From contig JAHHGS010000080.1 in assembly GCA_019359715.1 (NCBI GenBank), positions 1-64,000 on the forward strand: DNA of 64,000 nucleotides, written 5' to 3'. The notes under the pieces are model-generated. The model saw only the letters and a program-made list of their open reading frames with translations, was not told where the DNA came from and made no database searches. The stretch comes from Aphanocapsa sp. GSE-SYN-MK-11-07L (GTDB lineage: Bacteria > Cyanobacteriota > Cyanobacteriia > Thermosynechococcales > Thermosynechococcaceae). Both the position numbers and the translations under genes were made by a program. How positions within the stretch are numbered: the first letter of the stretch is position 1; the number at the start of each line of letters is the position of its first letter. This document shows positions 1-64,000 of this stretch, one piece after another.

Positions 1-123
1 GCACTGGCACGTAACTTTGCACTCAATTTGTATCGCGACAATGGATTTTTGAACATGGCTCAAGCTCAACGTCTCGCTGGCTTTAGTTTTAACGTGCTGA
101 AAGATTTATTTAGAATGAAATAA
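1..123 (+). pseudogene. C-terminal end of a DDE transposase (probably ISAs1-like), cut by the window edge
   Basis: Reading frame 1 is open from the first base to a TAA at 121-123 and encodes about 40 residues, beginning ALARNFALNLYRDNG and ending LKDLFRMK. A terminal RN-AL-NLYR helix followed by a short basic tail is typical of the ISAs1-like DDE transposases common in cyanobacteria. The catalytic residues lie upstream of the window, so I cannot say whether the copy is intact. No matching terminal repeat can be tested, because the left end is missing. Family assignment is from memory of the family's C-terminus and is moderate. Confidence 0.55.
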
Positions 124-313
124 CCCTACTAACAACCAGGTTTTCGTGATTAGATCGCCAAGGAGAAGATGAGGGTTTCATATACCTGAATTTTTGCAAA
201 ATAGCGGGTTTGCATGAGAATTAATGGTTTGAAAGCACGATCGCCCTCCCCTCAGGGTGCATTGTTATACTAAAACTCTATGTATAAATGCCAATTGTTG
301 AGATTTTTGAGTT

Positions 314-2980
314 ATGCAACCTACTGACCCAGCCAAATTTACTGAAAAGGCTTGGGAGGCCATTGTTAAATCTCAGGATGTGACGCGCCAGTTTAAGCAT
401 CAATACCTAGAAGTAGAGCATTTGGCGATCGCCCTTTTAGAGCAAGACGGGTTAGCCAAGTCAATTTTGACCCGCTCCGGGGTGGATGAAACCGTTTTGG
501 TGAAGCGGTTGGCTGATTTTGCTAAACAGCAGCCGAAAGTGCCCGACAGCAGCCAGCTTTACCTGGGGCGCAATTTAGACATTTTGCTTGACCAAGCCGA
601 AGCCGCCCGTGAGGCGGAGGGCGACAGCTACATTTCGGTTGAGCATATTCTGCTGGCTCTGTGTGAAGACAAACGGGTGGGGCGAAATCTGTTTCGATCG
701 GTGGAGTTGGATCGGAGCAAGCTGGAAAAGGCGATCGCCGAAGTGCGGGGCAGCCAAAAAGTCACCGACCAGACCCCAGAGAACCGCTACGATGCCCTCA
801 GCAAGTATGGGCGCGACCTGACCGAGCAAGCCAGAGCCGGCAAGCTCGACCCAGTGATTGGGCGGGATGAAGAGATCCGGCGGGTGATTCAGGTACTCTC
901 ACGGCGGATGAAAAATAACCCGGTGCTGATTGGCGAACCAGGGGTGGGTAAGACAGCGATCGCCGAAGGGCTAGCCCAGCGCATTCTCAAAGGCGATGTG
1001 CCAGAATCGCTCAAAAATCGGAAGCTGATTTCCTTGGATATGGGCAGCTTGGTGGCCGGAGCCAAATACCGGGGCGATTTTGAAGACCGCTTGAAAGCCG
1101 TGCTGCGGGAAGTCACCCATTCCGATGGGCAAATTGTTTTGTTTATTGATGAGCTGCATACCGTGGTTGGGGCGGGAGCAACTCAAGGCAACACGATGGA
1201 CGCGGGCAATCTGCTCAAACCGATGCTGGCCCGGGGCGAACTGCGCTGCATTGGGGCCAGCACTCTCGATGAGTATCGGAAAAACATTGAAAAAGACGCA
1301 GCTTTAGAGCGGCGATTCCAGCAGGTTTACGTTGGGCAACCGACCGTGGACGACACGATTTCAATTCTGCGCGGACTGAAAGACCGCTACGAAATTCATC
1401 ACAACGTCAAAATAAGCGATTCGGCTTTGGTGGCGGCGGCGATGCTCTCCGATCGCTATATTTCTGATCGGTTTTTGCCGGACAAGGCGATCGACCTAGT
1501 GGACGAAGCGGCTGCCAAACTGAAAATGGAAATGACCACTAAACCGCGCGAGCTAGAAGTGGTCGAGCGGCGGTTGATGCAGCTTGAAATGGAAAGGCTG
1601 TCCCTAGAGCAGGAAGAAACCCGGACAAAAACGGGCGGCATCTATGCCTCGGCCAAAGAGCGGTTGCAGCGGATTGAGCAAGAAATTGCTGATTTGAGTC
1701 CGCAAAAGACGCGCATGGAGCAGCAGTGGCAAACCGAAAACCAAGTGCTAGAGCAAATTAACACGCTCAAAGAACAAGAAAATCAGGTCAAGCTGCAAAT
1801 TGAACAGGCAGAGCGTGACTATGACCTCAGCAAAGCCGCCCAGCTCAAGTACGGGCGGCTCGAAACCCTACAGCGCGACCTAGAAGCGGCGGAAGCGCAG
1901 CTCCAGGAAACCCAAACCAAAGGCACCACCTTCCTGCGCGACCAAGTGACTGAATCGGATATTGCCGAAGTCGTGGCCAAGTGGACAGGCATCCCAGTCA
2001 ATCGGCTATTGGAATCGGAGCGGCAAAAGCTGCTGCACCTGGAAAGCCACTTGCACCAGCAGGTAATTGGTCAGGAAGAGGCGGTATCAGTGGTATCAGC
2101 CGCAATTCGCCGGGCCCGCTCTGGCATGAAAGACCCCGGCCGCCCGATTGGTTCGTTCTTGTTTATGGGCCCAACCGGCGTCGGCAAAACCGAGTTGGCT
2201 CGCACCTTAGCCCAGTTTTTGTTTGATACCGATCAGGCACTGGTGCGGATTGACATGTCGGAGTACATGGAGAAGAACTCCGTCTCCCGGATGGTCGGTG
2301 CGCCCCCCGGCTATGTCGGCTATGACGAAGGCGGACAGCTCACCGAAGCCATTCGCCGTCGCCCTTACTCGGTGGTGCTACTAGATGAAGTCGAAAAAGC
2401 CCACCCGGATGTGTTTAATATCTTGCTGCAGGTGCTAGATGACGGACGAATCACCGATTCCCAGGGGCGGACGGTAGACTTTTGCAACACGGTGATTGTG
2501 ATGACCAGCAATATCGGCAGCGAGCACATTTTAGATGTGTCTGGCGATGATGCCCGCTACGCAGAAATGCAGCAACGGGTCGATCAGGCGCTGCGATCAC
2601 ACTTCCGCCCGGAATTCTTGAACCGGGTTGATGATCTAATTCTGTTCCATACCCTCGATCGCCCGCAACTGCGTCAGATTGTCCAAATCCAAATCAAGCG
2701 GGTGCAAAAGCTACTAGCCGACCAAAAAATCAGCCTCAGCCTGACGGATTCCGCCCTCGACCACATTGTTGATGCCGGTTTTGACCCCGTATATGGGGCC
2801 CGTCCCCTCAAACGAGCGATTCAACGGGAACTGGAAAATGCGATCGCCAACAAGCTGCTCGAAAATGCTTTTGAAGCCGGAGACTCAATCCAAGCCACCT
2901 GGCAAGACAATCAGCTCATGTTTATTAAACAAGCCAAGTCAAAAGAAGTCAGCGAACCCGCAGTTTTAGCCAGTTCTTAA
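314..2980 (+). CDS. clpB: ATP-dependent disaggregase ClpB
   Basis: Hexameric AAA+ chaperone that, with DnaK/DnaJ/GrpE, pulls polypeptides out of aggregates in the cytoplasm. The 888-residue protein shows the full ClpB order: Clp N-domain repeats (about 1-145), first AAA+ module with Walker A GEPGVGKT at 207-214 and Walker B LFIDELHT, a long Glu/Gln-rich coiled-coil M domain (about 410-540), then a second AAA+ module with GPTGVGKT at 619-626 and a C-terminal D2-small domain. The M domain separates it from ClpC. Length is normal (family about 860-880). ATG at 314 has only a weak ribosome-binding site; a TATACT box at 266-271 could be its -10. No CIRCE palindrome is visible. Cyanobacteria carry heat-induced and constitutive ClpB copies; which one this is cannot be told here. 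Confidence 0.96.
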
Positions 2981-3032
2981 AATTCATTACTCAGCCATTT
3001 GATTGGAAGTCAGAACCTAAAACTTAGATAGA

Positions 3033-3743
3033 TCAAGATTTTTTTTTGAGAACTAAAACGCCCATCATGCCAGCCGCGATCGCATAGTGCACTGCCTCGG
3101 TAAAGCCCGCTTGCTGAGCTAATTTCACCTGTTCAGCCCCAGTTGGGAAGCGGGCGAGGCTGGGCACTAAGTAGGCGTATTCTTCGGTTAAGCCCAGGTT
3201 TTTGGCGGCGGGAATCATGATCGTTTGTAAATACCACTGCTGAAAGCCCTCAACGAAGGCATTTTCAGGATGGTTGAAGTCTAAAATTGCGGCTTTGCCT
3301 CCTGAGCGCAGGACTCGCTGAATCTCACTCAGACAGGCTGGAATATCAGTCACATTGCGAAGACCATAGCCCATCGTAATTGCGTTAAAGGTCTGATCCG
3401 GAAACGGAAGTGCTAAGGCATCCCCTTGCTGCCAGCGAATTTGCGGTAGATGGTAGGAGCGCTGAGCGGCGATCGCCAGTTGAGCTTCCGCAAAATCTAG
3501 CCCCACGACTTGCCCCGCAGAACCGACCTGCTTACCCAGCAGCAGAGCCAAATCACCGCTACCACAGCACAAATCGAGGCAAGTATCACCTACTTTAGCC
3601 TGGCTCCAGCTCACGGCCATTTGCTTCCAAACCCAATGCTGCCCTAAACTGAGCCAGCCATTCAGGCGATCGTAGGCAGGCGCAATCCGGTTAAATAAAC
3701 TTTGAACTTGCTCGGCTGTGGGAGCGGCGGGAGAACGAAGCAC
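3033..3743 (-). CDS. menG: 2-phytyl-1,4-naphthoquinone (demethylphylloquinone) methyltransferase MenG
   Basis: SAM-dependent C-methyltransferase of the UbiE/MenG family. In cyanobacteria the family member performs the last step of phylloquinone synthesis for photosystem I, so MenG is preferred to UbiE. The 236-residue protein begins with the family's F-x-RIAPAYDRLN segment, then SAM motif I LDLCCGSGDLA (about 60-70), an acidic motif II and GYGLRNVTD. The start is GTG at 3743, with a weak ribosome site. It lies 64 bases downstream of a small membrane protein gene and behind hisF on the same strand, so the three may be co-transcribed; convergent with clpB. Confidence 0.92.
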   Translation of the reverse strand: MLRSPAAPTAEQVQSLFNRIAPAYDRLNGWLSLGQHWVWKQMAVSWSQAKVGDTCLDLCCGSGDLALLLGKQVGSAGQVVGLDFAEAQLAIAAQRSYHLPQIRWQQGDALALPFPDQTFNAITMGYGLRNVTDIPACLSEIQRVLRSGGKAAILDFNHPENAFVEGFQQWYLQTIMIPAAKNLGLTEEYAYLVPSLARFPTGAEQVKLAQQAGFTEAVHYAIAAGMMGVLVLKKKS

Positions 3744-3807
3744 GGAATCACAAAAATATATTTAGTCGCTAGGTTAATTAAAAAACCTGATCCAATTATG
3801 AGAACGA

Positions 3808-4098
3808 TTAATTAGTAAAGCGAGCAAGCTCAGAAACGCCAATCGATACCGTTGTATCAGGTTCGTAAAGAATATTTGGCAGCAGTTGAGATACTTCATC
3901 CATTGGGAGGGTATGGATAGTGGTGAAATAGCTCATATATCCGTCCATTAGCAGATAGACGGCAACCACACCGCCAGCAGATATTGCCACCAAGGTACTT
4001 GCTAAGATCATTGATGAATCACGCAGCTTGACGGCCCCCTGAATTAACCTCAGGGACCAAATAATTAGCGCAATCACAATGATGAGAAAGGCGAACAT
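3808..4098 (-). CDS. small membrane protein of unknown function, 96 aa
   Basis: Two hydrophobic stretches are visible: residues 1-20 (FAFLIIVIALIIW) and about 30-52 (MILASTLVAISAGGVVAVYLL), joined by a short basic loop, then a polar tail rich in Asp/Glu/Pro. This suggests a two-helix inner-membrane or thylakoid protein with a soluble C-terminus. I do not recognise a named family. It begins with ATG at 4098, lies between hisF and menG in the same orientation, and may share their transcript. Codon use resembles the neighbours. Confidence 0.7.
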   Translation of the reverse strand: MFAFLIIVIALIIWSLRLIQGAVKLRDSSMILASTLVAISAGGVVAVYLLMDGYMSYFTTIHTLPMDEVSQLLPNILYEPDTTVSIGVSELARFTN

Positions 4099-4220
4099 GA
4101 TCTTAAAAAATGTTAATAATCATTGTAACAATAGTCACGTATTTATTGCTAGCTTTTGATTTTCTTCAAGATTGCTACAGATTTGGCTGAAAGCAGCTTA
4201 GTCAGCTTGGGCAACAAGAC

Positions 4221-5003
4221 CTAAACTCCATTATCCGTTTGGCGAATCGACACCTGATGGTCGTGGAGGTGTTGCTTGATTTGACCAATGCTTAACTGTC
4301 CATAGTGCAAAGCAGAAGCTAGCAGAGCTGCTTCTGCTTTGCCTTCAGTCAGCACGGTTTGGATATGCTGGCAAGAACCCGCCCCGCCAGAGGCAATCAC
4401 CGGAATTTGGACTTGTTCAGCGATTGTGCGGGTCAGCTCTAGGTCGTAGCCCGCCTGCGTTCCATCCGCATCCATACTGGTGACAAGTAGCTCCCCCGCC
4501 CCTCGCTGCGCTAGTTCCGTTGCCCAAGCGATCGCGTCTAAGCCCGTGTTTTCCCGTCCGCCTCGCACAAACACGTCCCAGCCTGGGTTAGCTGGAGCAG
4601 TCCGGCGGCGGGCATCGATCGCCACCACAATGCACTGGACGCCAAACCGATCGCTGGCTCGGTTAATCAAGTCTGGGTCACGCACTGCCGCTGAATTAAT
4701 GCTGACTTTATCAGCTCCCGCTCGCAGCAGCTTTTTGATTGTTTCTAGATCCTGAATCCCACCACCCACTGTGAGGGGAATAAACACTTGCTCCGCTGTC
4801 CGGTAAACGACATCAAATATAATCCCCCGGTCTTCGTGGGTGGCGGTGATGTCTAAAAACACTAGCTCATCTGCCCCTTCCCGGTTATAGACCTGAGCTA
4901 ACTCGACCGGATCACCAGCATCTTGCAGATTGACAAAATTAATCCCTTTCACAACTCGACCAGCTTTCACATCCAGACAAGGCAAAATTCGTTTGGCCAG
5001 CAT
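4221..5003 (-). CDS. hisF: imidazole glycerol phosphate synthase, cyclase subunit HisF
   Basis: HisF takes ammonia from HisH and converts PRFAR to imidazole glycerol phosphate and AICAR, linking histidine and purine synthesis. Translation from ATG at 5003 gives 260 residues beginning [12 protein letters not shown], with catalytic Asp11 in that motif and the second catalytic Asp in VAIDARR. The phosphate-binding segments GGGIQ and ASGGAGS of the TIM barrel are present. The frame is open 32 codons further upstream to 5099, but that extension has no family counterpart, so 5003 is chosen. Its partner hisH is not in the window. Confidence 0.95.
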
Positions 5004-5160
5004 AGGTTCTGTAAGGGGGCTGTTGACAGTATAGTGGCTGACTTCAGCGATTGTGGCGATTACACCCCATCCCTGACCTCTAGGTTGAGTCGGCTGCAAT
5101 CAACGCTTCTATTTCCCTAGCCTGATACACTGTGGAATGGTTGGTTTTACGAGAATGACT

Positions 5161-5355
5161 ATGGATATTGGGCAAAGAGTCAGAGTCTGTTGCATCCGCG
5201 ATCGCGTCACTAAAGATGTTAGTAAAAAGCTGGGCCAAGTCGGGGTGATCAAAGCCTATAAAGTAACCGATGGCAGAGGCTTAGGAGTTGTGGTTGAATT
5301 CGAAGATCAGATTGCGACTTGGTTTTTTGAAGACGAACTCGAACCGATCCAATAG
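5161..5355 (+). CDS. petP: cytochrome b6f accessory subunit PetP (DUF2862)
   Basis: PetP is a small cyanobacterial and red-algal protein that binds the cytoplasmic face of the cytochrome b6f complex and influences linear versus cyclic electron flow. The 64-residue product from ATG at 5161 starts MDIGQRVRV and has the family's GVVVEFED and TWFFEDELEPI ends, an SH3-like fold. An open frame extends to 5137, but MDIGQ is the conserved N-terminus. It stands alone between divergent hisF and the Get3d gene and is followed by a strong hairpin at 5398-5428. Assignment is by remembered similarity to the Synechocystis protein. Confidence 0.88.
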   Translation: MDIGQRVRVCCIRDRVTKDVSKKLGQVGVIKAYKVTDGRGLGVVVEFEDQIATWFFEDELEPIQ

Positions 5356-5397
5356 CTGTCCAATCGCCGACCGTTAAACTCATCCCTAATCGTTACT

Positions 5398-5428
5398 AAG
5401 AGGCGCATCCCGGCGGGGTGCGCCTCTT
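5398..5428 (+). terminator. GC-rich hairpin after petP
   Basis: The arms AAGAGGCGCA (5398-5407) and TGCGCCTCTT (5419-5428) are perfect complements, with CCC/GGG able to extend the stem inward around a GGC-type loop. The position 43 bases after petP and before the Get3d gene fits transcription termination. The T-run usual in intrinsic terminators is missing, so it may instead be an RNA-stabilising 3' end. Confidence 0.6.
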
Positions 5429-5492
5429 AACGCCTTAGCTAGGTAAGGCTGAATTGCTTAGAATTAGATCCGACAGCGTTTCAGGAGAGTTA

Positions 5493-6593
5493 ATGGCACA
5501 GATTTTGACGTTTTTGGGTAAAGGTGGCACAGGTCGAACGACGGTGGCGATCGCCACCGCCAAAGCCTTTGCTGCTCACGGAAAACAAGTCCTGCTGATT
5601 GGGCAAGGCTCTGACCCTAGCTTAAGCCTGCTGCTAGAAACGCCTCTAGAAGGCGAGGCCCCGCAGACAGTGACAGCCAATTTGCAGGTAATTCAACTCC
5701 GGGCGACTCAACTGTTAGAGCAAAATTGGCAAATTCTCAAGCAGCTAGAAACTCAGTATTTACAAACCCCATTTTTTAAGTCTGTGTTTGGTCAAGAGCT
5801 AGGCGTGTTGCCCGGCATGGATCAGGCGCTTACCCTCAACGCGCTGCGAGAGTACGACAGCACTGGCCAGTATGACGTGATTGTTTTGGATAGCGATGGC
5901 GACCAAAACACCCTCCGCATGCTAGGAATGCCGGAGATTTTGGGCTGGTATGTGCGGCGGTTTCGGCAGGTGTTTGCGGAATCTGACCTTGGCAAAACCC
6001 TGGCTCCCTTTGCGGGCCCGATCGCTGGTGCCGTTCTGAATGTGAGCTGGTCGGGCAATGTCTTGGATCAACCCGCCGTTAGCCAAATGAACAACATTTT
6101 GGAGCAGGGGCAAGCCGCGATCGCCGATCCAGCCCGGATTGCCGCTTATTTAATCACAACCGACAGTCCGCTGGCGATCGCCACTGCCCGCCAACTTTGG
6201 GGGACGGCTCAGCAAGTCGGGTTGACTGTCGGTGGGGTGCTGTTGAATCAGTCTGATGACCTGCCACCCGTCAGCACCAGCTTTGCTCCCTTAGCTGTGA
6301 CGCCGTTACCCACCATTCAGTTCAATGATTGGCAGCCGCTGATTGCTGCTCTGCCAGATTTTACGTCTGCGCTATCTGCCCCTCGTCCAATTACGGTTGA
6401 CCTAGCGACTCGTCAGGTTAGTTTGTTTCTGCCTGGCTTTGACAAAACCCAGGTCAAACTCTGCCAGTCTGGCCCAGAAGTGACAATTGAAGCCGGAGAT
6501 CAGCGGCGCAATTTGCTGCTACCGCCTGAACTGCGCGGGCAAGCCGTGACGGGAGCCAAATTTCAAGATAGTCACTTAATTTTGTCTTTCTAA
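5493..6593 (+). CDS. Get3d-type ArsA/Get3 family ATPase with C-terminal alpha-crystallin-like domain
   Basis: Member of the Get3/ArsA P-loop ATPases, in the form found in cyanobacteria and chloroplasts (Get3d); its cellular client is not settled. From ATG at 5493, eight bases after an AGGAGA site, the protein has 366 residues. The deviant Walker A reads GKGGTGRTT at 9-17, with Arg at the usual second Lys. A VLDSDGDQNTLR switch region replaces the Get3 DTAPTGHTLR. The last 80 residues (VDLATRQVSLFLPGF... through RNLLLPPEL) resemble a small-heat-shock beta-sandwich, as known for this subgroup. No membrane segment or zinc CxxC pair is visible. The 5454 start seen in the open frame is rejected for lack of a ribosome site. 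Confidence 0.85.
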   Translation: MAQILTFLGKGGTGRTTVAIATAKAFAAHGKQVLLIGQGSDPSLSLLLETPLEGEAPQTVTANLQVIQLRATQLLEQNWQILKQLETQYLQTPFFKSVFGQELGVLPGMDQALTLNALREYDSTGQYDVIVLDSDGDQNTLRMLGMPEILGWYVRRFRQVFAESDLGKTLAPFAGPIAGAVLNVSWSGNVLDQPAVSQMNNILEQGQAAIADPARIAAYLITTDSPLAIATARQLWGTAQQVGLTVGGVLLNQSDDLPPVSTSFAPLAVTPLPTIQFNDWQPLIAALPDFTSALSAPRPITVDLATRQVSLFLPGFDKTQVKLCQSGPEVTIEAGDQRRNLLLPPELRGQAVTGAKFQDSHLILSF

Positions 6594-6617
6594 ATTGGCA
6601 ATACCCAATCAACGCTA

Positions 6618-6661
6618 GCGATCGCCCGACAGAGATTGAAATTTGGGCTAAAGGCGATCGC
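6618..6661. terminator. inverted HIP1 sites between convergent genes
   Basis: GCGATCGCC (6618-6626) and GGCGATCGC (6653-6661) can pair over 9 bp with a 26-base loop. They sit at the convergent ends of the Get3d gene and the 191-aa gene; the right arm reaches into the end of the latter. Either a bidirectional terminator or just two HIP1 octamers in a HIP1-rich genome. Confidence 0.3.
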
Positions 6662-7223
6662 GGGGAATAATTTGCTCAACCCCTGATCCTTTCCAAGCCC
6701 GCGCGATCGTGGTCAATTTAGCGAAAAAATCAGATGTTTCTGGGGTTGGAAACTCTCGGATCAGCGCCTGGCTGGCAACGACTGGGTGACCTAAGGTTGA
6801 AGCAGGGGGAACCTTAGCATTAGCCAGCGGCGCTTGCCAGGGCGGTAACTCGGAAGAGATTGAAGGTTGGGCAGAAAATCTAGACCGCTCGTTGTCTTGC
6901 CCGGAATCTTGCAGCTCAGATTCTGGAGATTCCAGCAAACTCTTCGGCAAATTGTTGCAGACTAAACGCTCAAAATCATCATTAAAGTGGTGCATCGGCT
7001 GACCTCGCCGCACCCAGCGGGCCAGAATTTGCTCAACCGAAATGGCTTTGTACCTGCCTTGATAGAGAGCTTCTACCAGCGCCAAGCGAACCCAGCGGGC
7101 CGGATAACTCCGCAACCAACGATCGAGAATCTGATCGCTGGTCAGGTCTCCTTGGTCAAAACTGTAGTGTTTTAATAAGGCATCAGCCGACGTACGGGCT
7201 GCTTCGTTCCCTTGATCTGCCAT
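6648..7223 (-). CDS. conserved-looking cyanobacterial protein of unknown function, 191 aa
   Basis: No catalytic motif is recognised. The first 95 residues are likely helical and contain two similar blocks, QILDRWLRSYPARWV and QILARWVRRGQPMHHF, followed by DDFERLVCNNLP. The middle is a polar, probably unstructured Ser/Gln/Pro linker, and the C-terminus is again helical with a Trp (FFAKLTTIARAWKGSG). No signal peptide or membrane segment. The repeated QIL-RW block suggests a protein- or nucleic-acid-binding helical repeat; this is inference. ATG at 7223 lacks a clear ribosome site. Convergent with the Get3d gene. Confidence 0.7.
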   Translation of the reverse strand: MADQGNEAARTSADALLKHYSFDQGDLTSDQILDRWLRSYPARWVRLALVEALYQGRYKAISVEQILARWVRRGQPMHHFNDDFERLVCNNLPKSLLESPESELQDSGQDNERSRFSAQPSISSELPPWQAPLANAKVPPASTLGHPVVASQALIREFPTPETSDFFAKLTTIARAWKGSGVEQIIPRDRL

Positions 7224-7483
7224 AGGAAGTTCAATATAACGGCTAATGTTGATTTTTTAGATTGGCTTTAAGCTGTGACCATTACTGCTAGAGACTTATA
7301 TCATCTACAGCTTACTGCAAGCAAATCCGTTATTTCGGTGATTTTATGGCAACTCGGACACAAACAGTTTTGTAAGAGAATTCACGTTTCGACAAAACCA
7401 TTTAAATTGGACGATCGCCATCCATCGTGCTGCTCGCTTAAACCATTGGGGCTAATTTCTGAAAGCCTCTCCGAGGGCTGATT

Positions 7484-9679
7484 TTAGCGGGGACTAATCA
7501 CCCCTCCGCGCACCGAATTAACATCGGGTGCCGCCAGAGGGTCAGTATTGCCTTGTAAGTTAAAGCCATTGATCCGCAGCACAAAGGAGCCAATTTCGCG
7601 ATCAGGACTGTAGCGGAAAACGACGCCATAGGTGCGACGGCTATATTCAACAATGATATTCGTGTCGTAGAGAGCGCCGGTTTGGACATTGAGTGATCCC
7701 TGCACTCCGGCTCGGACTGGCCCATAAATTTGCTGCAAAAAGCTTAAGGTGACAACTTGAAAGTCAACAATCCGATCAAACAAAAAGGGCGAAACCCCAC
7801 TATTAAAGGCCTGGTAGAAAGAAACATTGAAGCCGGTATAGTCCCACATTGGCTTTGAGAACTGACCAATTTGACCTTGAATTCCGATCGCGCCAATGAT
7901 TGCCTGCTGGGTATCACCGCTGGTATAGCCAGTGGAGACACCCTGAATGCCCGTAAATAGCTGCACATAGGGCGTTACTGGGGTTGGAGTGTAACGCAGA
8001 CCCTCGGTTTGAGTCGGAGGCAGCGCTTTGCCTTGCCAAAGCGTAAACCCGCGCCCAATGTTGACCGTGCCCTGAAACCGCCCCAAGCTCTCTCGATTGA
8101 TCAGGTTGTCTCGGAAGGTGTCAGCAGTCACATACTGAGCGCCCACCTGATAGGTCAGGTTTAATCCAGAGCTACCCAGCGGAATGTTGGGCGAAAGAAA
8201 CAGCAATCCAACCGTACTGCGGACATCTTGCTCGCCCAAGGAGCCGTTAAACAGGCGTTCGCGGAAGGAAGATTGAAAAATCAACTGATTGGAGCCAATT
8301 GATCGCTGCAACCGCAAATTGGCTCTAGCGGTGTCGCTTAGGGTATTAGGGTCTAAACTGGTCAGCTTGGCATAAATGCCCAGGCTGGTTTGATCGGTGA
8401 GCTGGCTGTTGAACCGGAAGGTGCCCCCATAGAGGTCGCCATCCACCAGATTAAAGTTTTCGTTGATGGCGCGCTGAACTAAAAACAGCGGCGTCACTAC
8501 AAAGGAAGTGCGATCGCTGGACAATAAATCAAAGGTGCGACCAATAAATAGACCGCCAAAGTCGCTGTCATAGCCAAAATCAAACGGCAAGATATTCCGC
8601 TGCCGCCGACTGATAATCACTTCTTCCCGTAAAAGCGGCACAGCCACTTTTTGATCAAACACAATCCGCCCCCGCCGCAGCGTCAGCTTATCTTCGAGCG
8701 GGGAAATTCTTTCTAGGCTGGCTTCTGTGGATCGCAGCTCTAACTCTGGCGGTGAAAACGGGTCATTGGTAACACGGACATTGAACGCTTTATAGCGTCC
8801 GCCATCAAACTCAATCCGATCCGCCTCAAACCGCAGCCGCCGGAGCTCACCTTCAACGCCGCCTGCGTCTCCTGCCCCCGTCTGGAGGGGCTGAGGCTGG
8901 GCATCGCCCAACTGTTGACTAAACGGAATCAGTTGTGAGGGAGCACCAGTGATTGAACCGGGGCGATCGCCAGAAAAATCTTGCCCAGCTTGCGGCAAGT
9001 TGATCGAGCCACGGGTCTGAAAAAATGTGCCCCGATCTTGAACCAGGTTGTATTCTAAGCGGCCTCCTTGCAGAACCTGACCACCCCGGGTGAGGGTAAC
9101 ATTGCCCTCAGCCACCACAATCTGAGTCACAACATCCGTTTGGACTCGATCGGCTTTTAGCTCGGACTGGCGAAAGTTCATCAACACATCGCCAACGGCA
9201 GTGAAGACCTGACGCACATTGTCAAATTCTTGCCGATCGGCAGTGGTTTCTAACGGTACTGATTGGGACGGGTCTGGGCTGGCTGGCTCTGGGCTAGCCG
9301 GAGTTGCCGGTTGTATTTGAGCGATCGCCGGTCGAGCATAATGAGTCAAGCCATCAAACTCAGACTGGGCTGGTATTTCAGACCAAATTGGCGCTGTCAG
9401 CACGACGGGCTGCGGGCTAGCTTCCGGGTTGTCTGAGTTTCCCCTAGCAGGCCAGCCAAAACTACTCGGATTTGCTTCTACAGGAGCACCGAGCAAGTCT
9501 GCGGGAGATTGCTCTGGCAACGCTTCCGGTGCGATCGGCAGTTCAGCTTTGACGGCGGAAGGCGTTGATTGAGCTGGAATAGCAGCGCTACCCTGAACGG
9601 GTACGGTTTGAACAAGGGGTGGCGGTGCAGCAGGAGGTACAAGCGGAAAAGGCATACTCGAAGGGGTTGGCTGGTTCAC
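7484..9679 (-). CDS. DUF3769 outer-membrane protein, LptA/LptD-like
   Basis: The 731-residue protein has a Pro/Ala/Ser-rich N-terminal third, then an OstA/LptA-like jelly-roll segment (LKADRVQTDVVTQIVVAEG, LEYNLVQDRGTF; about 175-330), then a long region of alternating polar and hydrophobic residues ending FVLRINGFNLQG that fits a beta-barrel. Cyanobacterial DUF3769 proteins are regarded as counterparts of LptD, inserting lipopolysaccharide in the outer membrane. The start is uncertain: GTG at 9679 opens the frame, ATG at 9655 is an alternative, and neither gives a clear signal peptide. Downstream of psbI on the same strand. Confidence 0.85.
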   Translation of the reverse strand: MNQPTPSSMPFPLVPPAAPPPLVQTVPVQGSAAIPAQSTPSAVKAELPIAPEALPEQSPADLLGAPVEANPSSFGWPARGNSDNPEASPQPVVLTAPIWSEIPAQSEFDGLTHYARPAIAQIQPATPASPEPASPDPSQSVPLETTADRQEFDNVRQVFTAVGDVLMNFRQSELKADRVQTDVVTQIVVAEGNVTLTRGGQVLQGGRLEYNLVQDRGTFFQTRGSINLPQAGQDFSGDRPGSITGAPSQLIPFSQQLGDAQPQPLQTGAGDAGGVEGELRRLRFEADRIEFDGGRYKAFNVRVTNDPFSPPELELRSTEASLERISPLEDKLTLRRGRIVFDQKVAVPLLREEVIISRRQRNILPFDFGYDSDFGGLFIGRTFDLLSSDRTSFVVTPLFLVQRAINENFNLVDGDLYGGTFRFNSQLTDQTSLGIYAKLTSLDPNTLSDTARANLRLQRSIGSNQLIFQSSFRERLFNGSLGEQDVRSTVGLLFLSPNIPLGSSGLNLTYQVGAQYVTADTFRDNLINRESLGRFQGTVNIGRGFTLWQGKALPPTQTEGLRYTPTPVTPYVQLFTGIQGVSTGYTSGDTQQAIIGAIGIQGQIGQFSKPMWDYTGFNVSFYQAFNSGVSPFLFDRIVDFQVVTLSFLQQIYGPVRAGVQGSLNVQTGALYDTNIIVEYSRRTYGVVFRYSPDREIGSFVLRINGFNLQGNTDPLAAPDVNSVRGGVISPR

Positions 9680-9746
9680 AGCCCGGAGAGACTGCCTTTG
9701 TTACTTTACGGAAAAACCAACCCCCTCATAAGCAAATCGTCGCGAC

Positions 9747-9863
9747 TTACTCTAAATCTTTGCGCTTGGGGTTGCGTGAGGGGTCGCCAGACAGAAAGCC
9801 AAACACAAATAGCAGCACGAAAAAGGCGACAACAATGTAGACCGTGATTTTGAGAGTTTCCAT
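9747..9863 (-). CDS. psbI: photosystem II reaction centre protein I
   Basis: A 38-codon gene, read on the minus strand from ATG at 9863 to TAA at 9747. The product starts [12 protein letters not shown], has one transmembrane helix (about 5-24) and ends with the PsbI hallmark [16 protein letters not shown]. PsbI sits beside D1 in photosystem II and helps assemble and stabilise the D1 precomplex and CP43 binding. Length and end match known PsbI exactly in size (38 residues). Upstream neighbour purF is 165 bases away, so it probably has its own promoter; DUF3769 follows 67 bases downstream. Confidence 0.97.
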
Positions 9864-10028
9864 GACAATTTTTAGTAAAGCGGCTGAAGATCATTGAGCC
9901 AAACCGGCCCGCAGGAGAGCAGTCGGCTTAGCTTCATCATATCCAAAAGCGGGATCAGTTTTAGCGAAAGACTACAGTTAGCTGCTCTAGCCAATGAGAT
10001 CAAGATGCGACGATTAAGCGCAGAGCGC

Positions 10029-11543
10029 CTAAGCGCTAACCGGCTGCTCTAAGCTCAACTTGGTGCGTTTGATCGGCTCAGGAATGGCGATCGGATACTT
10101 ACCCGTAAAGCAAGCGGTACAGAAGCTATTGGTGTCTTCTTGAGTCGCCTCTAACATGCCTTGCCAGCTCAAGTAGCTGAGCGAGTCAACGCCAATTTGC
10201 TCGGCAATCTCCTCAACTGATTTGGTGGCAGCAATCAACTGATCTTGACTGTCGGTGTCAATGCCATAGAAGCAGGGATGAGTGACAGGGGGTGACGAAA
10301 TTCGCATGTGAACTTCGATCGCCCCAGCATCGCGCAGGGCTTTGACAATTTTGCGGCTGGTTGTGCCGCGGACAATCGAATCATCGACGATCACAATCCT
10401 TTTGCCAGCTAGGACATCCTTCAGCGGGTTGAGCTTCATCTTGATGCCAGATTCCCGCATCGCTTGGGTGGGCTGAATAAAGGTGCGCCCAACATAGCGG
10501 TTTTTGATCAGACCTTCAGCGTAGGGAATCCCAGAAGCTTGAGAAAACCCGATCGCGGCTGGAATACCTGAATCTGGGACAGCAATCACAATGTCTGCTT
10601 CCGTCGGGGCCTCGATGGCTAAGCGCTTGCCCAAGCGCATCCGATAGCTGTAGAGGCTTTCCCCCTCCATTTGGCTATCGGGGCGGGCAAAATAAATCAT
10701 TTCAAAAATGCACAGCTTGCGCTCAGGTTTGGGGGCCCAATGAAACGAAGCCATCCCCTTGTCGGTGATCCAGACTAATTCACCGGGTTCGACATCGCGC
10801 AGGTACTCAGCCCCAATAATGTCGAGGGCGCAGGTTTCCGAGGCCAGCACGTAGCGGGGCGTGGTTTGCCCTTCTTCGATCAGCAAGCCAATCACCAGCG
10901 GGCGGATGCCGTTGGGGTCACGGATGCCCATTAGCCCGTCCGGCGTGCCAATCACAAAGCTAAAGGCACCTTGGCAGCGCTGACAGGCTGAGATCGCTCC
11001 TTCCAGCCAGTCTTTACCAGTAGCCACTTCTTGGGCGATCGCCCAGGCTACTAGCTCTGAGTCAGTGGTGCTGAGCAAATTGCAGTCCTGCTGCAAAACT
11101 TGTTCCCGCAGGGCAGGAGTATTGACCAAGTTGCCGTTGTGAGCAAGAGCCAGTGCCCCTAACCGCGTTTCCACTACCACTGGCTGTGCATTCACAACCC
11201 GGCTGGAACCCGTGGTGGAGTAACGCGTGTGCCCGACCGAGAGATTACCGGGCAATTGGGTCAAAGTGGTCTGGTCAAAAACTTGCGAAACTAGCCCCAT
11301 GTCTTTGTGGACGTGTAACTTAGCACCGTCAAAGGTAGCGATCCCAGCCGATTCTTGTCCACGGTGCTGAAGGGCGTAGAGGCCGAAATAAGTCAAATTA
11401 GAAACTTCTGCGCCCGGTGCATAAACGCCAAACACACCGCAGGCTTCTTCCGGCTTGTCTCCAGGTTCATCGAACTGATCGTTACAGCGACTCTCCGGGT
11501 TAGAGGTTGAAAACAGGGAAGGGTCGGAAGAGTGAGGAAACAT
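10029..11543 (-). CDS. purF: amidophosphoribosyltransferase PurF
   Basis: First committed step of purine synthesis: transfers glutamine amide nitrogen to PRPP. The 504-residue protein has a 34-residue leader before CGVFGVYAPG, whose Cys35 becomes the N-terminal nucleophile after processing of the propeptide. The glutaminase half contains GHTRYSTTGSS and HNGNLVN; the phosphoribosyltransferase half contains the PRPP loop VIVDDSIVRGTT. A cysteine set in the C-terminal part (CTACFTGKYP and others) fits the iron-sulphur form of the enzyme. It follows purL by 55 bases on the same strand, indicating a purL-purF operon. Confidence 0.97.
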   Translation of the reverse strand: MFPHSSDPSLFSTSNPESRCNDQFDEPGDKPEEACGVFGVYAPGAEVSNLTYFGLYALQHRGQESAGIATFDGAKLHVHKDMGLVSQVFDQTTLTQLPGNLSVGHTRYSTTGSSRVVNAQPVVVETRLGALALAHNGNLVNTPALREQVLQQDCNLLSTTDSELVAWAIAQEVATGKDWLEGAISACQRCQGAFSFVIGTPDGLMGIRDPNGIRPLVIGLLIEEGQTTPRYVLASETCALDIIGAEYLRDVEPGELVWITDKGMASFHWAPKPERKLCIFEMIYFARPDSQMEGESLYSYRMRLGKRLAIEAPTEADIVIAVPDSGIPAAIGFSQASGIPYAEGLIKNRYVGRTFIQPTQAMRESGIKMKLNPLKDVLAGKRIVIVDDSIVRGTTSRKIVKALRDAGAIEVHMRISSPPVTHPCFYGIDTDSQDQLIAATKSVEEIAEQIGVDSLSYLSWQGMLEATQEDTNSFCTACFTGKYPIAIPEPIKRTKLSLEQPVSA

Positions 11544-11598
11544 GCGGGGAAATTGCTCCTAAAAGTTGTTTGTTTTCCAGCCAGATCGTTCAATTCGC

Positions 11599-13983
11599 CT
11601 ATTTAGCCATCATTTGACTGACGATAGCTTCACCCCAACATTCACGAATGACATTAATCTTAACCTTAATTAACGATAGGTTATCGGAGGTCAAAAGTTC
11701 CAAATCTTCACTTTTTGCTGTTACTCGCCCGATCGCCTGCCAATACCCTGCTAAATGCGTTTGCAAATAGGATTCCCACAAGCTTTGAAATTGTGACTCC
11801 ACCGAAAGGCAAATTCTGGCTCCCCCTTCCCCAAACAAAATCTGATCCCAGCGTTGGCTTGTGTCCGCAATGACCGACAGATGAATCTCCGCTCCCCGAT
11901 CGCCGCTGATACAGGATTCAGCTAGAGCGATCGCCAGCCCCCCTTCGGCGCAGTCGTGGGCAGAATGCACCCAACCCTGCTCGATGCCATGCCGACAAGC
12001 GGCCTGAACTTGTTGTTCTAGAGCTAAATCGACTAGGGGCGGCATCCCTGCCACCGTATTGTGAATCACAGCCAAATATTCTGAGCCGCCCAGCGTAACT
12101 TGCCCTTGGTGTGTTGGATCAAGATTTTCATTGCCAACCGGAATACCCAGCAGATAAATTAAATCGCCGCTTGCCTGCCAGCCTTGCCCACAAATTCGCT
12201 CCAAATCGGGAACTAACCCCACCATCCCCACGACTGGGGTTGGATAAATTGGCTGGGGCTTGCCTGCGGCATCTAAAGTTTCATTGTAGAGAGAAACATT
12301 GCCGCCCGTCACCGGGGTAGCTAAGGCCCGACAGGCATCCGCTAAGCCACGACAGGCTTCGGCTAGCTGCCAGTAGCCAATTGGGTTTTCAGGACTGCCA
12401 AAATTGAGGTTGTCTGTCACGGCTAGGGGTTGCGCTCCGACACAGCTCAGGTTGCGGGCGGCTTCTGCCACGGCTGCTTTGGCCCCTTCGTAGGGATGCA
12501 GGTAGACGTAGCGGGGGTTGCAATCAACGGTGGCGGCCACGCCTGATTCTATTCTATCGGTTTGCTCTGGCTCAGATTTAGCTCCTTCCAGGGGGCGGAG
12601 CCGAATCACGGCTGCATCAGCCCTGCCTGGCAGCAGCACCGTGTTGTTTTGGACTTGGTGGTCATACTGACGGTAAATCCAGCTTTTCGAGGCGATCGTT
12701 GGCGAGGCTAAGAGCTGACAAAGCACCTGATTCCAAGAGATCAGGTTGCCCGCTAGGTCAATGCCAGCCTGGCTGCAAGCGGGCAGCAACTGGCTCGTCC
12801 ATGCCCAAGCCTGCTGAGCATAATCTGGCGGTGATTCTGGCAGGTCACGGTAATAAATCGGCGTATTTTCAGCCAGGGCGAGGGCGGGAATTTCGGCGGC
12901 AATTTTCCCCTGCCAGCGAATTCTAACCACGGGTTCAGCCAACACCGTGCCAGCCACAACAGCATGCAGCCCCCAACGCTCAAAAATCTCAATTAATTCC
13001 TGCTCCCGCCCTTTGTGAGCAACAAACAGCATCCGCTCTTGCGACTCTGAAAGTAAATACTCGTAGGGCACCATGCCGGTTTCGCGGACCGGGATTAAAT
13101 CGAGGTCGAGGTCAATCCCGACCCCGCCTTTGGCAGCCATTTCTGAGGTAGAGCAAGTGATGCCAGCCGCTCCCATGTCTTGGGCGGCCACGACAGCCCC
13201 AGTTTTAAAGGCTTCTAGGCAGGCTTCAATCAAAGATTTTTCCAGAAACGGATCACCGACTTGGACGGCGGGGCGATCGCTAACCGACTCGGCGCTCAAC
13301 TCAGCACTGGCAAAGCTGGCTCCCTTCATCCCATCCCGCCCGGTGGTAGAACCGACATACAAAACCGGATTGCCAATCCCGGCCGCCCCCGATTTAACAA
13401 TGTCTGGGGTTTCCATTAATCCCAGCGCCATCGCATTCACTAGCGGGTTGCCGTTGTAGGCAGGGTCAAAGTAAACCTCACCCCCAACCGTCGGCACTCC
13501 AACTGCATTCCCGTAGTGGCTGATTCCAGCCACTACGCCGCTAAACAGGCGACGGGTGCGAACATCAGCTAAAGAGCCAAACCGGAGTGAGTTGAGAATG
13601 GCGATCGGGCGGGCCCCCATCGTGAAAATATCCCGCAGGATGCCGCCGACACCGGTGGCTGCGCCCTGAAATGGCTCGACAGCCGAGGGATGGTTGTGGG
13701 ATTCAATCTTAAAGGCTAGGCGCAGCCCATTGCCGAGATCCACCACGCCCGCATTTTCGCCTGGCCCAACCAAGACGCGATCGCCCTCGGTTGGAAATTG
13801 CTTCAGCAACGGGCGGGAGTTTTTATAGCAGCAGTGCTCTGACCACATCACCCCAAACATGCCCAGTTCGGCTCGATTGGGGTGCCTTCCCAGCCGATGG
13901 ACAATTTCTGCGTATTCCTCTGGCTTCAGCCCCTCTGAGGCGAGATCTTCTAGAGAAAACGGGCCGGTGGCGATCGCAGTCAT
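11599..13983 (-). CDS. purL: phosphoribosylformylglycinamidine synthase subunit PurL
   Basis: ATPase/synthetase subunit of FGAM synthase (fourth step of purine synthesis), working with PurS and PurQ, which are not in the window. The protein is about 794 residues and of the small PurL type: it contains [15 protein letters not shown] near the N-terminus, [10 protein letters not shown], an ATP-binding [14 protein letters not shown], and a second AIRS-like half with [10 protein letters not shown] and HDCAEGGLA. No glutaminase domain is fused. ATG at 13983 (MTAIATGPF) is preferred to the in-frame ATG at 14013. Upstream of purF, 55 bases apart. Confidence 0.96.
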
Positions 13984-14120
13984 AGATCTGTGAGCAGACA
14001 CAATAGGCTTCAATTCTACCGGGATTTGTCTGGATGAGGACGACGACCCGAATTAAAATCCTGCTCTATGATTTAGGTGGATTCCAGCTTGAGCAATAAA
14101 CCTTTTGCCTGAATCTTGGG

Positions 14121-14246
14121 CAGCCCCCTAAATCCCCCAATGCTGGGGGACTTTAGACCCAGTTCCCCCGTTCGGCTGAGGGCCCTTCGGCTTGAGCTCA
14201 GGTCGAAAGCTCACGTCGAAGCCCAACGTTGGGGGGCTAGGGGGCA
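14121..14246. repeat. nested palindromic intergenic repeat
   Basis: Outer arms GCCCCCTAAATCCCCCAA (from 14122) and TTGGGGGGCTAGGGGGC (to 14245) are near-perfect inverted copies. The sequence between them includes CCCAATGCTGGGGGAC and CCCAGTTCCCCC, the pattern of a small G/C-run palindrome scattered through many cyanobacterial genomes. A second, TTCGGCTGAG...TCGAAGCCC type segment (about 14168-14223) sits inside it, as if one repeat landed in another. It separates purL from fni and artificially lengthens the fni open frame. Confidence 0.75.
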
Positions 14247-14277
14247 AAAAATTTCGTTTTGCCAGAGGATTTATATT

Positions 14278-15336
14278 GTGGAACTTGCTGCTGTCACTGA
14301 AACTGAGGCCCGCAAGGCTGATCACCTCAAAATCTGTTTGGACGAAAACGTGCAGTGCAACGAAGTAACGCACGGACTCAATCGCTATCGGTTTACGCAT
14401 ACTTGCCTGCCAGAAATTGACTTTCAAGATATTCGGCTGACGACTGATTTTTTAGGCAAGTCTCTGGGCGCACCGCTGCTGATTTCTTCGATGACGGGCG
14501 GTACAGAATTAGCAAGGGTGATCAATCAGCGCTTAGCAACCGTGGCTCAGCACTATCAGATTGCGATGGGGGTAGGTTCCCAGCGGGTGGCGGTAGAGAA
14601 TCCCGATCTGGCCAAAACCTTTAGCGTGCGATCGCAGGCCCCCGATATTCTTCTGCTGGCCAATGTCGGTGCGGTGCAGCTCAACTATGGTTACGGTCTA
14701 GCCGAATGCCAGCGGATGGTTGACCTGCTGGAAGCCGATGCCTTAATTTTGCACATCAACCCGCTGCAAGAGTGCGTGCAAACCCGTGGCGACACCAACT
14801 TTCGAGGGCTACTGCCGAAAATTGCCCAACTCTGCCGGGATTTACCTGTACCCGTGATTGCCAAGGAAGTCGGGAATGGGATTGCTGCCCCGATCGCCAC
14901 CAAGTTAATCGAGGCAGGTGTAGCGGCGATCGATGTGGCAGGGGCCGGTGGCACTTCCTGGGCCAAAGTCGAATCAGAACGGGCCACCGATGCCCGGCAG
15001 CGCCGTCTGGGGCAAACTTTCGCCGACTGGGGCTTACCGACGGCGGACTGTATTACTGCGATTCGGTCTGTGAACCCTCAAATCCCCCTAATTGCCTCTG
15101 GCGGTTTACGAAATGGCCTAGAAGTAGCCAAGGCGATCGCCCTCGGAGCCGATTTAGCGGGTTTAGCCTGGCCCTTTCTACAAGCCGCCCACGACTCAGA
15201 AGAGAGCCTCTACGAACTGGTAGATGTCCTAATCGCCGAAATTTCCACTGTTCTTTTTTGCACCGGGCAGACCACTCTGTCTGACTTAAAAGCAGCCAAC
15301 TGCCTTCTCCTCGAACCTATTAACCCGGCAATGTAA
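14278..15336 (+). CDS. fni: type 2 isopentenyl-diphosphate delta-isomerase
   Basis: FMN- and NADPH-dependent enzyme interconverting isopentenyl and dimethylallyl diphosphate, the branch point to carotenoids, phytol and quinone side chains. GTG at 14278 gives 352 residues, the usual family length, beginning with the conserved [14 protein letters not shown]. Seen motifs: [15 protein letters not shown] (FMN/phosphate), an NPLQE block, [17 protein letters not shown] and ASGGLRNG of the TIM barrel. The frame opens at 14116, but that part is translation of the palindromic repeat and is rejected. The last codons form one arm of a 16-bp inverted repeat. Confidence 0.94.
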
Positions 15337-15411
15337 GTTTTTATCCAAAATCACCAGTTCTCAAGTGTTATCGCCTAAAAAATGCAAGATCAATGATTGC
15401 CGGGTTAATAG
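15317..15411. repeat. 16-bp perfect inverted repeat across the end of fni
   Basis: CTATTAACCCGGCAAT (15317-15332, last sense codons of fni) and ATTGCCGGGTTAATAG (15396-15411) are perfect reverse complements separated by 63 bases. The arm sequence is not GC-rich and no T-run follows, so it is not a standard terminator. The interior contains CTCAAGTG and TTATCGCC without further symmetry. Confidence 0.7.
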
Positions 15412-15557
15412 ATCAGGGTGCTAATCTACTCACAACTCACTTTGAGTACCTAAATCTTCGTGGAACACTCCTAATCATTGTCAATGGCGATCGCCGTTGG
15501 GCAATGAAACTGCTGGTTTAGCAATGCCACAATAGTCTTAGAAAGTAGGTGAAGCTC

Positions 15558-15998
15558 ATGCAGACCACGACCCTCTACGAGCAAGACTTTTATGCCTGGA
15601 CTCAGCACCAGGTTGAATTGCTGCGCTCTGGCCAGTGGGGGCAAGTGGATATTGAGAACTTGGTTGAGGAGATTGAAGCGTTGGGCAGGCAAGAGCGTCA
15701 GGAGCTTCGTAATCGCTTGGGGGTGCTCTTGGGACATCTGCTCAAGTGGCGCTATCAACCGGAAGCGCGGTCTAAAAGTTGGGCTGCAACTGTTCAGGAG
15801 CAACGGCGTGAAATTCAAGACCTCTTAGAGGATAACCCTAGCTTGAAGCCATACTTAGCCGAAGCGATGACCAAGGGGTATCGAAAAGGACTGGATTTAG
15901 TCAACCGCGAAACCCCCCTTGATCCCAAGCTGCTCCCTCAAGAATGCCCATTCTCAGAAGCTGAGATTTTTGAGCAGACAGTCGAGTTAGAGTCGTAA
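15558..15998 (+). CDS. DUF29 family protein (copy 1)
   Basis: A 146-residue protein of the DUF29 family, abundant in cyanobacteria and of unknown biochemical function. The family hallmarks are visible: LYEQDFYAWTQHQVELLR near the start, DIENLVEEIEALGR, the very conserved LLGHLLKWRYQPE (about 70-82) and CPFSEAEIF near the end. The fold is probably all-helical and soluble. ATG at 15558 follows AGGTGA; the GTG at 15549 is rejected. A second copy, roughly two-thirds identical, lies in opposite orientation at 17276-17716, and both share a conserved leader (TGCCACAATAG...GGTGAAGC). Confidence 0.85.
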   Translation: MQTTTLYEQDFYAWTQHQVELLRSGQWGQVDIENLVEEIEALGRQERQELRNRLGVLLGHLLKWRYQPEARSKSWAATVQEQRREIQDLLEDNPSLKPYLAEAMTKGYRKGLDLVNRETPLDPKLLPQECPFSEAEIFEQTVELES

Positions 15999-16167
15999 CC
16001 ATCATTCTCTGCTGATCGCAATAAACTCAACGTCTAGCTCAGCGATCGCGGATGACCAAGCGGCTCGATATGATAAAACGCTCCATTTCGACCTCAATTT
16101 GCAGACCTGCACGGGCAAAGGGTCACGAAGGGTACTCTAAGCTATAACCCCTTTCAACTCATAGCTC

Positions 16168-16357
16168 ATGAAGCTGAAGTTCTGGCTTATTTTTCTACTG
16201 GCGCTGCTGTCTGGATGTGCTAGAGATTTGTCCAAGATTGAAGATGGATCGTACACAGATGCAGAAATCCAAATGATGATTCAGCAACTGGAAGGCAAAG
16301 GTTGCTACTGGGATAACTTTGGATACACGGTTGGGTGGCTTGATCGCTGGATCACAA
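16168..16357 (+). pseudogene. truncated lipoprotein gene, interrupted by an insertion sequence
   Basis: The ATG at 16168 starts a signal peptide with a lipobox (LALLSGC, Cys at 17), followed by a helical EIQMMIQQLEGKGC segment and a YTVGWLDRW motif. After about 63 residues the frame runs into the insertion element at 16358, so what follows to 16887 is element sequence read out of frame. The lost C-terminus is not found on the far side of the element, where the DUF29 gene begins immediately. Likely a small outer- or inner-membrane-anchored protein in the intact state; family not recognised. Confidence 0.6.
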
Positions 16358-16414
16358 TAGACCTCTTGCAAAAGTGTAAAAAAAGTGTAGAAGTAGGTGA
16401 AGGAGGCAAAACCG

Positions 16415-16792
16415 ATGACCTACGAACAGATCCAACATCTACCCCCCGACGCGTTCAAGCGGTACTGTGGGGTACACCCAAAAACCTTTCAAGTCATGCT
16501 GAGCATCCTCGAAGCCACAGCGCTGCGGAAACGCAAACCGGGGCGTCCCTCGAAGTTGAGTCTAGCGAATCAGTTGTTGATGACCTTGCAGTACTGGCGA
16601 GAATATTGGACGTACTTTCACCTGGCACAAGGATGGGGCATCAACGAATCGACCGCTTATCGCATCATTATCAATGTGGAAACAGCGCTCGTGCAGTCTG
16701 GGCGATTCAGTCTGCCGGGCAAGAAACAGCTCTATCGCAGCGACCCAGCCTTGGAGGTGGTGGTGGTCGATGTGGAACGCCAACCCCGGTAG
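16415..16792 (+). CDS. IS5/IS427 transposase, N-terminal frame (orfA)
   Basis: Encodes 125 residues with the helix-turn-helix half of the transposase (MTYEQIQHLPPDAFKRYCG, WGINESTAYRII) and the first catalytic Asp in ALEVVVVD (residue 119). After GATGTG the expected TETP-like text is garbled: frame 2 reads ERQPR then TAG at 16790, while the neighbouring frame reads TPTPVERPKK from 16774. This points to a net loss of one base (or four) around 16772-16777 relative to relatives. The stop therefore looks accidental rather than a designed orfA end. Confidence 0.8.
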   Translation: MTYEQIQHLPPDAFKRYCGVHPKTFQVMLSILEATALRKRKPGRPSKLSLANQLLMTLQYWREYWTYFHLAQGWGINESTAYRIIINVETALVQSGRFSLPGKKQLYRSDPALEVVVVDVERQPR

Positions 16793-16802
16793 AGCGCCCG
16801 AA

Positions 16803-17261
16803 AAAAAACAGCGACAATCCTATTCAGGCCAAAAGAAACGTCACACCCTCAAATCGCAAGTCGCGCTCAATCCTGTCACGGGCCTGAGTATCTGTACGGC
16901 ATTTGCCAAGGGAAGAGGGCATGATTTTCGCCGGTTCAAACAGACCCGTCTGCCGTTGCCTGTGGAACTCAAAGTTCTAGCTGACAAGGGGTATCAAGGC
17001 CTTCTTAAGCTCCATCCGAACAGTCAAACCCCAAAAAAGAAGCCCAAAGGCGGGGGCTTATCCCCCGCAGATAAACGCGATAATCGGGGATTAGCCCGGC
17101 GGCGGGTGTTCATTGAGCAGGTCAACCGTTGCTTAAAGATTTGGCGCATCTTGTCGGAACGCGACCGCAATCGGCGGCGGCGCTTTGGCTTGCGCTTCAA
17201 TCTGATCGCCGGACTCTACAACTTTGAACTCACTCAGCGATCGCCAGAGGCAGCAATATGA
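16803..17261 (+). CDS. IS5/IS427 transposase, C-terminal DDE frame (orfB)
   Basis: From the A8 run at 16801-16808 the third frame reads KKQRQSYSGQKKRHTLK and continues to TGA at 17259. It carries the second catalytic Asp in VLADKGYQG and the Glu in RRVFIEQVNRCLKIW, the DDE_Tnp_4 arrangement. There is no own ribosome site; expression would need -1 slippage on the A-run, which is a normal mechanism in IS elements of this group. Because the upstream frame is separately damaged, slippage at the A-run alone would not connect it to orfA. Confidence 0.75.
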   Translation, partial: KKQRQSYSGQKKRHTLKSQVALNPVTGLSICTAFAKGRGHDFRRFKQTRLPLPVELKVLADKGYQGLLKLHPNSQTPKKKPKGGGLSPADKRDNRGLARRRVFIEQVNRCLKIWRILSERDRNRRRRFGLRFNLIAGLYNFELTQRSPEAAI

Positions 17262-17275
17262 CTTTTGCAAGAGGT

Positions 17276-17716
17276 CTACTCATTCAGTTCAACGGGCGAC
17301 TCGAAGATTTCAGCTTCGGAAAAAGGGCAGGCTTGTGGAAGTTGTCTAGAGTCGAGGGGTGTTTCGATATCGATCAGATTTAACCCCGTTTGATATCCAA
17401 TCTCAATTGCCTCGCTCAGATAGGGCTTTAAGCTCGGATTTTCTTGGAGGTGGCGCTGAATCTGCTGGCGCTGCTCTCGGATTGTCCCCGTCCAGCTTTT
17501 GGATCTCGCTTCGGGCTGATAGTGCCATTTCAGGAGATGCCCCAATAGTACACCGAGGCGATTACGAAGCTCCTGACGCTGTTGCTTACCCAACGAATCC
17601 AACTCCTCAATCAAATTCTCAATGTCCACCTGATTCCACTGCTGAGCTTTCAGCAATTCAACTTGCTGCTGCGTCCAGGCATAGAAATCTTGGTCATAGA
17701 GAGTTGTGGCTTGCAT
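17276..17716 (-). CDS. DUF29 family protein (copy 2)
   Basis: Paralogue of the gene at 15558-15998 in opposite orientation: LYDQDFYAWTQQQVELLK, DIENLIEELDSLGK, LLGHLLKWHYQPE and CPFSEAEIF are kept, with most differences in the middle and the last third. ATG at 17716 follows GGTGAAGC, the same leader as copy 1, and is preferred to the upstream in-frame codon at 17725. The stop codon TAG at 17276-17278 is created at the insertion-sequence boundary; without the element the frame would run on, antisense through the lipoprotein remnant. Length still matches copy 1. Function unknown. Confidence 0.83.
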   Translation of the reverse strand: MQATTLYDQDFYAWTQQQVELLKAQQWNQVDIENLIEELDSLGKQQRQELRNRLGVLLGHLLKWHYQPEARSKSWTGTIREQRQQIQRHLQENPSLKPYLSEAIEIGYQTGLNLIDIETPLDSRQLPQACPFSEAEIFESPVELNE

Positions 17717-17838
17717 GGGCTTCACCGGACTAACTGAGCCTATTGTGGCATTTGGAGCAAATTAGCGATCGCAATCACCTAGAGGTGAAGTGTTTAAGTA
17801 AATCAAAGGCGTAATCATCAAACGTCATCTTGCTCTAT

Positions 17839-19032
17839 TCAATTTCCTACATCTGTCACTCGCCAACTGAGTTTTAGATTAAACCAGAAATTCCAAACGG
17901 TAACCAGCGCGATCGCAATTAGATTGGCCAAATATCGGTTTAATCCAAGGACATTAAAGAGTAGGTTTAGAATTACGACATTTATGGTTAATCCAGCCAG
18001 ACAAATCAGATTGAACTTGATTAGACGCTTGAGTCGCTGACGCTTCCCAGGTTGTCTGCGGGAAATATCACCAAAAGTCCAGAAATCATTCCAGAGAAAA
18101 TTATTAATGATCGCTAACTCAGCAGCAATAATCTTACTTCGAGTAAGTGGCAAATGAAGAGTGGTGGGGTCGCTGAGTAAGTATAGAAAACCCATATCTA
18201 CAAATACCCCACTAAATCCCACTAAACAAAACTGAATGAATCGTGCCGACAGGAAAAGCCGCAATCTCAACAAATGTTGAATGTATTCCACATATTGTTT
18301 CCACGTGACCTTACTTTCCCCAGCTCTTCGCTCCTGAAATACGTAACCTACTTCAGAAATCCAGGGAAATCTTCCGCGAGCCACCGCTTCAATCAGAATT
18401 TTGTAACCAACCGGACTGAGTCTCCTATTCGCGATCGCGCTCCGGCGAATCATAAAATAGCCACTCATTGGGTCAGAAAGGCGACTAATCACTTCCGGGA
18501 GAATGAGTAACCCCAGCATCTGTGCCCCCCGGGATAGGAAGCGCCGGATCAAACTCCACTCACTAACCCCTCCCCCGTCCGCATTGCGGCTTGCGACTGC
18601 TAAATCTGCACCGCGTTGCATTTGCTGCCAAAGGCTTAATAAGACCTCGGGTGGATGTTGTAAATCTGCATCAATAACCCCTAAAATCTCTCCCCTTGCA
18701 ACTTGCCATCCCCGAATAACCGCTGTTGAGAGTCCCTTTTCGGCTACACGTCGCATTACTTGGAGCTGGGGATAATCGGGAAGCAATGCTTGCGCCAATT
18801 TCCAAGTTTGATCAGGACTATCATCATCGACAACGATTAATTCATAAGCTTCTGGGAGGATGCCATCAAGCAATTCCGTCAAAACAGCAATGACTTTCTG
18901 AATATTCATTCCTTCGTTATAAGTTGGAAGAATCAAAGAAAATCTAATCAAAGAACTATTTGAAATGTTTGATAAGACTTCTAAACAGCCTAGAGGAGTA
19001 GGCAGCAGAGCATTAGGTTCGTTAATATCCAT
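17839..19032 (-). CDS. dolichol-phosphate-mannose-synthase-like GT2 glycosyltransferase with GtrA domain
   Basis: The 397-residue protein joins a GT-A fold transferase (about 28-255; LPTYNEGMNI, VVDDDSPDQTW, VIDADLQHPPEVL) to a four-helix GtrA-like membrane domain (about 260-395). Such fusions transfer a sugar from a nucleotide donor to polyprenyl phosphate and help flip it across the membrane. The neighbouring upstream gene, 39 bases away on the same strand, encodes a GT39/ArnT-like protein that uses polyprenyl-phosphate sugars, so the two form a coherent donor-plus-transferase pair. The first 25 residues before RFSLILPTYN are variable. Sugar and acceptor cannot be read from sequence. Confidence 0.88.
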   Translation of the reverse strand: MDINEPNALLPTPLGCLEVLSNISNSSLIRFSLILPTYNEGMNIQKVIAVLTELLDGILPEAYELIVVDDDSPDQTWKLAQALLPDYPQLQVMRRVAEKGLSTAVIRGWQVARGEILGVIDADLQHPPEVLLSLWQQMQRGADLAVASRNADGGGVSEWSLIRRFLSRGAQMLGLLILPEVISRLSDPMSGYFMIRRSAIANRRLSPVGYKILIEAVARGRFPWISEVGYVFQERRAGESKVTWKQYVEYIQHLLRLRLFLSARFIQFCLVGFSGVFVDMGFLYLLSDPTTLHLPLTRSKIIAAELAIINNFLWNDFWTFGDISRRQPGKRQRLKRLIKFNLICLAGLTINVVILNLLFNVLGLNRYLANLIAIALVTVWNFWFNLKLSWRVTDVGN

Positions 19033-19071
19033 TGACCAATTCCATAAAAGTTAAAAACGCAATAGTTTTTC

Positions 19072-20706
19072 TCATTTTGGAGGCTGATTAAACTGTTTAA
19101 ATAAAAACCAATCGAGTTTGCCCAAATTACTTGTAAAATGCTGATGATTTAGCTCAAGCATATTCTGTCTCATTTCCGACAATAATATACCCTTTTTATC
19201 TTTGTCTTGCAGTTGTCTAGTAACCAGAAAAACTCGATCAAATTTCTGAGTATATTGAATCAACTGCGCTGGCAGCTCTGATGGATTTAATGATAATCGA
19301 TGGTACGGAACTTCTGATATCGGAGATTTGTTAAAATAGTATAAGAATGCATCAATATCTCCATAGGCGCGAGTTCCAAAGGCAAGAATAACGTCTCCTG
19401 GTTTTAATTGAGTCTTAATATTTGCCGCGACTTGATCCCAGGGTTCTTTCCTGAAATAGTTATAGTAGTTTTGTGTGTCTATTAGCTGAAAGACGATTAA
19501 GATGCTAACTAAAATCAGGACTAATGGTTTTCGCTCAAAAACCAAAGTTCCAGCCGCTATTAATATAAAGAATAAGATGGTTGTCCACACGAAAATTTTT
19601 GTAATAAAGATGGGTTGATAAAAGCTGACCAAAACTCCCAACAGCGGAGCACCAATTATAAAGGTCAGAGTCAAGAGAATGTTGATGGGTTTGACTCGCC
19701 ATTTCCAGATTCCTAAAATGAAGACTAAGCCCGTAAAGAGATTGACTGAAAAATATCTGCGACCACTATGACCGTAAAGACTATTCAAGCTCTTGATAAT
19801 TATTTCAATTGTCGGAAAAGGTATCCAAGCAATCGTAGATGCTCCAGTTGATTGTTTGGCTATGATTGGCAGCCACCAAGCATAGAACAAAAGCGGAACT
19901 AAATTAGCAATCAGCCAGTTCCAAAAAAATTGTTTATTAAAGCGACCAGTTGTGATCCACCAAACAAAAGCAATAATGTTAGTCAATATATAGAGTAGAA
20001 CCGCTGTGTTATGGGAATAAAGAGCAATGGACATCCCAAATATATAGGCGAACCATGCTAAATCAGATGTCAAGTTGGAACGATGATTGTGATTGCTTAG
20101 AGTAATGCGGAATAGACGGTGGCTAAACATTGACCCAATGGGTGCAATTGCTTTAGCTGGGGTTTTTAATAGGCTGGCCAATCCCCAGATTGTTAATGTT
20201 GCAGCCGCAGTGAATAGCGCGTAGGCTCGGGCTTCTTGACTATATTGAATATTAATGTCTGAAGTAGCTAGCAAAGCTGCTGCAATCACTCCAAGCCAAT
20301 GACCGCCAAGTGTCTGACCCAATCCATAAATCAGTGGAATAGTTAACGTACCAATAATCGCTGAGAGGGAACGTAAGGCAGCCTCAGATTGACCAAAAAT
20401 CAGCCAAAATTTTTGTAACGTGTAATAGAGGGGTGGATTTGTTTCTCCTGCTGCTGCCGCTCCCCAAAGTTGAGAGAGCGGTAGGTGGGTAAATCCCCAG
20501 GTAGCCCCTTCATCAGTCCATAGAGGTTCTGCTCCTAGATTATAAAAGCGAAGGAACGCACCAAAAATAATGATGGCAGCCAGCGGCAAATACATTGACA
20601 TCCAAGATTTGTTAAGCCGCCTGGCTTTCAGTAAAAGTTGATTCATAAGACTTTTAATTCTTGTGTAAGCAAAATTACTATCTAACCCGCTACTATCAAC
20701 CCGCAT
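19072..20706 (-). CDS. ArnT/PMT-like membrane glycosyltransferase (GT39-type, GT-C fold)
   Basis: A 544-residue polytopic protein with about ten to twelve hydrophobic helices and a soluble C-terminal domain. The first periplasmic loop has LGAEPLWTDEGATWGF, with the Asp-Glu pair typical of the GT-C active site. Such proteins transfer a sugar from polyprenyl phosphate to lipid, glycan or protein on the outer side of the membrane. It probably uses the product of the following GT2-GtrA gene. ATG at 20706 opens the frame; ATG at 20646 (MNQLLLKARRLNKSW) is a plausible alternative start, since it places the first helix near the N-terminus. The region is noticeably AT-richer than its neighbours. Confidence 0.83.
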   Translation of the reverse strand: MRVDSSGLDSNFAYTRIKSLMNQLLLKARRLNKSWMSMYLPLAAIIIFGAFLRFYNLGAEPLWTDEGATWGFTHLPLSQLWGAAAAGETNPPLYYTLQKFWLIFGQSEAALRSLSAIIGTLTIPLIYGLGQTLGGHWLGVIAAALLATSDINIQYSQEARAYALFTAAATLTIWGLASLLKTPAKAIAPIGSMFSHRLFRITLSNHNHRSNLTSDLAWFAYIFGMSIALYSHNTAVLLYILTNIIAFVWWITTGRFNKQFFWNWLIANLVPLLFYAWWLPIIAKQSTGASTIAWIPFPTIEIIIKSLNSLYGHSGRRYFSVNLFTGLVFILGIWKWRVKPINILLTLTFIIGAPLLGVLVSFYQPIFITKIFVWTTILFFILIAAGTLVFERKPLVLILVSILIVFQLIDTQNYYNYFRKEPWDQVAANIKTQLKPGDVILAFGTRAYGDIDAFLYYFNKSPISEVPYHRLSLNPSELPAQLIQYTQKFDRVFLVTRQLQDKDKKGILLSEMRQNMLELNHQHFTSNLGKLDWFLFKQFNQPPK

Positions 20707-20915
20707 TGCAGGTTACTCTTCGCCAAAGCAGTCAGAAAAGCCAAGCAGTCAAAACATCTCCTGAAACTACCTCATGTAGAGCGAAGAAGCAAGGAGAAAG
20801 ATTTCACTTTTGCAAATCAATTTTGACGTAGGGATAAGTGCAGCGATCGGCAAACCCTAGCAGAACATTCTCTTGCTTCCGCTATGCGCTGATAACGCTT
20901 GCCAGAGAGCCTGAC

Positions 20916-21830
20916 TTAACTCACGGTTGGGGTATTCGGTTGCCCCCGCATTTGACCGAGCTTGAGATTAAGAATGGATAGGCTAAAGATGACTAAGAAT
21001 AAAATCAGCCCGATCGTGCAGGCGTAGCTGATTTCTAGGTCTTGGAACGCTTTCTCGTACAGATAATAGACAATTGTTTTGGAGCTATTGCGGGGGTTGC
21101 CCTGGGTCATGATGTAGATTTCTTCAAACACCTTGGTGGCAGAGATGGCTGAAATCACGGCCACTAGCATCAGATAGGGACGCATTAGCGGTACGGTGAT
21201 ATCCCAGTGTTTTTGAAGGCCGTCAGAACCATCGATCGCCGCTGCCTCGTACAAATCAGCCGGGATTGCCTGCAAACCAGCCAGGTAAATCACCATGTAA
21301 TAGCCCAAGCCCTTCCAGATGGTGACGACCATGACGCTCCAGAGCGAAAACTGGGGGCTGGTCAGCCAAGGCACGCCAGCGAAGCCGAATTGCCTTAAAA
21401 GCTGATTTAGAAATCCCTCTTGGGAATACAGCCACTTCCAGGCAATCCCAGCCACCACCATCGAAATAATCACTGGCGTATAGTAGGCCGCCCGGAACCA
21501 GTGCATTCCCCGCAGCTTTTGATTAACTAGAATCGCTAACCCCAGCGGCGCAATTACCAAAATTGGCACCACGCCGACTAAGTAGAGCAAAGTGTTGGTT
21601 AAGGTTTGCCAAAACACCCGATCGCCCCAGAGAGTCTGGAAGTTCTCTAGCCCAATCCAGAGCGGCGGCTGCGTGAGGTCATACTCAAAGCGGGTAAAGC
21701 TGAGATAAAAGGCTTGCAGAGCTGGCCAAAACACAGTCAGGCTGAGCAGCGTCAGGGCAGGCAGCAGAAATAAATACGGCGTCAGTTTAGACAGCAGCAA
21801 TGAGCGGCGCTCACGGATTGACTTGAGCAT
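20916..21830 (-). CDS. sugar ABC transporter permease, MalF/UgpA type
   Basis: Inner-membrane subunit of a binding-protein-dependent sugar importer. The 304 residues show six transmembrane helices and the coupling helix motif EAAAIDGSDGLQKHWDITVPL (about 200-220), which contacts the ATPase. Leading residues include FLLPALTLLSLTVFWPALQAF, the usual first helix. No partner MalG-type permease, binding protein or dedicated ATPase is adjacent; in cyanobacteria such subunits are often scattered and share a MsmK-like ATPase. Divergent from the EVE-domain gene, 62 bases apart. Substrate unknown. Confidence 0.88.
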   Translation of the reverse strand: MLKSIRERRSLLLSKLTPYLFLLPALTLLSLTVFWPALQAFYLSFTRFEYDLTQPPLWIGLENFQTLWGDRVFWQTLTNTLLYLVGVVPILVIAPLGLAILVNQKLRGMHWFRAAYYTPVIISMVVAGIAWKWLYSQEGFLNQLLRQFGFAGVPWLTSPQFSLWSVMVVTIWKGLGYYMVIYLAGLQAIPADLYEAAAIDGSDGLQKHWDITVPLMRPYLMLVAVISAISATKVFEEIYIMTQGNPRNSSKTIVYYLYEKAFQDLEISYACTIGLILFLVIFSLSILNLKLGQMRGQPNTPTVS

Positions 21831-21892
21831 AACGGCAGCAGGTGCAGCAAAGAGGGGTTAAATAGGGAATAATCGTTAGTAAGCCTAATTTT

Positions 21893-22354
21893 ATGCAGTA
21901 TTGGTTGATGAAAACCGAGCCGGCAGTATTTTCTTGGAACGATTTGAAGGCGGCACCGGAGCAAACCACCGGCTGGGAAGGGGTGCGCAACTACCAAGCT
22001 CGCAATTTTATCCGCGACAAAATGAAGTTAGGTGATTTGGTGTTTTTTTACCACAGCGTTGTCAAACCGCAGGCGATCGCCGGGATTGCTAAAGTTGTCC
22101 GCCCTGCCTACCCCGACCCGTTTGCCCTTGACCCCGCTAGCCCTTATTTTGATCCGAAAAGTTCGGCTGAAAATCCAACCTGGCTGATGGTCGATATTCA
22201 GGCGGTGCAAGACCTCACCCCACAGATCGCCCTCAATGAACTGAAAAAAATTCCTGAGCTGGCATCAATGATGCTGCTGCAAAAAGGCTGTCGCCTCTCG
22301 GTGCAGCCTGTCACCCCCCAGGAATGGCAACAGGTGATTAGTCTAAGAGCATAG
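21893..22354 (+). CDS. EVE domain-containing protein
   Basis: A 153-residue single-domain EVE protein (PUA-like fold): MQYWLMKTEPAVFSW at the start, GVRNYQARNFIRD and LGDLVFFYHS define the ligand pocket. EVE domains bind modified bases in DNA or RNA in other systems, and the human relative is THYN1; the role of the bacterial housekeeping form is not established. It ends 7 bases before a secreted-protein gene, suggesting one transcript. I see no restriction or defence genes around it. Confidence 0.92.
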   Translation: MQYWLMKTEPAVFSWNDLKAAPEQTTGWEGVRNYQARNFIRDKMKLGDLVFFYHSVVKPQAIAGIAKVVRPAYPDPFALDPASPYFDPKSSAENPTWLMVDIQAVQDLTPQIALNELKKIPELASMMLLQKGCRLSVQPVTPQEWQQVISLRA

Positions 22355-22361
22355 AGCAGCC

Positions 22362-22922
22362 ATGATGAAGCACGTTCAACCTTGGTTAAAAACAGCGATC
22401 GCAGCCGGAGCATTCCTTGGCCTGACACCGTTGCCTGCTCTGGCCGCCTTAGCGCCCAATTTAGAAGGGCTGCCACCGCAAGTGATCGCCGCTTGGCAGG
22501 CTCCAACAACGACACCAGTCGTTGAAAGTGAAGTGCCTTCTCAACTCGGCTTGACGATTCCGAGTCTGTGGTGGGTGGCAGAGCAGTTTGGCGGCGGTCT
22601 GATCGATCGCTGGCTGGCGCGTCCGAGTGCCAACCAAGGGGCAGGACGAGTTGATTTACGAGTCCGCCCAGAGATTTGGAATCGCTACAGCTATCTGGAT
22701 CGCTATGCCTTCGTCAACCACATGGGTTTGGTGTCAAGCGATTTTGGCTACAACATGCTGGTGTTTGATACTCGGCAGAACGTTGTCGCTGCCTATACCT
22801 GCAATTTTGATGAGTCTGGAGTAAATAACGCTAACCCTGGCTTAGCAGGAACCGTTGGCGTTAAGATTTTTCCCCGCTGCCAAGTCTGGCTGAATCCCAA
22901 TTTTTCGACTCGCCCTTTTTAA
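22362..22922 (+). CDS. exported protein of unknown function, 186 aa
   Basis: The N-terminus has a Sec signal peptide (basic KHVQPWLK, hydrophobic core, cleavage likely after ALA near residue 29). The mature part contains two Trp-rich stretches (SLWWVAEQFGG) and a C-terminal domain with YSYLDRYAFVNHMG, FGYNMLVFDTR and VAAYTCNF. No catalytic motif is recognised. The stop TAA overlaps the stop of the convergent TetR gene within TTAA at 22919-22922. It follows the EVE gene by 7 bases. Confidence 0.75.
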   Translation: MMKHVQPWLKTAIAAGAFLGLTPLPALAALAPNLEGLPPQVIAAWQAPTTTPVVESEVPSQLGLTIPSLWWVAEQFGGGLIDRWLARPSANQGAGRVDLRVRPEIWNRYSYLDRYAFVNHMGLVSSDFGYNMLVFDTRQNVVAAYTCNFDESGVNNANPGLAGTVGVKIFPRCQVWLNPNFSTRPF

Positions 22923-23608
22923 GCTGGTCGCTTCACCCCGGCCAAAATAAACGCGATCGCGGCTTGGGTATGCTGCTCAACTCGCTCTGGACTAAGCCGA
23001 TCAACGTCGGGGGTCAGATGTTGCCAATTTTTATGCACAGTGAAATAGAACAGGCAAACGCTCAAGATATGAGTCAAGGCTAACCAGGGGTCGAGGGGAC
23101 GGAAACAGCCCTCTGCCATGCCTCGCTCTAATACTTTCAGCAAATGTTCGTGCAGGCTAATTACATTGCAGTCTTTGAAATACCTGCCTTGGTTTTGGCT
23201 GGCTTCTTGAATCCAGAGCATTTGCCGCTGCGGGTTTTGGGCTTCGTTGGCGATCGCAATCCGAATAATCTCCTGGAGCGCTGCCTCTGGGGACAAACTT
23301 TCAAAGTTGAGCTGTCCGAGGGTTGCTTGTAGTTCTGCAATCGGACGCTGTAATACCGCCTTGTACAGGCTTTCTTTGTTCTCAAAATAGTAGTGCAGCG
23401 AGGCGGTTGTCACATTGGCCAGATTGGCGATCGCGCTCATCCGCGCTCCATTTAAACCATGCCGGGAAAACTCCTGTTCTGCTGCATCTAAAATTTGCTG
23501 CTGGGTGGCTTCCGCATCCCGGCTTGGGCGGGAAGATTTCGTTGCTCGTTTACCAGGTCGCCCCACAGGATATTCAGACCTCAACTGCTTTTCTATCTTA
23601 CTAATCAA
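22919..23608 (-). CDS. TetR/AcrR family transcriptional regulator
   Basis: The N-terminal DNA-binding domain (about 35-80) shows QQILDAAEQEFSRHGLNGARMSAIANLANVT followed by LHYYFENKESLYKAVL, the TetR helix-turn-helix signature split here into two quotes of one domain; the C-terminal 140 residues form a helical ligand/dimer domain. It is transcribed away from the Rieske oxygenase gene 98 bases off, with a 22-bp palindrome between them, so it most likely represses that gene and itself. TTG at 23608 is taken as start; GTG at 23566 is an alternative. A half copy of the operator lies over the TTG start. Confidence 0.88.
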   Translation of the reverse strand: MISKIEKQLRSEYPVGRPGKRATKSSRPSRDAEATQQQILDAAEQEFSRHGLNGARMSAIANLANVTTASLHYYFENKESLYKAVLQRPIAELQATLGQLNFESLSPEAALQEIIRIAIANEAQNPQRQMLWIQEASQNQGRYFKDCNVISLHEHLLKVLERGMAEGCFRPLDPWLALTHILSVCLFYFTVHKNWQHLTPDVDRLSPERVEQHTQAAIAFILAGVKRPA

Positions 23609-23617
23609 TCAGCTCGC
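23597..23617. promoter_or_regulatory. possible second TetR site over the regulator's start codon
   Basis: CTTACTAAT at 23597-23605 is identical to the left arm of the palindrome at 23671-23692; the expected right arm is only partly kept (ATCAG at 23608-23612). The site covers the start codon of the regulator gene, a position suited to autoregulation. Binding is inference. Confidence 0.4.
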
Positions 23618-23670
23618 TTAAATAGATCAGTTACAAGGCTAGAATTGACCCACTCGTATACTATTGCTAT

Positions 23671-23692
23671 ACTTACTAATAAATTAGTAAGT
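23671..23692. promoter_or_regulatory. palindromic operator between tetR-type gene and Rieske gene
   Basis: Perfect 10-bp arms ACTTACTAAT and ATTAGTAAGT around a central AA. It sits 14 bases before the Rieske ATG (23707) and just downstream of TATACT/TATACTTAC-like promoter text (23658-23672). Size and symmetry fit a TetR-dimer site, and the position would block transcription or initiation of the oxygenase gene. Confidence 0.72.
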
Positions 23693-23706
23693 TAATTTTA
23701 CAACTC

Positions 23707-24720
23707 ATGCAGCAGTTACAAGGCGCACCTTGGCTTTTAGCCCATCGTTCGATGCTGAAGACCAATCAGCCGCAGAAAGTCTCTTTGTTCGGGCATGATT
23801 ACGTGATCTGGCAAGACAGCCAAGCCGAGATTGTTGCCTTGCCGAATGCCTGTCCGCATATGGGGGCCATGCTGTCTGAAGGGTGGTGTGTTCAGCAGTC
23901 AGACGGCAGCAGCGCGATCGCCTGTCCCTTTCACGCCTTGGAGTTTGATTGGTCTGGCTGTACGATGCTACCTGGCTCCGGTAAGCGAACTCAGCCCGTG
24001 CTAAAACCGTTAGAGCTAGAGATTCAAGGCGACTTGATTTGGACTTATGGGGGCTATGAACCCAAAATCCCGATTCCAGCTCTCATGAGCAAGATTGCGG
24101 ATGGGTATGAATTTGTTGGCGTGACGGGCGATCGCAGCATCCCGACCGATTTACTGACCTTGCTGCTGAACATGCACGATTACAACCATCAAAATGGCAC
24201 CCATCGGCAGTTGTTTGAAATTGAACAAGTGGAAGTGACCCGGTTTATCGATCAAGGCTTGCACTCCCACGCTTACTTAGTGCAGAGCCGTAAACAGCCG
24301 ACTTGGCGCGATCTGCTGAAAAATCCAGGATTGCTGGCTATGCCTAGGATCTTAAAAGCGCACCTAGAAAACTTTTTTCCATTTATGGGCATGGTGCATG
24401 GCGAAAGTCCGATCCTTGACCTGAAGGAATGCCATTTTTACCGCCCAGAGTCCGAGCAGCAGTCACGGGTCTTCGTGCTTGTGTACATCAAAGCTCACTC
24501 AGCGATCGCCCATGTGATCAAGCGCAATTTATTAAAACTGATTAATGTTGTGATTGAGCAGGACGCTGATATTTTGGGCAAGCTCTACCCCAACACTCCT
24601 CAGCAAATTAAACTCAACAACGAAGTCGGCATCGATTGGGTACGGCGCAACTATCAGAGCTTTCCAGCCGCGTTGGCAGAGCCTCCCCAAAGGGGAATCG
24701 CCCCCAATCTTTCTCGGTAG
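23707..24720 (+). CDS. Rieske [2Fe-2S] non-haem iron oxygenase, alpha-subunit type
   Basis: The Rieske domain (about 1-110) binds its cluster with C49-x-H51 and C73-x2-H76. The catalytic domain carries the mononuclear iron motif D158-x2-H161-x4-H166 (HDYNHQNGTH). At 337 residues it resembles the single-component-oxygenase subunits of the VanA/KshA kind rather than the longer chlorophyllide-a or pheophorbide-a oxygenases, and there is no C-terminal membrane anchor. It needs a separate reductase, none of which is nearby. Substrate unknown; hydroxylation, demethylation or ring cleavage are all possible. A divergent TetR regulator and operator suggest induction by the substrate or a related compound. 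Confidence 0.88.
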   Translation: MQQLQGAPWLLAHRSMLKTNQPQKVSLFGHDYVIWQDSQAEIVALPNACPHMGAMLSEGWCVQQSDGSSAIACPFHALEFDWSGCTMLPGSGKRTQPVLKPLELEIQGDLIWTYGGYEPKIPIPALMSKIADGYEFVGVTGDRSIPTDLLTLLLNMHDYNHQNGTHRQLFEIEQVEVTRFIDQGLHSHAYLVQSRKQPTWRDLLKNPGLLAMPRILKAHLENFFPFMGMVHGESPILDLKECHFYRPESEQQSRVFVLVYIKAHSAIAHVIKRNLLKLINVVIEQDADILGKLYPNTPQQIKLNNEVGIDWVRRNYQSFPAALAEPPQRGIAPNLSR

Positions 24721-24906
24721 TGTAGTAATTCTAAAAATTATGACTTGCGATCACCAGCCGGAATAAGATTGCAAATTTTGGCTGTATGTAGTTGTGGCAG
24801 ACCTCCCTGCCGGTGGAGTCCTTAGCTGTGGCTCCTATACACTGTTGGGGGTGCGTCTTTTGATGCCCCTTCGTTCTCAAAACTTCGATTCGTTATTGAC
24901 ATCCTT

Positions 24907-25863
24907 ATGAAAATTTCCCGTGCAATCCTTGGTTGTCTGGTGGTTCTCACCGCTTTAGCTCCTCAGTTGGCGGTCGTAGCTGAAGATATACCTCATCAGT
25001 TAATCGCTAAAGCCCAAGCGCTAGTGCTCAACCAGCCTTTTAGCCGGACGCGATCGTTTTCAGAGGGATTAGCAGCCGTCCAGCTCAACGGCAAGTGGGG
25101 CTACATCGATAAAACGGGCAAATTAGTGATTCCCATCCAGTTTGACGATGCATTGGCTTTTTCCGAGGGACTGGCAGAAGTTGAACTGAATGGCAAATGG
25201 GGCTATATCGATAAAACCGGCAAACTGGCGATCGCGGCTGAATTCGTCAATGCTCTCCCTTTTTCAGAAGGACTGGCCGCTGTCAGAGTCGGCAATTTGT
25301 GGGGCTACATTGATAAAACCGGCAAACAGGTAATTCCAGCCCAGTTTGAAGATGCCTTTGAGTTTGCACAGGGCTTAGCCGGAATCAGAGTCGATCGCAA
25401 AACGGGCTTTATTAACCCCCAAGGCAAGCTGGTGATTCCCCCGCAATTTGACGGCGCTTCGCCCTTTTCAGAAGGGCTGGCGCGGGTGCGAACCGGCAAC
25501 AACTGGGGCTTTATTAATTTAACAGGGGAAAAAGTAATTCAACTAGAAGCCGATTTAGTCGCCCGGTTTTCAGAAGGCTTAGCCGCCATTTTTATTGACG
25601 ACAAAGCTGGCTATATCGACAAAACGGGCAAGGTGGTGATTAAACCCCAATTCGATGATGTTCTGCCCTTTCAAGAAGGTTTAGCCGCCGTCAAAATTGG
25701 TGAGCAGTGGGGCTACATCGACAAAACGGGCAAGGTGGTGATTCCAGTTAAATTTGATCGCGCCATCTCCTTCTCGGATGGACTCGCCTTTGCCCAGATT
25801 GCCGACAAGCGCGGCTATATCAATCAAACCGGCAATTTTGCGATTTCTGTTCCCCCAGGCTGA
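24907..25863 (+). CDS. exported WG-repeat protein
   Basis: A signal peptide (KISRAILGCLVVLTALAPQ) leads into eight repeats of about 33 residues, each reading roughly F-x-EGLA-V...WGYIDKTGK-VI-PQF. Repeats four, six and eight have lost the Trp of WG (TGF, AGY, RGY). WG repeats form beta-rich solenoids with unknown ligands, often at the cell surface. The whole mature protein of 318 residues is repeat. Upstream is a 186-base gap with no obvious regulatory site. The stop lies 2 bases from the end of the convergent mannosidase gene. Confidence 0.9.
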   Translation: MKISRAILGCLVVLTALAPQLAVVAEDIPHQLIAKAQALVLNQPFSRTRSFSEGLAAVQLNGKWGYIDKTGKLVIPIQFDDALAFSEGLAEVELNGKWGYIDKTGKLAIAAEFVNALPFSEGLAAVRVGNLWGYIDKTGKQVIPAQFEDAFEFAQGLAGIRVDRKTGFINPQGKLVIPPQFDGASPFSEGLARVRTGNNWGFINLTGEKVIQLEADLVARFSEGLAAIFIDDKAGYIDKTGKVVIKPQFDDVLPFQEGLAAVKIGEQWGYIDKTGKVVIPVKFDRAISFSDGLAFAQIADKRGYINQTGNFAISVPPG

Positions 25864-25865
25864 AA

Positions 25866-28800
25866 CTAATCTGACTGGTTAATCAGGAAAGAAGCAATTT
25901 GCCAAGGTCGCAGAGATGTCTCCACTGGCTGAGTTGGCTCGCTTAGGGGTTGCTCCAATAAATCTACCGGTTGGATCAGAGCCAAGCTTATATCAGTCTG
26001 CAATTCCAGTTCAGCGGCCTCGCCGTGGGCCTCATAACAGCGCAAAATCCACTGCTTGGGTTGATCTTCTGCGAGCTTGAAGGCCATCAGGATTAGGTTT
26101 TCTGCCCCCAAGCTGAGGAACTGCCCCCGATTCGGCAGCTTGCGATCGCCAGTATCAGCATCAGGCAGCGAACAAACCACAGCTTGCAGCGGAGCGTTCA
26201 GTTCATAGCCTTGGCGAACGGTTTGAGCAGTTTGCCAGGTGCCCTTATGAGGATAAATGGCGTAAGTAAATTCATGCTCTCCGGTATCAGCTTCCGGGTC
26301 GGGCCACACCGACCCCCGGAGCAGGGTGAGACGCAATTGCTGGGGCTGGGCATCGTAGCCATATTTGCAGTTGTTGAGCAAGCTCACCCCATATTTACCG
26401 TCGGCTTGGCCCAAATCTGCCCACTGAAGAGCGGGCACTTCCCATTTAGCCTGTTGGGCTGGCTCTAAGTCTGGGTTGGGCAGAGTTGGACGCGAGATCG
26501 CCCCGCAGGCCATTTCATAAGTCGCCTCCTCAGCCGAGATGCTGAGCGGAAAGGCGGCTTTCAGCAACACGTGCTGCTCATGCCAGTCAACGGTGGTGAC
26601 AATTTTGAGCGCTTTGGCATTCACCTCCAGCACATAGTCTTGACAAATTTGTGATTGACAAAAAGCATAGGTGACTCGAATGCTGCGCTCAATATCGTTC
26701 CAGCTTGCCCACTCAATGTTGGTTAAGGTTGCCCCTGGTAAGGGGTGGTTAGCGTAGTCGGGGTCAATGTTCCAAGCGTCCCAATATTGCCCTTTGTCCT
26801 CAAAAAACTGGAGTTGATTGCCCGGCCAAGTCAAAACAGAGCGATCGTCGAGCGTGTCGTAGAGATTGGTGATTTCACCCGTTTGGGGATGAATTTCGAC
26901 GTGCAGATAGTTATTCTCCAGCACAAAACCGAGGGGCGGCAGTCCAGGGGTGGACAGTTCCGGCAGGCGGCAGAGCCAAAATTGCCGATAGCCAACGCCC
27001 GGAATCTCAGTCGCCAAAAATTTGAGCTGGTTGCCCTGCTGAGCAAATCTGACCGGATATTCGGCGGGATCTAAAACCTGCCACGGCTGATCGTCCGGCA
27101 AGTCGAGGCTGACAATCTGCGATCGCTGCCAATTCAACGAGTTAAATACAACAATTGGCAGGGCATCGGGCTGGGGTGGTTCTGGAAATTGAATCTGGTT
27201 GGCGATCGCCGCTATTGCCTCCTGCAACACTTGCTCCCCAGTTTGCTGGGCTTGGGTCCACTCGCGGTTGGCATCCACAAACACCTGCGGAATTGACGAG
27301 CCGGGCAGAATGTCGTGGAACTGATTGAATAGAGTTTGCTTCCAGGCAGTTTCAATCTCAGTTTTAGGGTAAGGCACATCTGCAACCAAAGTCGCCAGAG
27401 AGGCAAACAGTTCTGCGTTGTAGAGCAAAATTTCACAGGTTCGATTGGCCCGCTTTTGGTCAGCACGGCTGGTATAGCAGCCGCGATGAAATTCTAAGTA
27501 AAGCTCGTCATTCCAGACCGGCAAAGCATTGGCCGCATCCTTTTCAATCTTGGCGTTGAGCAAGTCTAAATAGTCAGTAACTGTGGTGAACTTGAGGCGG
27601 GGGAAGAGGGGCGATCGCTGCCAGCGGCGGGCAATTTCTAACATATCTCTGGTTGGCCCGCCGCCGTGATCACCGACGCCAGGCAGCCAAAGACTTTCTT
27701 TATGTCTGGTTGCGGCTTCCCACTCCTGGGCATAGCTAGCCATTTTGACCGGATTAACGCTCTCGCCAATCAAAGCAGACATCAGACTCAATATTTGGCT
27801 ACCGTCTGGCGATCGCCACCAAAACAAGTCGTGGGGAAACTGGGTGGTGTCGTTCCAGCGCAGCTTTTGGGTGACAAAATACTTGACGCCGCCCTGGCAG
27901 AGAATTTGCGGCAACTGCCAACAAAAGCCAAAGCTATCGGGCAACCAGGCGATCGGGCTAATCTGACCAAACTTCTCCTGCACATAGCGCTGTCCGTACA
28001 GCACCTGCCGCACCAAAGACTCGCCGCTGATTAAATTTAATTCTGGTTCGACCCACAGCCCCGCCACAATTTCCCACTGCCCGGCGGCGACTTGGGCTTG
28101 AATGGCGGCAAACAGTTCCGGTCGATTGGCTTCAAACCAGGCATAAAGGGCCGGTGATGAGTGGCAAAAAATCAGCTCTGGAAAATCTTTTTGCAGATCT
28201 AAAACCGACTGAAAGGTGCGTTCTGCTACCTGCCAAGTTTCGCTGACCGGCCACAGCCAGGCCAGGTCAAGGTGGGCATGACCTGTTAAGTAAATCTGCC
28301 GCTGTTGCAGCCACGGAGCAAAGGGCTCTAGAGTCTGGCGTACCTGCTGTAGAGATTGATCAAAACCAAGGCGATCGCCCAGGTTCTGCCAATCCAGACT
28401 TTGCAAACTGGCGGCTAACAAGTCTAAATCTTGGGGCTGAAATTTTTGCAGATAGCCGTGCAGCACTTCAATTTCATCTGCCACAAACCCAGGATCAAGA
28501 TTTGTGGAGGACTCGAAGATCAACTGCGATCGCACCAACGCCCCCTGATCGTGCCCCGGACTGACCAGCCGGATGGCCACCCAAAAGGTTTGGCCTGGCT
28601 GGGCAGATTCACTCAGCAGCACTCTAGCAGAGCAGTCAAATAAATCTCCCGCTTGGGTCAACTGCCCATTCACAAAACTTTCCGTCTGCTCTGCCCACCA
28701 GGTCAGCCCCAACCGCAAGCTCAAGCCCGCTAGCGGATAACCCTGCAAATCAGTCGGAACTTGAAACTGCTGGCTCAGCCAAAGCACCTGCTGCCCAGCG

Positions 28801-28976
28801 GCCCAAGCAATATGATTTTTAGCGTTTAAAGCGGCGATCGCAGTTGGCTGCGCCCAAGCAGCTTGCTCCAACGGCAACTCGCCCAAGTGCCACTGCCAAT
28901 TCGCTTGCACCTCCTGCTGCACCAATTGCCGCAGACGGGCGATCTCCTGGTTAATTTTTTCCGGTTGGGACGACAT
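25866..28976 (-). CDS. GH38 alpha-mannosidase
   Basis: Retaining alpha-mannosidase of glycoside hydrolase family 38, 1036 residues. Catalytic half: zinc motif HAHLDLAWLWP near residue 233 (His and Asp ligands) and nucleophile Asp in AWLPDSFGF near 345; the domain is followed by the helical middle domain (GDHGGGPTRDML region) and beta-rich C-terminal domains. No signal peptide is visible, so it is likely cytoplasmic, as for bacterial GH38 enzymes that recycle mannosides. The gene starts 4 bases after the stop of the SMR-like gene, which suggests translational coupling. Ends 2 bases from the WG-repeat gene. Confidence 0.93.
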   Translation of the reverse strand: MSSQPEKINQEIARLRQLVQQEVQANWQWHLGELPLEQAAWAQPTAIAALNAKNHIAWAAGQQVLWLSQQFQVPTDLQGYPLAGLSLRLGLTWWAEQTESFVNGQLTQAGDLFDCSARVLLSESAQPGQTFWVAIRLVSPGHDQGALVRSQLIFESSTNLDPGFVADEIEVLHGYLQKFQPQDLDLLAASLQSLDWQNLGDRLGFDQSLQQVRQTLEPFAPWLQQRQIYLTGHAHLDLAWLWPVSETWQVAERTFQSVLDLQKDFPELIFCHSSPALYAWFEANRPELFAAIQAQVAAGQWEIVAGLWVEPELNLISGESLVRQVLYGQRYVQEKFGQISPIAWLPDSFGFCWQLPQILCQGGVKYFVTQKLRWNDTTQFPHDLFWWRSPDGSQILSLMSALIGESVNPVKMASYAQEWEAATRHKESLWLPGVGDHGGGPTRDMLEIARRWQRSPLFPRLKFTTVTDYLDLLNAKIEKDAANALPVWNDELYLEFHRGCYTSRADQKRANRTCEILLYNAELFASLATLVADVPYPKTEIETAWKQTLFNQFHDILPGSSIPQVFVDANREWTQAQQTGEQVLQEAIAAIANQIQFPEPPQPDALPIVVFNSLNWQRSQIVSLDLPDDQPWQVLDPAEYPVRFAQQGNQLKFLATEIPGVGYRQFWLCRLPELSTPGLPPLGFVLENNYLHVEIHPQTGEITNLYDTLDDRSVLTWPGNQLQFFEDKGQYWDAWNIDPDYANHPLPGATLTNIEWASWNDIERSIRVTYAFCQSQICQDYVLEVNAKALKIVTTVDWHEQHVLLKAAFPLSISAEEATYEMACGAISRPTLPNPDLEPAQQAKWEVPALQWADLGQADGKYGVSLLNNCKYGYDAQPQQLRLTLLRGSVWPDPEADTGEHEFTYAIYPHKGTWQTAQTVRQGYELNAPLQAVVCSLPDADTGDRKLPNRGQFLSLGAENLILMAFKLAEDQPKQWILRCYEAHGEAAELELQTDISLALIQPVDLLEQPLSEPTQPVETSLRPWQIASFLINQSD

Positions 28977-28980
28977 ATTT

Positions 28981-29346
28981 CTAAGCAGCCAGCACCATCA
29001 CAACACCGGCCATGATGCAGCTTATACCCGCCCAACGCAACACTGGCACTGTCTCACCAAAAAACACCATGCTGGCAATCACCGTAAAAACATAGGTAAT
29101 TGCCACGAGAGGGGCCGCCGCGCTCAGCTTGGCCCGCGAGAGCACAATAATATAGCCCAAGGCTGAAACCGCATAAATGGACAAGCCCGCCCATAGCAAA
29201 GGCTGAGTGGTCATTGCAATTAATTTTTGACCTAAGTTGGCAAAGCCGACCGCCCCTAGAGCATTTGCGCCTGCTTTCAGTAACACTTGCCCAACCACGC
29301 TACATAGAATTGCACCTAACAACAACAAAAATGTATTACTATTCAT
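28981..29346 (-). CDS. small EamA/SMR-type membrane protein, 121 aa
   Basis: Starting at ATG 29346, the product has four transmembrane helices (FLLLLGAILCSVVGQVLLK; LLWAGLSIYAVSALGYIIV; LVAITYVFTVIASMVFFG; WAGISCIMAGVVMVLA), the layout of small multidrug resistance and ArnE/ArnF-like proteins. It lacks the early-helix Glu14 typical of EmrE, having Gln-Val-Leu-Leu-Lys instead, so a lipid-linked-sugar flippase role is more attractive than drug efflux; this is inference from context. It is divergent from a GT2 gene (108 bases) and directly coupled to the GH38 gene. The frame extends to 29493 but would overlap the GT2 promoter and start. Confidence 0.8.
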   Translation of the reverse strand: MNSNTFLLLLGAILCSVVGQVLLKAGANALGAVGFANLGQKLIAMTTQPLLWAGLSIYAVSALGYIIVLSRAKLSAAAPLVAITYVFTVIASMVFFGETVPVLRWAGISCIMAGVVMVLAA

Positions 29347-29454
29347 GCCAAAGATTGTCCAACCAGAGTTGACGATGCTAGTTTGGTTCCCAAGTATTCT
29401 AGAGTTTTCAGCTCGCAGGTCTGGCAAGCCGCGCAATTTCTTCAGAACTTGATC

Positions 29455-30645
29455 ATGGGTAGCAGCACCAGATCTCACACTTACAACCAACATTCACCGC
29501 TGATTTCGGTGGTGATGCCCTGCCTAAATGAAGAGGCAGCGATCGCTGCATGCATCGAAAAAATTCAGCAAACCTTCGCACAGCATCAGATCCAAGGTGA
29601 AATTGTCGTATCTGACAACGGCTCCACCGATCGCTCTGTCGAGATCGCTGAGAACATGGGAGTGCGAGTGGTGCATCAGCCCCTGCGTGGGTATGGCAGT
29701 GCCTATCTGAAAGGGTTTGCCCATGCTAAGGGTAAATACTTGATCATGGGCGATGCGGATGACACCTATGACTTTACGCTGATTCCGCAGTTTTTAGAAA
29801 AGCTAGACCAGCAGGGCTACGATTTTGTCACCGGTAGCCGCTATTTGGGGGGTGGCGATCGCCACATTACGCTTCTGCACCGCTTTGTTGGTAATCCGGC
29901 CCTAACAGGTACGCTTAATTTTTTGTTTGGCACTGCCTACACCGATGTTTACTGTGGTTTTCGGGGCTTTAGCCGCGAAGCCTATGAGCTGATTCAGCCC
30001 CTCAGCCCTGGCATGGAGTTTAATCTGGAACTGGCGATCAACGCTGGCTTAGCCAACTTAAGCATTGCCGAGTTGCCAATCCAACTCCAGCCGCGCAAAG
30101 GTGAGTCAAAGCTGAGAACCCTTAGAGATGGCTGGCGCAGCCTCCGCATGATGCTGCTCTACTGCCCCAATAAAGTTTTTTTACTGCCGGGGCTATGCTT
30201 GCTGCTGTTGGGAATACTCTTGCATACGCTGGTTTTAATGGCAGCGATCAAGTATCAGGGTCGCCCGTTGGGAGTTGTCACAAGCACCGTTGCCACCATC
30301 TTGAGCGTGACCGGCTTTGAGGTCTTGAGCTTAGGCTTACACCTGAAAACCTATTCGTGGAGCCGTCGCTTTGACAAAAACAATCGTTTTCTGAGGCGCT
30401 TCTATCAAATATTTACCCTAGAACTGGGCTTGATGCTAGGACTGCTGCTGCTTGGATCTGGGTCTTCTATCCTGGCAATTCGAGTCGTTGATTGGATTCG
30501 ATCAGATTTACAGCCTCTCCCTCAACCAGCCCTGATTTCTATGGCAGCAACCCTGATCATTATTGGTCTCGGCGTCATCTTCTCATCAATTTTTATTTCA
30601 GCCATGTCCATGCGCAAGGGTGATGCCTATGAGCAAGAGCGTTAA
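29455..30645 (+). CDS. GT2 family glycosyltransferase, polyprenyl-phosphate type
   Basis: ATG at 29455 gives 396 residues: a GT-A domain (about 15-235) with SVVMPCLNEEAAI, VSDNGSTDRS, the DAD-like metal motif MGDADDTYDF and CGFRGFSREAY, then four hydrophobic helices (about 245-385). Such enzymes attach a sugar to polyprenyl phosphate at the cytoplasmic face. It overlaps the next gene by 17 bases (methyltransferase), and the divergent SMR-like gene may supply the matching flippase. The open frame begins at 29383 but the earlier part overlaps the SMR promoter region and has no family match. Confidence 0.88.
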   Translation: MGSSTRSHTYNQHSPLISVVMPCLNEEAAIAACIEKIQQTFAQHQIQGEIVVSDNGSTDRSVEIAENMGVRVVHQPLRGYGSAYLKGFAHAKGKYLIMGDADDTYDFTLIPQFLEKLDQQGYDFVTGSRYLGGGDRHITLLHRFVGNPALTGTLNFLFGTAYTDVYCGFRGFSREAYELIQPLSPGMEFNLELAINAGLANLSIAELPIQLQPRKGESKLRTLRDGWRSLRMMLLYCPNKVFLLPGLCLLLLGILLHTLVLMAAIKYQGRPLGVVTSTVATILSVTGFEVLSLGLHLKTYSWSRRFDKNNRFLRRFYQIFTLELGLMLGLLLLGSGSSILAIRVVDWIRSDLQPLPQPALISMAATLIIIGLGVIFSSIFISAMSMRKGDAYEQER

Positions 30646-31315
30646 ACCGATTAAGAGTGCTTATGTCCAGAAAAATATTGGGGGTATCATCAGCAAAATC
30701 TCCTTGTACGCCCGCCAGCGGATGTTTCGTTCTTTGATGGAGATTGCTCAACCTACGTCTGAAACAAGCGTGTTGGATGTGGGTGTAACGTGCGATCGCC
30801 GTCAAGACTCCAATTTCTTTGAAAAACTGTATCTCTATCCTCAGCAAATTACGGCCGTTGGCGTAGAAGAGGCCTACTTTCTAGAGCAGGATTTTCCAGG
30901 ACTAAAATATGTTAAAGCTGATGGCTTGAGTTTACCTTTTCCTGATCAAAGCTTTGATTTGGTAGTCAGTTTTGCCGTGATTGAGCATGTCGGCGATCGG
31001 AGAAATCAGCAAAAGTTGATAGCTGAACTATGCCGAGTTGGGCGCAACTGCTACATTACAACACCCAATCGGTGGTATCCAATTGAATTCCACACCGTCT
31101 TGCCCCTCATTCACTGGTTGCCTGCCAAATGGTTTCGTTGGATTCTTAAGTTTCTCGGTCAAGAATTTTGGTCAAAAGAAGAGAATCTGAACCTTTTAAC
31201 CCTAAATGAACTCTTTTCTTTCTTTCCGTCAACGACAACGATTAAAAATAGGTCAACAAAGCTATTCGGAATAACCTCAAATCTGTGCCTTTACGTACAA
31301 AATCACACATCCTAA
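30629..31315 (+). CDS. class I SAM-dependent methyltransferase
   Basis: From ATG at 30629 (overlapping the GT2 gene by 17 bases) the product has 228 residues. Motif I is VLDVGVTCDRR, unusual in replacing the Gly-rich loop end with a CDRR turn; motif post I is AVGVEE, and LPFPDQSFDLVVSFAVIEHV is a textbook Methyltransf_11 block; TTPNRWYPIEFHT follows. A hydrophobic Trp-rich segment (LIHWLPAKWFRWILKFLG) may touch the membrane. Translational coupling to the GT2 gene suggests methylation of the same lipid-linked sugar or its lipid; substrate unknown. Confidence 0.85.
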   Translation: MSKSVKPIKSAYVQKNIGGIISKISLYARQRMFRSLMEIAQPTSETSVLDVGVTCDRRQDSNFFEKLYLYPQQITAVGVEEAYFLEQDFPGLKYVKADGLSLPFPDQSFDLVVSFAVIEHVGDRRNQQKLIAELCRVGRNCYITTPNRWYPIEFHTVLPLIHWLPAKWFRWILKFLGQEFWSKEENLNLLTLNELFSFFPSTTTIKNRSTKLFGITSNLCLYVQNHTS

Positions 31316-31427
31316 ATCAGTTTTCAAACCGAGGTCAGAGATTAGAGTCAGATCTACAAAAAGTGCATTTCAAAACTCAATTAGGATTGCCACGAAAATT
31401 TGATGATTGAATGTGGAAACTTCTATA

Positions 31428-33197
31428 ATGAACCCAAATAATTTGATCCGTGATCAGAAGACACCCTATTTTGTTTTTTTGTTTGTAATTTCACTTTTTT
31501 ACGGACTAGGGTCAATCTACCCGTACCAAATAGAAACCGACGTTGCATTTCAACTCAAGAGTTTGCAGCAACTCTTAAATGGCGGCAGCAATCTATTTAA
31601 TGCCTTAGTCATTCCTAATCCTAACGATCTATCGGTTGATATTCAACGCTGGATTGCGTGGTGGCCGCCAGGAATACTATTCGTCTTTTTCCCCTTCATA
31701 GTTTTGGGTCTGCCATTGGGAGCTGCCGTTAAACTCACAACTTTTATATTGTTTATAGCGGGTGGCTGGGGATGGTTAAAAGTTGCCGAATTGATTGAAG
31801 TTAAATGGCTGACAAAAATTCTATTATCAATCACACTGCCGATTTACGCGATCGGCTATGCCACCACATCAGTCGCATCAGGGATTGGGGCGGGTGATAT
31901 TCTTCCGTTTGCATACATGCCGTGGATGTTTTTACTAACGCTTCGGATGACCACTTTTGCAGGCTGGCAGCATGAAAGCTTGAGCATAAAAGGATTAAAG
32001 CTTTCTAGTTTTGGGCTACTTCTAGGATTAGTCTACTGGATGAAGTATTCAGCTTTTCCAGTTGCGATCGCCTTAGTCTGCTACACAATTGTTGGTTTAG
32101 TATTCGAGCACAAAGAGACCAAAGCTATTCAGAAATTGATGCTTGCGGCTGTTTTCTTAGTTTCTTTTGCCATTCCATTTATTTTATTAACTGCTCTCAA
32201 TCAATCATTATTAGGGGTATCGACGGCCGTCGATCAATATCTAACAGCTGATTTTCTTGAGCAAAGTCCCAATCCATTACTGATTGGCTTAAGTAGTTTA
32301 GGATTGTCTTTTTTCCAGAGTACAGACTGGATTCAACATTTCATTTTTTTTAATCAAGGTTTTGCTGCTTTACCAGCCTCAGTTGATTTATTCGAACGGA
32401 ATCTGCTTTTTCAAGCATCTGGAATTCCGGGCACATTTCTGGCTATTTATTTGCTGGCAAAGTTCAGAAAATCGGCTGGCAAAGCATTCTCTCTAATGCT
32501 ACTAACAACATTGATTCCGATCGCAGCCCTTTTTTATCTAAGTCTAAAAGTTGGCTATAACTTCTTAGGAGGGGACTTACCCCGTTACTCCTGTATTTTT
32601 ATTGTACTCGCACAAATTTTAGCAATAGATGCTTTTCTAAGTGCCAATACCTGGCAAGATAGCACTTCTCAAAAGCAGTCTTTCGTTTTAGCGATCGTCA
32701 ACATTTTGGCGGCTCTGTTGCTATTTGCGACGCCAAATCTATGGTCGATTACAAACTTCACGAAGAACATTGTGATTGACAGGGTTGATACCAAGTATGT
32801 TTCTACAAATAATTGGCTATATGTTCCTACTCTTTCTAAGCACAATGTCAAAGCCGTAATTAACGAAATAGAAGGGCTAGTTAAATCTCCCAACGATGTT
32901 GTAATTCTGAATATTCCCTATCATCCGAATTCAGTTGGAGCATGGCTAGAGATTAAGAGCAGATGCATGTTGCTCAACAATCCTTTCTTTTCTGCCATAG
33001 CTGGGTCTAGAAATCCTGAGCAGATTAAGATAAGTCAGGCTTTAAGAGTGGTTTTTGTTTGTAGCAAAGATGTTTGTGACTCTCAACAAAAATCAACTGA
33101 CTTGCTAAACAGATTTCCCCAAGCCAAGCAGTGGTTTGAAGCAAAATCGAATCCAGAGACGGAAGTATCGATTTGGTATGCCGATCTCAAGGTTTAA
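31428..33197 (+). CDS. polytopic membrane protein, glycosyltransferase-like (GT-C type)
   Basis: 589 residues from ATG at 31428, with about eleven hydrophobic helices and a soluble C-terminal domain of about 140 residues. The first loop after helix 1 carries YPYQIETDVAFQLKSLQQ and later DIQRWIAWWPPG; an acidic residue in this loop is typical of GT-C enzymes, but the match is weak. The domestic AT-rich composition resembles the 19-20.7 kb glycosyltransferase gene. It follows the methyltransferase by 112 bases and probably completes the same surface-glycan set. I would not assert a reaction. Confidence 0.7.
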   Translation: MNPNNLIRDQKTPYFVFLFVISLFYGLGSIYPYQIETDVAFQLKSLQQLLNGGSNLFNALVIPNPNDLSVDIQRWIAWWPPGILFVFFPFIVLGLPLGAAVKLTTFILFIAGGWGWLKVAELIEVKWLTKILLSITLPIYAIGYATTSVASGIGAGDILPFAYMPWMFLLTLRMTTFAGWQHESLSIKGLKLSSFGLLLGLVYWMKYSAFPVAIALVCYTIVGLVFEHKETKAIQKLMLAAVFLVSFAIPFILLTALNQSLLGVSTAVDQYLTADFLEQSPNPLLIGLSSLGLSFFQSTDWIQHFIFFNQGFAALPASVDLFERNLLFQASGIPGTFLAIYLLAKFRKSAGKAFSLMLLTTLIPIAALFYLSLKVGYNFLGGDLPRYSCIFIVLAQILAIDAFLSANTWQDSTSQKQSFVLAIVNILAALLLFATPNLWSITNFTKNIVIDRVDTKYVSTNNWLYVPTLSKHNVKAVINEIEGLVKSPNDVVILNIPYHPNSVGAWLEIKSRCMLLNNPFFSAIAGSRNPEQIKISQALRVVFVCSKDVCDSQQKSTDLLNRFPQAKQWFEAKSNPETEVSIWYADLKV

Positions 33198-33203
33198 GCA
33201 AGC

Positions 33204-33686
33204 TTAGGCGTTTAGTAGCCTGCCTATTTTACCCACCCAGCCACTCACAAAATGGCGGAGCTGATGCCGACGATACCATTGCTGAAAGGCGCGTTCGTAA
33301 TCTTCGCCTCTGCTGGCGTAAACTTTCCAAGTTTTGAGCGACAGCCCCAGCCCCCAGCACAGCAGCACATAAACCGACCACGGAAAGCCAAATCCCATCA
33401 AGATGTTAAGACTGACTAGAAACGAATTAACAATTAAGAATTTGATCCCGCTCTGACGCAATTGGTGCTGGCGATAGGCATCGAAGTCTTGCCGTTGGCG
33501 CTGTAAGCTTTGCTGCTGTTGCCACTCTTGCTCGGCAATTTGCAGCAATTGAGGTGAAATGCCTAATTCAGCCGCGATTTCTAGCAACTGCTCACGGGAA
33601 AATTCGCCAGTGTCAACCTGCTGGACGATCGCAATGTGCAAAATTTGCTGAATATCTTCCTGGCTGTAAGCTCCAGAGGTAGGCAT
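33204..33686 (-). CDS. 2TM domain-containing protein, 160 aa
   Basis: The N-terminal half is helical and polar with a Gln-rich stretch (QEWQQQQSLQRQRQ), including a DUF1707/SHOCT-like short helix pair (FSREQLLEIAAELGI). Two hydrophobic helices follow (FLIVNSFLVSLNILMGFGF and VYVLLCWGLGLSL), then a basic tail; this is the 2TM arrangement seen in cyanobacterial proteins and in some histidine kinases. Role unknown. Seven bases from the end of the convergent membrane-protein gene; divergent from the PfkB gene. Confidence 0.75.
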   Translation of the reverse strand: MPTSGAYSQEDIQQILHIAIVQQVDTGEFSREQLLEIAAELGISPQLLQIAEQEWQQQQSLQRQRQDFDAYRQHQLRQSGIKFLIVNSFLVSLNILMGFGFPWSVYVLLCWGLGLSLKTWKVYASRGEDYERAFQQWYRRHQLRHFVSGWVGKIGRLLNA

Positions 33687-33786
33687 AGGTTCATTCCCTC
33701 AACTGAACATGGGCCAATACGGATGAGTTTGGTGACGAGCAGCGATACTCTATCTATATATTATGCGCTAGGGGCAGAAACGAAAG

Positions 33787-34800
33787 ATGACCCATCCACA
33801 AGTGATTTGCCTGGGAGAAGTGCTGTGGGACTATCTGGCCGATCAAGTTGGTAAATCTCAAGCGGAAGTCTCTTCTTGGACAGCCTATTTGGGTGGCGCT
33901 CCGGCTAACGTTGCCTGTGGATTGGTAAAACTCTCGACTCCCGCAGCATTAATCAGTTGTGTCGGACAAGATCCAGATGGGATGCGGATTTTAGAGCAAT
34001 TGCAGCAGCTTGGGGTTGAGATTGGCGGCATTCAGCAGTCCGCGCAGGCGACAACTCGCCGGGTTTACGTGACTCGGATTCCGACCGACAATCCAGGGAC
34101 TGAGCTGGTTTATGAGCGCCAGTTTGTCGGGTTTGGCCCACTCGATGCGCTTGAGTTTGCCGATCGGCAATTGCAAGCCGAACGATTGCCAGAGGAGCTA
34201 TTTGCTGGCGCTAAGTATCTGGTGTTGGGAACTCTCGGCTTAGCTGCCCCAGTCACAGCCAAGGCTATGCAGCGGGCAATTGAGTTAGCTCGCCAACACG
34301 GCTTAGGGATTGTGATTGATGTCAACTGGCGACCGATTTTTTGGCCCCATCCAGAAGCGGCGATCGCTCAGATTCGCGACTTTATTCAGCAAGCTGATAT
34401 TCTCAAGCTTTCTTTGGAAGAAGCTGAGCTATTTTTTCAAACCACTGATCCAGCCGTAATTCAGGCTGGCTTTGGTTCGCACTCTTCAGCCTCATCCATC
34501 CAGGGAGCTGTGATTACGATGGGAGAGCAGGGGTGTCGGTATGTTCTAGCTGAGCAAGCCGGGCAACTCTCAGCTTTGCCGGTTCAGACTGTTGACACGA
34601 CGGGAGCCGGAGATGGGTTTTTGGCTGGTTTACTGCATCAACTGTGCTTACTGGGTGAGCAAACCGAACTGAGTTTAGACGTAGCTATGGGCCTCATTAG
34701 TTTTGCTAGCGCTGTTGGAGCTTTAGTAACGACAAAACCAGGGGCGATCGCTGGTCAACCCACTGCTTCAGAAGTCCACTTATTTTTGAGGCAATGTTAA
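33787..34800 (+). CDS. PfkB family carbohydrate kinase (probable fructokinase)
   Basis: Ribokinase-fold kinase, 337 residues. N-terminal PfkB signature GGAPANVACGLVKL (sugar-binding), C-terminal signature DTTGAGDGFLAGLL with the catalytic Asp in GAGD. The opening PQVICLGEVLWDYLADQ is typical of fructokinases. It would phosphorylate fructose released by sucrose cleavage, but ribose, ketodeoxygluconate or other sugars cannot be excluded. Its last 21 bases overlap the end of the convergent 91-aa gene. A TATATTATG box just upstream (33757-33767) may be its -10. Confidence 0.9.
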   Translation: MTHPQVICLGEVLWDYLADQVGKSQAEVSSWTAYLGGAPANVACGLVKLSTPAALISCVGQDPDGMRILEQLQQLGVEIGGIQQSAQATTRRVYVTRIPTDNPGTELVYERQFVGFGPLDALEFADRQLQAERLPEELFAGAKYLVLGTLGLAAPVTAKAMQRAIELARQHGLGIVIDVNWRPIFWPHPEAAIAQIRDFIQQADILKLSLEEAELFFQTTDPAVIQAGFGSHSSASSIQGAVITMGEQGCRYVLAEQAGQLSALPVQTVDTTGAGDGFLAGLLHQLCLLGEQTELSLDVAMGLISFASAVGALVTTKPGAIAGQPTASEVHLFLRQC

Positions 34801-35055
34801 TCTGCTCAGCTCAACGGCAGCGACTTTCGTTGACATCACTTCAACCGCAGCTTCAACTTTAACCGCCTCCTGGGCCGAGACTACCTGTTGTAGTTCGTCC
34901 CAGGAGGGTGAAAAAGCTGGGATCGCCAAGGAGCAAGGCTTCCAATCTCCTTTAACTAAGACACCTAGCTTCTGGCACTCTCCCCCTCGGCGTCCTTCAG
35001 GGGTATAGTACTTACAAAAGCGGCAGGCGGCGATCAGGGAAGTGTGGTCTACCAT
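34780..35055 (-). CDS. small Cys-containing protein of unknown function, 91 aa
   Basis: The N-terminal half has four cysteines in the order C-x2-C (CRFCKYY), C (GGECQKLGV) and C (WKPCSLAIP), which could bind zinc or an iron-sulphur cluster. The C-terminal half is Ala/Val/Glu-rich and helical. ATG at 35055. Similar short proteins occur in cyanobacteria, but I know no function. Convergent with, and overlapping by 21 bases, the PfkB gene. Confidence 0.68.
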   Translation of the reverse strand: MVDHTSLIAACRFCKYYTPEGRRGGECQKLGVLVKGDWKPCSLAIPAFSPSWDELQQVVSAQEAVKVEAAVEVMSTKVAAVELSRLTLPQK

Positions 35056-35303
35056 ACAGAGGCTTAAAAAGGGTGTTTTATGTGATCTGATTTTATGGGG
35101 CTAGTTGAGCGGCCAGAAGGCTGGCTGACAGTCCTCTAAGTCAAAGTGAATCACGGTTCCAGCGATCCCAAATAAAGTTAGGAGTTTTAGGATCTTTTTA
35201 TACTTGATAAAGCTGATTTAGTAAAAATACTTAGTTATCAAATATGGGCTGATTTAGGTTGGGGATCAGCAGCAAAAGCGAATAAATTGATTTTGTCTGC
35301 TCG

Positions 35304-35445
35304 TACTAAACCTTAAAAATCACTTATCGTTCCTCAGAAATTTAAACCTTGGAGTCTGAAATGACCGGCTAATTTTCTAAGCTGCTCGATCAGTCCAGGC
35401 ACTGATCAGCATTGCAAATCATTAAGTTGATTTGAAGGTTTAGTA
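35304..35445. repeat. interrupted inverted repeat, possible small element or RNA
   Basis: TACTAAACCTT (35304-35314) and AAGGTTTAGTA (35435-35445) are perfect complements 120 bases apart; continuing inward, AAAAATCACTT and the complement of AAGTTGATTTG still match at most positions, so the imperfect arms are about 22 bp. The interior has no gene. Confidence 0.5.
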
Positions 35446-35634
35446 AGTTTTGGTTTGAGTTGTATGGAGGTTGCTATATCTAAAACTAGGAATTGTGCAG
35501 CATCTGGCACCCATCTCAGCTTCAGGTCGAGCTGCTTAGACAAAGCTTGACAGTTCTACTCAAGAAACTGAAGCCTTGCGTGGGCGGACTCCACTGATCC
35601 AAAAGCGCTCTGCTAGACAAGTCCTACTCAATAA

Positions 35635-35659
35635 AGCAGTTTTTAAGGTAAAAACTGCT
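35635..35659 (+). promoter_or_regulatory. 10-bp hairpin in front of the 276-aa gene
   Basis: AGCAGTTTTT and AAAAACTGCT are perfect arms around AAGGT, ending 22 bases before the GTG start at 35682. It may be a leader structure or the terminator of an upstream non-coding transcript; a T-run is absent after the stem. Confidence 0.45.
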
Positions 35660-35681
35660 GCCTTAAATTCAGGGTAGTTTT

Positions 35682-36512
35682 GTGAAATCTAGCTGGCGAT
35701 TTTCATCCCCTTTCTTATTGTGGCTACCCTTGCTGGGTATCGGGTTGCCTGGGCAGGTTGCTCCTTCTTTTGATTTTGTAACAAACAATGAATTTACCGG
35801 CGCTGAAATTAAATCTTTGGCGCTGATAAAGTCTGCGATCGCGTCTCCAACCCCACTGATTGCTAGTGTTCCCAAAACTGGCACAGATCCGATCGCGAGT
35901 CCCTACCCAATTCCCTGGGGGTGGGTGGAAAAGGCCCAATCTGAAGTGACGCGGTCTGGCCGGGCAGAGGTGCGCTCTTATCAAAGTGAGCAAATGGTGT
36001 CTCCTGACGGCGAGTACACGGCCTACAGTCAGATTCGGATGCGGGTCGAACCGCAATTCACTGCTAGCCAAATTAGTAGCGCCTTAGTGATTAAACATCG
36101 CCCCACTGGTCAAATTCAGCAGATCGAGCTGCCCACCCGTCTCCTCCGCAATTCAGCTCGACCGAGTGATTTGACCGGCACGATTGCGATTCTCTGGCCG
36201 GTCGGCTGGTCACAAACGGGCGATCGCCTGTTGATCAGAAATTTTGTCGCGCTGACAAGTTCAGACATTGCTTCTGACTCAGCCGTTGTTTGGTATCGTC
36301 AATCCAAGCGCACCGCTACGATTTGTCCCCAGTCGGTCGATTATGACACTGCGGTGTTGATGGGCTGGAGCGCCACTCACCCGAATCAATTGCTATTTCG
36401 GACTAGTCTGCTGGGCGACAGCCAAGAGCAGCTATGGGCAGTGAATGAACAAGGGCAGACAATTGCTGCCCCTGGCGATCGTCCCTTAATCTACGGTCAG
36501 CGCGTCCCCTAG
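35682..36512 (+). CDS. exported protein of unknown function, 276 aa
   Basis: GTG at 35682 begins a signal peptide (KSSWRFSSPFLLWLPLLGIGLPGQVA). The mature part is beta-rich: GEYTAYSQIRMRVEP, IQQIELPTRLLR, IAILWPVGWSQTGDRLLIRNF and VVWYRQSKRTA suggest a propeller-like or TolB-like repeat. It contains EWS-like Trp-Gly-Pro turns but no catalytic motif that I recognise. Hairpin and long gap lie upstream; a GNAT gene converges from the other side 65 bases downstream. Confidence 0.7.
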   Translation: MKSSWRFSSPFLLWLPLLGIGLPGQVAPSFDFVTNNEFTGAEIKSLALIKSAIASPTPLIASVPKTGTDPIASPYPIPWGWVEKAQSEVTRSGRAEVRSYQSEQMVSPDGEYTAYSQIRMRVEPQFTASQISSALVIKHRPTGQIQQIELPTRLLRNSARPSDLTGTIAILWPVGWSQTGDRLLIRNFVALTSSDIASDSAVVWYRQSKRTATICPQSVDYDTAVLMGWSATHPNQLLFRTSLLGDSQEQLWAVNEQGQTIAAPGDRPLIYGQRVP

Positions 36513-36577
36513 AGTGAGCTTGTTCAATCGCGCTCTTTTGAGACAGCGCTTTCGGCTAATGTTAATCTGCGGGCAGC

Positions 36578-37159
36578 CTATTGGCGGCGGCGGGGGCGGC
36601 GGGTTCCTTCTCGCTCAGACTTATCTCGTTCGTAGGCAATTAATCGCCCATAGTATTCATGCTTGGTTAGGTTCATCGATAAAAAGACGTGCTTGCGAGC
36701 ATTGCCAAAGCCCTTGCGATTGAAGAACTTCATCGCGGGCAGATTGGCTGGATCAGTGTCTACGTACATAATTCTGGCCCCCTCCTCAACCATCCGCTCG
36801 ACCAGCTTGTCCACCAGCTTATCGGCAATTCTGCGCCGCTGAAAAGCAGGGCTAACCCCCAGCCAGATGATGTAACCGTAAACCCAGGAAGCTTTACTTA
36901 TAATTGTGCCTAAGACAAATCCAGCCAGTTGCCCATCGACCTCTGCCACCAAACAAAATTCAGCGTCGGTGTTGTAGAGGCCAATCACCTCCCACTCGTC
37001 CCAAATTCGGTAGAGGTAGGGGTAAAGGTCACTAGTAAACAGACTTTCGCCTAAATGGTAAACAGGAGCAATATCATCAACGCCCATTTCTCGGATAAAG
37101 ACCGAGCTTGAACCGTTAGCCGTCGGAGGTTCAGTTTCCGGCTCAGAAGAAGAATTCAT
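36578..37159 (-). CDS. GNAT family N-acetyltransferase (RimI-like)
   Basis: 193 residues with the acetyl-CoA-binding GNAT fold: VREMGVDDIAPVY-type N-terminus (VFIREMGVDDIAPVYHLGE), beta-4/5 core GFVLGTIIS and WLGVSPAFQRRRIADKLVDKLV (the Q/R-x-x-G/A pyrophosphate loop is QRRRIA), and AMKFFNRKGF at the C-terminus. This resembles ribosomal-protein-alanine acetyltransferases, but the substrate is not proven. It carries an acidic Ser/Glu N-terminal arm and a basic C-terminal tail ending RRPRRRQ. Convergent with the 276-aa gene. Confidence 0.85.
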   Translation of the reverse strand: MNSSSEPETEPPTANGSSSVFIREMGVDDIAPVYHLGESLFTSDLYPYLYRIWDEWEVIGLYNTDAEFCLVAEVDGQLAGFVLGTIISKASWVYGYIIWLGVSPAFQRRRIADKLVDKLVERMVEEGARIMYVDTDPANLPAMKFFNRKGFGNARKHVFLSMNLTKHEYYGRLIAYERDKSEREGTRRPRRRQ

Positions 37160-37439
37160 AACAAAGACTCAAATGTAGAGGAGAAGTATCAAAAAATAAA
37201 AAATCAAGGCCAGTTCTCTGTCGAGACTCACCTTGTTTATTTGTAAAAGCGATCGCCTCAGCAATGCTTGAAATACCAGCAAAAAGCGCTGCACATTTTC
37301 CTAGAGCAGGCACACTGCGATCGCCAAATTCTGTTGAATTACCAATCCGGGAGGGGAAGCATAACCTGAGCTTGAGCCGGAATTAATCAGATCATAATAC
37401 AGACTCATCGTGGATTACGGTCTGTATCAAACTTGTCGA

Positions 37440-38768
37440 TCAGTCAGCGCTGTCACCTCCTATCCTAATCTGGCGCTCCCAGAGTTCGCCACTCGACTGG
37501 AGAATTTCCCGCGCTGCCCGCTGCCCGGTCTCGATCGCGCCGTGGACTGTGGCCGGGTTACTGTCAGTCACCGTGGCTTCGCCAGCAAAAAACAGCCGGT
37601 TGGCTAAAGGCTGGGCTAACACATGCCTGGCTCCAAAGGCTCCAGGGGTAACAAAGCTATAGCCACCCCTCGCCCAAGGGTCATCCAGCCAGGAAATTCG
37701 CCGCCCTTTGTCAAATAGTTGGCGAGGGACATGATTGCCAAATAAACGGCAAAGGTCATTCAGTCCGATTTCTAGCGCCTCAGCTTCCGAAACTGCATTC
37801 AGAGCCAGAGCAGACTGCCCACCGACAAAGGCAGTTAATACGGGCGGAAAACCAGGGCGCTGATAGCCGGGTGCCCACCAGACAGGAATTGCGCCTAAGC
37901 CAACCAAGAGGCTAACTTCAGGCTGCCAAAACGGCTGGCTGAAGACAAGCTGAAGCTTAACGGCTGCTCCCATCCTCAAGGACTGGATCGCCTGGATTTT
38001 TGACTGGGGCAAGGCAGGCGTAAAGGCGATCGCCTGCTGCTGAAGCAACGACAGTGGAACCGTAATCACGACTTGGTCAGCGGTCAACTCTATGGTCTGT
38101 CCTTGGGGATTCACAGCCACGACCTTGACTGGCGCTTGCTGCCAGTCAATTGCCTGCACGGCTGTATTCAGTTGTATGGGCAATCCTGCTCCTAGAGCGG
38201 CTAATAAGCGATCGTATCCGCCCGCAACCCGAAAATTTCCGTGCCCTGCCTGGTGGACCTTGGCCTCGTGGGCTAGGTCAGCCAAACTCAAATTGGCTGG
38301 CTCGGTCAAATGCGAGTTCGCGAATAGCCGCCCCACCAAGTGCTGGGCTGGAGGAGCCAGGTTTAATTCTGCCAGCCAGTCTGATAAGCAGCGATCGCCT
38401 GCTCCTAAGTCTGCCTGGGCAATCTGGTCTTCCAAGCAGGGGACTTGCTGAAAGCCGGCCCATTGCAGGGCCTGTTGATAGCTGTGGAGTTGTCCCTGAT
38501 GTTCGTAGGCATAGCTAGTGTACTTAGGAATGGGAACTGTTCCTGCGCTCAAACCCTGCACCCACCGCCAAGTCATCGCCCGATCGCCATGAATAAACTC
38601 AGCCCCATTTTCAATTGGCTGCTCAACAAAACTGCGATCGGTCCACACTCTGCCGCCAACCCGGTTTCTGGCTTCTAAAAGGGTGACGTGCTGACCCGCA
38701 GCCCGCAAGGCAGACCCGGCGGCCAGCCCAGCCGCTCCGGCTCCAATCACAATCGTGTTTCGCTTCAT
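37440..38768 (-). CDS. flavin-dependent amine oxidase (monoamine oxidase family)
   Basis: FAD enzyme of the amine-oxidase superfamily, 442 residues. The N-terminus has the FAD-binding Rossmann motif VIGAGAAGLAAGSAL and then LEARNRVGGRVWT; the C-terminus has LFFAGEATVTDSNPATVHGAIETG, the second FAD segment. The family includes L-amino-acid, polyamine and monoamine oxidases; the closest cyanobacterial members are of uncertain substrate. No signal peptide or membrane anchor. A 280-base gap with a HIP1 site separates it from the GNAT gene. ATG at 38768. Confidence 0.9.
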   Translation of the reverse strand: MKRNTIVIGAGAAGLAAGSALRAAGQHVTLLEARNRVGGRVWTDRSFVEQPIENGAEFIHGDRAMTWRWVQGLSAGTVPIPKYTSYAYEHQGQLHSYQQALQWAGFQQVPCLEDQIAQADLGAGDRCLSDWLAELNLAPPAQHLVGRLFANSHLTEPANLSLADLAHEAKVHQAGHGNFRVAGGYDRLLAALGAGLPIQLNTAVQAIDWQQAPVKVVAVNPQGQTIELTADQVVITVPLSLLQQQAIAFTPALPQSKIQAIQSLRMGAAVKLQLVFSQPFWQPEVSLLVGLGAIPVWWAPGYQRPGFPPVLTAFVGGQSALALNAVSEAEALEIGLNDLCRLFGNHVPRQLFDKGRRISWLDDPWARGGYSFVTPGAFGARHVLAQPLANRLFFAGEATVTDSNPATVHGAIETGQRAAREILQSSGELWERQIRIGGDSAD

Positions 38769-39191
38769 GCTGGCTTGAATTGAGCAGTCAGATTACAATC
38801 CCCGCTGATTTTCGCCTGAAGAGACTTTACGCAGCAGGGTTGATGCCAATCCTTGCAATTGCGTCACACCAGCTTGAGATCACAGAGCTTGATCAATATT
38901 AGTTTTTTAGAAGAGTGAGAGTGGGGCGATCGCAGCAGTGCAGACTTGTTTAGTCAGCAATTTTAGTTAAAGTAATGTCCCAAACTAGAAAGATCTAAAC
39001 CTGTGCAACGTTTAAGAGCTTGACTCTTATCAAGCAAAGGGCGATATTTGCCAAGGTAGGATGGAACCTAACTTCCCTGCTTGCGATTTGTCTGCTGGTG
39101 TGAGGATAACAAAAACTGTGATGATCAAGCCTCAGAGTACTGCCAACTTGGGCCGCCCTGCTGCTCTTAGCAATTAAGGTCAGGGTGTCCT
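38769..39191. other. 423-bp divergent promoter region
   Basis: No gene or tRNA seen between the divergent amine oxidase and tolC. The heptamer AGCTTGA occurs three times (near 38871, 38887 and 39017), the last as part of a GCTTGA/TCAAGC hairpin (39018-39035). A HIP1 site lies at about 38928. These are observations only; no regulator is implied. Confidence 0.4.
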
Positions 39192-41219
39192 ATGGGAATC
39201 ATGCGTTGCCTAATGGCTGTGGGAATAGGCACAGCCCTTGTTGTGGCTACAGCGAGTCAAGCTTCCGCTCAGTCTCGTCATACAATTAATGTTCAAAAGC
39301 AGCCAAAGCCTCTGCCCGCTGATGGAGCCTCTTCAGCCGGGCCATCTCCTTTATTGAAAACTGGTGCTAGTGCCCAAGCAGTTGATCCAGTGGCGATCGC
39401 TGATCTGTTAACCGTGACTGACAGCTTACTGTTGAAGCTGGCTGCTCAACCTAATTCATCTCCATCTAATTCATCCACTCCATCGGCGGACACGCCACCC
39501 GCTCCAGTCATAGCCCCATCATCGACCCCGGCGGTCACAGATGCGCCGCCGTTAACAAGTCAAGCCGCGGCTGATTTAACTCCGCTCAATCCCAACGCTA
39601 ATCCTTTGTTTTTACCGGCTGAGCCTGAGCAAATCAAAATTGATCTGACTCAGCCGCTGACTCTCCAACAGTGTCTAGAGCTTGCTCGTCGCAACAACCG
39701 CACGCTTCAGGTGGCAGAATTGCAGTTACGTCAAAGCCGAGCTGCCCTGAAACAAGCTCTAGCCGCTCAGTTTCCAACCTTGAGTTTGCAAAGCAGTGTT
39801 TCTCGGACTGTCTCTGGCAGCGATACGCTTGAGACAACTGCGCTTCAGCTCCAACAGCAGCAGCAACTGCAAACGGAGCAGCAGCGACAGCTCCAGCAGC
39901 AACTGCTAACCCAACAAACCCAAGCTCAGCAAACCCTCCAGACCCAAATTCGCCGCTTGCAAGAGCTATTTCAGGGAGCGCAACTGACCAGCTTGTCAGA
40001 CCAGCAAAACCAAGAGCTTCAGCAACAAATTAGTCAGCTACAGCAAAGTGCCGCCACAGCCGCCACCCCTTCTCAGTTTGCACCCATTGTTTTGTCGCCG
40101 CTGACGCTGCCTGTGCCTAGTTTCGGGATTGGTGCGCTTGGTTCTGGCACAGGGGGAGGCGGCTCTGGCTTGGGGACAACGACTGAAAATGCCTTTAATG
40201 GGTCGCTCTCTCTCCGCTATAACCTTTATACCTCTGGTCAACGCGATGCTTCAATCAAAGCGGCTAGACAACAGGTGCGCTTAAGTGAACTAGAAGTGCA
40301 GCGCCAGGCAGAACAGCTTCAGCTCGATGTCAGCAATGACTACTACAATGCCCAACAGGCAGAGATTCAAGTTCGAATTGCCCAAGCGGCTGTCAATAAT
40401 GCCCAAGTGAGTTTGCGAGATACGGCTGCTCAAGAGAGAGCAGGTTTAGGGACTCGGTTTGATGTTCTGCAAGCTCAGGTGACGCTGGCCAATGCCCAAC
40501 AAAACTTAACTCAGGCTCGCAATCTCCAAATCACTAGTCGTCAACAATTAGCTCAGCGGCTGAGCTTCAATGATCAAGCCGAGCTGACTTTAGCTGACCC
40601 TGTGGCAGCGGCTGGAACTTGGACGTTGAACCTGGAACAGTCGATTGTTTTGGCTCTCAGCAATCGAGTCGAGCTAGCTCAGTTCATTGCGCGGCGAACT
40701 ATTGCTATTCAAAACCGCAGAATTGCTCTGTCTAGCCTCGGGCCGCGACTGACTGCTTTTGCGAATCTGAATGCTTTTGATCGCTTTTTTGACGATGCTT
40801 CGCTTCAGTATGGCTATAGCCTTGGCATGCAGGTCAGCTTTAGCTTGTATGATGGCGGGTCTGCTCGCGCCAGTGCGGCTCAACAGACTGAAAATATTGC
40901 GATCGCCGAAACTAACTTTGCCAACAATAAAAATCAGATTCGTCTCCAGGTGGAAGAAGCCTATATTAGCTTGCAGTCTAATTTGCAGAATATCCAGACC
41001 TCTAAATCTGGGGTGGATCAAGCGACAGAAGCGCTTCGCTTGGCTCGGTTGCGCTTTCAGGCCGGCGTGGGCACTCAGTCGGATGTCACCAGCGCTGAAG
41101 CTGACTTAACCCAAGCCCAAGGCAATCTATTAGCAGCCACCCTCGACTACAATCGAGCCTTAGCAACCTTGCAGCGCGCCGTTGGCTATACCGTTGCCCC
41201 AACTCCACCTCCAACTTAA
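39192..41219 (+). CDS. TolC family outer-membrane efflux channel
   Basis: 675 residues: signal peptide (MGIMRCLMAVGIGTALVVATASQASA), a Ser/Pro-rich linker to about 145, then the two OEP repeats: LTLQQCLELARRNNRTL (first) and WTLNLEQSIVLALSNRVEL (second), with coiled coils ending QAGVGTQSDVTSAEADL. It forms the outer-membrane exit duct for type I secretion or RND pumps, including S-layer or polysaccharide export in cyanobacteria. A Gln-rich low-complexity insert (about 213-292) and a Gly-rich turn (about 315-328) lie within the first repeat, making the protein longer than most TolC proteins. No pump genes are adjacent. Confidence 0.92.
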   Translation: MGIMRCLMAVGIGTALVVATASQASAQSRHTINVQKQPKPLPADGASSAGPSPLLKTGASAQAVDPVAIADLLTVTDSLLLKLAAQPNSSPSNSSTPSADTPPAPVIAPSSTPAVTDAPPLTSQAAADLTPLNPNANPLFLPAEPEQIKIDLTQPLTLQQCLELARRNNRTLQVAELQLRQSRAALKQALAAQFPTLSLQSSVSRTVSGSDTLETTALQLQQQQQLQTEQQRQLQQQLLTQQTQAQQTLQTQIRRLQELFQGAQLTSLSDQQNQELQQQISQLQQSAATAATPSQFAPIVLSPLTLPVPSFGIGALGSGTGGGGSGLGTTTENAFNGSLSLRYNLYTSGQRDASIKAARQQVRLSELEVQRQAEQLQLDVSNDYYNAQQAEIQVRIAQAAVNNAQVSLRDTAAQERAGLGTRFDVLQAQVTLANAQQNLTQARNLQITSRQQLAQRLSFNDQAELTLADPVAAAGTWTLNLEQSIVLALSNRVELAQFIARRTIAIQNRRIALSSLGPRLTAFANLNAFDRFFDDASLQYGYSLGMQVSFSLYDGGSARASAAQQTENIAIAETNFANNKNQIRLQVEEAYISLQSNLQNIQTSKSGVDQATEALRLARLRFQAGVGTQSDVTSAEADLTQAQGNLLAATLDYNRALATLQRAVGYTVAPTPPPT

Positions 41220-41391
41220 GCGCTCAAAATCATCACAGATCCAACCGACAGGTGATCTATCTTCAGAAAAATCTTATCTTTGGTGCCGTCAAGCAACTTA
41301 GGTTGCCAGATATGATGGAGAACCGTGCTTCTGTTTGCTGGCAAATTGGAGCGATCAATGATTCAGCCTAGAAATTAGGCAAGGCAAAATT

Positions 41392-42573
41392 ATGGCTAAA
41401 GACGATCGCTCTAAACCCCGTCCCCGTCCAGGTAAATCCTCTGATCGCAAGTCTTCCAGTGCGGCTAAACCCCTGCGCGATCGCAAAGCATCTGCCCTGG
41501 ATCGTCGCCCTCGTCCTCAGAGTCCACGCCCGCAAAATGGTCGTAGCTCAAGCCGCAGCGAATCTGAAGAGTCATCACAGCAGTTGAAAGGCTCTGAGCG
41601 GAACAAACCCTCCTCCTGGCGAGACACTCGCCCCGTCCTGCGATCGGGGAGCGAGCGGTCTGAAAGACGAGAAAGACCTGAGCGAGAGCGGTTTGAGCGA
41701 TCGCCGCGTGAGCGCTCTGAGCGAACCAGCGACAGATCAGGGGATCAGGCTCAGCGGCAACCCGCGCCTCAACCCGAAGCAGAATCAGGCGACTTTGATT
41801 TGATCTACGGTCGTCATACTCTGCAAGCTGCCCTAGAAAGTCAGCGTCCTTTGAATCGAATTTGGATTGTTGCCCATTTGCGCTACGATCCCCGCTTTCA
41901 TACGCTACTCCTGCAAGCCAAGGCTGAGGGGGTTGTGATCGATGAAGTGGATCATCGGCGTTTAGACCAAATTACTAACTATGCCAAGCATCAGGGAGTT
42001 GCTGCCCAAGTCGCTGCCTATAGCTATCTCGATCTTGATACATTAATCGCTAGGGCAAAAGCAGCCAGTGAACATCCGGTTCTAATTGCGGCCGATGGCG
42101 TCACTGATCCCCATAATTTAGGGGCAATGATTCGGTCAGCCGAAGCGCTCGGCGCCCAAGGCTTACTGATGCCCCATCGGCGAGCCGTTGGTGTCACTTC
42201 TACCGTCGCAAAAGTGGCGGCCGGAGCACTAGAGCATTTTGCAGTTGCCCGCGTTGTGAATCTTAATCAGTCTTTAGAGCAGCTCAAGCAAGCTGGTTTC
42301 TGGGTTTATGGGCTAGCTGCAACCGCCAATACCCCCTTATCCACGATTGAGTTTTCTGGGCCGATTGTGCTCGTGGTTGGGGCAGAAGGGGCTGGCTTAA
42401 GTTTGCTAGTGCAACGCTACTGCGATCAGCTGGTTTCGATTCCCCTCCAGGGTAAAACTGCCAGCTTGAACGCTTCCGTAGCGACCGGCATGGCCCTCTA
42501 TGAAGTGTATCGGCAGCGCTGGCAACGGCGATTGCATTTGGAGAACTGGCAACTCAGTCCAGTCGAAGGTTAG
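41392..42573 (+). CDS. rlmB: 23S rRNA (guanosine-2'-O-)-methyltransferase RlmB (TrmH/SpoU family)
   Basis: SPOUT-class methyltransferase that modifies G2251 in the ribosomal P-loop of 23S rRNA. The catalytic half has the SpoU substrate-binding domain ([14 protein letters not shown] near 135-150), motif 1 [16 protein letters not shown] (about 240-255), [10 protein letters not shown] (about 325) and [22 protein letters not shown], of which the first 20 residues define motif 3. Compared with the usual 240-260 residues it has an extra N-terminal arm of about 130 residues rich in Arg, Ser and Glu ([15 protein letters not shown] and similar), probably unstructured and RNA-binding. Confidence 0.92.
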
Positions 42574-42713
42574 TTACAGTTTCTAAATACTTGTAAAAAC
42601 TGTAAATACTTATGAACTGCTATAAAATAAGGAGCCAATCATCAGCCGCGATCAGCGGTGTTTAAACCGTTTAAAGTCGTTAGAATAATTGGCAAGTTTA
42701 GGAGGATACTTCC

Positions 42714-43019
42714 TTGGTGGAAAAGCAAAAAGATGCTTCAGCAGGACTTTCTAGCTGGTTCACAGGGATTGCTAATCAAATTGGTCTGGCCTGGTGGGTG
42801 GAAGTGACAACGACCTCTCCTCATTGCACATACTACTTTGGCCCTTTTTTAAGTGAAGCTGAAGCTGAGAAAGCGAAGCCAGGTTATCTGGAAGACATTG
42901 AGCGAGAGGGGGCACAGGGAATGCAGGTGGTGGTAAAGCGCTGTAAGCCCAGCACGTTAACAGTATGCGAAGACATCCCACCTGGGCGTGTGGGGAGCTT
43001 TAGCGGGCAGATGCGTTAG
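42714..43019 (+). CDS. DUF1816 domain protein, 101 aa
   Basis: The core GLAWWVEVTTTSPHCTYYFGPF and AEAEKAKPGYLEDIEREGA match DUF1816, a short cyanobacterial family, often related to CpcD-like linkers in small size but of unproved function. The codon before the core is uncertain: TTG at 42714 or GTG at 42717, both behind AGGAGG at 42700-42705. Upstream two TAAATACTT copies (42584-42592 and 42603-42611) and TATAAAAT (42621-42628) suggest the promoter. Convergent with the GGDEF gene. Confidence 0.8.
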   Translation: MVEKQKDASAGLSSWFTGIANQIGLAWWVEVTTTSPHCTYYFGPFLSEAEAEKAKPGYLEDIEREGAQGMQVVVKRCKPSTLTVCEDIPPGRVGSFSGQMR

Positions 43020-43062
43020 CTTAAGCGCTGCCCTGGGAAAGCTTCCTGGAAAGAAAACAAGC

Positions 43063-45729
43063 CTATTGCCGCTCTGGGACTGACCCTCTCAAAACGACAA
43101 AACAGTCTCGCCCTTGGCATTTTGCCCGATAGAGAGCAATATCAGCCGTTTTAATTAACGTCTCTGGTGAGCTTTTTTGATTGGGAATAGCAGTTGTAAT
43201 CCCAAAGCTAAGCGTGACTAGGCGATCGCTCTGACTGACTTGCAGGGTTTGCATGTGAGATTGAATTGTCCTGATCACTTTAATCGCTCCCTCTTCTCTC
43301 GTGTTCGGTAAGACAAGGGCAAATTCTTCGCCGCCGTAGCGGGCAACCAAGTCGGCTGGGCGTAAGGCAGATTGACGCAAGACTTGAGCCACTTTTTGCA
43401 GGCATTGATCCCCGGCTAAGTGCCCAAAGTTGTCGTTATAGCTCTTAAAAAAGTCAATATCGCACAGCACAAGCGTCAGGGGGACTTGTTCGCGCTGCAT
43501 CCGTCGCCATTCTTGCTCCAGGTATTCATCAAACCGCCGCCGGTTCGCCAGTTGAGTTAACCCATCTAAATAGGCGAGTTGGGCCAGCTCTTGGTTAGCA
43601 GCCTGTAATTTTCGGTAGAGTCTTGCCTGCTGAATCGCGATCGCCACCTGATTGGCTAATTGTTCGAGTAGGGTAATTTCATACGATCGCCAGTCTCGAA
43701 TCACGGAGCTTTGGTGAATGGCAATAATTCCCCAAAATTGGTTCTCTGACAAAATTGGCACAGCTAGTCTAGATTTGATTTGCCACCGCTCCATCCAGGC
43801 ATGTAGATCGCCTGACAAGGCTTGTGAAGTGAGGTCGTGGACAATTTCGTAGTGCCCTTGCCGATAAAAATCTAAGCGCTCCCAGAACCAAGGTTCCTGA
43901 ATTGAAACCCCCATAAAAGCAGGCCAACCAGGGCTAACCGATTCGGCCACCACTTTGTTATTGCCTTGGCTGGCACAATAGGCAATTAACACCCGATCAG
44001 CTTGAAACGATCGCCGAATTTCTTCAACCGTTGTGTTTAAGATATCTTCTAGCTTGAGCGACTTGCGAACGCGCAGCGTAATTTCGCCCAAGACCTGTTC
44101 TCGCTCCGCTTGCAGTTGCAGGGCAGCTTCAGCTTGTTTGCGCTGGCTAATGTCTTCAACAATTCCCAAACCGTAGAGAATTGTATTTTCAGCATCCCGA
44201 ATCATGGCAGTGCTGAGATTAACCCAGAGCGGTTTGCCGGTTTTTGGTAATAGACGCTTCTCAATCTGATAGCTGGAAATCTCTCCTTGCAGCACTTGCT
44301 GCATATAGGTCGCCTCCCGCTGCCAATCTTGCGGATGCGTCAGTTCGACCAAACTCATTTGACTCAGTTCGGTTGGAGTGTAGCCTAACATCTGGCAGAG
44401 ACTGGGGTTGACCTTGAGGACTTTGCCCTCCAAATCTACCAAGTTAATCCCCACCGGAGACTCTTCAAAGATGGAGCGAAAGCGGGCTTCGCTCTCTTGC
44501 AGCGATAGCTCTGTTTGTTTGCGCTCGGTAATGTTTTCTAAAGAACCTAACAACCTGACAACTCGTTGCTCTGTGGCGTCCCACTCTGGCTGAATCCGAT
44601 CGCACACCCAGCGCAGTTCTTGATCCTTCGTAACAATCTGATACTCTAGTGCGGCTGGCTCAATCGTGGCGATTGCCCGTTGAATCAGGGCGCTGACGGC
44701 GGGGCGCTCATCGCGATGAACCACGTCTAACCATTTGTCAGCCGGTAGTTCGGCTTCCGTGTAGCTGGTCAGCCGCTCAAGGCTGCCCGAAGTCCATTCA
44801 TCAATCAGTTCTCCTTCTGGAGTGACATAGCAAGAGTAAATGTACTCTGTAGTCAGTTGGCAAATGGTTTGATACTGGGACTGACTGCGACGGAGGGCAA
44901 TTTCAATTTCTTGCCGCTCCTGCTCAGCCCGTTTGCGATCGCTAACATCTAAAATCAGTGACAGAATTGACAGCACCTGACCAGCAGCATCCAGCAGCAC
45001 GGAATTGTGCCACTCACAGTAGACAACTGAGCCATCTTTGGCATAATTGCGATTCTGGCTGGTGTTTCTACCGCTGCTGATTAATGCACTAGCAACTTGA
45101 TTGACGGCATCAAGGTCAGCTTCGTAAACAAACGTCCAATCGCTGAACCTTTTGCCAATCACTTCTGCGGCCGACCAGCCAAACATCTGTTCTGCTTGGC
45201 TTGACCAGCGCTGCACCCGGAATTCAGCATCCCACTCAATTACGGCCAGCGGAGTGTTATCAACGTGGAAAGATAACCTTTGGTCAACCTGACGGGCAAT
45301 CTCTGCCATTATTTGATTGTCTTGTTTGGCTTGGGCTAACTGATCGCTGTCAGAGGCTAAGTCATTGCTCATTGCCTGCGAGATCTCAGAGACAACCCCA
45401 TCGAACCAAATTTGATCGCCATTGTTCCCTGGCTGAGCTTGATCACTGACCCAGACTGACCGACCATCGGCTCGAATAAGGCGGTACTTTAGACTGTAAG
45501 CAACTTGACGGGCGATCGCCTGCTCAATTGCCCCCTCAACCCACTCTCGATCCTGAGGGCTAATTAAACTACTGAAAGAACGGGTTTGATGATCAATAAA
45601 CTCACTGGCAGCATAACCACTCAGGCTTTGAATGGCATTATTGACCAGCTCAATCGAAGTTGTAGAGTAACGGCGGTAAACAACAACAGGTAAATTTGTT
45701 AATAGCGAAGAGTAAGTTTCTAAATCCAT
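43063..45729 (-). CDS. multi-PAS/GAF diguanylate cyclase (GGDEF)
   Basis: An 888-residue sensor protein. Order by motif: PAS domains at about 10-120, 150-270, 290-405 and 410-530 (for instance VERVQRWSSQAEQMFGWSAAE-like, GINLVDLEGKVLKVNPSLC and repeated PAC ends such as VEDISQRKQAE), GAF at about 545-695, then GGDEF at about 715-880 with the active site RYGGEEFAL. An inhibitory I-site RPAD stands five residues before GGEEF, so product inhibition by c-di-GMP is likely. No EAL domain and no transmembrane segment are seen, suggesting a soluble light/redox-type sensor; no bilin Cys is obvious. Confidence 0.92.
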   Translation of the reverse strand: MDLETYSSLLTNLPVVVYRRYSTTSIELVNNAIQSLSGYAASEFIDHQTRSFSSLISPQDREWVEGAIEQAIARQVAYSLKYRLIRADGRSVWVSDQAQPGNNGDQIWFDGVVSEISQAMSNDLASDSDQLAQAKQDNQIMAEIARQVDQRLSFHVDNTPLAVIEWDAEFRVQRWSSQAEQMFGWSAAEVIGKRFSDWTFVYEADLDAVNQVASALISSGRNTSQNRNYAKDGSVVYCEWHNSVLLDAAGQVLSILSLILDVSDRKRAEQERQEIEIALRRSQSQYQTICQLTTEYIYSCYVTPEGELIDEWTSGSLERLTSYTEAELPADKWLDVVHRDERPAVSALIQRAIATIEPAALEYQIVTKDQELRWVCDRIQPEWDATEQRVVRLLGSLENITERKQTELSLQESEARFRSIFEESPVGINLVDLEGKVLKVNPSLCQMLGYTPTELSQMSLVELTHPQDWQREATYMQQVLQGEISSYQIEKRLLPKTGKPLWVNLSTAMIRDAENTILYGLGIVEDISQRKQAEAALQLQAEREQVLGEITLRVRKSLKLEDILNTTVEEIRRSFQADRVLIAYCASQGNNKVVAESVSPGWPAFMGVSIQEPWFWERLDFYRQGHYEIVHDLTSQALSGDLHAWMERWQIKSRLAVPILSENQFWGIIAIHQSSVIRDWRSYEITLLEQLANQVAIAIQQARLYRKLQAANQELAQLAYLDGLTQLANRRRFDEYLEQEWRRMQREQVPLTLVLCDIDFFKSYNDNFGHLAGDQCLQKVAQVLRQSALRPADLVARYGGEEFALVLPNTREEGAIKVIRTIQSHMQTLQVSQSDRLVTLSFGITTAIPNQKSSPETLIKTADIALYRAKCQGRDCFVVLRGSVPERQ

Positions 45730-46014
45730 TGGTATAGATGCCCAGGATTTATGGAAGAGCTAGCACAATTTATTAAGCAATATAAACTTTGGGTTAACTT
45801 ACTATTCCCAAATTACTCTTCCTAATTTCACTGTCAGTTATAACTTGGGATGGCTAGAATTGCCAGTCTTGGTTATGGCTTGAACCATCGACTGACCGAC
45901 AAATCGATTTTTGAAATCCAGTAAGTAGACATTATCAATCGTTAAATAGAAAAACCTGGGGAGCACTCCTCAGGCTTGGGTTGTAGCTTGCTGAGCAGGG
46001 AAGAGGGACGTGGA
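45730..46014. promoter_or_regulatory. intergenic region upstream of the phytyltransferase gene with a leader hairpin
   Basis: Mostly AT-rich sequence between divergent genes. The best structure is CCTGGGGAG (45955-45963) / CTCCTCAGG (45966-45974), nine pairs with one G-U and a two-base turn, 41 bases before the ATG at 46015. A CCATGCTGA/GCTGAGCAGGG segment near 45988 gives no further symmetry. Possibly a 5' untranslated element. Confidence 0.4.
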
Positions 46015-46950
46015 ATGAGCTTGATTTCTCCAATATTGGACTGGCAGCGGGCCAAGCTCTCCGCACTCTGGAAATTTTCTCGTCCCCATACGATTATTGG
46101 CACCAGTTTGAGCGTGCTGGGGCTGTACGGCATGGCTCTAGCGCCAGCAGCGTTCTCCCCGGCAAGCTTGACCGATTTAGGATGGGCTTGGCTGGCGTGT
46201 TTGGCGGGTAATGTTTACATTGTCGGTCTGAATCAGCTCACAGATGTGGCGATCGACCAGATCAACAAACCCCACTTGCCGTTAGCAGCAGGAGAGTTTT
46301 CCCGATCGCAGGGAATAGCGATCGTGAGCGTTAGTGGAATTGTGGCGCTGGCGATCGCGATTTGGCAAGGGCCAGGGTTGCTAGTCACAGTGGCCTTAAG
46401 CTTGCTGATTGGCACTGCCTATTCGCTGCCGCCGATCCGGCTGAAGCGGTTTCCAGTTTGGGCGGCGCTATGCATTTTTGGCGTCCGGGGTGTGATTGTC
46501 AACTTAGGCCTATTTCTGCATTTTCAAAGCCAATTTGGCAGCGGCAGCGGGATTCCACCCCAAGTCTGGGCGTTAACTGTTTTTGTCGTTGTGTTCACCT
46601 TTGCGATCGCCATCTTCAAAGACATTCCAGACATTGAGGGCGATCGTCAGTACAAAATCACAACTCTGACGATTAAGCTGGGCGCGCGGCGCGTCTTTAA
46701 CCTGGCTCTGTGGGTATTGACGACCTGCTATCTAGGAATGGCGATCGCGGCTTTGGCTGGTTTGCCAGGCGTACAAACAGTGGGCTTAATTGTCACCCAG
46801 TTAGGGCTGCTGGCTCTACTGTGGTGGCGCAGCCGAGGCGTAGATTTAGCCGATAAAAAGGCGATCGCGAGTTTTTATCAATTTATTTGGAAGCTGTTTT
46901 TTCTGGAATATTTGATTTTTCCAATCATTTGCTTATTCGGGCAATCTTAA
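46015..46950 (+). CDS. hpt: homogentisate phytyltransferase
   Basis: UbiA-family prenyltransferase that joins phytyl diphosphate to homogentisate, the first committed step of tocopherol synthesis. From ATG at 46015 the protein has 311 residues, eight to nine transmembrane helices, and the two diphosphate/magnesium motifs NQLTDVAIDQINKPHLPLAA (about 78-97) and DIPDIEGDRQYKI. The start of the family, LWKFSRPHTIIGTSLS, is well kept. The upstream frame from 45976 is rejected as it lacks family similarity. Confidence 0.93.
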   Translation: MSLISPILDWQRAKLSALWKFSRPHTIIGTSLSVLGLYGMALAPAAFSPASLTDLGWAWLACLAGNVYIVGLNQLTDVAIDQINKPHLPLAAGEFSRSQGIAIVSVSGIVALAIAIWQGPGLLVTVALSLLIGTAYSLPPIRLKRFPVWAALCIFGVRGVIVNLGLFLHFQSQFGSGSGIPPQVWALTVFVVVFTFAIAIFKDIPDIEGDRQYKITTLTIKLGARRVFNLALWVLTTCYLGMAIAALAGLPGVQTVGLIVTQLGLLALLWWRSRGVDLADKKAIASFYQFIWKLFFLEYLIFPIICLFGQS

Positions 46951-47033
46951 ATCATTAATTCGCCGATCAATCTTTACTCAGTTGATGAGAGGTATGCTAA
47001 TTTCGTGGTAGGTGTCGCTCTTCTTAAATCATT

Positions 47034-47255
47034 ATGCGATCTCTAAAAAATTACACCATTGTACTGCGCCCTGATGATAATGAAACCTTTGTTGCTTATG
47101 TTCCAGCGATCGCAGGCTGTCACGCTTGGGGAAAGACCATAGAGGAAGCACAAGCCGAACTGATCCAAGTGTTTGAGATGATTCGAGAGGAGTATCAAGC
47201 GGCAGATCAAAAGCTACCCAATGATGTTGAGATAGCTGTGCCTAATGCCCGCTAA
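47034..47255 (+). CDS. hicB: HicB-type antitoxin
   Basis: 73 residues: the HicB partial-RNase-H-like fold with YTIVLRPDDNETFVAYVPAI and GCHAWGKTIEEAQAELIQV. It would bind and block HicA and, through a C-terminal DNA-binding part, repress the operon; here the C-terminus is short (to DVEIAVPNAR) and lacks an evident ribbon-helix-helix, so repression is uncertain. It overlaps hicA by 11 bases and is placed first, the reverse of the commonest hicAB order. Confidence 0.88.
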   Translation: MRSLKNYTIVLRPDDNETFVAYVPAIAGCHAWGKTIEEAQAELIQVFEMIREEYQAADQKLPNDVEIAVPNAR

Positions 47256-47457
47256 AGCAAAAGAAATCGAACGGGTGGCAAGAAAACTGGGGTTTGAAAA
47301 AGCGCGGCAAAAAGGCAGTCATGCCCGATGGAAACATGCTGACGGAAGGGCAACCACAATTCCGATTCACAGCAATGTGGAGATAGGCAGCTGGTTGTTC
47401 CAAGAAATTCTAAGCCAGTTGGGGATCAGCGAGGAAGAGTTCAACCAATTGCGCTAA
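47245..47457 (+). CDS. hicA: HicA-type mRNA interferase toxin
   Basis: 70 residues with the double-stranded-RNA-binding-like HicA fold: KEIERVARKLGFEKARQKGSHARWKH, in which the catalytic His of GSH is present, then ATTIPIHSNVEIGSW. It would cut mRNA when HicB is degraded. ATG at 47245 lies inside the hicB end, so translation is coupled. A hairpin at 47468-47499 follows the stop. Confidence 0.9.
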   Translation: MPAKAKEIERVARKLGFEKARQKGSHARWKHADGRATTIPIHSNVEIGSWLFQEILSQLGISEEEFNQLR

Positions 47458-47756
47458 AGCGTAAAGTCTCACCAGTTAGGATCACAGCGAATTGGTGAGC
47501 TATTTTGATCTCTGCATCTAGTTCAGACAGGTACAATCAAAGTAGACTGAACTAGGCAGCCGGGGAATGGGCTAGTCCTTAGTTTCTGAACAACTGTCAA
47601 ACAATTAATCTGTCAGAGCTTTTGATCTACATCCGCTATCTCTGTTCAGGGTTGCGACGCATCATTCAGAAATTGTTCTAAGTTGCCGGGATGGGTTAAT
47701 CAATTATTAATCCTGGGCAATTAGGGTTGAGTGTGACTGGGCAAAGAGGGGAGCAG
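47458..47756 (+). promoter_or_regulatory. leader region of the ABC transporter operon, with a hairpin after hicA
   Basis: CTCACCA (47468-47474) / TGGTGAG (47493-47499) forms a stem beyond hicA followed by CTATTTT, a weak terminator. The rest, up to the AGGGGAG site before 47757, has several short paired segments (GTTAAT/ATTAATC near 47695-47715) but matches no riboswitch I can name with confidence; the guanidine-I core is not present in a convincing form. Confidence 0.35.
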
Positions 47757-49124
47757 ATGAAGACCAAAGCAGCAGTGGAATCTCTGAGCAAGCTGATCAG
47801 CGTGGGCAAGTCTTATCAGCAGCCCAACGGTCAGACCATTACGATCATGGAGAACATTAACCTGGAGCTTCGCACCGGGGAAATTGTCGCCCTGCTTGGC
47901 CCATCCGGTTCCGGTAAATCAACCCTGATGCGAATTATCGCCGGACTGATTGCCCCTTCTAACGGCGAGGTGCTTTACCGCGATCGCCCAATGGTCGGGC
48001 TGAACCCTGGTGCCGCAATTGTCTTTCAAAACTCAGCCCTTTATCCCTGGCTGACCGTGTTCGAAAACGTCGAGTTGGGCTTAAAGGCGATCGGGGAAGG
48101 CCCGAAATCGCGGCGGCGTAAAGCCCTGCGGATGATCGATATCATTGGTCTGGATGGGTTTGAAAACGCTTACCCCAAGGAGCTTTCCGGCGGGATGCGG
48201 CAACGAGTGGGCTTCGCCCGCGCCCTGGCCGTAGAGCCAGAGCTGCTCTGCATGGATGAACCGTTTTCGGCTTTGGATGTCTTGACTGCCGAGAACTTGC
48301 GGTTTGAACTGTTAGACCTGTGGCTGGAAGACAAAATTCCCACCCAAAGTATTTTAATTGTCACCCACAACATTGAAGAAGCGGTGATTTTGGCGGATCG
48401 GATTATTGTGCTGGGGCGCAACCCCGGCCGGATTCGGGCCGATTTCCCGATGACTTTGCCCCACTACCGCGATCGCAAACATCCGGCCTTTCAGGCGATC
48501 GTTGACCGCGTGTACAAAATTCTCACCAATCCCGACTTAGATGAGGCAGAGCCAGAACCTGTTGCGATCGGGCAATCGGCCCCGGAACCGCAGACCGTCA
48601 AGTACCAAAACCTGCCCCACGTCCGGATTGGTTCAGTGGCAGGCTTATTGGAACTAATTGAAAACCGGAAAGAAGACCTCTATCGGTTGGGGCAAGAGCT
48701 GCAATTAGAAATTGACGACATTTTGCCAATTGTCGAAGCGGCCAAGCTGATGCATTTAGTCGCTTTGGATGAGGGTGATATTTCGCTGACCCCAATTGGG
48801 CAGGCTTTTCTGGAAGGCGACATTGATGAACGCAAGAATACAATTGGCGAGCAGCTTCTCAAGCATATTCGGCTGGTTAAGCAAATTCGCGCTCTGCTGA
48901 CAGCAAAGCAAAATCAGCGACTGGCCGAAGCCCTCGTGTTAGACATTTTGGAGCGCCACTTCACTCCCCAAGAAGCCAATCGCCAGCTCAACACAGCGAT
49001 CGACTGGGGACGCTACGCCGAACTCTACAGCTACGACGATCCGGCTGGCGAAATTTTCCTAGAGTCTCACGTCCCCGAAGAGCAGGACGAAGAACCGGTC
49101 GATGCCGAACCGACGGCTGTTTAG
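47757..49124 (+). CDS. ABC transporter ATP-binding protein with AAA-associated C-terminal domain
   Basis: 455 residues from ATG at 47757, preceded by a strong GAGGGGAG site. The ATPase of the nitrate/taurine/sulfonate-type family has Walker A GPSGSGKST, the Q-loop in FQNSALYPWL, signature LSGGMRQRV and Walker B LLCMDEPFSALD. A second part (about 310-440) is the AAA-associated/ABC-C-terminal module, all helical and likely regulatory. The next gene encodes a double permease, 88 bases downstream. No binding-protein gene is nearby, so the substrate is unknown; an anion is the family default. Confidence 0.9.
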   Translation: MKTKAAVESLSKLISVGKSYQQPNGQTITIMENINLELRTGEIVALLGPSGSGKSTLMRIIAGLIAPSNGEVLYRDRPMVGLNPGAAIVFQNSALYPWLTVFENVELGLKAIGEGPKSRRRKALRMIDIIGLDGFENAYPKELSGGMRQRVGFARALAVEPELLCMDEPFSALDVLTAENLRFELLDLWLEDKIPTQSILIVTHNIEEAVILADRIIVLGRNPGRIRADFPMTLPHYRDRKHPAFQAIVDRVYKILTNPDLDEAEPEPVAIGQSAPEPQTVKYQNLPHVRIGSVAGLLELIENRKEDLYRLGQELQLEIDDILPIVEAAKLMHLVALDEGDISLTPIGQAFLEGDIDERKNTIGEQLLKHIRLVKQIRALLTAKQNQRLAEALVLDILERHFTPQEANRQLNTAIDWGRYAELYSYDDPAGEIFLESHVPEEQDEEPVDAEPTAV

Positions 49125-49212
49125 GGGAGATTGACTTACACCCTCTAATTCAAACGTTCTTCTGAATCAAATTCTTCTGACCAAAACTGCAAACTCAGGA
49201 TTAGCAACTGCC

Positions 49213-50946
49213 ATGACCCGGCCTTTAACACCCGCAAACAAAACCAATGGGCGACTGAATTGGACTTGGCAGGATGGGCTCATTATTTTGGCGATCGTGG
49301 CGGTGATTTTTGGAATTGTCAAAACCGCCGCCACCTTTACAGGCGGCTACGACCCCAACTTACAGATGGATCTCTCGCCGAGCAGCCTGCCTGCCTATAC
49401 CGCCCAAACCCTGCTGCGGATGGTGGCTGCTTATTTTCTGTCCTTGGTGTTCAGCTTGGGCTATGCGTACCTGGCCTTTTACAACAAAGTTGCGGAGCGG
49501 GTGCTGCTGCCCTTGCTCGATATTTTGCAGTCGATTCCTGTCTTATCGTTTTTGCCAGGGGTCGTGCTGGCTTTGATTGGCCTATTTCCGGGGCAGCAAA
49601 TTGGGCTAGAACTGGCCTCAGTAATTTTGATTTTTACCGGCATGGCTTGGAACATGACCTTTAGCTTTCACCAGTCATTGACCGGCGTGCCGCGAGAGCT
49701 GCGGGAAGTGGCCAGGGTTTATCGCTTGAGCTGGTGGCAAAACTTCTGGACTTTAGATTTACCCGCCGGGGTAATTGGGCTGATCTGGAACAGCGTTATG
49801 TCTGTGGCTGGCGGATGGTTTTTCTTAATTGCGATCGAGTCGTTTACCCTCGGCAACCAAAGCTTTACGCTGCCGGGCTTGGGATCTTATCTAGGGACGG
49901 CGGCTAACCAGGGCAACTACATGGCTTTGGGCTATGGCTTAATGACGCTGATTGGCGTAATTATTCTGATTGACCTGTTAATTTGGCGACCGCTGATTGC
50001 CTGGGGCGAAAAGTTTAAGTTTCAGTTGGTGCAAGCCGAAAGCGTTCCGCAGTCGTTTGTTTTAGACTTTCTACGCCGATCGCCCACCTTACGAGCAATT
50101 AACCTCCGGCTAGTTGAACCCCTCCGCGAAAGCATTGATTCGCAGTTTGCGTCTCGCCCCGCCCAGAGCGCTCGAACTGCCAGAAAACATCCTCAAAATC
50201 GAAATCAGTGGGTAAATTGGTTTTTTGTAAGTGGGTTTGCCTTCTTGGTGCTCTGGGGCACCTGGGAAGCGGTTTTACTGCTGCGGCTGCTGTCGTGGGC
50301 CGACTGGAAAACGGTTGTATTCGGGGCAATTATTACGACGCTGCGGGTAATTGCTGCCCTGAGTTTATCTTTACTATGGACGGTGCCGGTGGGAGTAGCG
50401 ATCGGGCGTAACCCCCGTTTGGCGCAGCTTTTGCAGCCAGTGGTTCAAATTGCTGCCTCGGTGCCAGCCACGGCGTTATTTCCGGTTTTACTGCTGGCCT
50501 TAGCAAATGTTGGCGGTGGCTTACAGATTGGTTCTGTGCTGTTGATGATGCTCGGAACCATGTGGTACATCCTGTTCAACGTGATCGCGGGGGCGCAGTC
50601 GATTCCAACCGAGCTATTTGAAGCTGCCACTGTCTACCAGTTAGATCTAATCCAGCGCTGGAAAACCGTCATTCTGCCCGGCATTTTTCCTTACCTAATC
50701 ACTGGCATCATTACGGCCGTCGGCGGCGCTTGGAATGCCAGCATTGTCAGTGAATACGTCCAGTTTCGCGGCCAGACTGAATTCACGCTGGGACTAGGCT
50801 CGACCATTTCTGAAGCGAGTGCGGCAGGTAATTTTCCCTTGCTGCTGGCTTCAACTGTGACGATGTCTCTGCTCGTTGTTTTAACCAATCGCCTAGTTTG
50901 GCGACGACTCTATCAACTCGCCCAAACCAAGTACACTCTGCTCTGA
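49213..50946 (+). CDS. ABC transporter permease, two fused permease domains
   Basis: 577 residues with two BPD_transp_1 permease halves in one chain: the first (about 40-265) has the coupling motif ELREVARVYRLSWWQNFW, the second (about 360-570) ELFEAATVYQLDLIQRWK. Each half has about five to six membrane helices, joined by a polar linker (about 280-335). A single chain would thus make the whole membrane pore with two copies of the ATPase. This layout recurs in cyanobacteria. Transported substrate unknown. Confidence 0.9.
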   Translation: MTRPLTPANKTNGRLNWTWQDGLIILAIVAVIFGIVKTAATFTGGYDPNLQMDLSPSSLPAYTAQTLLRMVAAYFLSLVFSLGYAYLAFYNKVAERVLLPLLDILQSIPVLSFLPGVVLALIGLFPGQQIGLELASVILIFTGMAWNMTFSFHQSLTGVPRELREVARVYRLSWWQNFWTLDLPAGVIGLIWNSVMSVAGGWFFLIAIESFTLGNQSFTLPGLGSYLGTAANQGNYMALGYGLMTLIGVIILIDLLIWRPLIAWGEKFKFQLVQAESVPQSFVLDFLRRSPTLRAINLRLVEPLRESIDSQFASRPAQSARTARKHPQNRNQWVNWFFVSGFAFLVLWGTWEAVLLLRLLSWADWKTVVFGAIITTLRVIAALSLSLLWTVPVGVAIGRNPRLAQLLQPVVQIAASVPATALFPVLLLALANVGGGLQIGSVLLMMLGTMWYILFNVIAGAQSIPTELFEAATVYQLDLIQRWKTVILPGIFPYLITGIITAVGGAWNASIVSEYVQFRGQTEFTLGLGSTISEASAAGNFPLLLASTVTMSLLVVLTNRLVWRRLYQLAQTKYTLL

Positions 50947-50986
50947 TCTAGGACTTTTACAACATTGAGTTAAACTTTAATTCTTG

Positions 50987-53422
50987 CTACTGATTGCTCG
51001 TCTGCCAATCGGTTAGCACACCATAGACTCCCCAAATCGCCATTGGGCGCAGGTACATGCAGGCTCGAAACGTGCCAACCGCCGTGATTGCTTCTGGAGT
51101 GCGGAACTGCAAACCGTTGCTGTAAATTTGCTTGACCACGACTTCGGTTAGCGTCAGGGCTTCGGTTTTCATACCGATTTGGAGCAGGAACGCCGCCAAG
51201 CCAAAGTTGATGCCCGTCCAGACTTCTAGCGGGTGAGTAGCATCCGGCTTTTCGGGGGAACCACCGGGGCGCAAGCCATTCGCTGCGCCAAGGGAACCGT
51301 TGTTAAATTTTAGAAAACAAGTGTCGTAGACGGTTTCGAGAGCAGAGCGGGCGCAGTCTGCTGGCACCACATCGGGTAGACCGAGCAGCCGAGCGTAGAA
51401 CTGCCCACAGAGCTGATCTGCCATCACCACATCAGAGCCACTGCCGCTGTCCAGACGGTAATACTGACCGTTCCAGAGCTTGTCTTGATAGAGGGGACGC
51501 GATTGGGCCAGCCAGGTTTGATAGGTAGCAATGGTTGCTGGCAGTCCAGCCGCTGGATCGGGTTGCGTTGAGAGCAGGTTTGCGATCGCGATCGCCGCTT
51601 CCAAGGCAGCAATCCACAGCCCGCCGCAGTAGGCGCTAATTCCCTGCAAGCGCCAGTCATCAAAGGTTTGATCTGGGGCCCCAGAGTTTTCCGGGATGCC
51701 ATCGTTGTCTAGATCAAACGTTTTGAGGTAGGCTAACGCTGCCTGAATCGCTGGCCAGCAGGTGGCTAAAAACTCGTAGTCTGTGCCGCCTGTAAACAAG
51801 AAATCTCGATAGACCAGCAGGACAAAATCGGCGGGTAGGTCTTTCCAGAGATTGCAGTCTTGGTAGCTGGTGTAGTTGGTTTTTTCCCAAACGTGCTCAT
51901 TCGGTGCCCCCAAATCGTGGGGGGTCGCATTGGCAACTTTGCGAACGGCGATCGGGCTTTCAACGCCCTGAGTGTAGTAATAGCCAATCACTCTCGAACT
52001 GGGGTCAGCGGTCGGAATGGCGCGGGCAAAGGCTTCCATCACCGACTTTTCCAGCCGTGGCCACAGCATCAGGAGGGCAAAGGAGCCGTACAGCCGGACA
52101 TCTAAACTCTCGTACCAGCGGTAGTCGAGACATTCCAAAATTGCAAACTGCCCGATCGGATCGCGCTCATCGGCAGCGCTCCAGAGACTGCCGCCGCTGG
52201 TTAAGTCATACAGCTCGTTGAATAAAGCCATTTTCAGCCAATCTGGGCAGTCAGGGCGCTCTAAGATCGGCTGCTGCCAGGCTTGAATTTGCTCCCGCCA
52301 AGTTTGGTGCAGTTTGAGGGCGGTGCGAGCGATCGCCCAGGCATTTTGCCCATTTCGACCAAAAAAGTCCGTGTAGCGGCGAAAATAGGTGACTCCAGCC
52401 GCAAACTCCGTCACTGGCAAGTCCCAGGCAACAACAAACGGAATTTGGCGGGTCTGCCCCGGTGCGAGGGTTAAGCGAACCGCGATCGCCGTGGCCACCT
52501 GTTCCCCGTCCGTAGCCGGGCGTTCGTCATCGAAATTAGCTAGCGAGCCATCGGCCGCAAAGGACTGCCAAATTTCCGCCCCATCTCCAGCCGGATTCCA
52601 GCGGGTGTAATAAAAAATTTCGCTGTTGTAGGGCGAAGAGACAGTGGCGATCGCCCATTGTCCATCCCCTTCTGCAATTGGGCGATCGGAAGGCGATCGC
52701 TCCAACAGGCAACCCACCCGCCCGTTATCGTCTAACACCCGATTGAAGTTGCCGCTGCTTTGGCCCCAGCGGGGGCGGTACTCGTATTCTGGACTGCCAT
52801 CGTCCCGCACCTGCACGGTTGGCGACTTGTTGGCATTTGTAAACCAGCCGACCAGATTTTGCCAGGTCAGCAGGATACTGAGGGTAATGGGCTGGTCGGT
52901 TGGATTGTGGGCTGTCCACTCAAACACCGCGATCGGGTAGCTGGTGTCCTGGTAATTCCCAGGCAGAATCGGTGAAAACTGCTCGCAGACCAACTGCGCC
53001 TGCAATACGCCTTCGTAGGCAAACCAACTGCGTGGATACAGGGCGTGATACGTACCCGTGGTTTGATGCTGATCACTAGCCGGATACCAATTCCAGGCGG
53101 AGAGAGTGCCATCGCGGGGCGGTTCCGTGCTGAGGGCATAGGCTTGGCTGGGCTGGCTGCCCACTTGCTCAAACACGCTAAATTGGCAGGCCGGAATGGT
53201 TTGAAAAATATGCTCACCGCCGTCAAGATGCCAAAGGTTAAAGTCGCCCCTCGGCGATCGCCCAATGCAGCCGCCGCCAAATCCACCCAAGGGCATCCCA
53301 TGCCAAGGCCCGTCATCTAAGTTGCTGGCATAGCGGACGGTATAGGGTTTTTCCCAGCCCAGGCCAATTGGGCGCGTCCAGGCACACTCAGGAATGGAGG
53401 GGAGTTGGAGCAAATTTTTCAT
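50987..53422 (-). CDS. GH116 glycoside hydrolase (non-lysosomal glucosylceramidase-like)
   Basis: 811 residues with two parts: the N-terminal beta domain (GBA2_[32 protein letters not shown]) and the C-terminal catalytic (alpha/alpha)6 barrel. The nucleophile Glu is expected in the [14 protein letters not shown] block and the acid Asp in [18 protein letters not shown]116 enzymes cleave beta-glucosides or beta-xylosides, including glycolipids; in cyanobacteria a role in glucosylglycerol-lipid or monoglucosyl-lipid turnover is possible but not proved. No signal peptide. Divergent from msrA; no adjacent sugar transporter. Confidence 0.92.
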
Positions 53423-53530
53423 CTCACCATTCTACGGGGTTGTCGCCATTCAGATCAGGCGCAATTGTTATACTGCTTGTTAAGGATGTTGAATCAGTTT
53501 TCATCTGGAGTCGAACCTCCTACAGGATTT

Positions 53531-54193
53531 ATGGCATTATTTGGTTTTGGTAAAAAGCTCACCCTACCCAGCCCGCAAGAAGCCCTGCCTGGACGGACAC
53601 AGGCGATGCCTGTGCCAGCCCAGCACTATGTCAACGGCAACCCGCTTCAGCCCCCCTATCCAGATGGGATGGAGCTAGCCCTGTTTGGGCTTGGCTGCTT
53701 TTGGGGAGCAGAGCGCAAGTTTTGGCAGCTGGCAGGCGTTTTTACGACTGCGGTGGGCTATGCGGCTGGCTTGACTCCTAACCCAACCTATGAAGAAGTC
53801 TGCTCCGGCATGACCGGACATAACGAAGTTGTGCAGGTGGTTTTTGACCCCCAAGTGGTCACCTATATGGACTTGGTCAAAACTTTTTGGGAAAGTCACA
53901 ACCCAACTCAAGGGATGCGCCAAGGCAATGATGCGGGCACTCAGTATCGCTCCGGCATTTATGTTTACTCTGACCAGCAGCGGCGATCGGCAGAAGTTTC
54001 CCTCGCAGCTTACCAAGCCTCCTTAACGGCCGCTGGACTGGGCGCAATTACCACTGAAATTTTGGATGCACCTGAGTTTTACTACGCCGAAGCTTACCAT
54101 CAGCAATATTTAGCCAAAAACTCGAACGGCTACTGCGGGTTAGGCGGTACAGGGGTTGAATGCCCAATTTCACCTTTGGCAACCAAGGTTTAA
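53531..54193 (+). CDS. msrA: peptide-methionine (S)-S-oxide reductase MsrA
   Basis: Reduces methionine-S-sulfoxide in proteins. ATG at 53531 gives 220 residues. The catalytic Cys is in [11 protein letters not shown]; the C-terminal recycling Cys pair is in [14 protein letters not shown], the two-Cys type. A 45-residue N-terminal arm precedes the fold and begins [17 protein letters not shown], as usual in cyanobacterial MsrA. A TATACT box lies at 53468-53473. The upstream frame to 53405 is rejected because it overlaps the GH116 start. Confidence 0.92.
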
Positions 54194-54601
54194 GGCTGCC
54201 CAATCACAGACAAACCGCCATTCTACTGTGGCGCGACAGCCAAACTAAACGCTTAGAACTGAGATGAGACTTGATGGCAGGCTAGACCAACCAGCTAGTC
54301 TAAATATTGCATAGACAGGGCAGTTGAAGACAGTTGCAGCGGCGACGCTGCAATTAGTCCCAGTTAGGGTGTAGAGAATTCGCAGGTCGCAATTCAGTTC
54401 AGTCAAGGTTGTGAGGATTCTGAGATCAAGGCGGTATTTAACTAAATCTTTGGGATCGTTAAAATACGTGATCTCAAAACTTAGATTTTCATTAAGAAAG
54501 CCGCAATTACCTAAAATTGGTAGCTGAATGTTACGCAAAAGCCATAGATTGTAATCTCGTCTTTTTAAATCTTGGTAAAACAGCATTGAGTCGGAGTATT
54601 C
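54194..54601. other. 408-bp gap upstream of ctaA
   Basis: Between msrA and ctaA I see no gene I can support. A minus-strand frame of 113 codons (54245-54586) has internal TLTELNC/TLTGTNC direct repeats but no ribosome site, no family similarity and unusual codons. The underlying DNA repeats GTTAGGGTGTAGAGAATTC and GTCAAGGTTGTGAGGATTC (near 54363 and 54403) are about 40 bases apart. Probably the ctaA regulatory region. Confidence 0.35.
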
Positions 54602-55555
54602 ATGGCCAACTCTTCTTTCAGTCAAGCAAACCAAACAAGTTTATTCGCTGCTGATTCTAACCCTTCCTTTAATCATGCGCTTTGGATCAAACGACTAGTT
54701 TTTCTGATGGCAGGGATGACTTTATTCCTGATGGGCTTGGGTAGCGCGACGCGAGTAATGAATGCAGGCCTCTCTTGCCCAGATTGGCCGCTTTGCTACG
54801 GTGAACTGGTGCCACGTCAGCAAATGAATTTGCAAGTTTTTCTGGAATGGTTCCATCGGGTGATTGCTTCCAGCATGGGGCTGTTTGCGATCGCCCTTAC
54901 CGGTTTAGCCTGGGTTTGGCGCAAGTTTCTGCCTGCTTGGACTCCGGCTGCGGCCTGCTTCTGCCTTGTATTGGTAATTTTGCAGGGTATCTTGGGTGGT
55001 CTAACCGTTACAGAACTTTTGCGATTCGACATTGTGACGGCTCATTTGGGCACCGGACTACTATTTTTCTCAGCTCTGCTGGCAATCGGGATGATGCTAA
55101 CGCCCTATCAAGGAACCGGGGTCGCTGGTCGGCTGCCTTGGCTGAGCCTAATCGCCGCCGGACTAATTTATGGGCAAAGTTTACTGGGGGGTCTTGTTTC
55201 GTCGCAGTGGGCCCTGCACCAATGTCTGAGCGATTCCCGCCTGTGTGCCGTCATGCATAGTCACTTGGCTGGAGTTGTGCCTGCCAGTTTGTCGATTCTG
55301 CTGCTGTTCTATTTATCTTGGCGACAGCCAGCTTTACACCCGCTGCTGCGAGGTCTGAATTGGTCAGCCCTTAGTCTGCTAGGGCTACAAATTAGCTTGG
55401 GCGTGACTACGTTCAAATTGCACTTGCAGTTGGCTTGGGTAACCGTTGCCCATCAAGCCGTGGGGGCGGCCCTGCTGGGTACGCTAGTGGCGTTTAGTGT
55501 AATTGCCCTGCGCGATCGCCAACAAACCCATCAGCCTCTGATGCCCAATGCTTGA
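54602..55555 (+). CDS. ctaA: haem A synthase CtaA (COX15)
   Basis: Converts haem O to haem A for cytochrome c oxidase. 317 residues with eight transmembrane helices in two similar bundles. The conserved His ligands appear in EWFHRVIAS (first bundle), VTAHLGTGLL, MHSHLAG and VAHQAVGAAL; the periplasmic motif GLSCPDWPLCYG between helices 1 and 2 has the Cys pair. It is 74 bases upstream of ctaB on the same strand. The first 25 residues (polar) are variable. Confidence 0.94.
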   Translation: MANSSFSQANQTSLFAADSNPSFNHALWIKRLVFLMAGMTLFLMGLGSATRVMNAGLSCPDWPLCYGELVPRQQMNLQVFLEWFHRVIASSMGLFAIALTGLAWVWRKFLPAWTPAAACFCLVLVILQGILGGLTVTELLRFDIVTAHLGTGLLFFSALLAIGMMLTPYQGTGVAGRLPWLSLIAAGLIYGQSLLGGLVSSQWALHQCLSDSRLCAVMHSHLAGVVPASLSILLLFYLSWRQPALHPLLRGLNWSALSLLGLQISLGVTTFKLHLQLAWVTVAHQAVGAALLGTLVAFSVIALRDRQQTHQPLMPNA

Positions 55556-55629
55556 CTCTGAGCGCTTGACCAGTTTGTCGCTTTTCTGCTGATAAATTTG
55601 CTTCTTTGAGGAATATTCCGAATCTAACC

Positions 55630-56598
55630 ATGCAACCAACAAGCTGGACTAATGCGCCTGAAAATCGCCAAAGCTTCTCGCAAGTTCTGGTTAACTACTG
55701 GCAACTGACCAAACCGCGTCTGATTGTCCTATTTTTGATTACAACTGCTGCCGGAATGTGGGTAGCCGCTCACGGAGAAGTAGATCCACTCTTGCTATTG
55801 GTCACGTTGATCAGTGGGGCGATGGCAGCAGGCTCTGCTAATACGATTAACTGCCTTTACGACCGAGACATTGACTACATTATGGAGCGGACTCGCCACC
55901 GACCCTTGCCCTCTGGCCGGATCCAACCTTGGGAAGCCCTGGTGTTTGCGATCGCCTTGGCTGCCACTTCTTTTGCGCTTTTAGCTGTATTTGCTAACTT
56001 GCTCAGCGCCGGATTGGCGATGGCAGGAATTGCTGTTTATGTTGGTATTTATACTCACTGGCTGAAGCGGTCATCGACGCAGAATATTGTGATCGGTGGA
56101 GCCGCCGGGGCGATTCCACCCTTGGTCGGCTGGGCAGCAGTAACGGGGGAACTAAGCTGGGCTGCTTGGGTGCTGTTTGCGATTATTTTTATCTGGACTC
56201 CGCCCCACTTCTGGCCGCTCGCAATGCTAATTCAGGACGACTATGCCAAAGTCGGAGTGCCGATGATGCCAGTCGTGGATGGGGACGCCCCAACCGCTCG
56301 GCAAATTTTTGTCTATACCCTGCTGCTGCTGCCAACAAGTCTCTTGCTTGTTTTTCCGCTCCATGCGGCAGGCGGGATTTATGCTTTGGTGGCATTTGGC
56401 TTGGGCGTAACCTTCATCTACCGAGCCTGGGATTTGCTTCAGGTACCAGAGGACAAAGATCGGGCCCGATCGCTGTTTAAGTTTTCGATTTTGTACATGA
56501 TGCTGCTGTGCGTTGGCATGGTGGTTGACAGCCTGCCGCTGACTCATCAGTTGGTCGCTCAAGCGGCTGAGTATCTTCAGATTGGGACAATCCTTTAA
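55630..56598 (+). CDS. ctaB: haem O synthase (protohaem IX farnesyltransferase) CtaB
   Basis: UbiA-family farnesyltransferase adding the farnesyl tail to haem B. From ATG at 55630 the protein has 322 residues, with nine membrane helices and the substrate motifs [20 protein letters not shown] (about 75-94) and [17 protein letters not shown] (about 200-216). The TTG at 55606 opens the frame earlier but is not needed. ctaA lies upstream by 74 bases and an ABC ATPase gene downstream by 44 bases; the three look like one operon. Confidence 0.94.
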
Positions 56599-56642
56599 GA
56601 TGGAAGCGTAATTATTCTTGACCCAATTGCGCTAAAACTACT

Positions 56643-57662
56643 ATGACTGCGGCTGTTTTGATCGAAAATTTGCAAAAGCGATACGGCAAAGTAGAGGCAG
56701 TAAAAGACGTTTCGCTAGAAGTGCAGCCGGGAGAAATTTTTGGCTTGCTCGGCCCAAATGGAGCTGGCAAAACGACTACCCTGCGCTGCCTCTGTACTTT
56801 GACCACTCCAGATTCTGGCCGAGTTGAAGTGGCCGGTACTTCAGTCACGCAGCACCCCCGCGCTGCGCGGCAACGCTTGGGTTACGTTGCCCAGGAAGTG
56901 GCTCTGGATAAGATGCTGACCGGGCGAGAACTGCTGCAACTGCAAGCGGCGCTTTATCATTTGCCCAGTGCGCTGATCTCAGAGCGGATTAACGCCATGC
57001 TGACCCTGCTCGATTTGCAGGCCTGGGCTGACCAAAAAACTGGCACTTATTCCGGGGGGCTGCGCAAGCGCTTAGATTTGGCCGCCGGACTGCTCCATCA
57101 GCCAGATTTGCTGATCTTAGATGAGCCAACTGTGGGGCTAGACATTGAAAGCCGAGTCGTGATCTGGAACTTTTTACGCCAGTTGCGCGAAGGCGGCACC
57201 ACGGTTTTAATCACCAGCCATTACCTAGAAGAAGTGGATGCTCTGGCAGACCAAGTGGCGATTATTGATCAAGGCAAAGTGATTGCGGCTGGCACACCTT
57301 CAGCCCTCAAAGACCGAGTCGGGGGCGATCGCATTACCCTCCGGATCCGCGAATTTGCGCCGCTAGCTGAAGCCGAACAAGTGAAGGCAATGGTTGAGGC
57401 GATGCCCTTTGTCCAGGATGTGATTATCAATACAGCTCAAGGGAATTCACTCAATTTGGTCGTCACGCCCCAAAGCGAAGCGCTGATCACGATTCAGCAA
57501 GCCCTCAAAGATGCCGGATTGCCGACGTTTGGGATTGCCCAATCTCGCCCTAGCCTAGATGATGTCTATCTCGCCGCAACCGGACGCACATTGATGGACG
57601 CTGAACTGGCTGCTGCTGGCCAACGAGACACCAAAAAAGAGCGGAAAGAAAACATGCGCTAG
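56643..57662 (+). CDS. ABC transporter ATP-binding protein, daunorubicin-resistance (DrrA) type
   Basis: 339 residues with Walker A GPNGAGKTT, signature YSGGLRKRLD, Walker B LLILDEPTVGLD and a C-terminal DUF4162-like domain, the DrrA exporter ATPase group. It is followed by a minus-strand gene, and no permease gene is present in this window beside it; the usual permease partner of the ctaA-ctaB-ATPase order seen in cyanobacteria must lie elsewhere. Forty-four bases after ctaB. The substrate is unknown; a haem-related lipid is speculative. Confidence 0.9.
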   Translation: MTAAVLIENLQKRYGKVEAVKDVSLEVQPGEIFGLLGPNGAGKTTTLRCLCTLTTPDSGRVEVAGTSVTQHPRAARQRLGYVAQEVALDKMLTGRELLQLQAALYHLPSALISERINAMLTLLDLQAWADQKTGTYSGGLRKRLDLAAGLLHQPDLLILDEPTVGLDIESRVVIWNFLRQLREGGTTVLITSHYLEEVDALADQVAIIDQGKVIAAGTPSALKDRVGGDRITLRIREFAPLAEAEQVKAMVEAMPFVQDVIINTAQGNSLNLVVTPQSEALITIQQALKDAGLPTFGIAQSRPSLDDVYLAATGRTLMDAELAAAGQRDTKKERKENMR

Positions 57663-57697
57663 TTGATCTTGCTGAAAGGTCGGCTTCGTTCGCTCAC

Positions 57698-57907
57698 TTA
57701 GTAGCTGTCGTTAGCGTTGACGGTTTTCATTTCTAGCAGATGATTGGCGTGGTTGAGCCGATCGGCGATCGCCTGTCGCCAAACTAAGCTCACTTTTGGG
57801 TCAGCCAAGATCTCTTGGGCGAGTTGGCGATAGAGGGCGCTGGTGACGGCATTAACGTGTTCCAATAGTCTCAGGTTGTGATAGACGCTGCGCGGAGAAA
57901 CTGACAT
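57698..57907 (-). CDS. short protein of unknown function, 69 aa
   Basis: ATG at 57907 follows a good AAGGAG site. The product is helical and hydrophilic, containing SVYHNLRLLEHVNAVTSALY, LAQEILADPKVS and LVWRQAIADRLNHA, without a known motif. It lies 48 bases downstream of gltD on the same strand and could be co-transcribed with it. The earlier open codon at 57949 is not preferred. Function cannot be given. Confidence 0.65.
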   Translation of the reverse strand: MSVSPRSVYHNLRLLEHVNAVTSALYRQLAQEILADPKVSLVWRQAIADRLNHANHLLEMKTVNANDSY

Positions 57908-57955
57908 CGTGGGTGCTCCTTGAGGTGGAAGAGTAAGGTGTGTAATCAAGTCAAC

Positions 57956-59440
57956 TTACGGTAAATCTGTTTGGCCCATCAGATAGCGATCGCACTCTCT
58001 GGCCGCCCCGCGACCCTCGTTAATCGCCCAGACAATTAAACTTTGCCCGCGTCGGCAGTCGCCGGCTGCAAAGACGCCAGGCAGACTGGTTGCATACTTT
58101 TCGTGCTCTGCCTTCACATTGCTGCGGGGATCGCGCTCCACCCCCAAGGCATCTAGCAGCGGTTGCTCTGGGCCCAGAAAGCCCATCGCCAGCAAGACCA
58201 GTTGGGCCGACAAAACTTGTTCTGTGCCGGGAACAGGCTGCGGGATGAACTGCCCCTTGTCATTTTTAGCCCACTCCACCTGCACGGTATGAATAGCCTT
58301 GACCTGACCATTGGCGTCTCCCTCAAACTTGGTCGCGGTGGTGAGATAGCCACGTGGGTCTTCCCCAAACTTGGCCGCTGCTTCTTCCTGCCCATAGTCC
58401 AGCTTGTAAACCTTCGGCCACTCCGGCCAAGGATTGTCAGGAGAGCGAGTCAGAGGAGGCTTAGCCATAATTTCAAGCTGGGTCAGGCTTTTGCAGCCAT
58501 GCCGGATCGACGTGCCCACACAGTCAGTGCCCGTGTCGCCGCCACCAATAATTACCACATCCTTCCCTTCTGCAGAAATGAAGTTACCGTTGTGATGTTG
58601 GTCTAGCACTGCCTTCGTATTGGCAGTCAGAAAATCCATCGCAAAATGAATGCCTTTCAGTTCCCGACCTTCAATGGGCAAATCCCGTGGTTTGGTGGCA
58701 CCGGTGCAGAGCAGCACTGCGTCAAAGTCTTGGAGCAGGGTCTGCACGGGCAAGTCTTTGCCCACTTCGGTATTACACTCAAACTTGACGCCTTCTGCCT
58801 CTAGTAGATTAAGGCGACGCAGCACCACTTTTTCTTTCTCTAGCTTCATGTTGGGGATGCCGTACATCAACAGTCCGCCGGGGCGATCGGCGCGTTCAAA
58901 CACCGTCACCCAATGCCCGGCTTTATTGAGTTGAGCAGCAGCGGCCAGCCCGGCTGGGCCAGACCCAATCACTGCCACTTGTTTACCTGTGCGCTGAACT
59001 GGCGGTTCGGGTTTAATCCAGCCTTCATCCCAGCCTTTATCGACAATTGAACACTCGATGTTCTTAATTGTGACCGGGGGATTGTTGATGCCCAGCACGC
59101 AGGAGCCTTCGCAGGGAGCAGGGCAAACTCGCCCGGTAAATTCAGGAAAATTGTTGGTTTTGTGCAGTCGCTCTAGCGCTTCTCGCCACAGACCTCGATA
59201 AACCAAATCATTCCACTCTGGGATCAGATTATTGATCGGGCAACCGCTGGCCATGCCGCTGATTAAGGTGCCGCTATGACAGAAGGGAATGCCACAGTCC
59301 ATGCAGCGCGCGCCCTGAGTCCGCAGCTTGTCTTCTGGCATCGGTAAATGGAACTCATCCCAGCTCTGAACGCGATCGCTCGGCTCCAGTTCAGAGGGTA
59401 ATTCCCGCAGATACTCAATAAAGCCAGTTGGTTTTCCCAT
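57956..59440 (-). CDS. gltD: glutamate synthase small subunit GltD (NAD(P)H-dependent)
   Basis: FAD protein with N-terminal iron-sulphur clusters that passes electrons from NADPH to the large subunit GltB, making glutamate from 2-oxoglutarate and glutamine. The 494 residues have the Cys clusters [18 protein letters not shown] and [12 protein letters not shown], then FAD motif [15 protein letters not shown] and NADPH motif [14 protein letters not shown]. It is the standard length. gltB is not within the window, but a different (ferredoxin) GOGAT also exists in cyanobacteria. The 68-codon gene follows downstream. Confidence 0.94.
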
Positions 59441-59505
59441 TGTCTTGTCTCAGTTGAAATTTGTACTGCTGAATTTCTTGCTGCCGACGCATTCTAATCT
59501 ATCCC

Positions 59506-59652
59506 TTACAAATAGAGTCTATAGACATCGCTGTGATGGCGTACCACATTATCTGCCAAGTCGCTCAGATCCCCAGATTCATAAATGAAATCTTTACTAT
59601 CCGCGATCGGCAAGCAACACCTCAAAATCACGCAATCCGTTTCGGACAGCAT
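59506..59652 (-). CDS. possible small protein, 48 aa
   Basis: The ATG at 59652 has AGAAGG upstream at a suitable distance. The product is polar with a central acidic stretch (IYESGDLSDLADNVVRHHSD) and two Cys early on. A GTG at 59688 would lengthen it to 60. No similarity is recognised. It fills the gap between gltD and rodA in which nothing else is apparent. Could be a false open frame. Confidence 0.3.
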   Translation of the reverse strand: MLSETDCVILRCCLPIADSKDFIYESGDLSDLADNVVRHHSDVYRLYL

Positions 59653-59734
59653 AAATACCTTCTGCCTTCTCTGCTCAGAGATGTTCACCCTCCGGTCAAT
59701 TAGACTAGCTTCATCAGGCTCTTTGGGTTAGCTT

Positions 59735-61006
59735 ATGCTGCAAAATGCGTTTCGCAGACAGTTGCGCTGGAAATCTTGGATTTATCCGTGGCACAATCTT
59801 GATTGGGTTTTGTTGGTCGCTGTGGTTCTGCTGACCGGGCTGGGAGTCATGGCCATCCGCAGCACCGAGCTAAATAAAGACTTTAGCGACTGGATCCAGC
59901 AGCTTGCGACCGCAGTTTTGGGGCTTGGGATTGCGCTCGGCTTAGCCCGTTGGCGCTACACCCAACTGCTAGTCCTCCACTGGTGGATTTATCTGGCAAT
60001 TAACCTATTGCTGATTGCCGTGATTGCGATCGGCACCTCAGCGAATGGGGCCCAAAGCTGGATTACGATCGGCAGCTTTAATATTCAGCCTTCTGAATTC
60101 GCCAAAATGGGCTTGATTATTAGCCTGGCTGCGTTGCTGCACCAGCGTTCGGCAGACTCAATTCCGGCAGTCCTGCAGACCCTAGCTGTCACCATCGTGC
60201 CTTGGGGACTGATTTTTATTCAGCCTGATTTAGGCACATCGCTTGTGTTTGGGGCCATTACGCTGGGGATGCTCTACTGGGCCAACGCCAACCCCGGTTG
60301 GATTATTCTGATCATTTCGCCCTTGGTTTCAGCGATCGCCTTTAGTCTGCCTCTGCCCTTTAATCTCTCATTGCTGATCTGGGGACTGTGGACTGTTGGG
60401 ATGGGAATCATTGGTTGGCAAAGCCTCTATGGCCCACTGGGCGCGTTTATGGGTGTGGTGGTTAACTTGGTTTCAGCAGGGCTAGGACAACTGCTGTGGG
60501 GACTGCTAAAGGAGTACCAAAAAGATCGGCTCACCCTCTTTCTTGACCCAGACAAAGACCCTTTGGGCGGTGGCTATCACCTGATTCAGTCTCGGATCGC
60601 GATTGGAGCCGGTGGGCTATGGGGTAAAGGGTTAAGTCATGGCACGCAAACTCAGCTCGGATTCATTCCAGAGCAGCACACCGATTTTATTTTTTCAGCG
60701 ATCGGTGAGGAGCTGGGCTTTGTGGGGGCAATGCTGGTGCTGTTGCTATTTTGGATGATTTGCTGGCGGCTGATTGCGATCGCCAATAGCGCTCAGGATA
60801 ATTTTGGTTCTCTGCTGGCGATCGGTGTTTTCTCAATGATTGTGTTTCAGGTGTTTATTAACATTGGGATGACAATTGGGTTAACCCCAGTCACTGGCAT
60901 TCCTTTGCCTTGGCTGAGTTATGGTCGCTCTGCCCTGATTACTAACTTTGTTGCTTTGGGGCTGGTCGAGTCGGTGGCTAACTTCCGTCCTCGCAAAAAA
61001 TATTGA
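59735..61006 (+). CDS. rodA: rod-shape-determining glycosyltransferase RodA (SEDS family)
   Basis: SEDS peptidoglycan polymerase working with a class B PBP in cell elongation. 423 residues with about ten membrane helices. Conserved parts: WITIGSFNIQPSEFAKMG, LIFIQPDLGTSLV (with the catalytic Asp in QPDLGTS), GGYHLIQSRIAIGAGG, LGFIPEQHTDFIFS and TGIPLPWLSYG. It lacks FtsW-specific division features as far as I can judge. The order GxxGLGY and the inner-membrane location follow from the family. Alone; downstream ndhS begins 157 bases later. Confidence 0.92.
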   Translation: MLQNAFRRQLRWKSWIYPWHNLDWVLLVAVVLLTGLGVMAIRSTELNKDFSDWIQQLATAVLGLGIALGLARWRYTQLLVLHWWIYLAINLLLIAVIAIGTSANGAQSWITIGSFNIQPSEFAKMGLIISLAALLHQRSADSIPAVLQTLAVTIVPWGLIFIQPDLGTSLVFGAITLGMLYWANANPGWIILIISPLVSAIAFSLPLPFNLSLLIWGLWTVGMGIIGWQSLYGPLGAFMGVVVNLVSAGLGQLLWGLLKEYQKDRLTLFLDPDKDPLGGGYHLIQSRIAIGAGGLWGKGLSHGTQTQLGFIPEQHTDFIFSAIGEELGFVGAMLVLLLFWMICWRLIAIANSAQDNFGSLLAIGVFSMIVFQVFINIGMTIGLTPVTGIPLPWLSYGRSALITNFVALGLVESVANFRPRKKY

Positions 61007-61163
61007 GCTTGACCTATGGTGTTGATTAAGACTGCCCTTCGCCGCTGGGCAGAGACTCCGGTAGACTAAAGGCTAGGTTGCGATAGACAATACACGCAAC
61101 TTCCTTCGCAAGGATTTGCGGCGATCGCCATCTTTCCATCCAGAGACAGGGAGTTAAAAGGTA

Positions 61164-61364
61164 ATGGCTGAGACAATGATTCTGCCAGGTTCGGTCGTGA
61201 AGGTAAAGAGCGCCAGCGATACCTATTATGGTTTTAAAGGGTTAGTCCAGCGCGTCAGCGATGGGCGGGCGGCGGTGCTATTTGAAGGCGGCAACTGGGA
61301 TAAGCTGATCACGTTTCGCTTAGCAGAATTAGAGGTTGCACCCCCTGCTGGCAAAGGGAAGTAG
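61164..61364 (+). CDS. ndhS: NAD(P)H-quinone oxidoreductase subunit S (NdhS)
   Basis: Small SH3-like peripheral subunit of the photosynthetic NDH-1 complex that provides the ferredoxin-binding site for cyclic electron flow. 66 residues with [24 protein letters not shown], of which DTYYGF and [16 protein letters not shown] are hallmarks. ATG at 61164 has an AAAAGG site. It converges with rpmF and shares a terminator between them. Confidence 0.93.
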
Positions 61365-61377
61365 GGTTAGAGATGCC

Positions 61378-61414
61378 AAAAAATGACCAGAATAGACATC
61401 CTGGTCATTTTTTT
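61378..61414. terminator. bidirectional intrinsic terminator between ndhS and rpmF
   Basis: AAAAAATGACCAG pairs with CTGGTCATTTTTT around AATAGACATC. The stem is followed by a T-run on the plus strand and, because it begins with an A-run, gives a U-run on the minus strand too. It lies 13 bases after ndhS and 66 before the end of rpmF. Confidence 0.88.
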
Positions 61415-61480
61415 GATTAAAAACCGCTATTAGACTGAATTGAAAGTCAAAGATTTGTTGGGGTCAACTCTCAGGCTTGA

Positions 61481-61660
61481 CTACGACTCTTCCGACTCTT
61501 CATCGTCATCGGTTGGGTAGTAGAAACCTCTAGCCTGCCCAGTCAAGATCGACTTGCCCAAGGAAAGGGCTTTCTGAGCCTGGGCGACGGCCTTACGCTT
61601 CCAAACAGCTTTACGCATGTCCCGCTTGGACTTGGAGGTTTTCTTCTTAGGAACTGCCAT
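61481..61660 (-). CDS. rpmF: 50S ribosomal protein L32
   Basis: A 59-residue gene from ATG at 61660: starts [20 protein letters not shown] and ends with the acidic [11 protein letters not shown]. The basic Lys-rich N-terminus and the [14 protein letters not shown] end are the cyanobacterial L32 pattern. It contains no Cys, so it is the zinc-free form. The gene stands alone on the minus strand, with a TATATATC stretch upstream of the start that may be part of the promoter. Confidence 0.95.
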
Positions 61661-61751
61661 GATCGTATAGGGGCTGAGGTAGAGATATATAGCTTTGCTA
61701 TCTTAGCACTGAACTTCTAGCAGTCATCTGTTCTAAACACTAGGCACTGAT

Positions 61752-61892
61752 TAGACCTGTTGCTTTATAACGCAAAAAATCGCCGAAACCCTTATCGTCA
61801 CTAGCTTGCAGCCATTGATCATGAAAATCGCCTGGAATGATTGCTCTGCTTGGTTTTCATGGCTTTTTGTGGCTTATTAAGCAACAGGTCTA
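61752..61892. mobile_element. 141-bp MITE-like element
   Basis: Terminal inverted repeats TAGACCTGTTGCTTTATAA (61752-61770) and TTATTAAGCAACAGGTCTA (61874-61892) match at 18 of 19 positions; the outer TA could be a target duplication. The tips resemble those of the IS5-type element at 16358 (TAGACCTCTTGC...). No transposase fragment of useful length is present. It lies between rpmF and the PSII S4 gene, 104 bases before the latter's ATG. Confidence 0.72.
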
Positions 61893-61996
61893 TTACTGCA
61901 ATTTGGACTGGATTGAGAACGCGGGTTTTAATCGCTGTGGCAGTCGCTGCATCTCAAAATCAGTTTAGAGTGAAAAGAAAGAGCTATGGACGCTTC

Positions 61997-62770
61997 ATGT
62001 TGCCCAAAACAGAACTTCTGAAAGGATTTAAAAATCAAGATTGTCTAACTCGCTTGCTAGATCAAGCCGAGCAGGCGATTAAAACCTGGGAAGTCATTTT
62101 GTCGGATTTTCTATCGCCGCCTGAATTAGCAGAGGCCCAGCAGATGTTCGCCCGCCTCACTGAGGTGCATATATTAGCGGGCGGTGGCTATCCACAAGCC
62201 GAGCGGCAACGCCTAGCGATCGCTCGGACTGAACTGCCTTTGGAGCAAGTCGCTGTCAGCGCCCTCGAAATTGCCGGTAATTTTCTATTTGATCCGGCCA
62301 ATCATCGCGACTTTTTAGGAGCGCTGTTGGGGACTGGCCTCGTCCGCGAAAAAGTCGGTGATGTGATTGTGCTAGGAGAACGGGGGGCACAGGCGATCGC
62401 GACTCCAGAAGTGGCAGAGTTTTTAGAGCTAAGCTTGACTCAGGTACGGACAGTGCCAGTCAAAACTCGCCGAATTGAGTTAGGTGAACTTAAGATTCGG
62501 CAGCCTCAATCCAAGTCCCTAACCACAGTCGAAGCTTCGATGCGTCTAGATGCGATCGCCTCGGCCGGATTTGGCATCTCTCGCAGCAAGACGGTTGACC
62601 TCATCAACGGTGGAGAAGTCCGCGTCAACTGGCAAGAAATTACCCAATCTAGCTATGCCCTGAAAGCTGGCGATTTAATCACCATTCGCGGTAAGGGTCG
62701 GTTAGAAGTTGGCGAAGTTCAAGTCACCAAAAAAGACCGCTATCGAGTCCAACTCACTCGCTTTAGCTAA
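61997..62770 (+). CDS. photosystem II S4 domain protein
   Basis: 257 residues from ATG at 61997, the usual size. The N-terminal domain (about 1-150) has KNQDCLTRLLDQAEQA, FLSPPELAEAQQMF and AGGGYPQAERQRLAIAR; the C-terminal S4 RNA-binding domain has RLDAIASAGFGISRSKTVDLI and GEVRVNWQEITQSSYALKAGDLI. Family members are conserved in oxygenic phototrophs and are linked to photosystem II, probably through RNA or ribosome binding; the exact role is not known. The frame is open to 61841, but that stretch lies partly in the MITE. Confidence 0.9.
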   Translation: MLPKTELLKGFKNQDCLTRLLDQAEQAIKTWEVILSDFLSPPELAEAQQMFARLTEVHILAGGGYPQAERQRLAIARTELPLEQVAVSALEIAGNFLFDPANHRDFLGALLGTGLVREKVGDVIVLGERGAQAIATPEVAEFLELSLTQVRTVPVKTRRIELGELKIRQPQSKSLTTVEASMRLDAIASAGFGISRSKTVDLINGGEVRVNWQEITQSSYALKAGDLITIRGKGRLEVGEVQVTKKDRYRVQLTRFS

Positions 62771-62838
62771 CAGCAAATTTGACTTTGCAAACCCTCTTTG
62801 AGCAGCGAACGCAATCTCATCGCATGCAAACGCTGCAA

Positions 62839-63414
62839 CTATGGTAATGACCTTGCAATGCTGGCAAAGGCTAGTTGCCGATCTAATTGTCTTGCTGCTT
62901 GTTTGACTCTACCAGAGTCACTTGCTTGTTTGCTCGCCTTGCCACTTTGAACAATATGCATAGAGCAAGGGGCATGGTGCAAAATATAATTCCTGGCCGT
63001 TGTCATTATCTTCTCATCCTGCCCTGTTAAACCTCGATCGCCAATTAAGATCAGATCGGCTCCCCACTTGCGGGCTACATTGCAAATCTGTCGTCCTGGA
63101 TCACCTTCTAATAGGCTAACGTCAGCATTGATACCAGCAGATCCTGCATCTCTATGGCGTAGTCTTAGCCTATTTAAACATTGCTGCTTCGCTTTTTCTA
63201 AAAGTTCTTTGTCTTGATCTTGATGCTCTGCGTAAATTGCGATCAAATTTGAACTAAAGCGTTCAGATAAGTCAGGATAATCAGCACCCGGGATTAAAAA
63301 AATATGGGTCAGCATCAACCGCGCCCGGTTAGATTTTGCTAAAGATATTGCTTCTTCAAAAACGCGATCGCCCGTTTCAGATTCATCCATTGCGACTAGA
63401 ATCCGATTAAACAT
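62839..63414 (-). CDS. universal stress protein UspA family
   Basis: 191 residues with a single Usp domain: MFNRILVAMDESETGDRVFE at the start and the ATP-binding loop GDRGLTGQDEKIMTTARNYILHHAPCSMHIV near the end (written in two overlapping views of one site, G-x2-G-x9-G variant with Asp/Glu). A 37-residue polar, basic tail rich in Ala/Gln/Arg follows. Such proteins bind ATP and respond to stress; the specific signal is unknown. An ATG at 63414 starts it. Confidence 0.9.
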   Translation of the reverse strand: MFNRILVAMDESETGDRVFEEAISLAKSNRARLMLTHIFLIPGADYPDLSERFSSNLIAIYAEHQDQDKELLEKAKQQCLNRLRLRHRDAGSAGINADVSLLEGDPGRQICNVARKWGADLILIGDRGLTGQDEKIMTTARNYILHHAPCSMHIVQSGKASKQASDSGRVKQAARQLDRQLAFASIARSLP

Positions 63415-63602
63415 AAGAACTCCTGTTATTAAAAATTAGGGTGGGCAGATCAATTATTAAGATAGAAGACTTGCCTATCCAGCCAACTTACTACGACAAC
63501 CTAGCCACACTGATCTACCTGATGACTGACATTTGTTCTGTTAGAGCTAAGACTGAGCATAGGGCATAGCACAGTTTAAAAATTGCTTTTACAAATACAT
63601 TT

Positions 63603-64000
63603 TCAGAGGTTTAAATCCGTTCTTATTTGCTGCACAATCGCTGTCGGGCTTTGGTCAATCTCGATCTGAAGTGCGTTTTCTGGGTCTTCTAAGGCTTCAA
63701 ACTGGCTTTGCAATAAATCTGTCTGCATGTAGTGTTCATGCCGCTTAACTAAGCGTTGGTAAATCAGTTCAAAAGAGCCTTTCAGAAAAACCAATTTCAC
63801 TTGCTCAGAGTCTTGGCACAGAAATTGACGGTAGCTCGATTTGAGCGCAGAGCAGGCAAGGACGACATTGGTGCCAGTTTTAAGCCACTCATTGATTGCC
63901 TGTTTAAGGGTTTGCAGCCAGGGTAGGCGATCGGCATCAACTAAAGGGATGCCGTGACTCATCTTCTGAATATTGGCCGATGGATGAAAATCATCTGCAT
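63603..64000 (-). CDS. gntK: gluconokinase, N-terminus cut by the window edge
   Basis: Phosphorylates gluconate to 6-phosphogluconate for the oxidative pentose phosphate or Entner-Doudoroff pathway. The frame runs from the window edge, where ADDFHPSANIQKMSHGIPL is read, to the TAA at 63603; ATG at 63962 is internal (Met of KMSHGIPL), not the start. The visible DDFHP is the substrate-binding motif, followed by DADRLPWLQTL, ACSALKSSYRQFL, LKGSFELIYQRL and R-x-x-H-Y-M. The P-loop lies beyond the window. The 37 or so missing residues make confidence in the family high but the exact start unknown. Confidence 0.9.
   Translation of the reverse strand, partial: ADDFHPSANIQKMSHGIPLVDADRLPWLQTLKQAINEWLKTGTNVVLACSALKSSYRQFLCQDSEQVKLVFLKGSFELIYQRLVKRHEHYMQTDLLQSQFEALEDPENALQIEIDQSPTAIVQQIRTDLNL

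What the first reader, a model, noticed from the sequence alone, without database searches (positions are those of the whole stretch)
23597..23720. TetR / Rieske oxygenase divergent switch with palindromic operator
A 22-bp site with perfect 10-bp arms (ACTTACTAAT / ATTAGTAAGT) sits 14 bases before a Rieske oxygenase ATG, and an identical half-arm covers the start codon of the divergent TetR-type gene. Together they suggest a repressor controlling both genes. Neither gene's ligand is known, and cyanobacterial Rieske oxygenases are few with known substrates, so this is the best-framed inducible system of the window.
Basis: partly seen in the sequence, partly recalled or inferred. Interest (0 to 1): 0.55.

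Follow-up and report, generated by a model that had tools for sequence, protein, structure and literature searches.

The report
Dedicated repressor switch for Rieske oxygenase
A cyanobacterial two-gene switch in which a TetR-type repressor very probably shuts off one neighbouring oxygenase gene through a DNA palindrome that is kept almost unchanged in distant relatives; the chemical that opens the switch is unknown, but related switches hint at a response to toxic or signalling compounds.

Summary
The 22-bp palindrome (23671-23692) is real, single-copy in its genome, and lies 14 bases before the Rieske ATG. Conservation shows it matters. In 26 of 26 close TetR/Rieske pairs (window included) it matches at 18-20 of 20 arm positions, overlaps a -10-like hexamer, and TTGAC lies 17 bp before that hexamer. 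In 388 cyanobacterial genomes the motif (one mismatch allowed) occurs in 15, once each; 13 of these also hold this TetR. That fits a dedicated repressor with one target promoter. In genome G275 the TetR gene lies elsewhere and the operator stayed with the Rieske gene.

The second half of the claim fails: the half-arm matches 9 of 10 bases, is missing in the 25 relatives, and lies 30 bases upstream of the conserved GTG start (23566). Control of the TetR gene is not shown.

Ligand and substrate are unknown. More distant relatives of this TetR use related operators beside Rieske + CYP120-like P450 genes and beside photosystem II D1 genes with a rebuilt QB loop. Sensing of hydrophobic toxicants or apocarotenoid-like compounds is plausible, unproven. 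Six literature searches found no paper on the pair. New member of a known kind.

The parts
23671..23692 (.). Operator: perfect palindrome ACTTACTAAT-AA-ATTAGTAAGT
   Evidence: conserved at 18-20 of 20 arm positions in 26 of 26 close pairs; single copy in the genome
23645..23650 (+). -35 element TTGACC of the Rieske promoter (predicted)
   Evidence: TTGAC at this spacing in 26 of 26 close pairs
23668..23673 (+). -10 element TATACT of the Rieske promoter (predicted); its last three bases are the first three of the operator
   Evidence: 17-bp spacer in 26 of 26; the hexamer varies, commonest TAAACT in 11 of 26
23707..24720 (+). Rieske oxygenase gene, 337 aa
   Evidence: PF00355 55.9 bits; Rieske and iron-site residues invariant in 25 sequences; fold matches Rieske oxygenases
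22919..23566 (-). TetR-type regulator gene, 215 aa from the likely GTG start
   Evidence: PF00440 51 bits; GTG conserved in 26 of 26; model pLDDT 90.5
23597..23605 (+).
   Evidence: In 1 of 26 regions

Best explanation
The TetR protein binds, as a dimer, the 22-bp palindrome at 23671-23692. The palindrome covers the end of the -10 box and the inferred transcription start of the Rieske gene, so bound repressor keeps RNA polymerase off. A small, probably hydrophobic molecule, most simply the Rieske substrate or a relative of it, binds the C-terminal domain, releases the protein from DNA and switches the oxygenase on. The switch is dedicated: one operator, one target promoter, no wider regulon. 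Shown here: conservation of pair, operator and promoter geometry; single copy; operator kept where the regulator gene lies elsewhere. Inferred: binding, repression rather than activation, induction, the nature of the inducer.
For: Pair: 53 of 80 loci found with the TetR protein alone carry a divergent Rieske gene within 800 bp. Operator: 26 of 26 close pairs (TetR at least 70% identical) match 18-20 of 20 arm positions; the best of 5,200 shuffles is 15. Promoter: TTGAC 17 bp before a -10-like hexamer that overlaps the operator, 26 of 26. Specificity: 15 of 388 genomes carry the motif at up to 1 mismatch, one copy each, 13 of them with this TetR (overlap P about 2e-20 if genomes were independent); all 14 uncut close TetRs of that sample have the Rieske gene next door. 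Elsewhere: in G275 a Rieske gene keeps the operator (ACTAACTAAACAGTTAGTTAGT) and promoter spacing, while the only TetR found at E <= 1e-40 is on another contig with no operator beside it. In L143 the TetR and a Rieske reading interrupted by a frame change lie some 680 bp apart and the operator is at the Rieske end. No other gene family recurs in more than 4 of 26 close loci.
Against: No binding, transcript or start-site data. 27 of the 80 TetR loci have no divergent Rieske gene by my criterion: L067 and L077 (56-58% identity), L083 (50%) and 24 more distant or partial TetRs. L067 keeps an operator though its Rieske frame is cut short. Two genomes have the motif without this TetR (L112, L113). 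The 26 regions are related (L003 and L047 are near-copies), so counts overstate independence. Relatives of this TetR with other partners also have related palindromes (L087, L089, L091, L095, L098, L151, L153-L156), so the operator code is not unique to Rieske genes. Activation is not formally excluded.
Confidence: 0.86

Rival explanations
1. The regulator controls both genes: it binds the palindrome and a second half-site near its own start and so represses itself as well.
For: The window has a 9-of-10 half-arm in the TetR leader. In 25 of 31 pairs with a more distant TetR a second site lies 51-60 bp from the first.
Against: In close relatives the half-arm is in 1 of 26 regions; here the spacing is 75 bp; the likely TetR start is 30 bases away.
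Confidence: 0.25
2. The TetR acts as an activator of the Rieske gene.
For: Some TetR-family proteins activate (recalled).
Against: The operator overlaps the -10 hexamer and the expected start site in 26 of 26, a place usual for repression.
Confidence: 0.06
3. The palindrome is not this regulator's site: it serves another factor or acts as an RNA hairpin in the leader.
For: No binding data; in G275 the Rieske gene with the operator has no TetR beside it.
Against: Motif and TetR co-occur in 13 of the 15 genomes with the motif; the half-site differs between TetR subgroups in step with the TetR (no formal test made); the site spans the expected transcription start, so only part of it would be in the RNA.
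Confidence: 0.06
4. Function of the pair: inducible oxidation of a carotenoid breakdown product or other terpenoid rather than of a foreign toxicant.
For: In 13 loci of a related subgroup a P450 gene follows the Rieske gene; the one compared with solved structures is closest to cyanobacterial P450 120 (L058), an enzyme I recall as a retinoid hydroxylase.
Against: No P450 gene is next to the window pair; no substrate data.
Confidence: 0.25

Closest known systems
CymR with the p-cumate dioxygenase (cmt) operon of Pseudomonas putida F1
   Same: TetR-type repressor, palindrome with 10-bp arms upstream of an oxygenase operon, effector p-cumate (PMC5224996, passages; that this dioxygenase is a Rieske enzyme is recalled)
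   Different: Site is ACAAACAGAC-N6-GTCTGTTTGT and serves long catabolic operons in a proteobacterium; here a single gene, another sequence and a 2-bp centre
KstR and its palindrome in the kstR/fadE34 divergent region of mycobacteria
   Same: TetR repressor; palindrome conserved between species and partly overlapping a -10 region (PMC1995591, passages)
   Different: KstR governs a large regulon; here one target. That KstR controls the Rieske enzyme KshA is recalled; the passages have no mention of Rieske or ksh
RutR of E. coli
   Same: Closest solved TetR by sequence (1.6e-13) and by fold (top rows, TM 0.76-0.85)
   Different: About 25% identity; equivalog score 61.5 against a cut-off of 368; its ligand uracil must not be transferred
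SxtT/GxtA, dicamba monooxygenase and KshA (solved Rieske oxygenases)
   Same: Best fold matches of the model; Rieske motif shared in sequence with KshA and dicamba monooxygenase
   Different: 16-20% identity in the listed SxtT, GxtA, dicamba monooxygenase and KshA rows; substrate not transferable

Membership tests
TetR family regulator | N-terminal TetR helix-turn-helix domain | tested here: met
   PF00440 51.1 bits, cut-off 24
TetR family regulator | All-helical two-domain fold | tested here: met
   Model pLDDT 90.5 with 11 helices; 478 PDB matches at E <= 0.001, the 50 listed rows being mostly named TetR-type regulators
TetR family regulator | Binds a short palindrome as a dimer and is released by a ligand | not testable with these tools
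   A conserved palindrome is present; binding and release need experiment
Rieske non-heme iron oxygenase (alpha subunit) | CxH ... CxxH Rieske cluster motif | tested here: met
   C49, H51, C73, H76 invariant in 25 sequences; PF00355 55.9 bits, cut-off 20.3
Rieske non-heme iron oxygenase (alpha subunit) | Two-histidine, one-carboxylate iron site with a bridging aspartate | tested here: met
   D158, H161, H166 and D286 invariant in 25 sequences; the roles are assigned by motif and position from recalled knowledge, not from a metal-bound structure
Rieske non-heme iron oxygenase (alpha subunit) | Oxygenase activity with an electron-transfer partner | not testable with these tools
   no assay; partner not sought
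RutR equivalog | Curated cut-off of TIGR03613 | tested here: not met
   61.5 of 368 bits
4beta-methylsterol monooxygenase (SdmA) | Curated cut-off of NF052579 | tested here: not met
   32 of 600 bits

The most novel reading that the evidence does not exclude
The window pair belongs to a cyanobacterial branch of TetR regulators that share one operator code (half-site near ACTnAyTAA) and tie the sensing of hydrophobic, perhaps photosystem II-directed, toxicants to countermeasures: oxidative removal (Rieske, CYP120-like P450) and, in relatives, replacement of the target by a D1 protein whose QB pocket has been rebuilt. The window's Rieske enzyme would then be an inducible detoxifying hydroxylase for such an allelochemical.
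Probability: 0.2. Interest if true: 0.85.

Novelty: new member of a known kind. Interest (0 to 1): 0.5.

Why it matters
It is a compact, self-contained chemical sensor native to cyanobacteria: one repressor, one operator overlapping one promoter, one target. A reporter screen on this promoter would name the inducer and with it the likely substrate of an uncharacterised oxygenase group. The wider TetR branch links related operators to a D1 variant with an altered QB loop, so the inducer found here could explain a set of switches in photosynthetic bacteria.

Tried and rejected
Rejected: control through the half-arm at the TetR start; a wider regulon in the own genome (one site at up to 3 mismatches); a shared gene cluster in the close group (no family besides the pair in more than 4 of 26 loci); transfer of the RutR ligand or the SdmA substrate (cut-offs not met). 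The own genome has a second Rieske gene (contig C1, 56-57% identical) with another TetR beside it and another promoter block; no window-type operator was found there. A plasmid search gave 50 records, all with TetRs under 60% identity. Literature: asked about the pair or TetR/Rieske/CYP120 in cyanobacteria and listed no paper on it; some searches asked about CymR and about psbA. Searches with loose terms listed only the top rows, and the library lacks most subscription journals. PMC4788461 (passages) mentions Rieske only in its reference list. PMC7029182 (passages) mentions a Cyp120 orthologue, not Rieske or a TetR regulator.

Weak or failed: my first start-codon count was out of frame (end) and was redone. 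FAD-oxidoreductase- and GT-linked relatives (L147-L150, L152) show only weak site matches (13-14 of 18; reached by 2 to 14 of 200 shuffles), and L090, L092-L094, L097 none. Most clade B regions were not shuffled. No test of operator/recognition-helix co-variation was made beyond looking.

Full report
The site. The window carries ACTTACTAAT-AA-ATTAGTAAGT at 23671-23692, 14 bases before the ATG of a 337-residue Rieske oxygenase, between that gene and a divergent TetR-type gene. It is the only match at up to three mismatches in the window and in the 5.1-Mb genome. A perfect palindrome of this size turned up in 48 of 20,000 shuffles of the 140-bp gap, so conservation had to decide.

Conservation. 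A scan of species genomes with the TetR protein alone kept 80 loci; 53 carry a divergent Rieske gene within 800 bp. All 26 carry the operator: 11 match 20, 9 match 19 and 6 match 18 of 20 arm positions; shuffled versions of the same regions reach at most 15 in 5,200 trials. All 26 have TTGAC 17 bp before a -10-like hexamer whose last three bases are the first three of the operator. L003 and L047 are near-copies and others are related, so the 26 are not independent.

One regulator, one site. In 388 cyanobacterial genomes the pattern (one mismatch allowed) occurs in 15, once each. Fifteen genomes hold a close TetR (at least 72% identity, one of them only in part, at a contig end); 13 of these are among the 15 with the motif (P about 2e-20 if genomes were independent). 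The other two are G303, whose operator has two mismatches (L137), and G215, where the contig ends inside the gene. Two genomes have the motif without this TetR, beside unrelated ORFs (L112, L113). All 14 uncut cases have the Rieske gene next door.

Related switches. Thirty-one pairs with a TetR of 44-58% identity use a changed site near ACTAACTAA-N4-TTAGTTAGT: 30 reach at least 14 of 18 positions, and 25 have a second such site, 51-60 bp from the first; in the aligned Nostoc-type regions a TTGACA lies between the two. In 13 loci a P450 gene follows the Rieske gene (in three of them the P450 frame is in two pieces); in two more (L067, L077) the Rieske frame is cut short or missing and the P450 remains. 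Two of these P450s were checked against Pfam and one against solved structures, where cyanobacterial P450 120 came first.

Where the regulator moved. In G275 a Rieske gene keeps operator and promoter spacing next to an ArsR-like gene, while the only TetR found at E <= 1e-40 is on another contig with no operator beside it. In L143 TetR and Rieske are some 680 bp apart and the operator is at the Rieske end. TetR loci without a Rieske gene differ: L077 and L083 show no site, L067 keeps one, and TetRs with other partners often have a related palindrome.

What fails. The second half-arm matches 9 of 10 bases, occurs in 1 of 26 regions, and is 30 bases upstream of a GTG (23566) that is conserved in 26 of 26 and closely preceded by an in-frame stop in 12. 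Control of the TetR gene is open.

Proteins. The TetR model (pLDDT 90.5) is closest to RutR at about 25% identity; the RutR cut-off is missed by far. The Rieske model (pLDDT 83.9) is closest to SxtT/GxtA, then dicamba monooxygenase and others, at 12-20% identity in the 50 rows listed. Rieske ligands and D158, H161, H166, D286 are invariant in 25 sequences.

How it works. Best reading: repression by covering the -10 box and start, relieved by a small molecule, probably the substrate or a relative. Parallels are CymR (PMC5224996, passages) and KstR (PMC1995591, passages). The system is new; the principle is not.

Wider branch. A tree of 48 TetRs puts the window's with Rieske-, FAD-oxidoreductase-, glycosyltransferase- and D1-linked ones in one group of 40 (100/99; midpoint root, for drawing only). 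The D1-linked ones stand beside a psbA gene in whose product the QB loop FQYASFN is replaced by GRTNE- or GRMNE-type sequence. In five genomes chosen because they had the pair, 6 of 6 variant-loop D1 copies have this TetR and two operators 50 bp apart; 0 of 11 loci with a standard loop have the TetR in view, and their best operator match is 15 of 20; three copies were cut before the loop. A search of the 388 genomes with one D1-linked TetR gave 24 loci in 22 genomes; 18 have D1, and 17 of 17 readable loops are the variant, one being cut. That query favours D1-linked relatives. A 2025 survey calls the S264/F265 region structurally well conserved across D1 groups (PMC12096807, passages). This is outside the finding but suggests what such regulators may sense.

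Noticed in passing
L206-L209, L211-L217, L219-L221, L227-L229; also L186-L191: TetRs about 41-47% identical to the window's are divergent from psbA genes whose D1 lacks the usual QB loop (FQYASFN, with S264/F265) and has GRTNE/GRMNE-type sequence instead, with two related palindromes mostly 50 bp apart. 17 of 17 readable loops at the 24 TetR loci are the variant. Possibly an inducible photosystem II that tolerates QB-site inhibitors; deserves its own study.
   Followed up: partly
L175:1716-3561 (own genome, contig C1): Paralogous pair: another TetR, with a C-terminal zinc-ribbon-like stretch, divergent from a second Rieske gene (56-57% identical), with its own conserved promoter block.
   Followed up: partly
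L230:2295-6243 (G169): A second-type Rieske gene (56% identical) lies about 1 kb from a TetR/variant-D1 pair.
   Followed up: no
L067 and L077 (Nostoc): TetR/Rieske/P450 modules in which the Rieske frame is cut short (L067) or missing (L077) while the P450 remains.
   Followed up: no
23628-23639 and 23713-23724: Exact 12-bp direct repeat CAGTTACAAGGC, one copy in the gap and one in the first Rieske codons.
   Followed up: no
13512-13537 and 35635-35659: The only other perfect palindromes with 10-bp arms and a centre of at most 6 bases in the window.
   Followed up: no
24907-25863: Protein with eight WG-repeat matches (Pfam 2.3e-100) just downstream of the Rieske gene; it has no counterpart in the other 25 close loci.
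   Followed up: no
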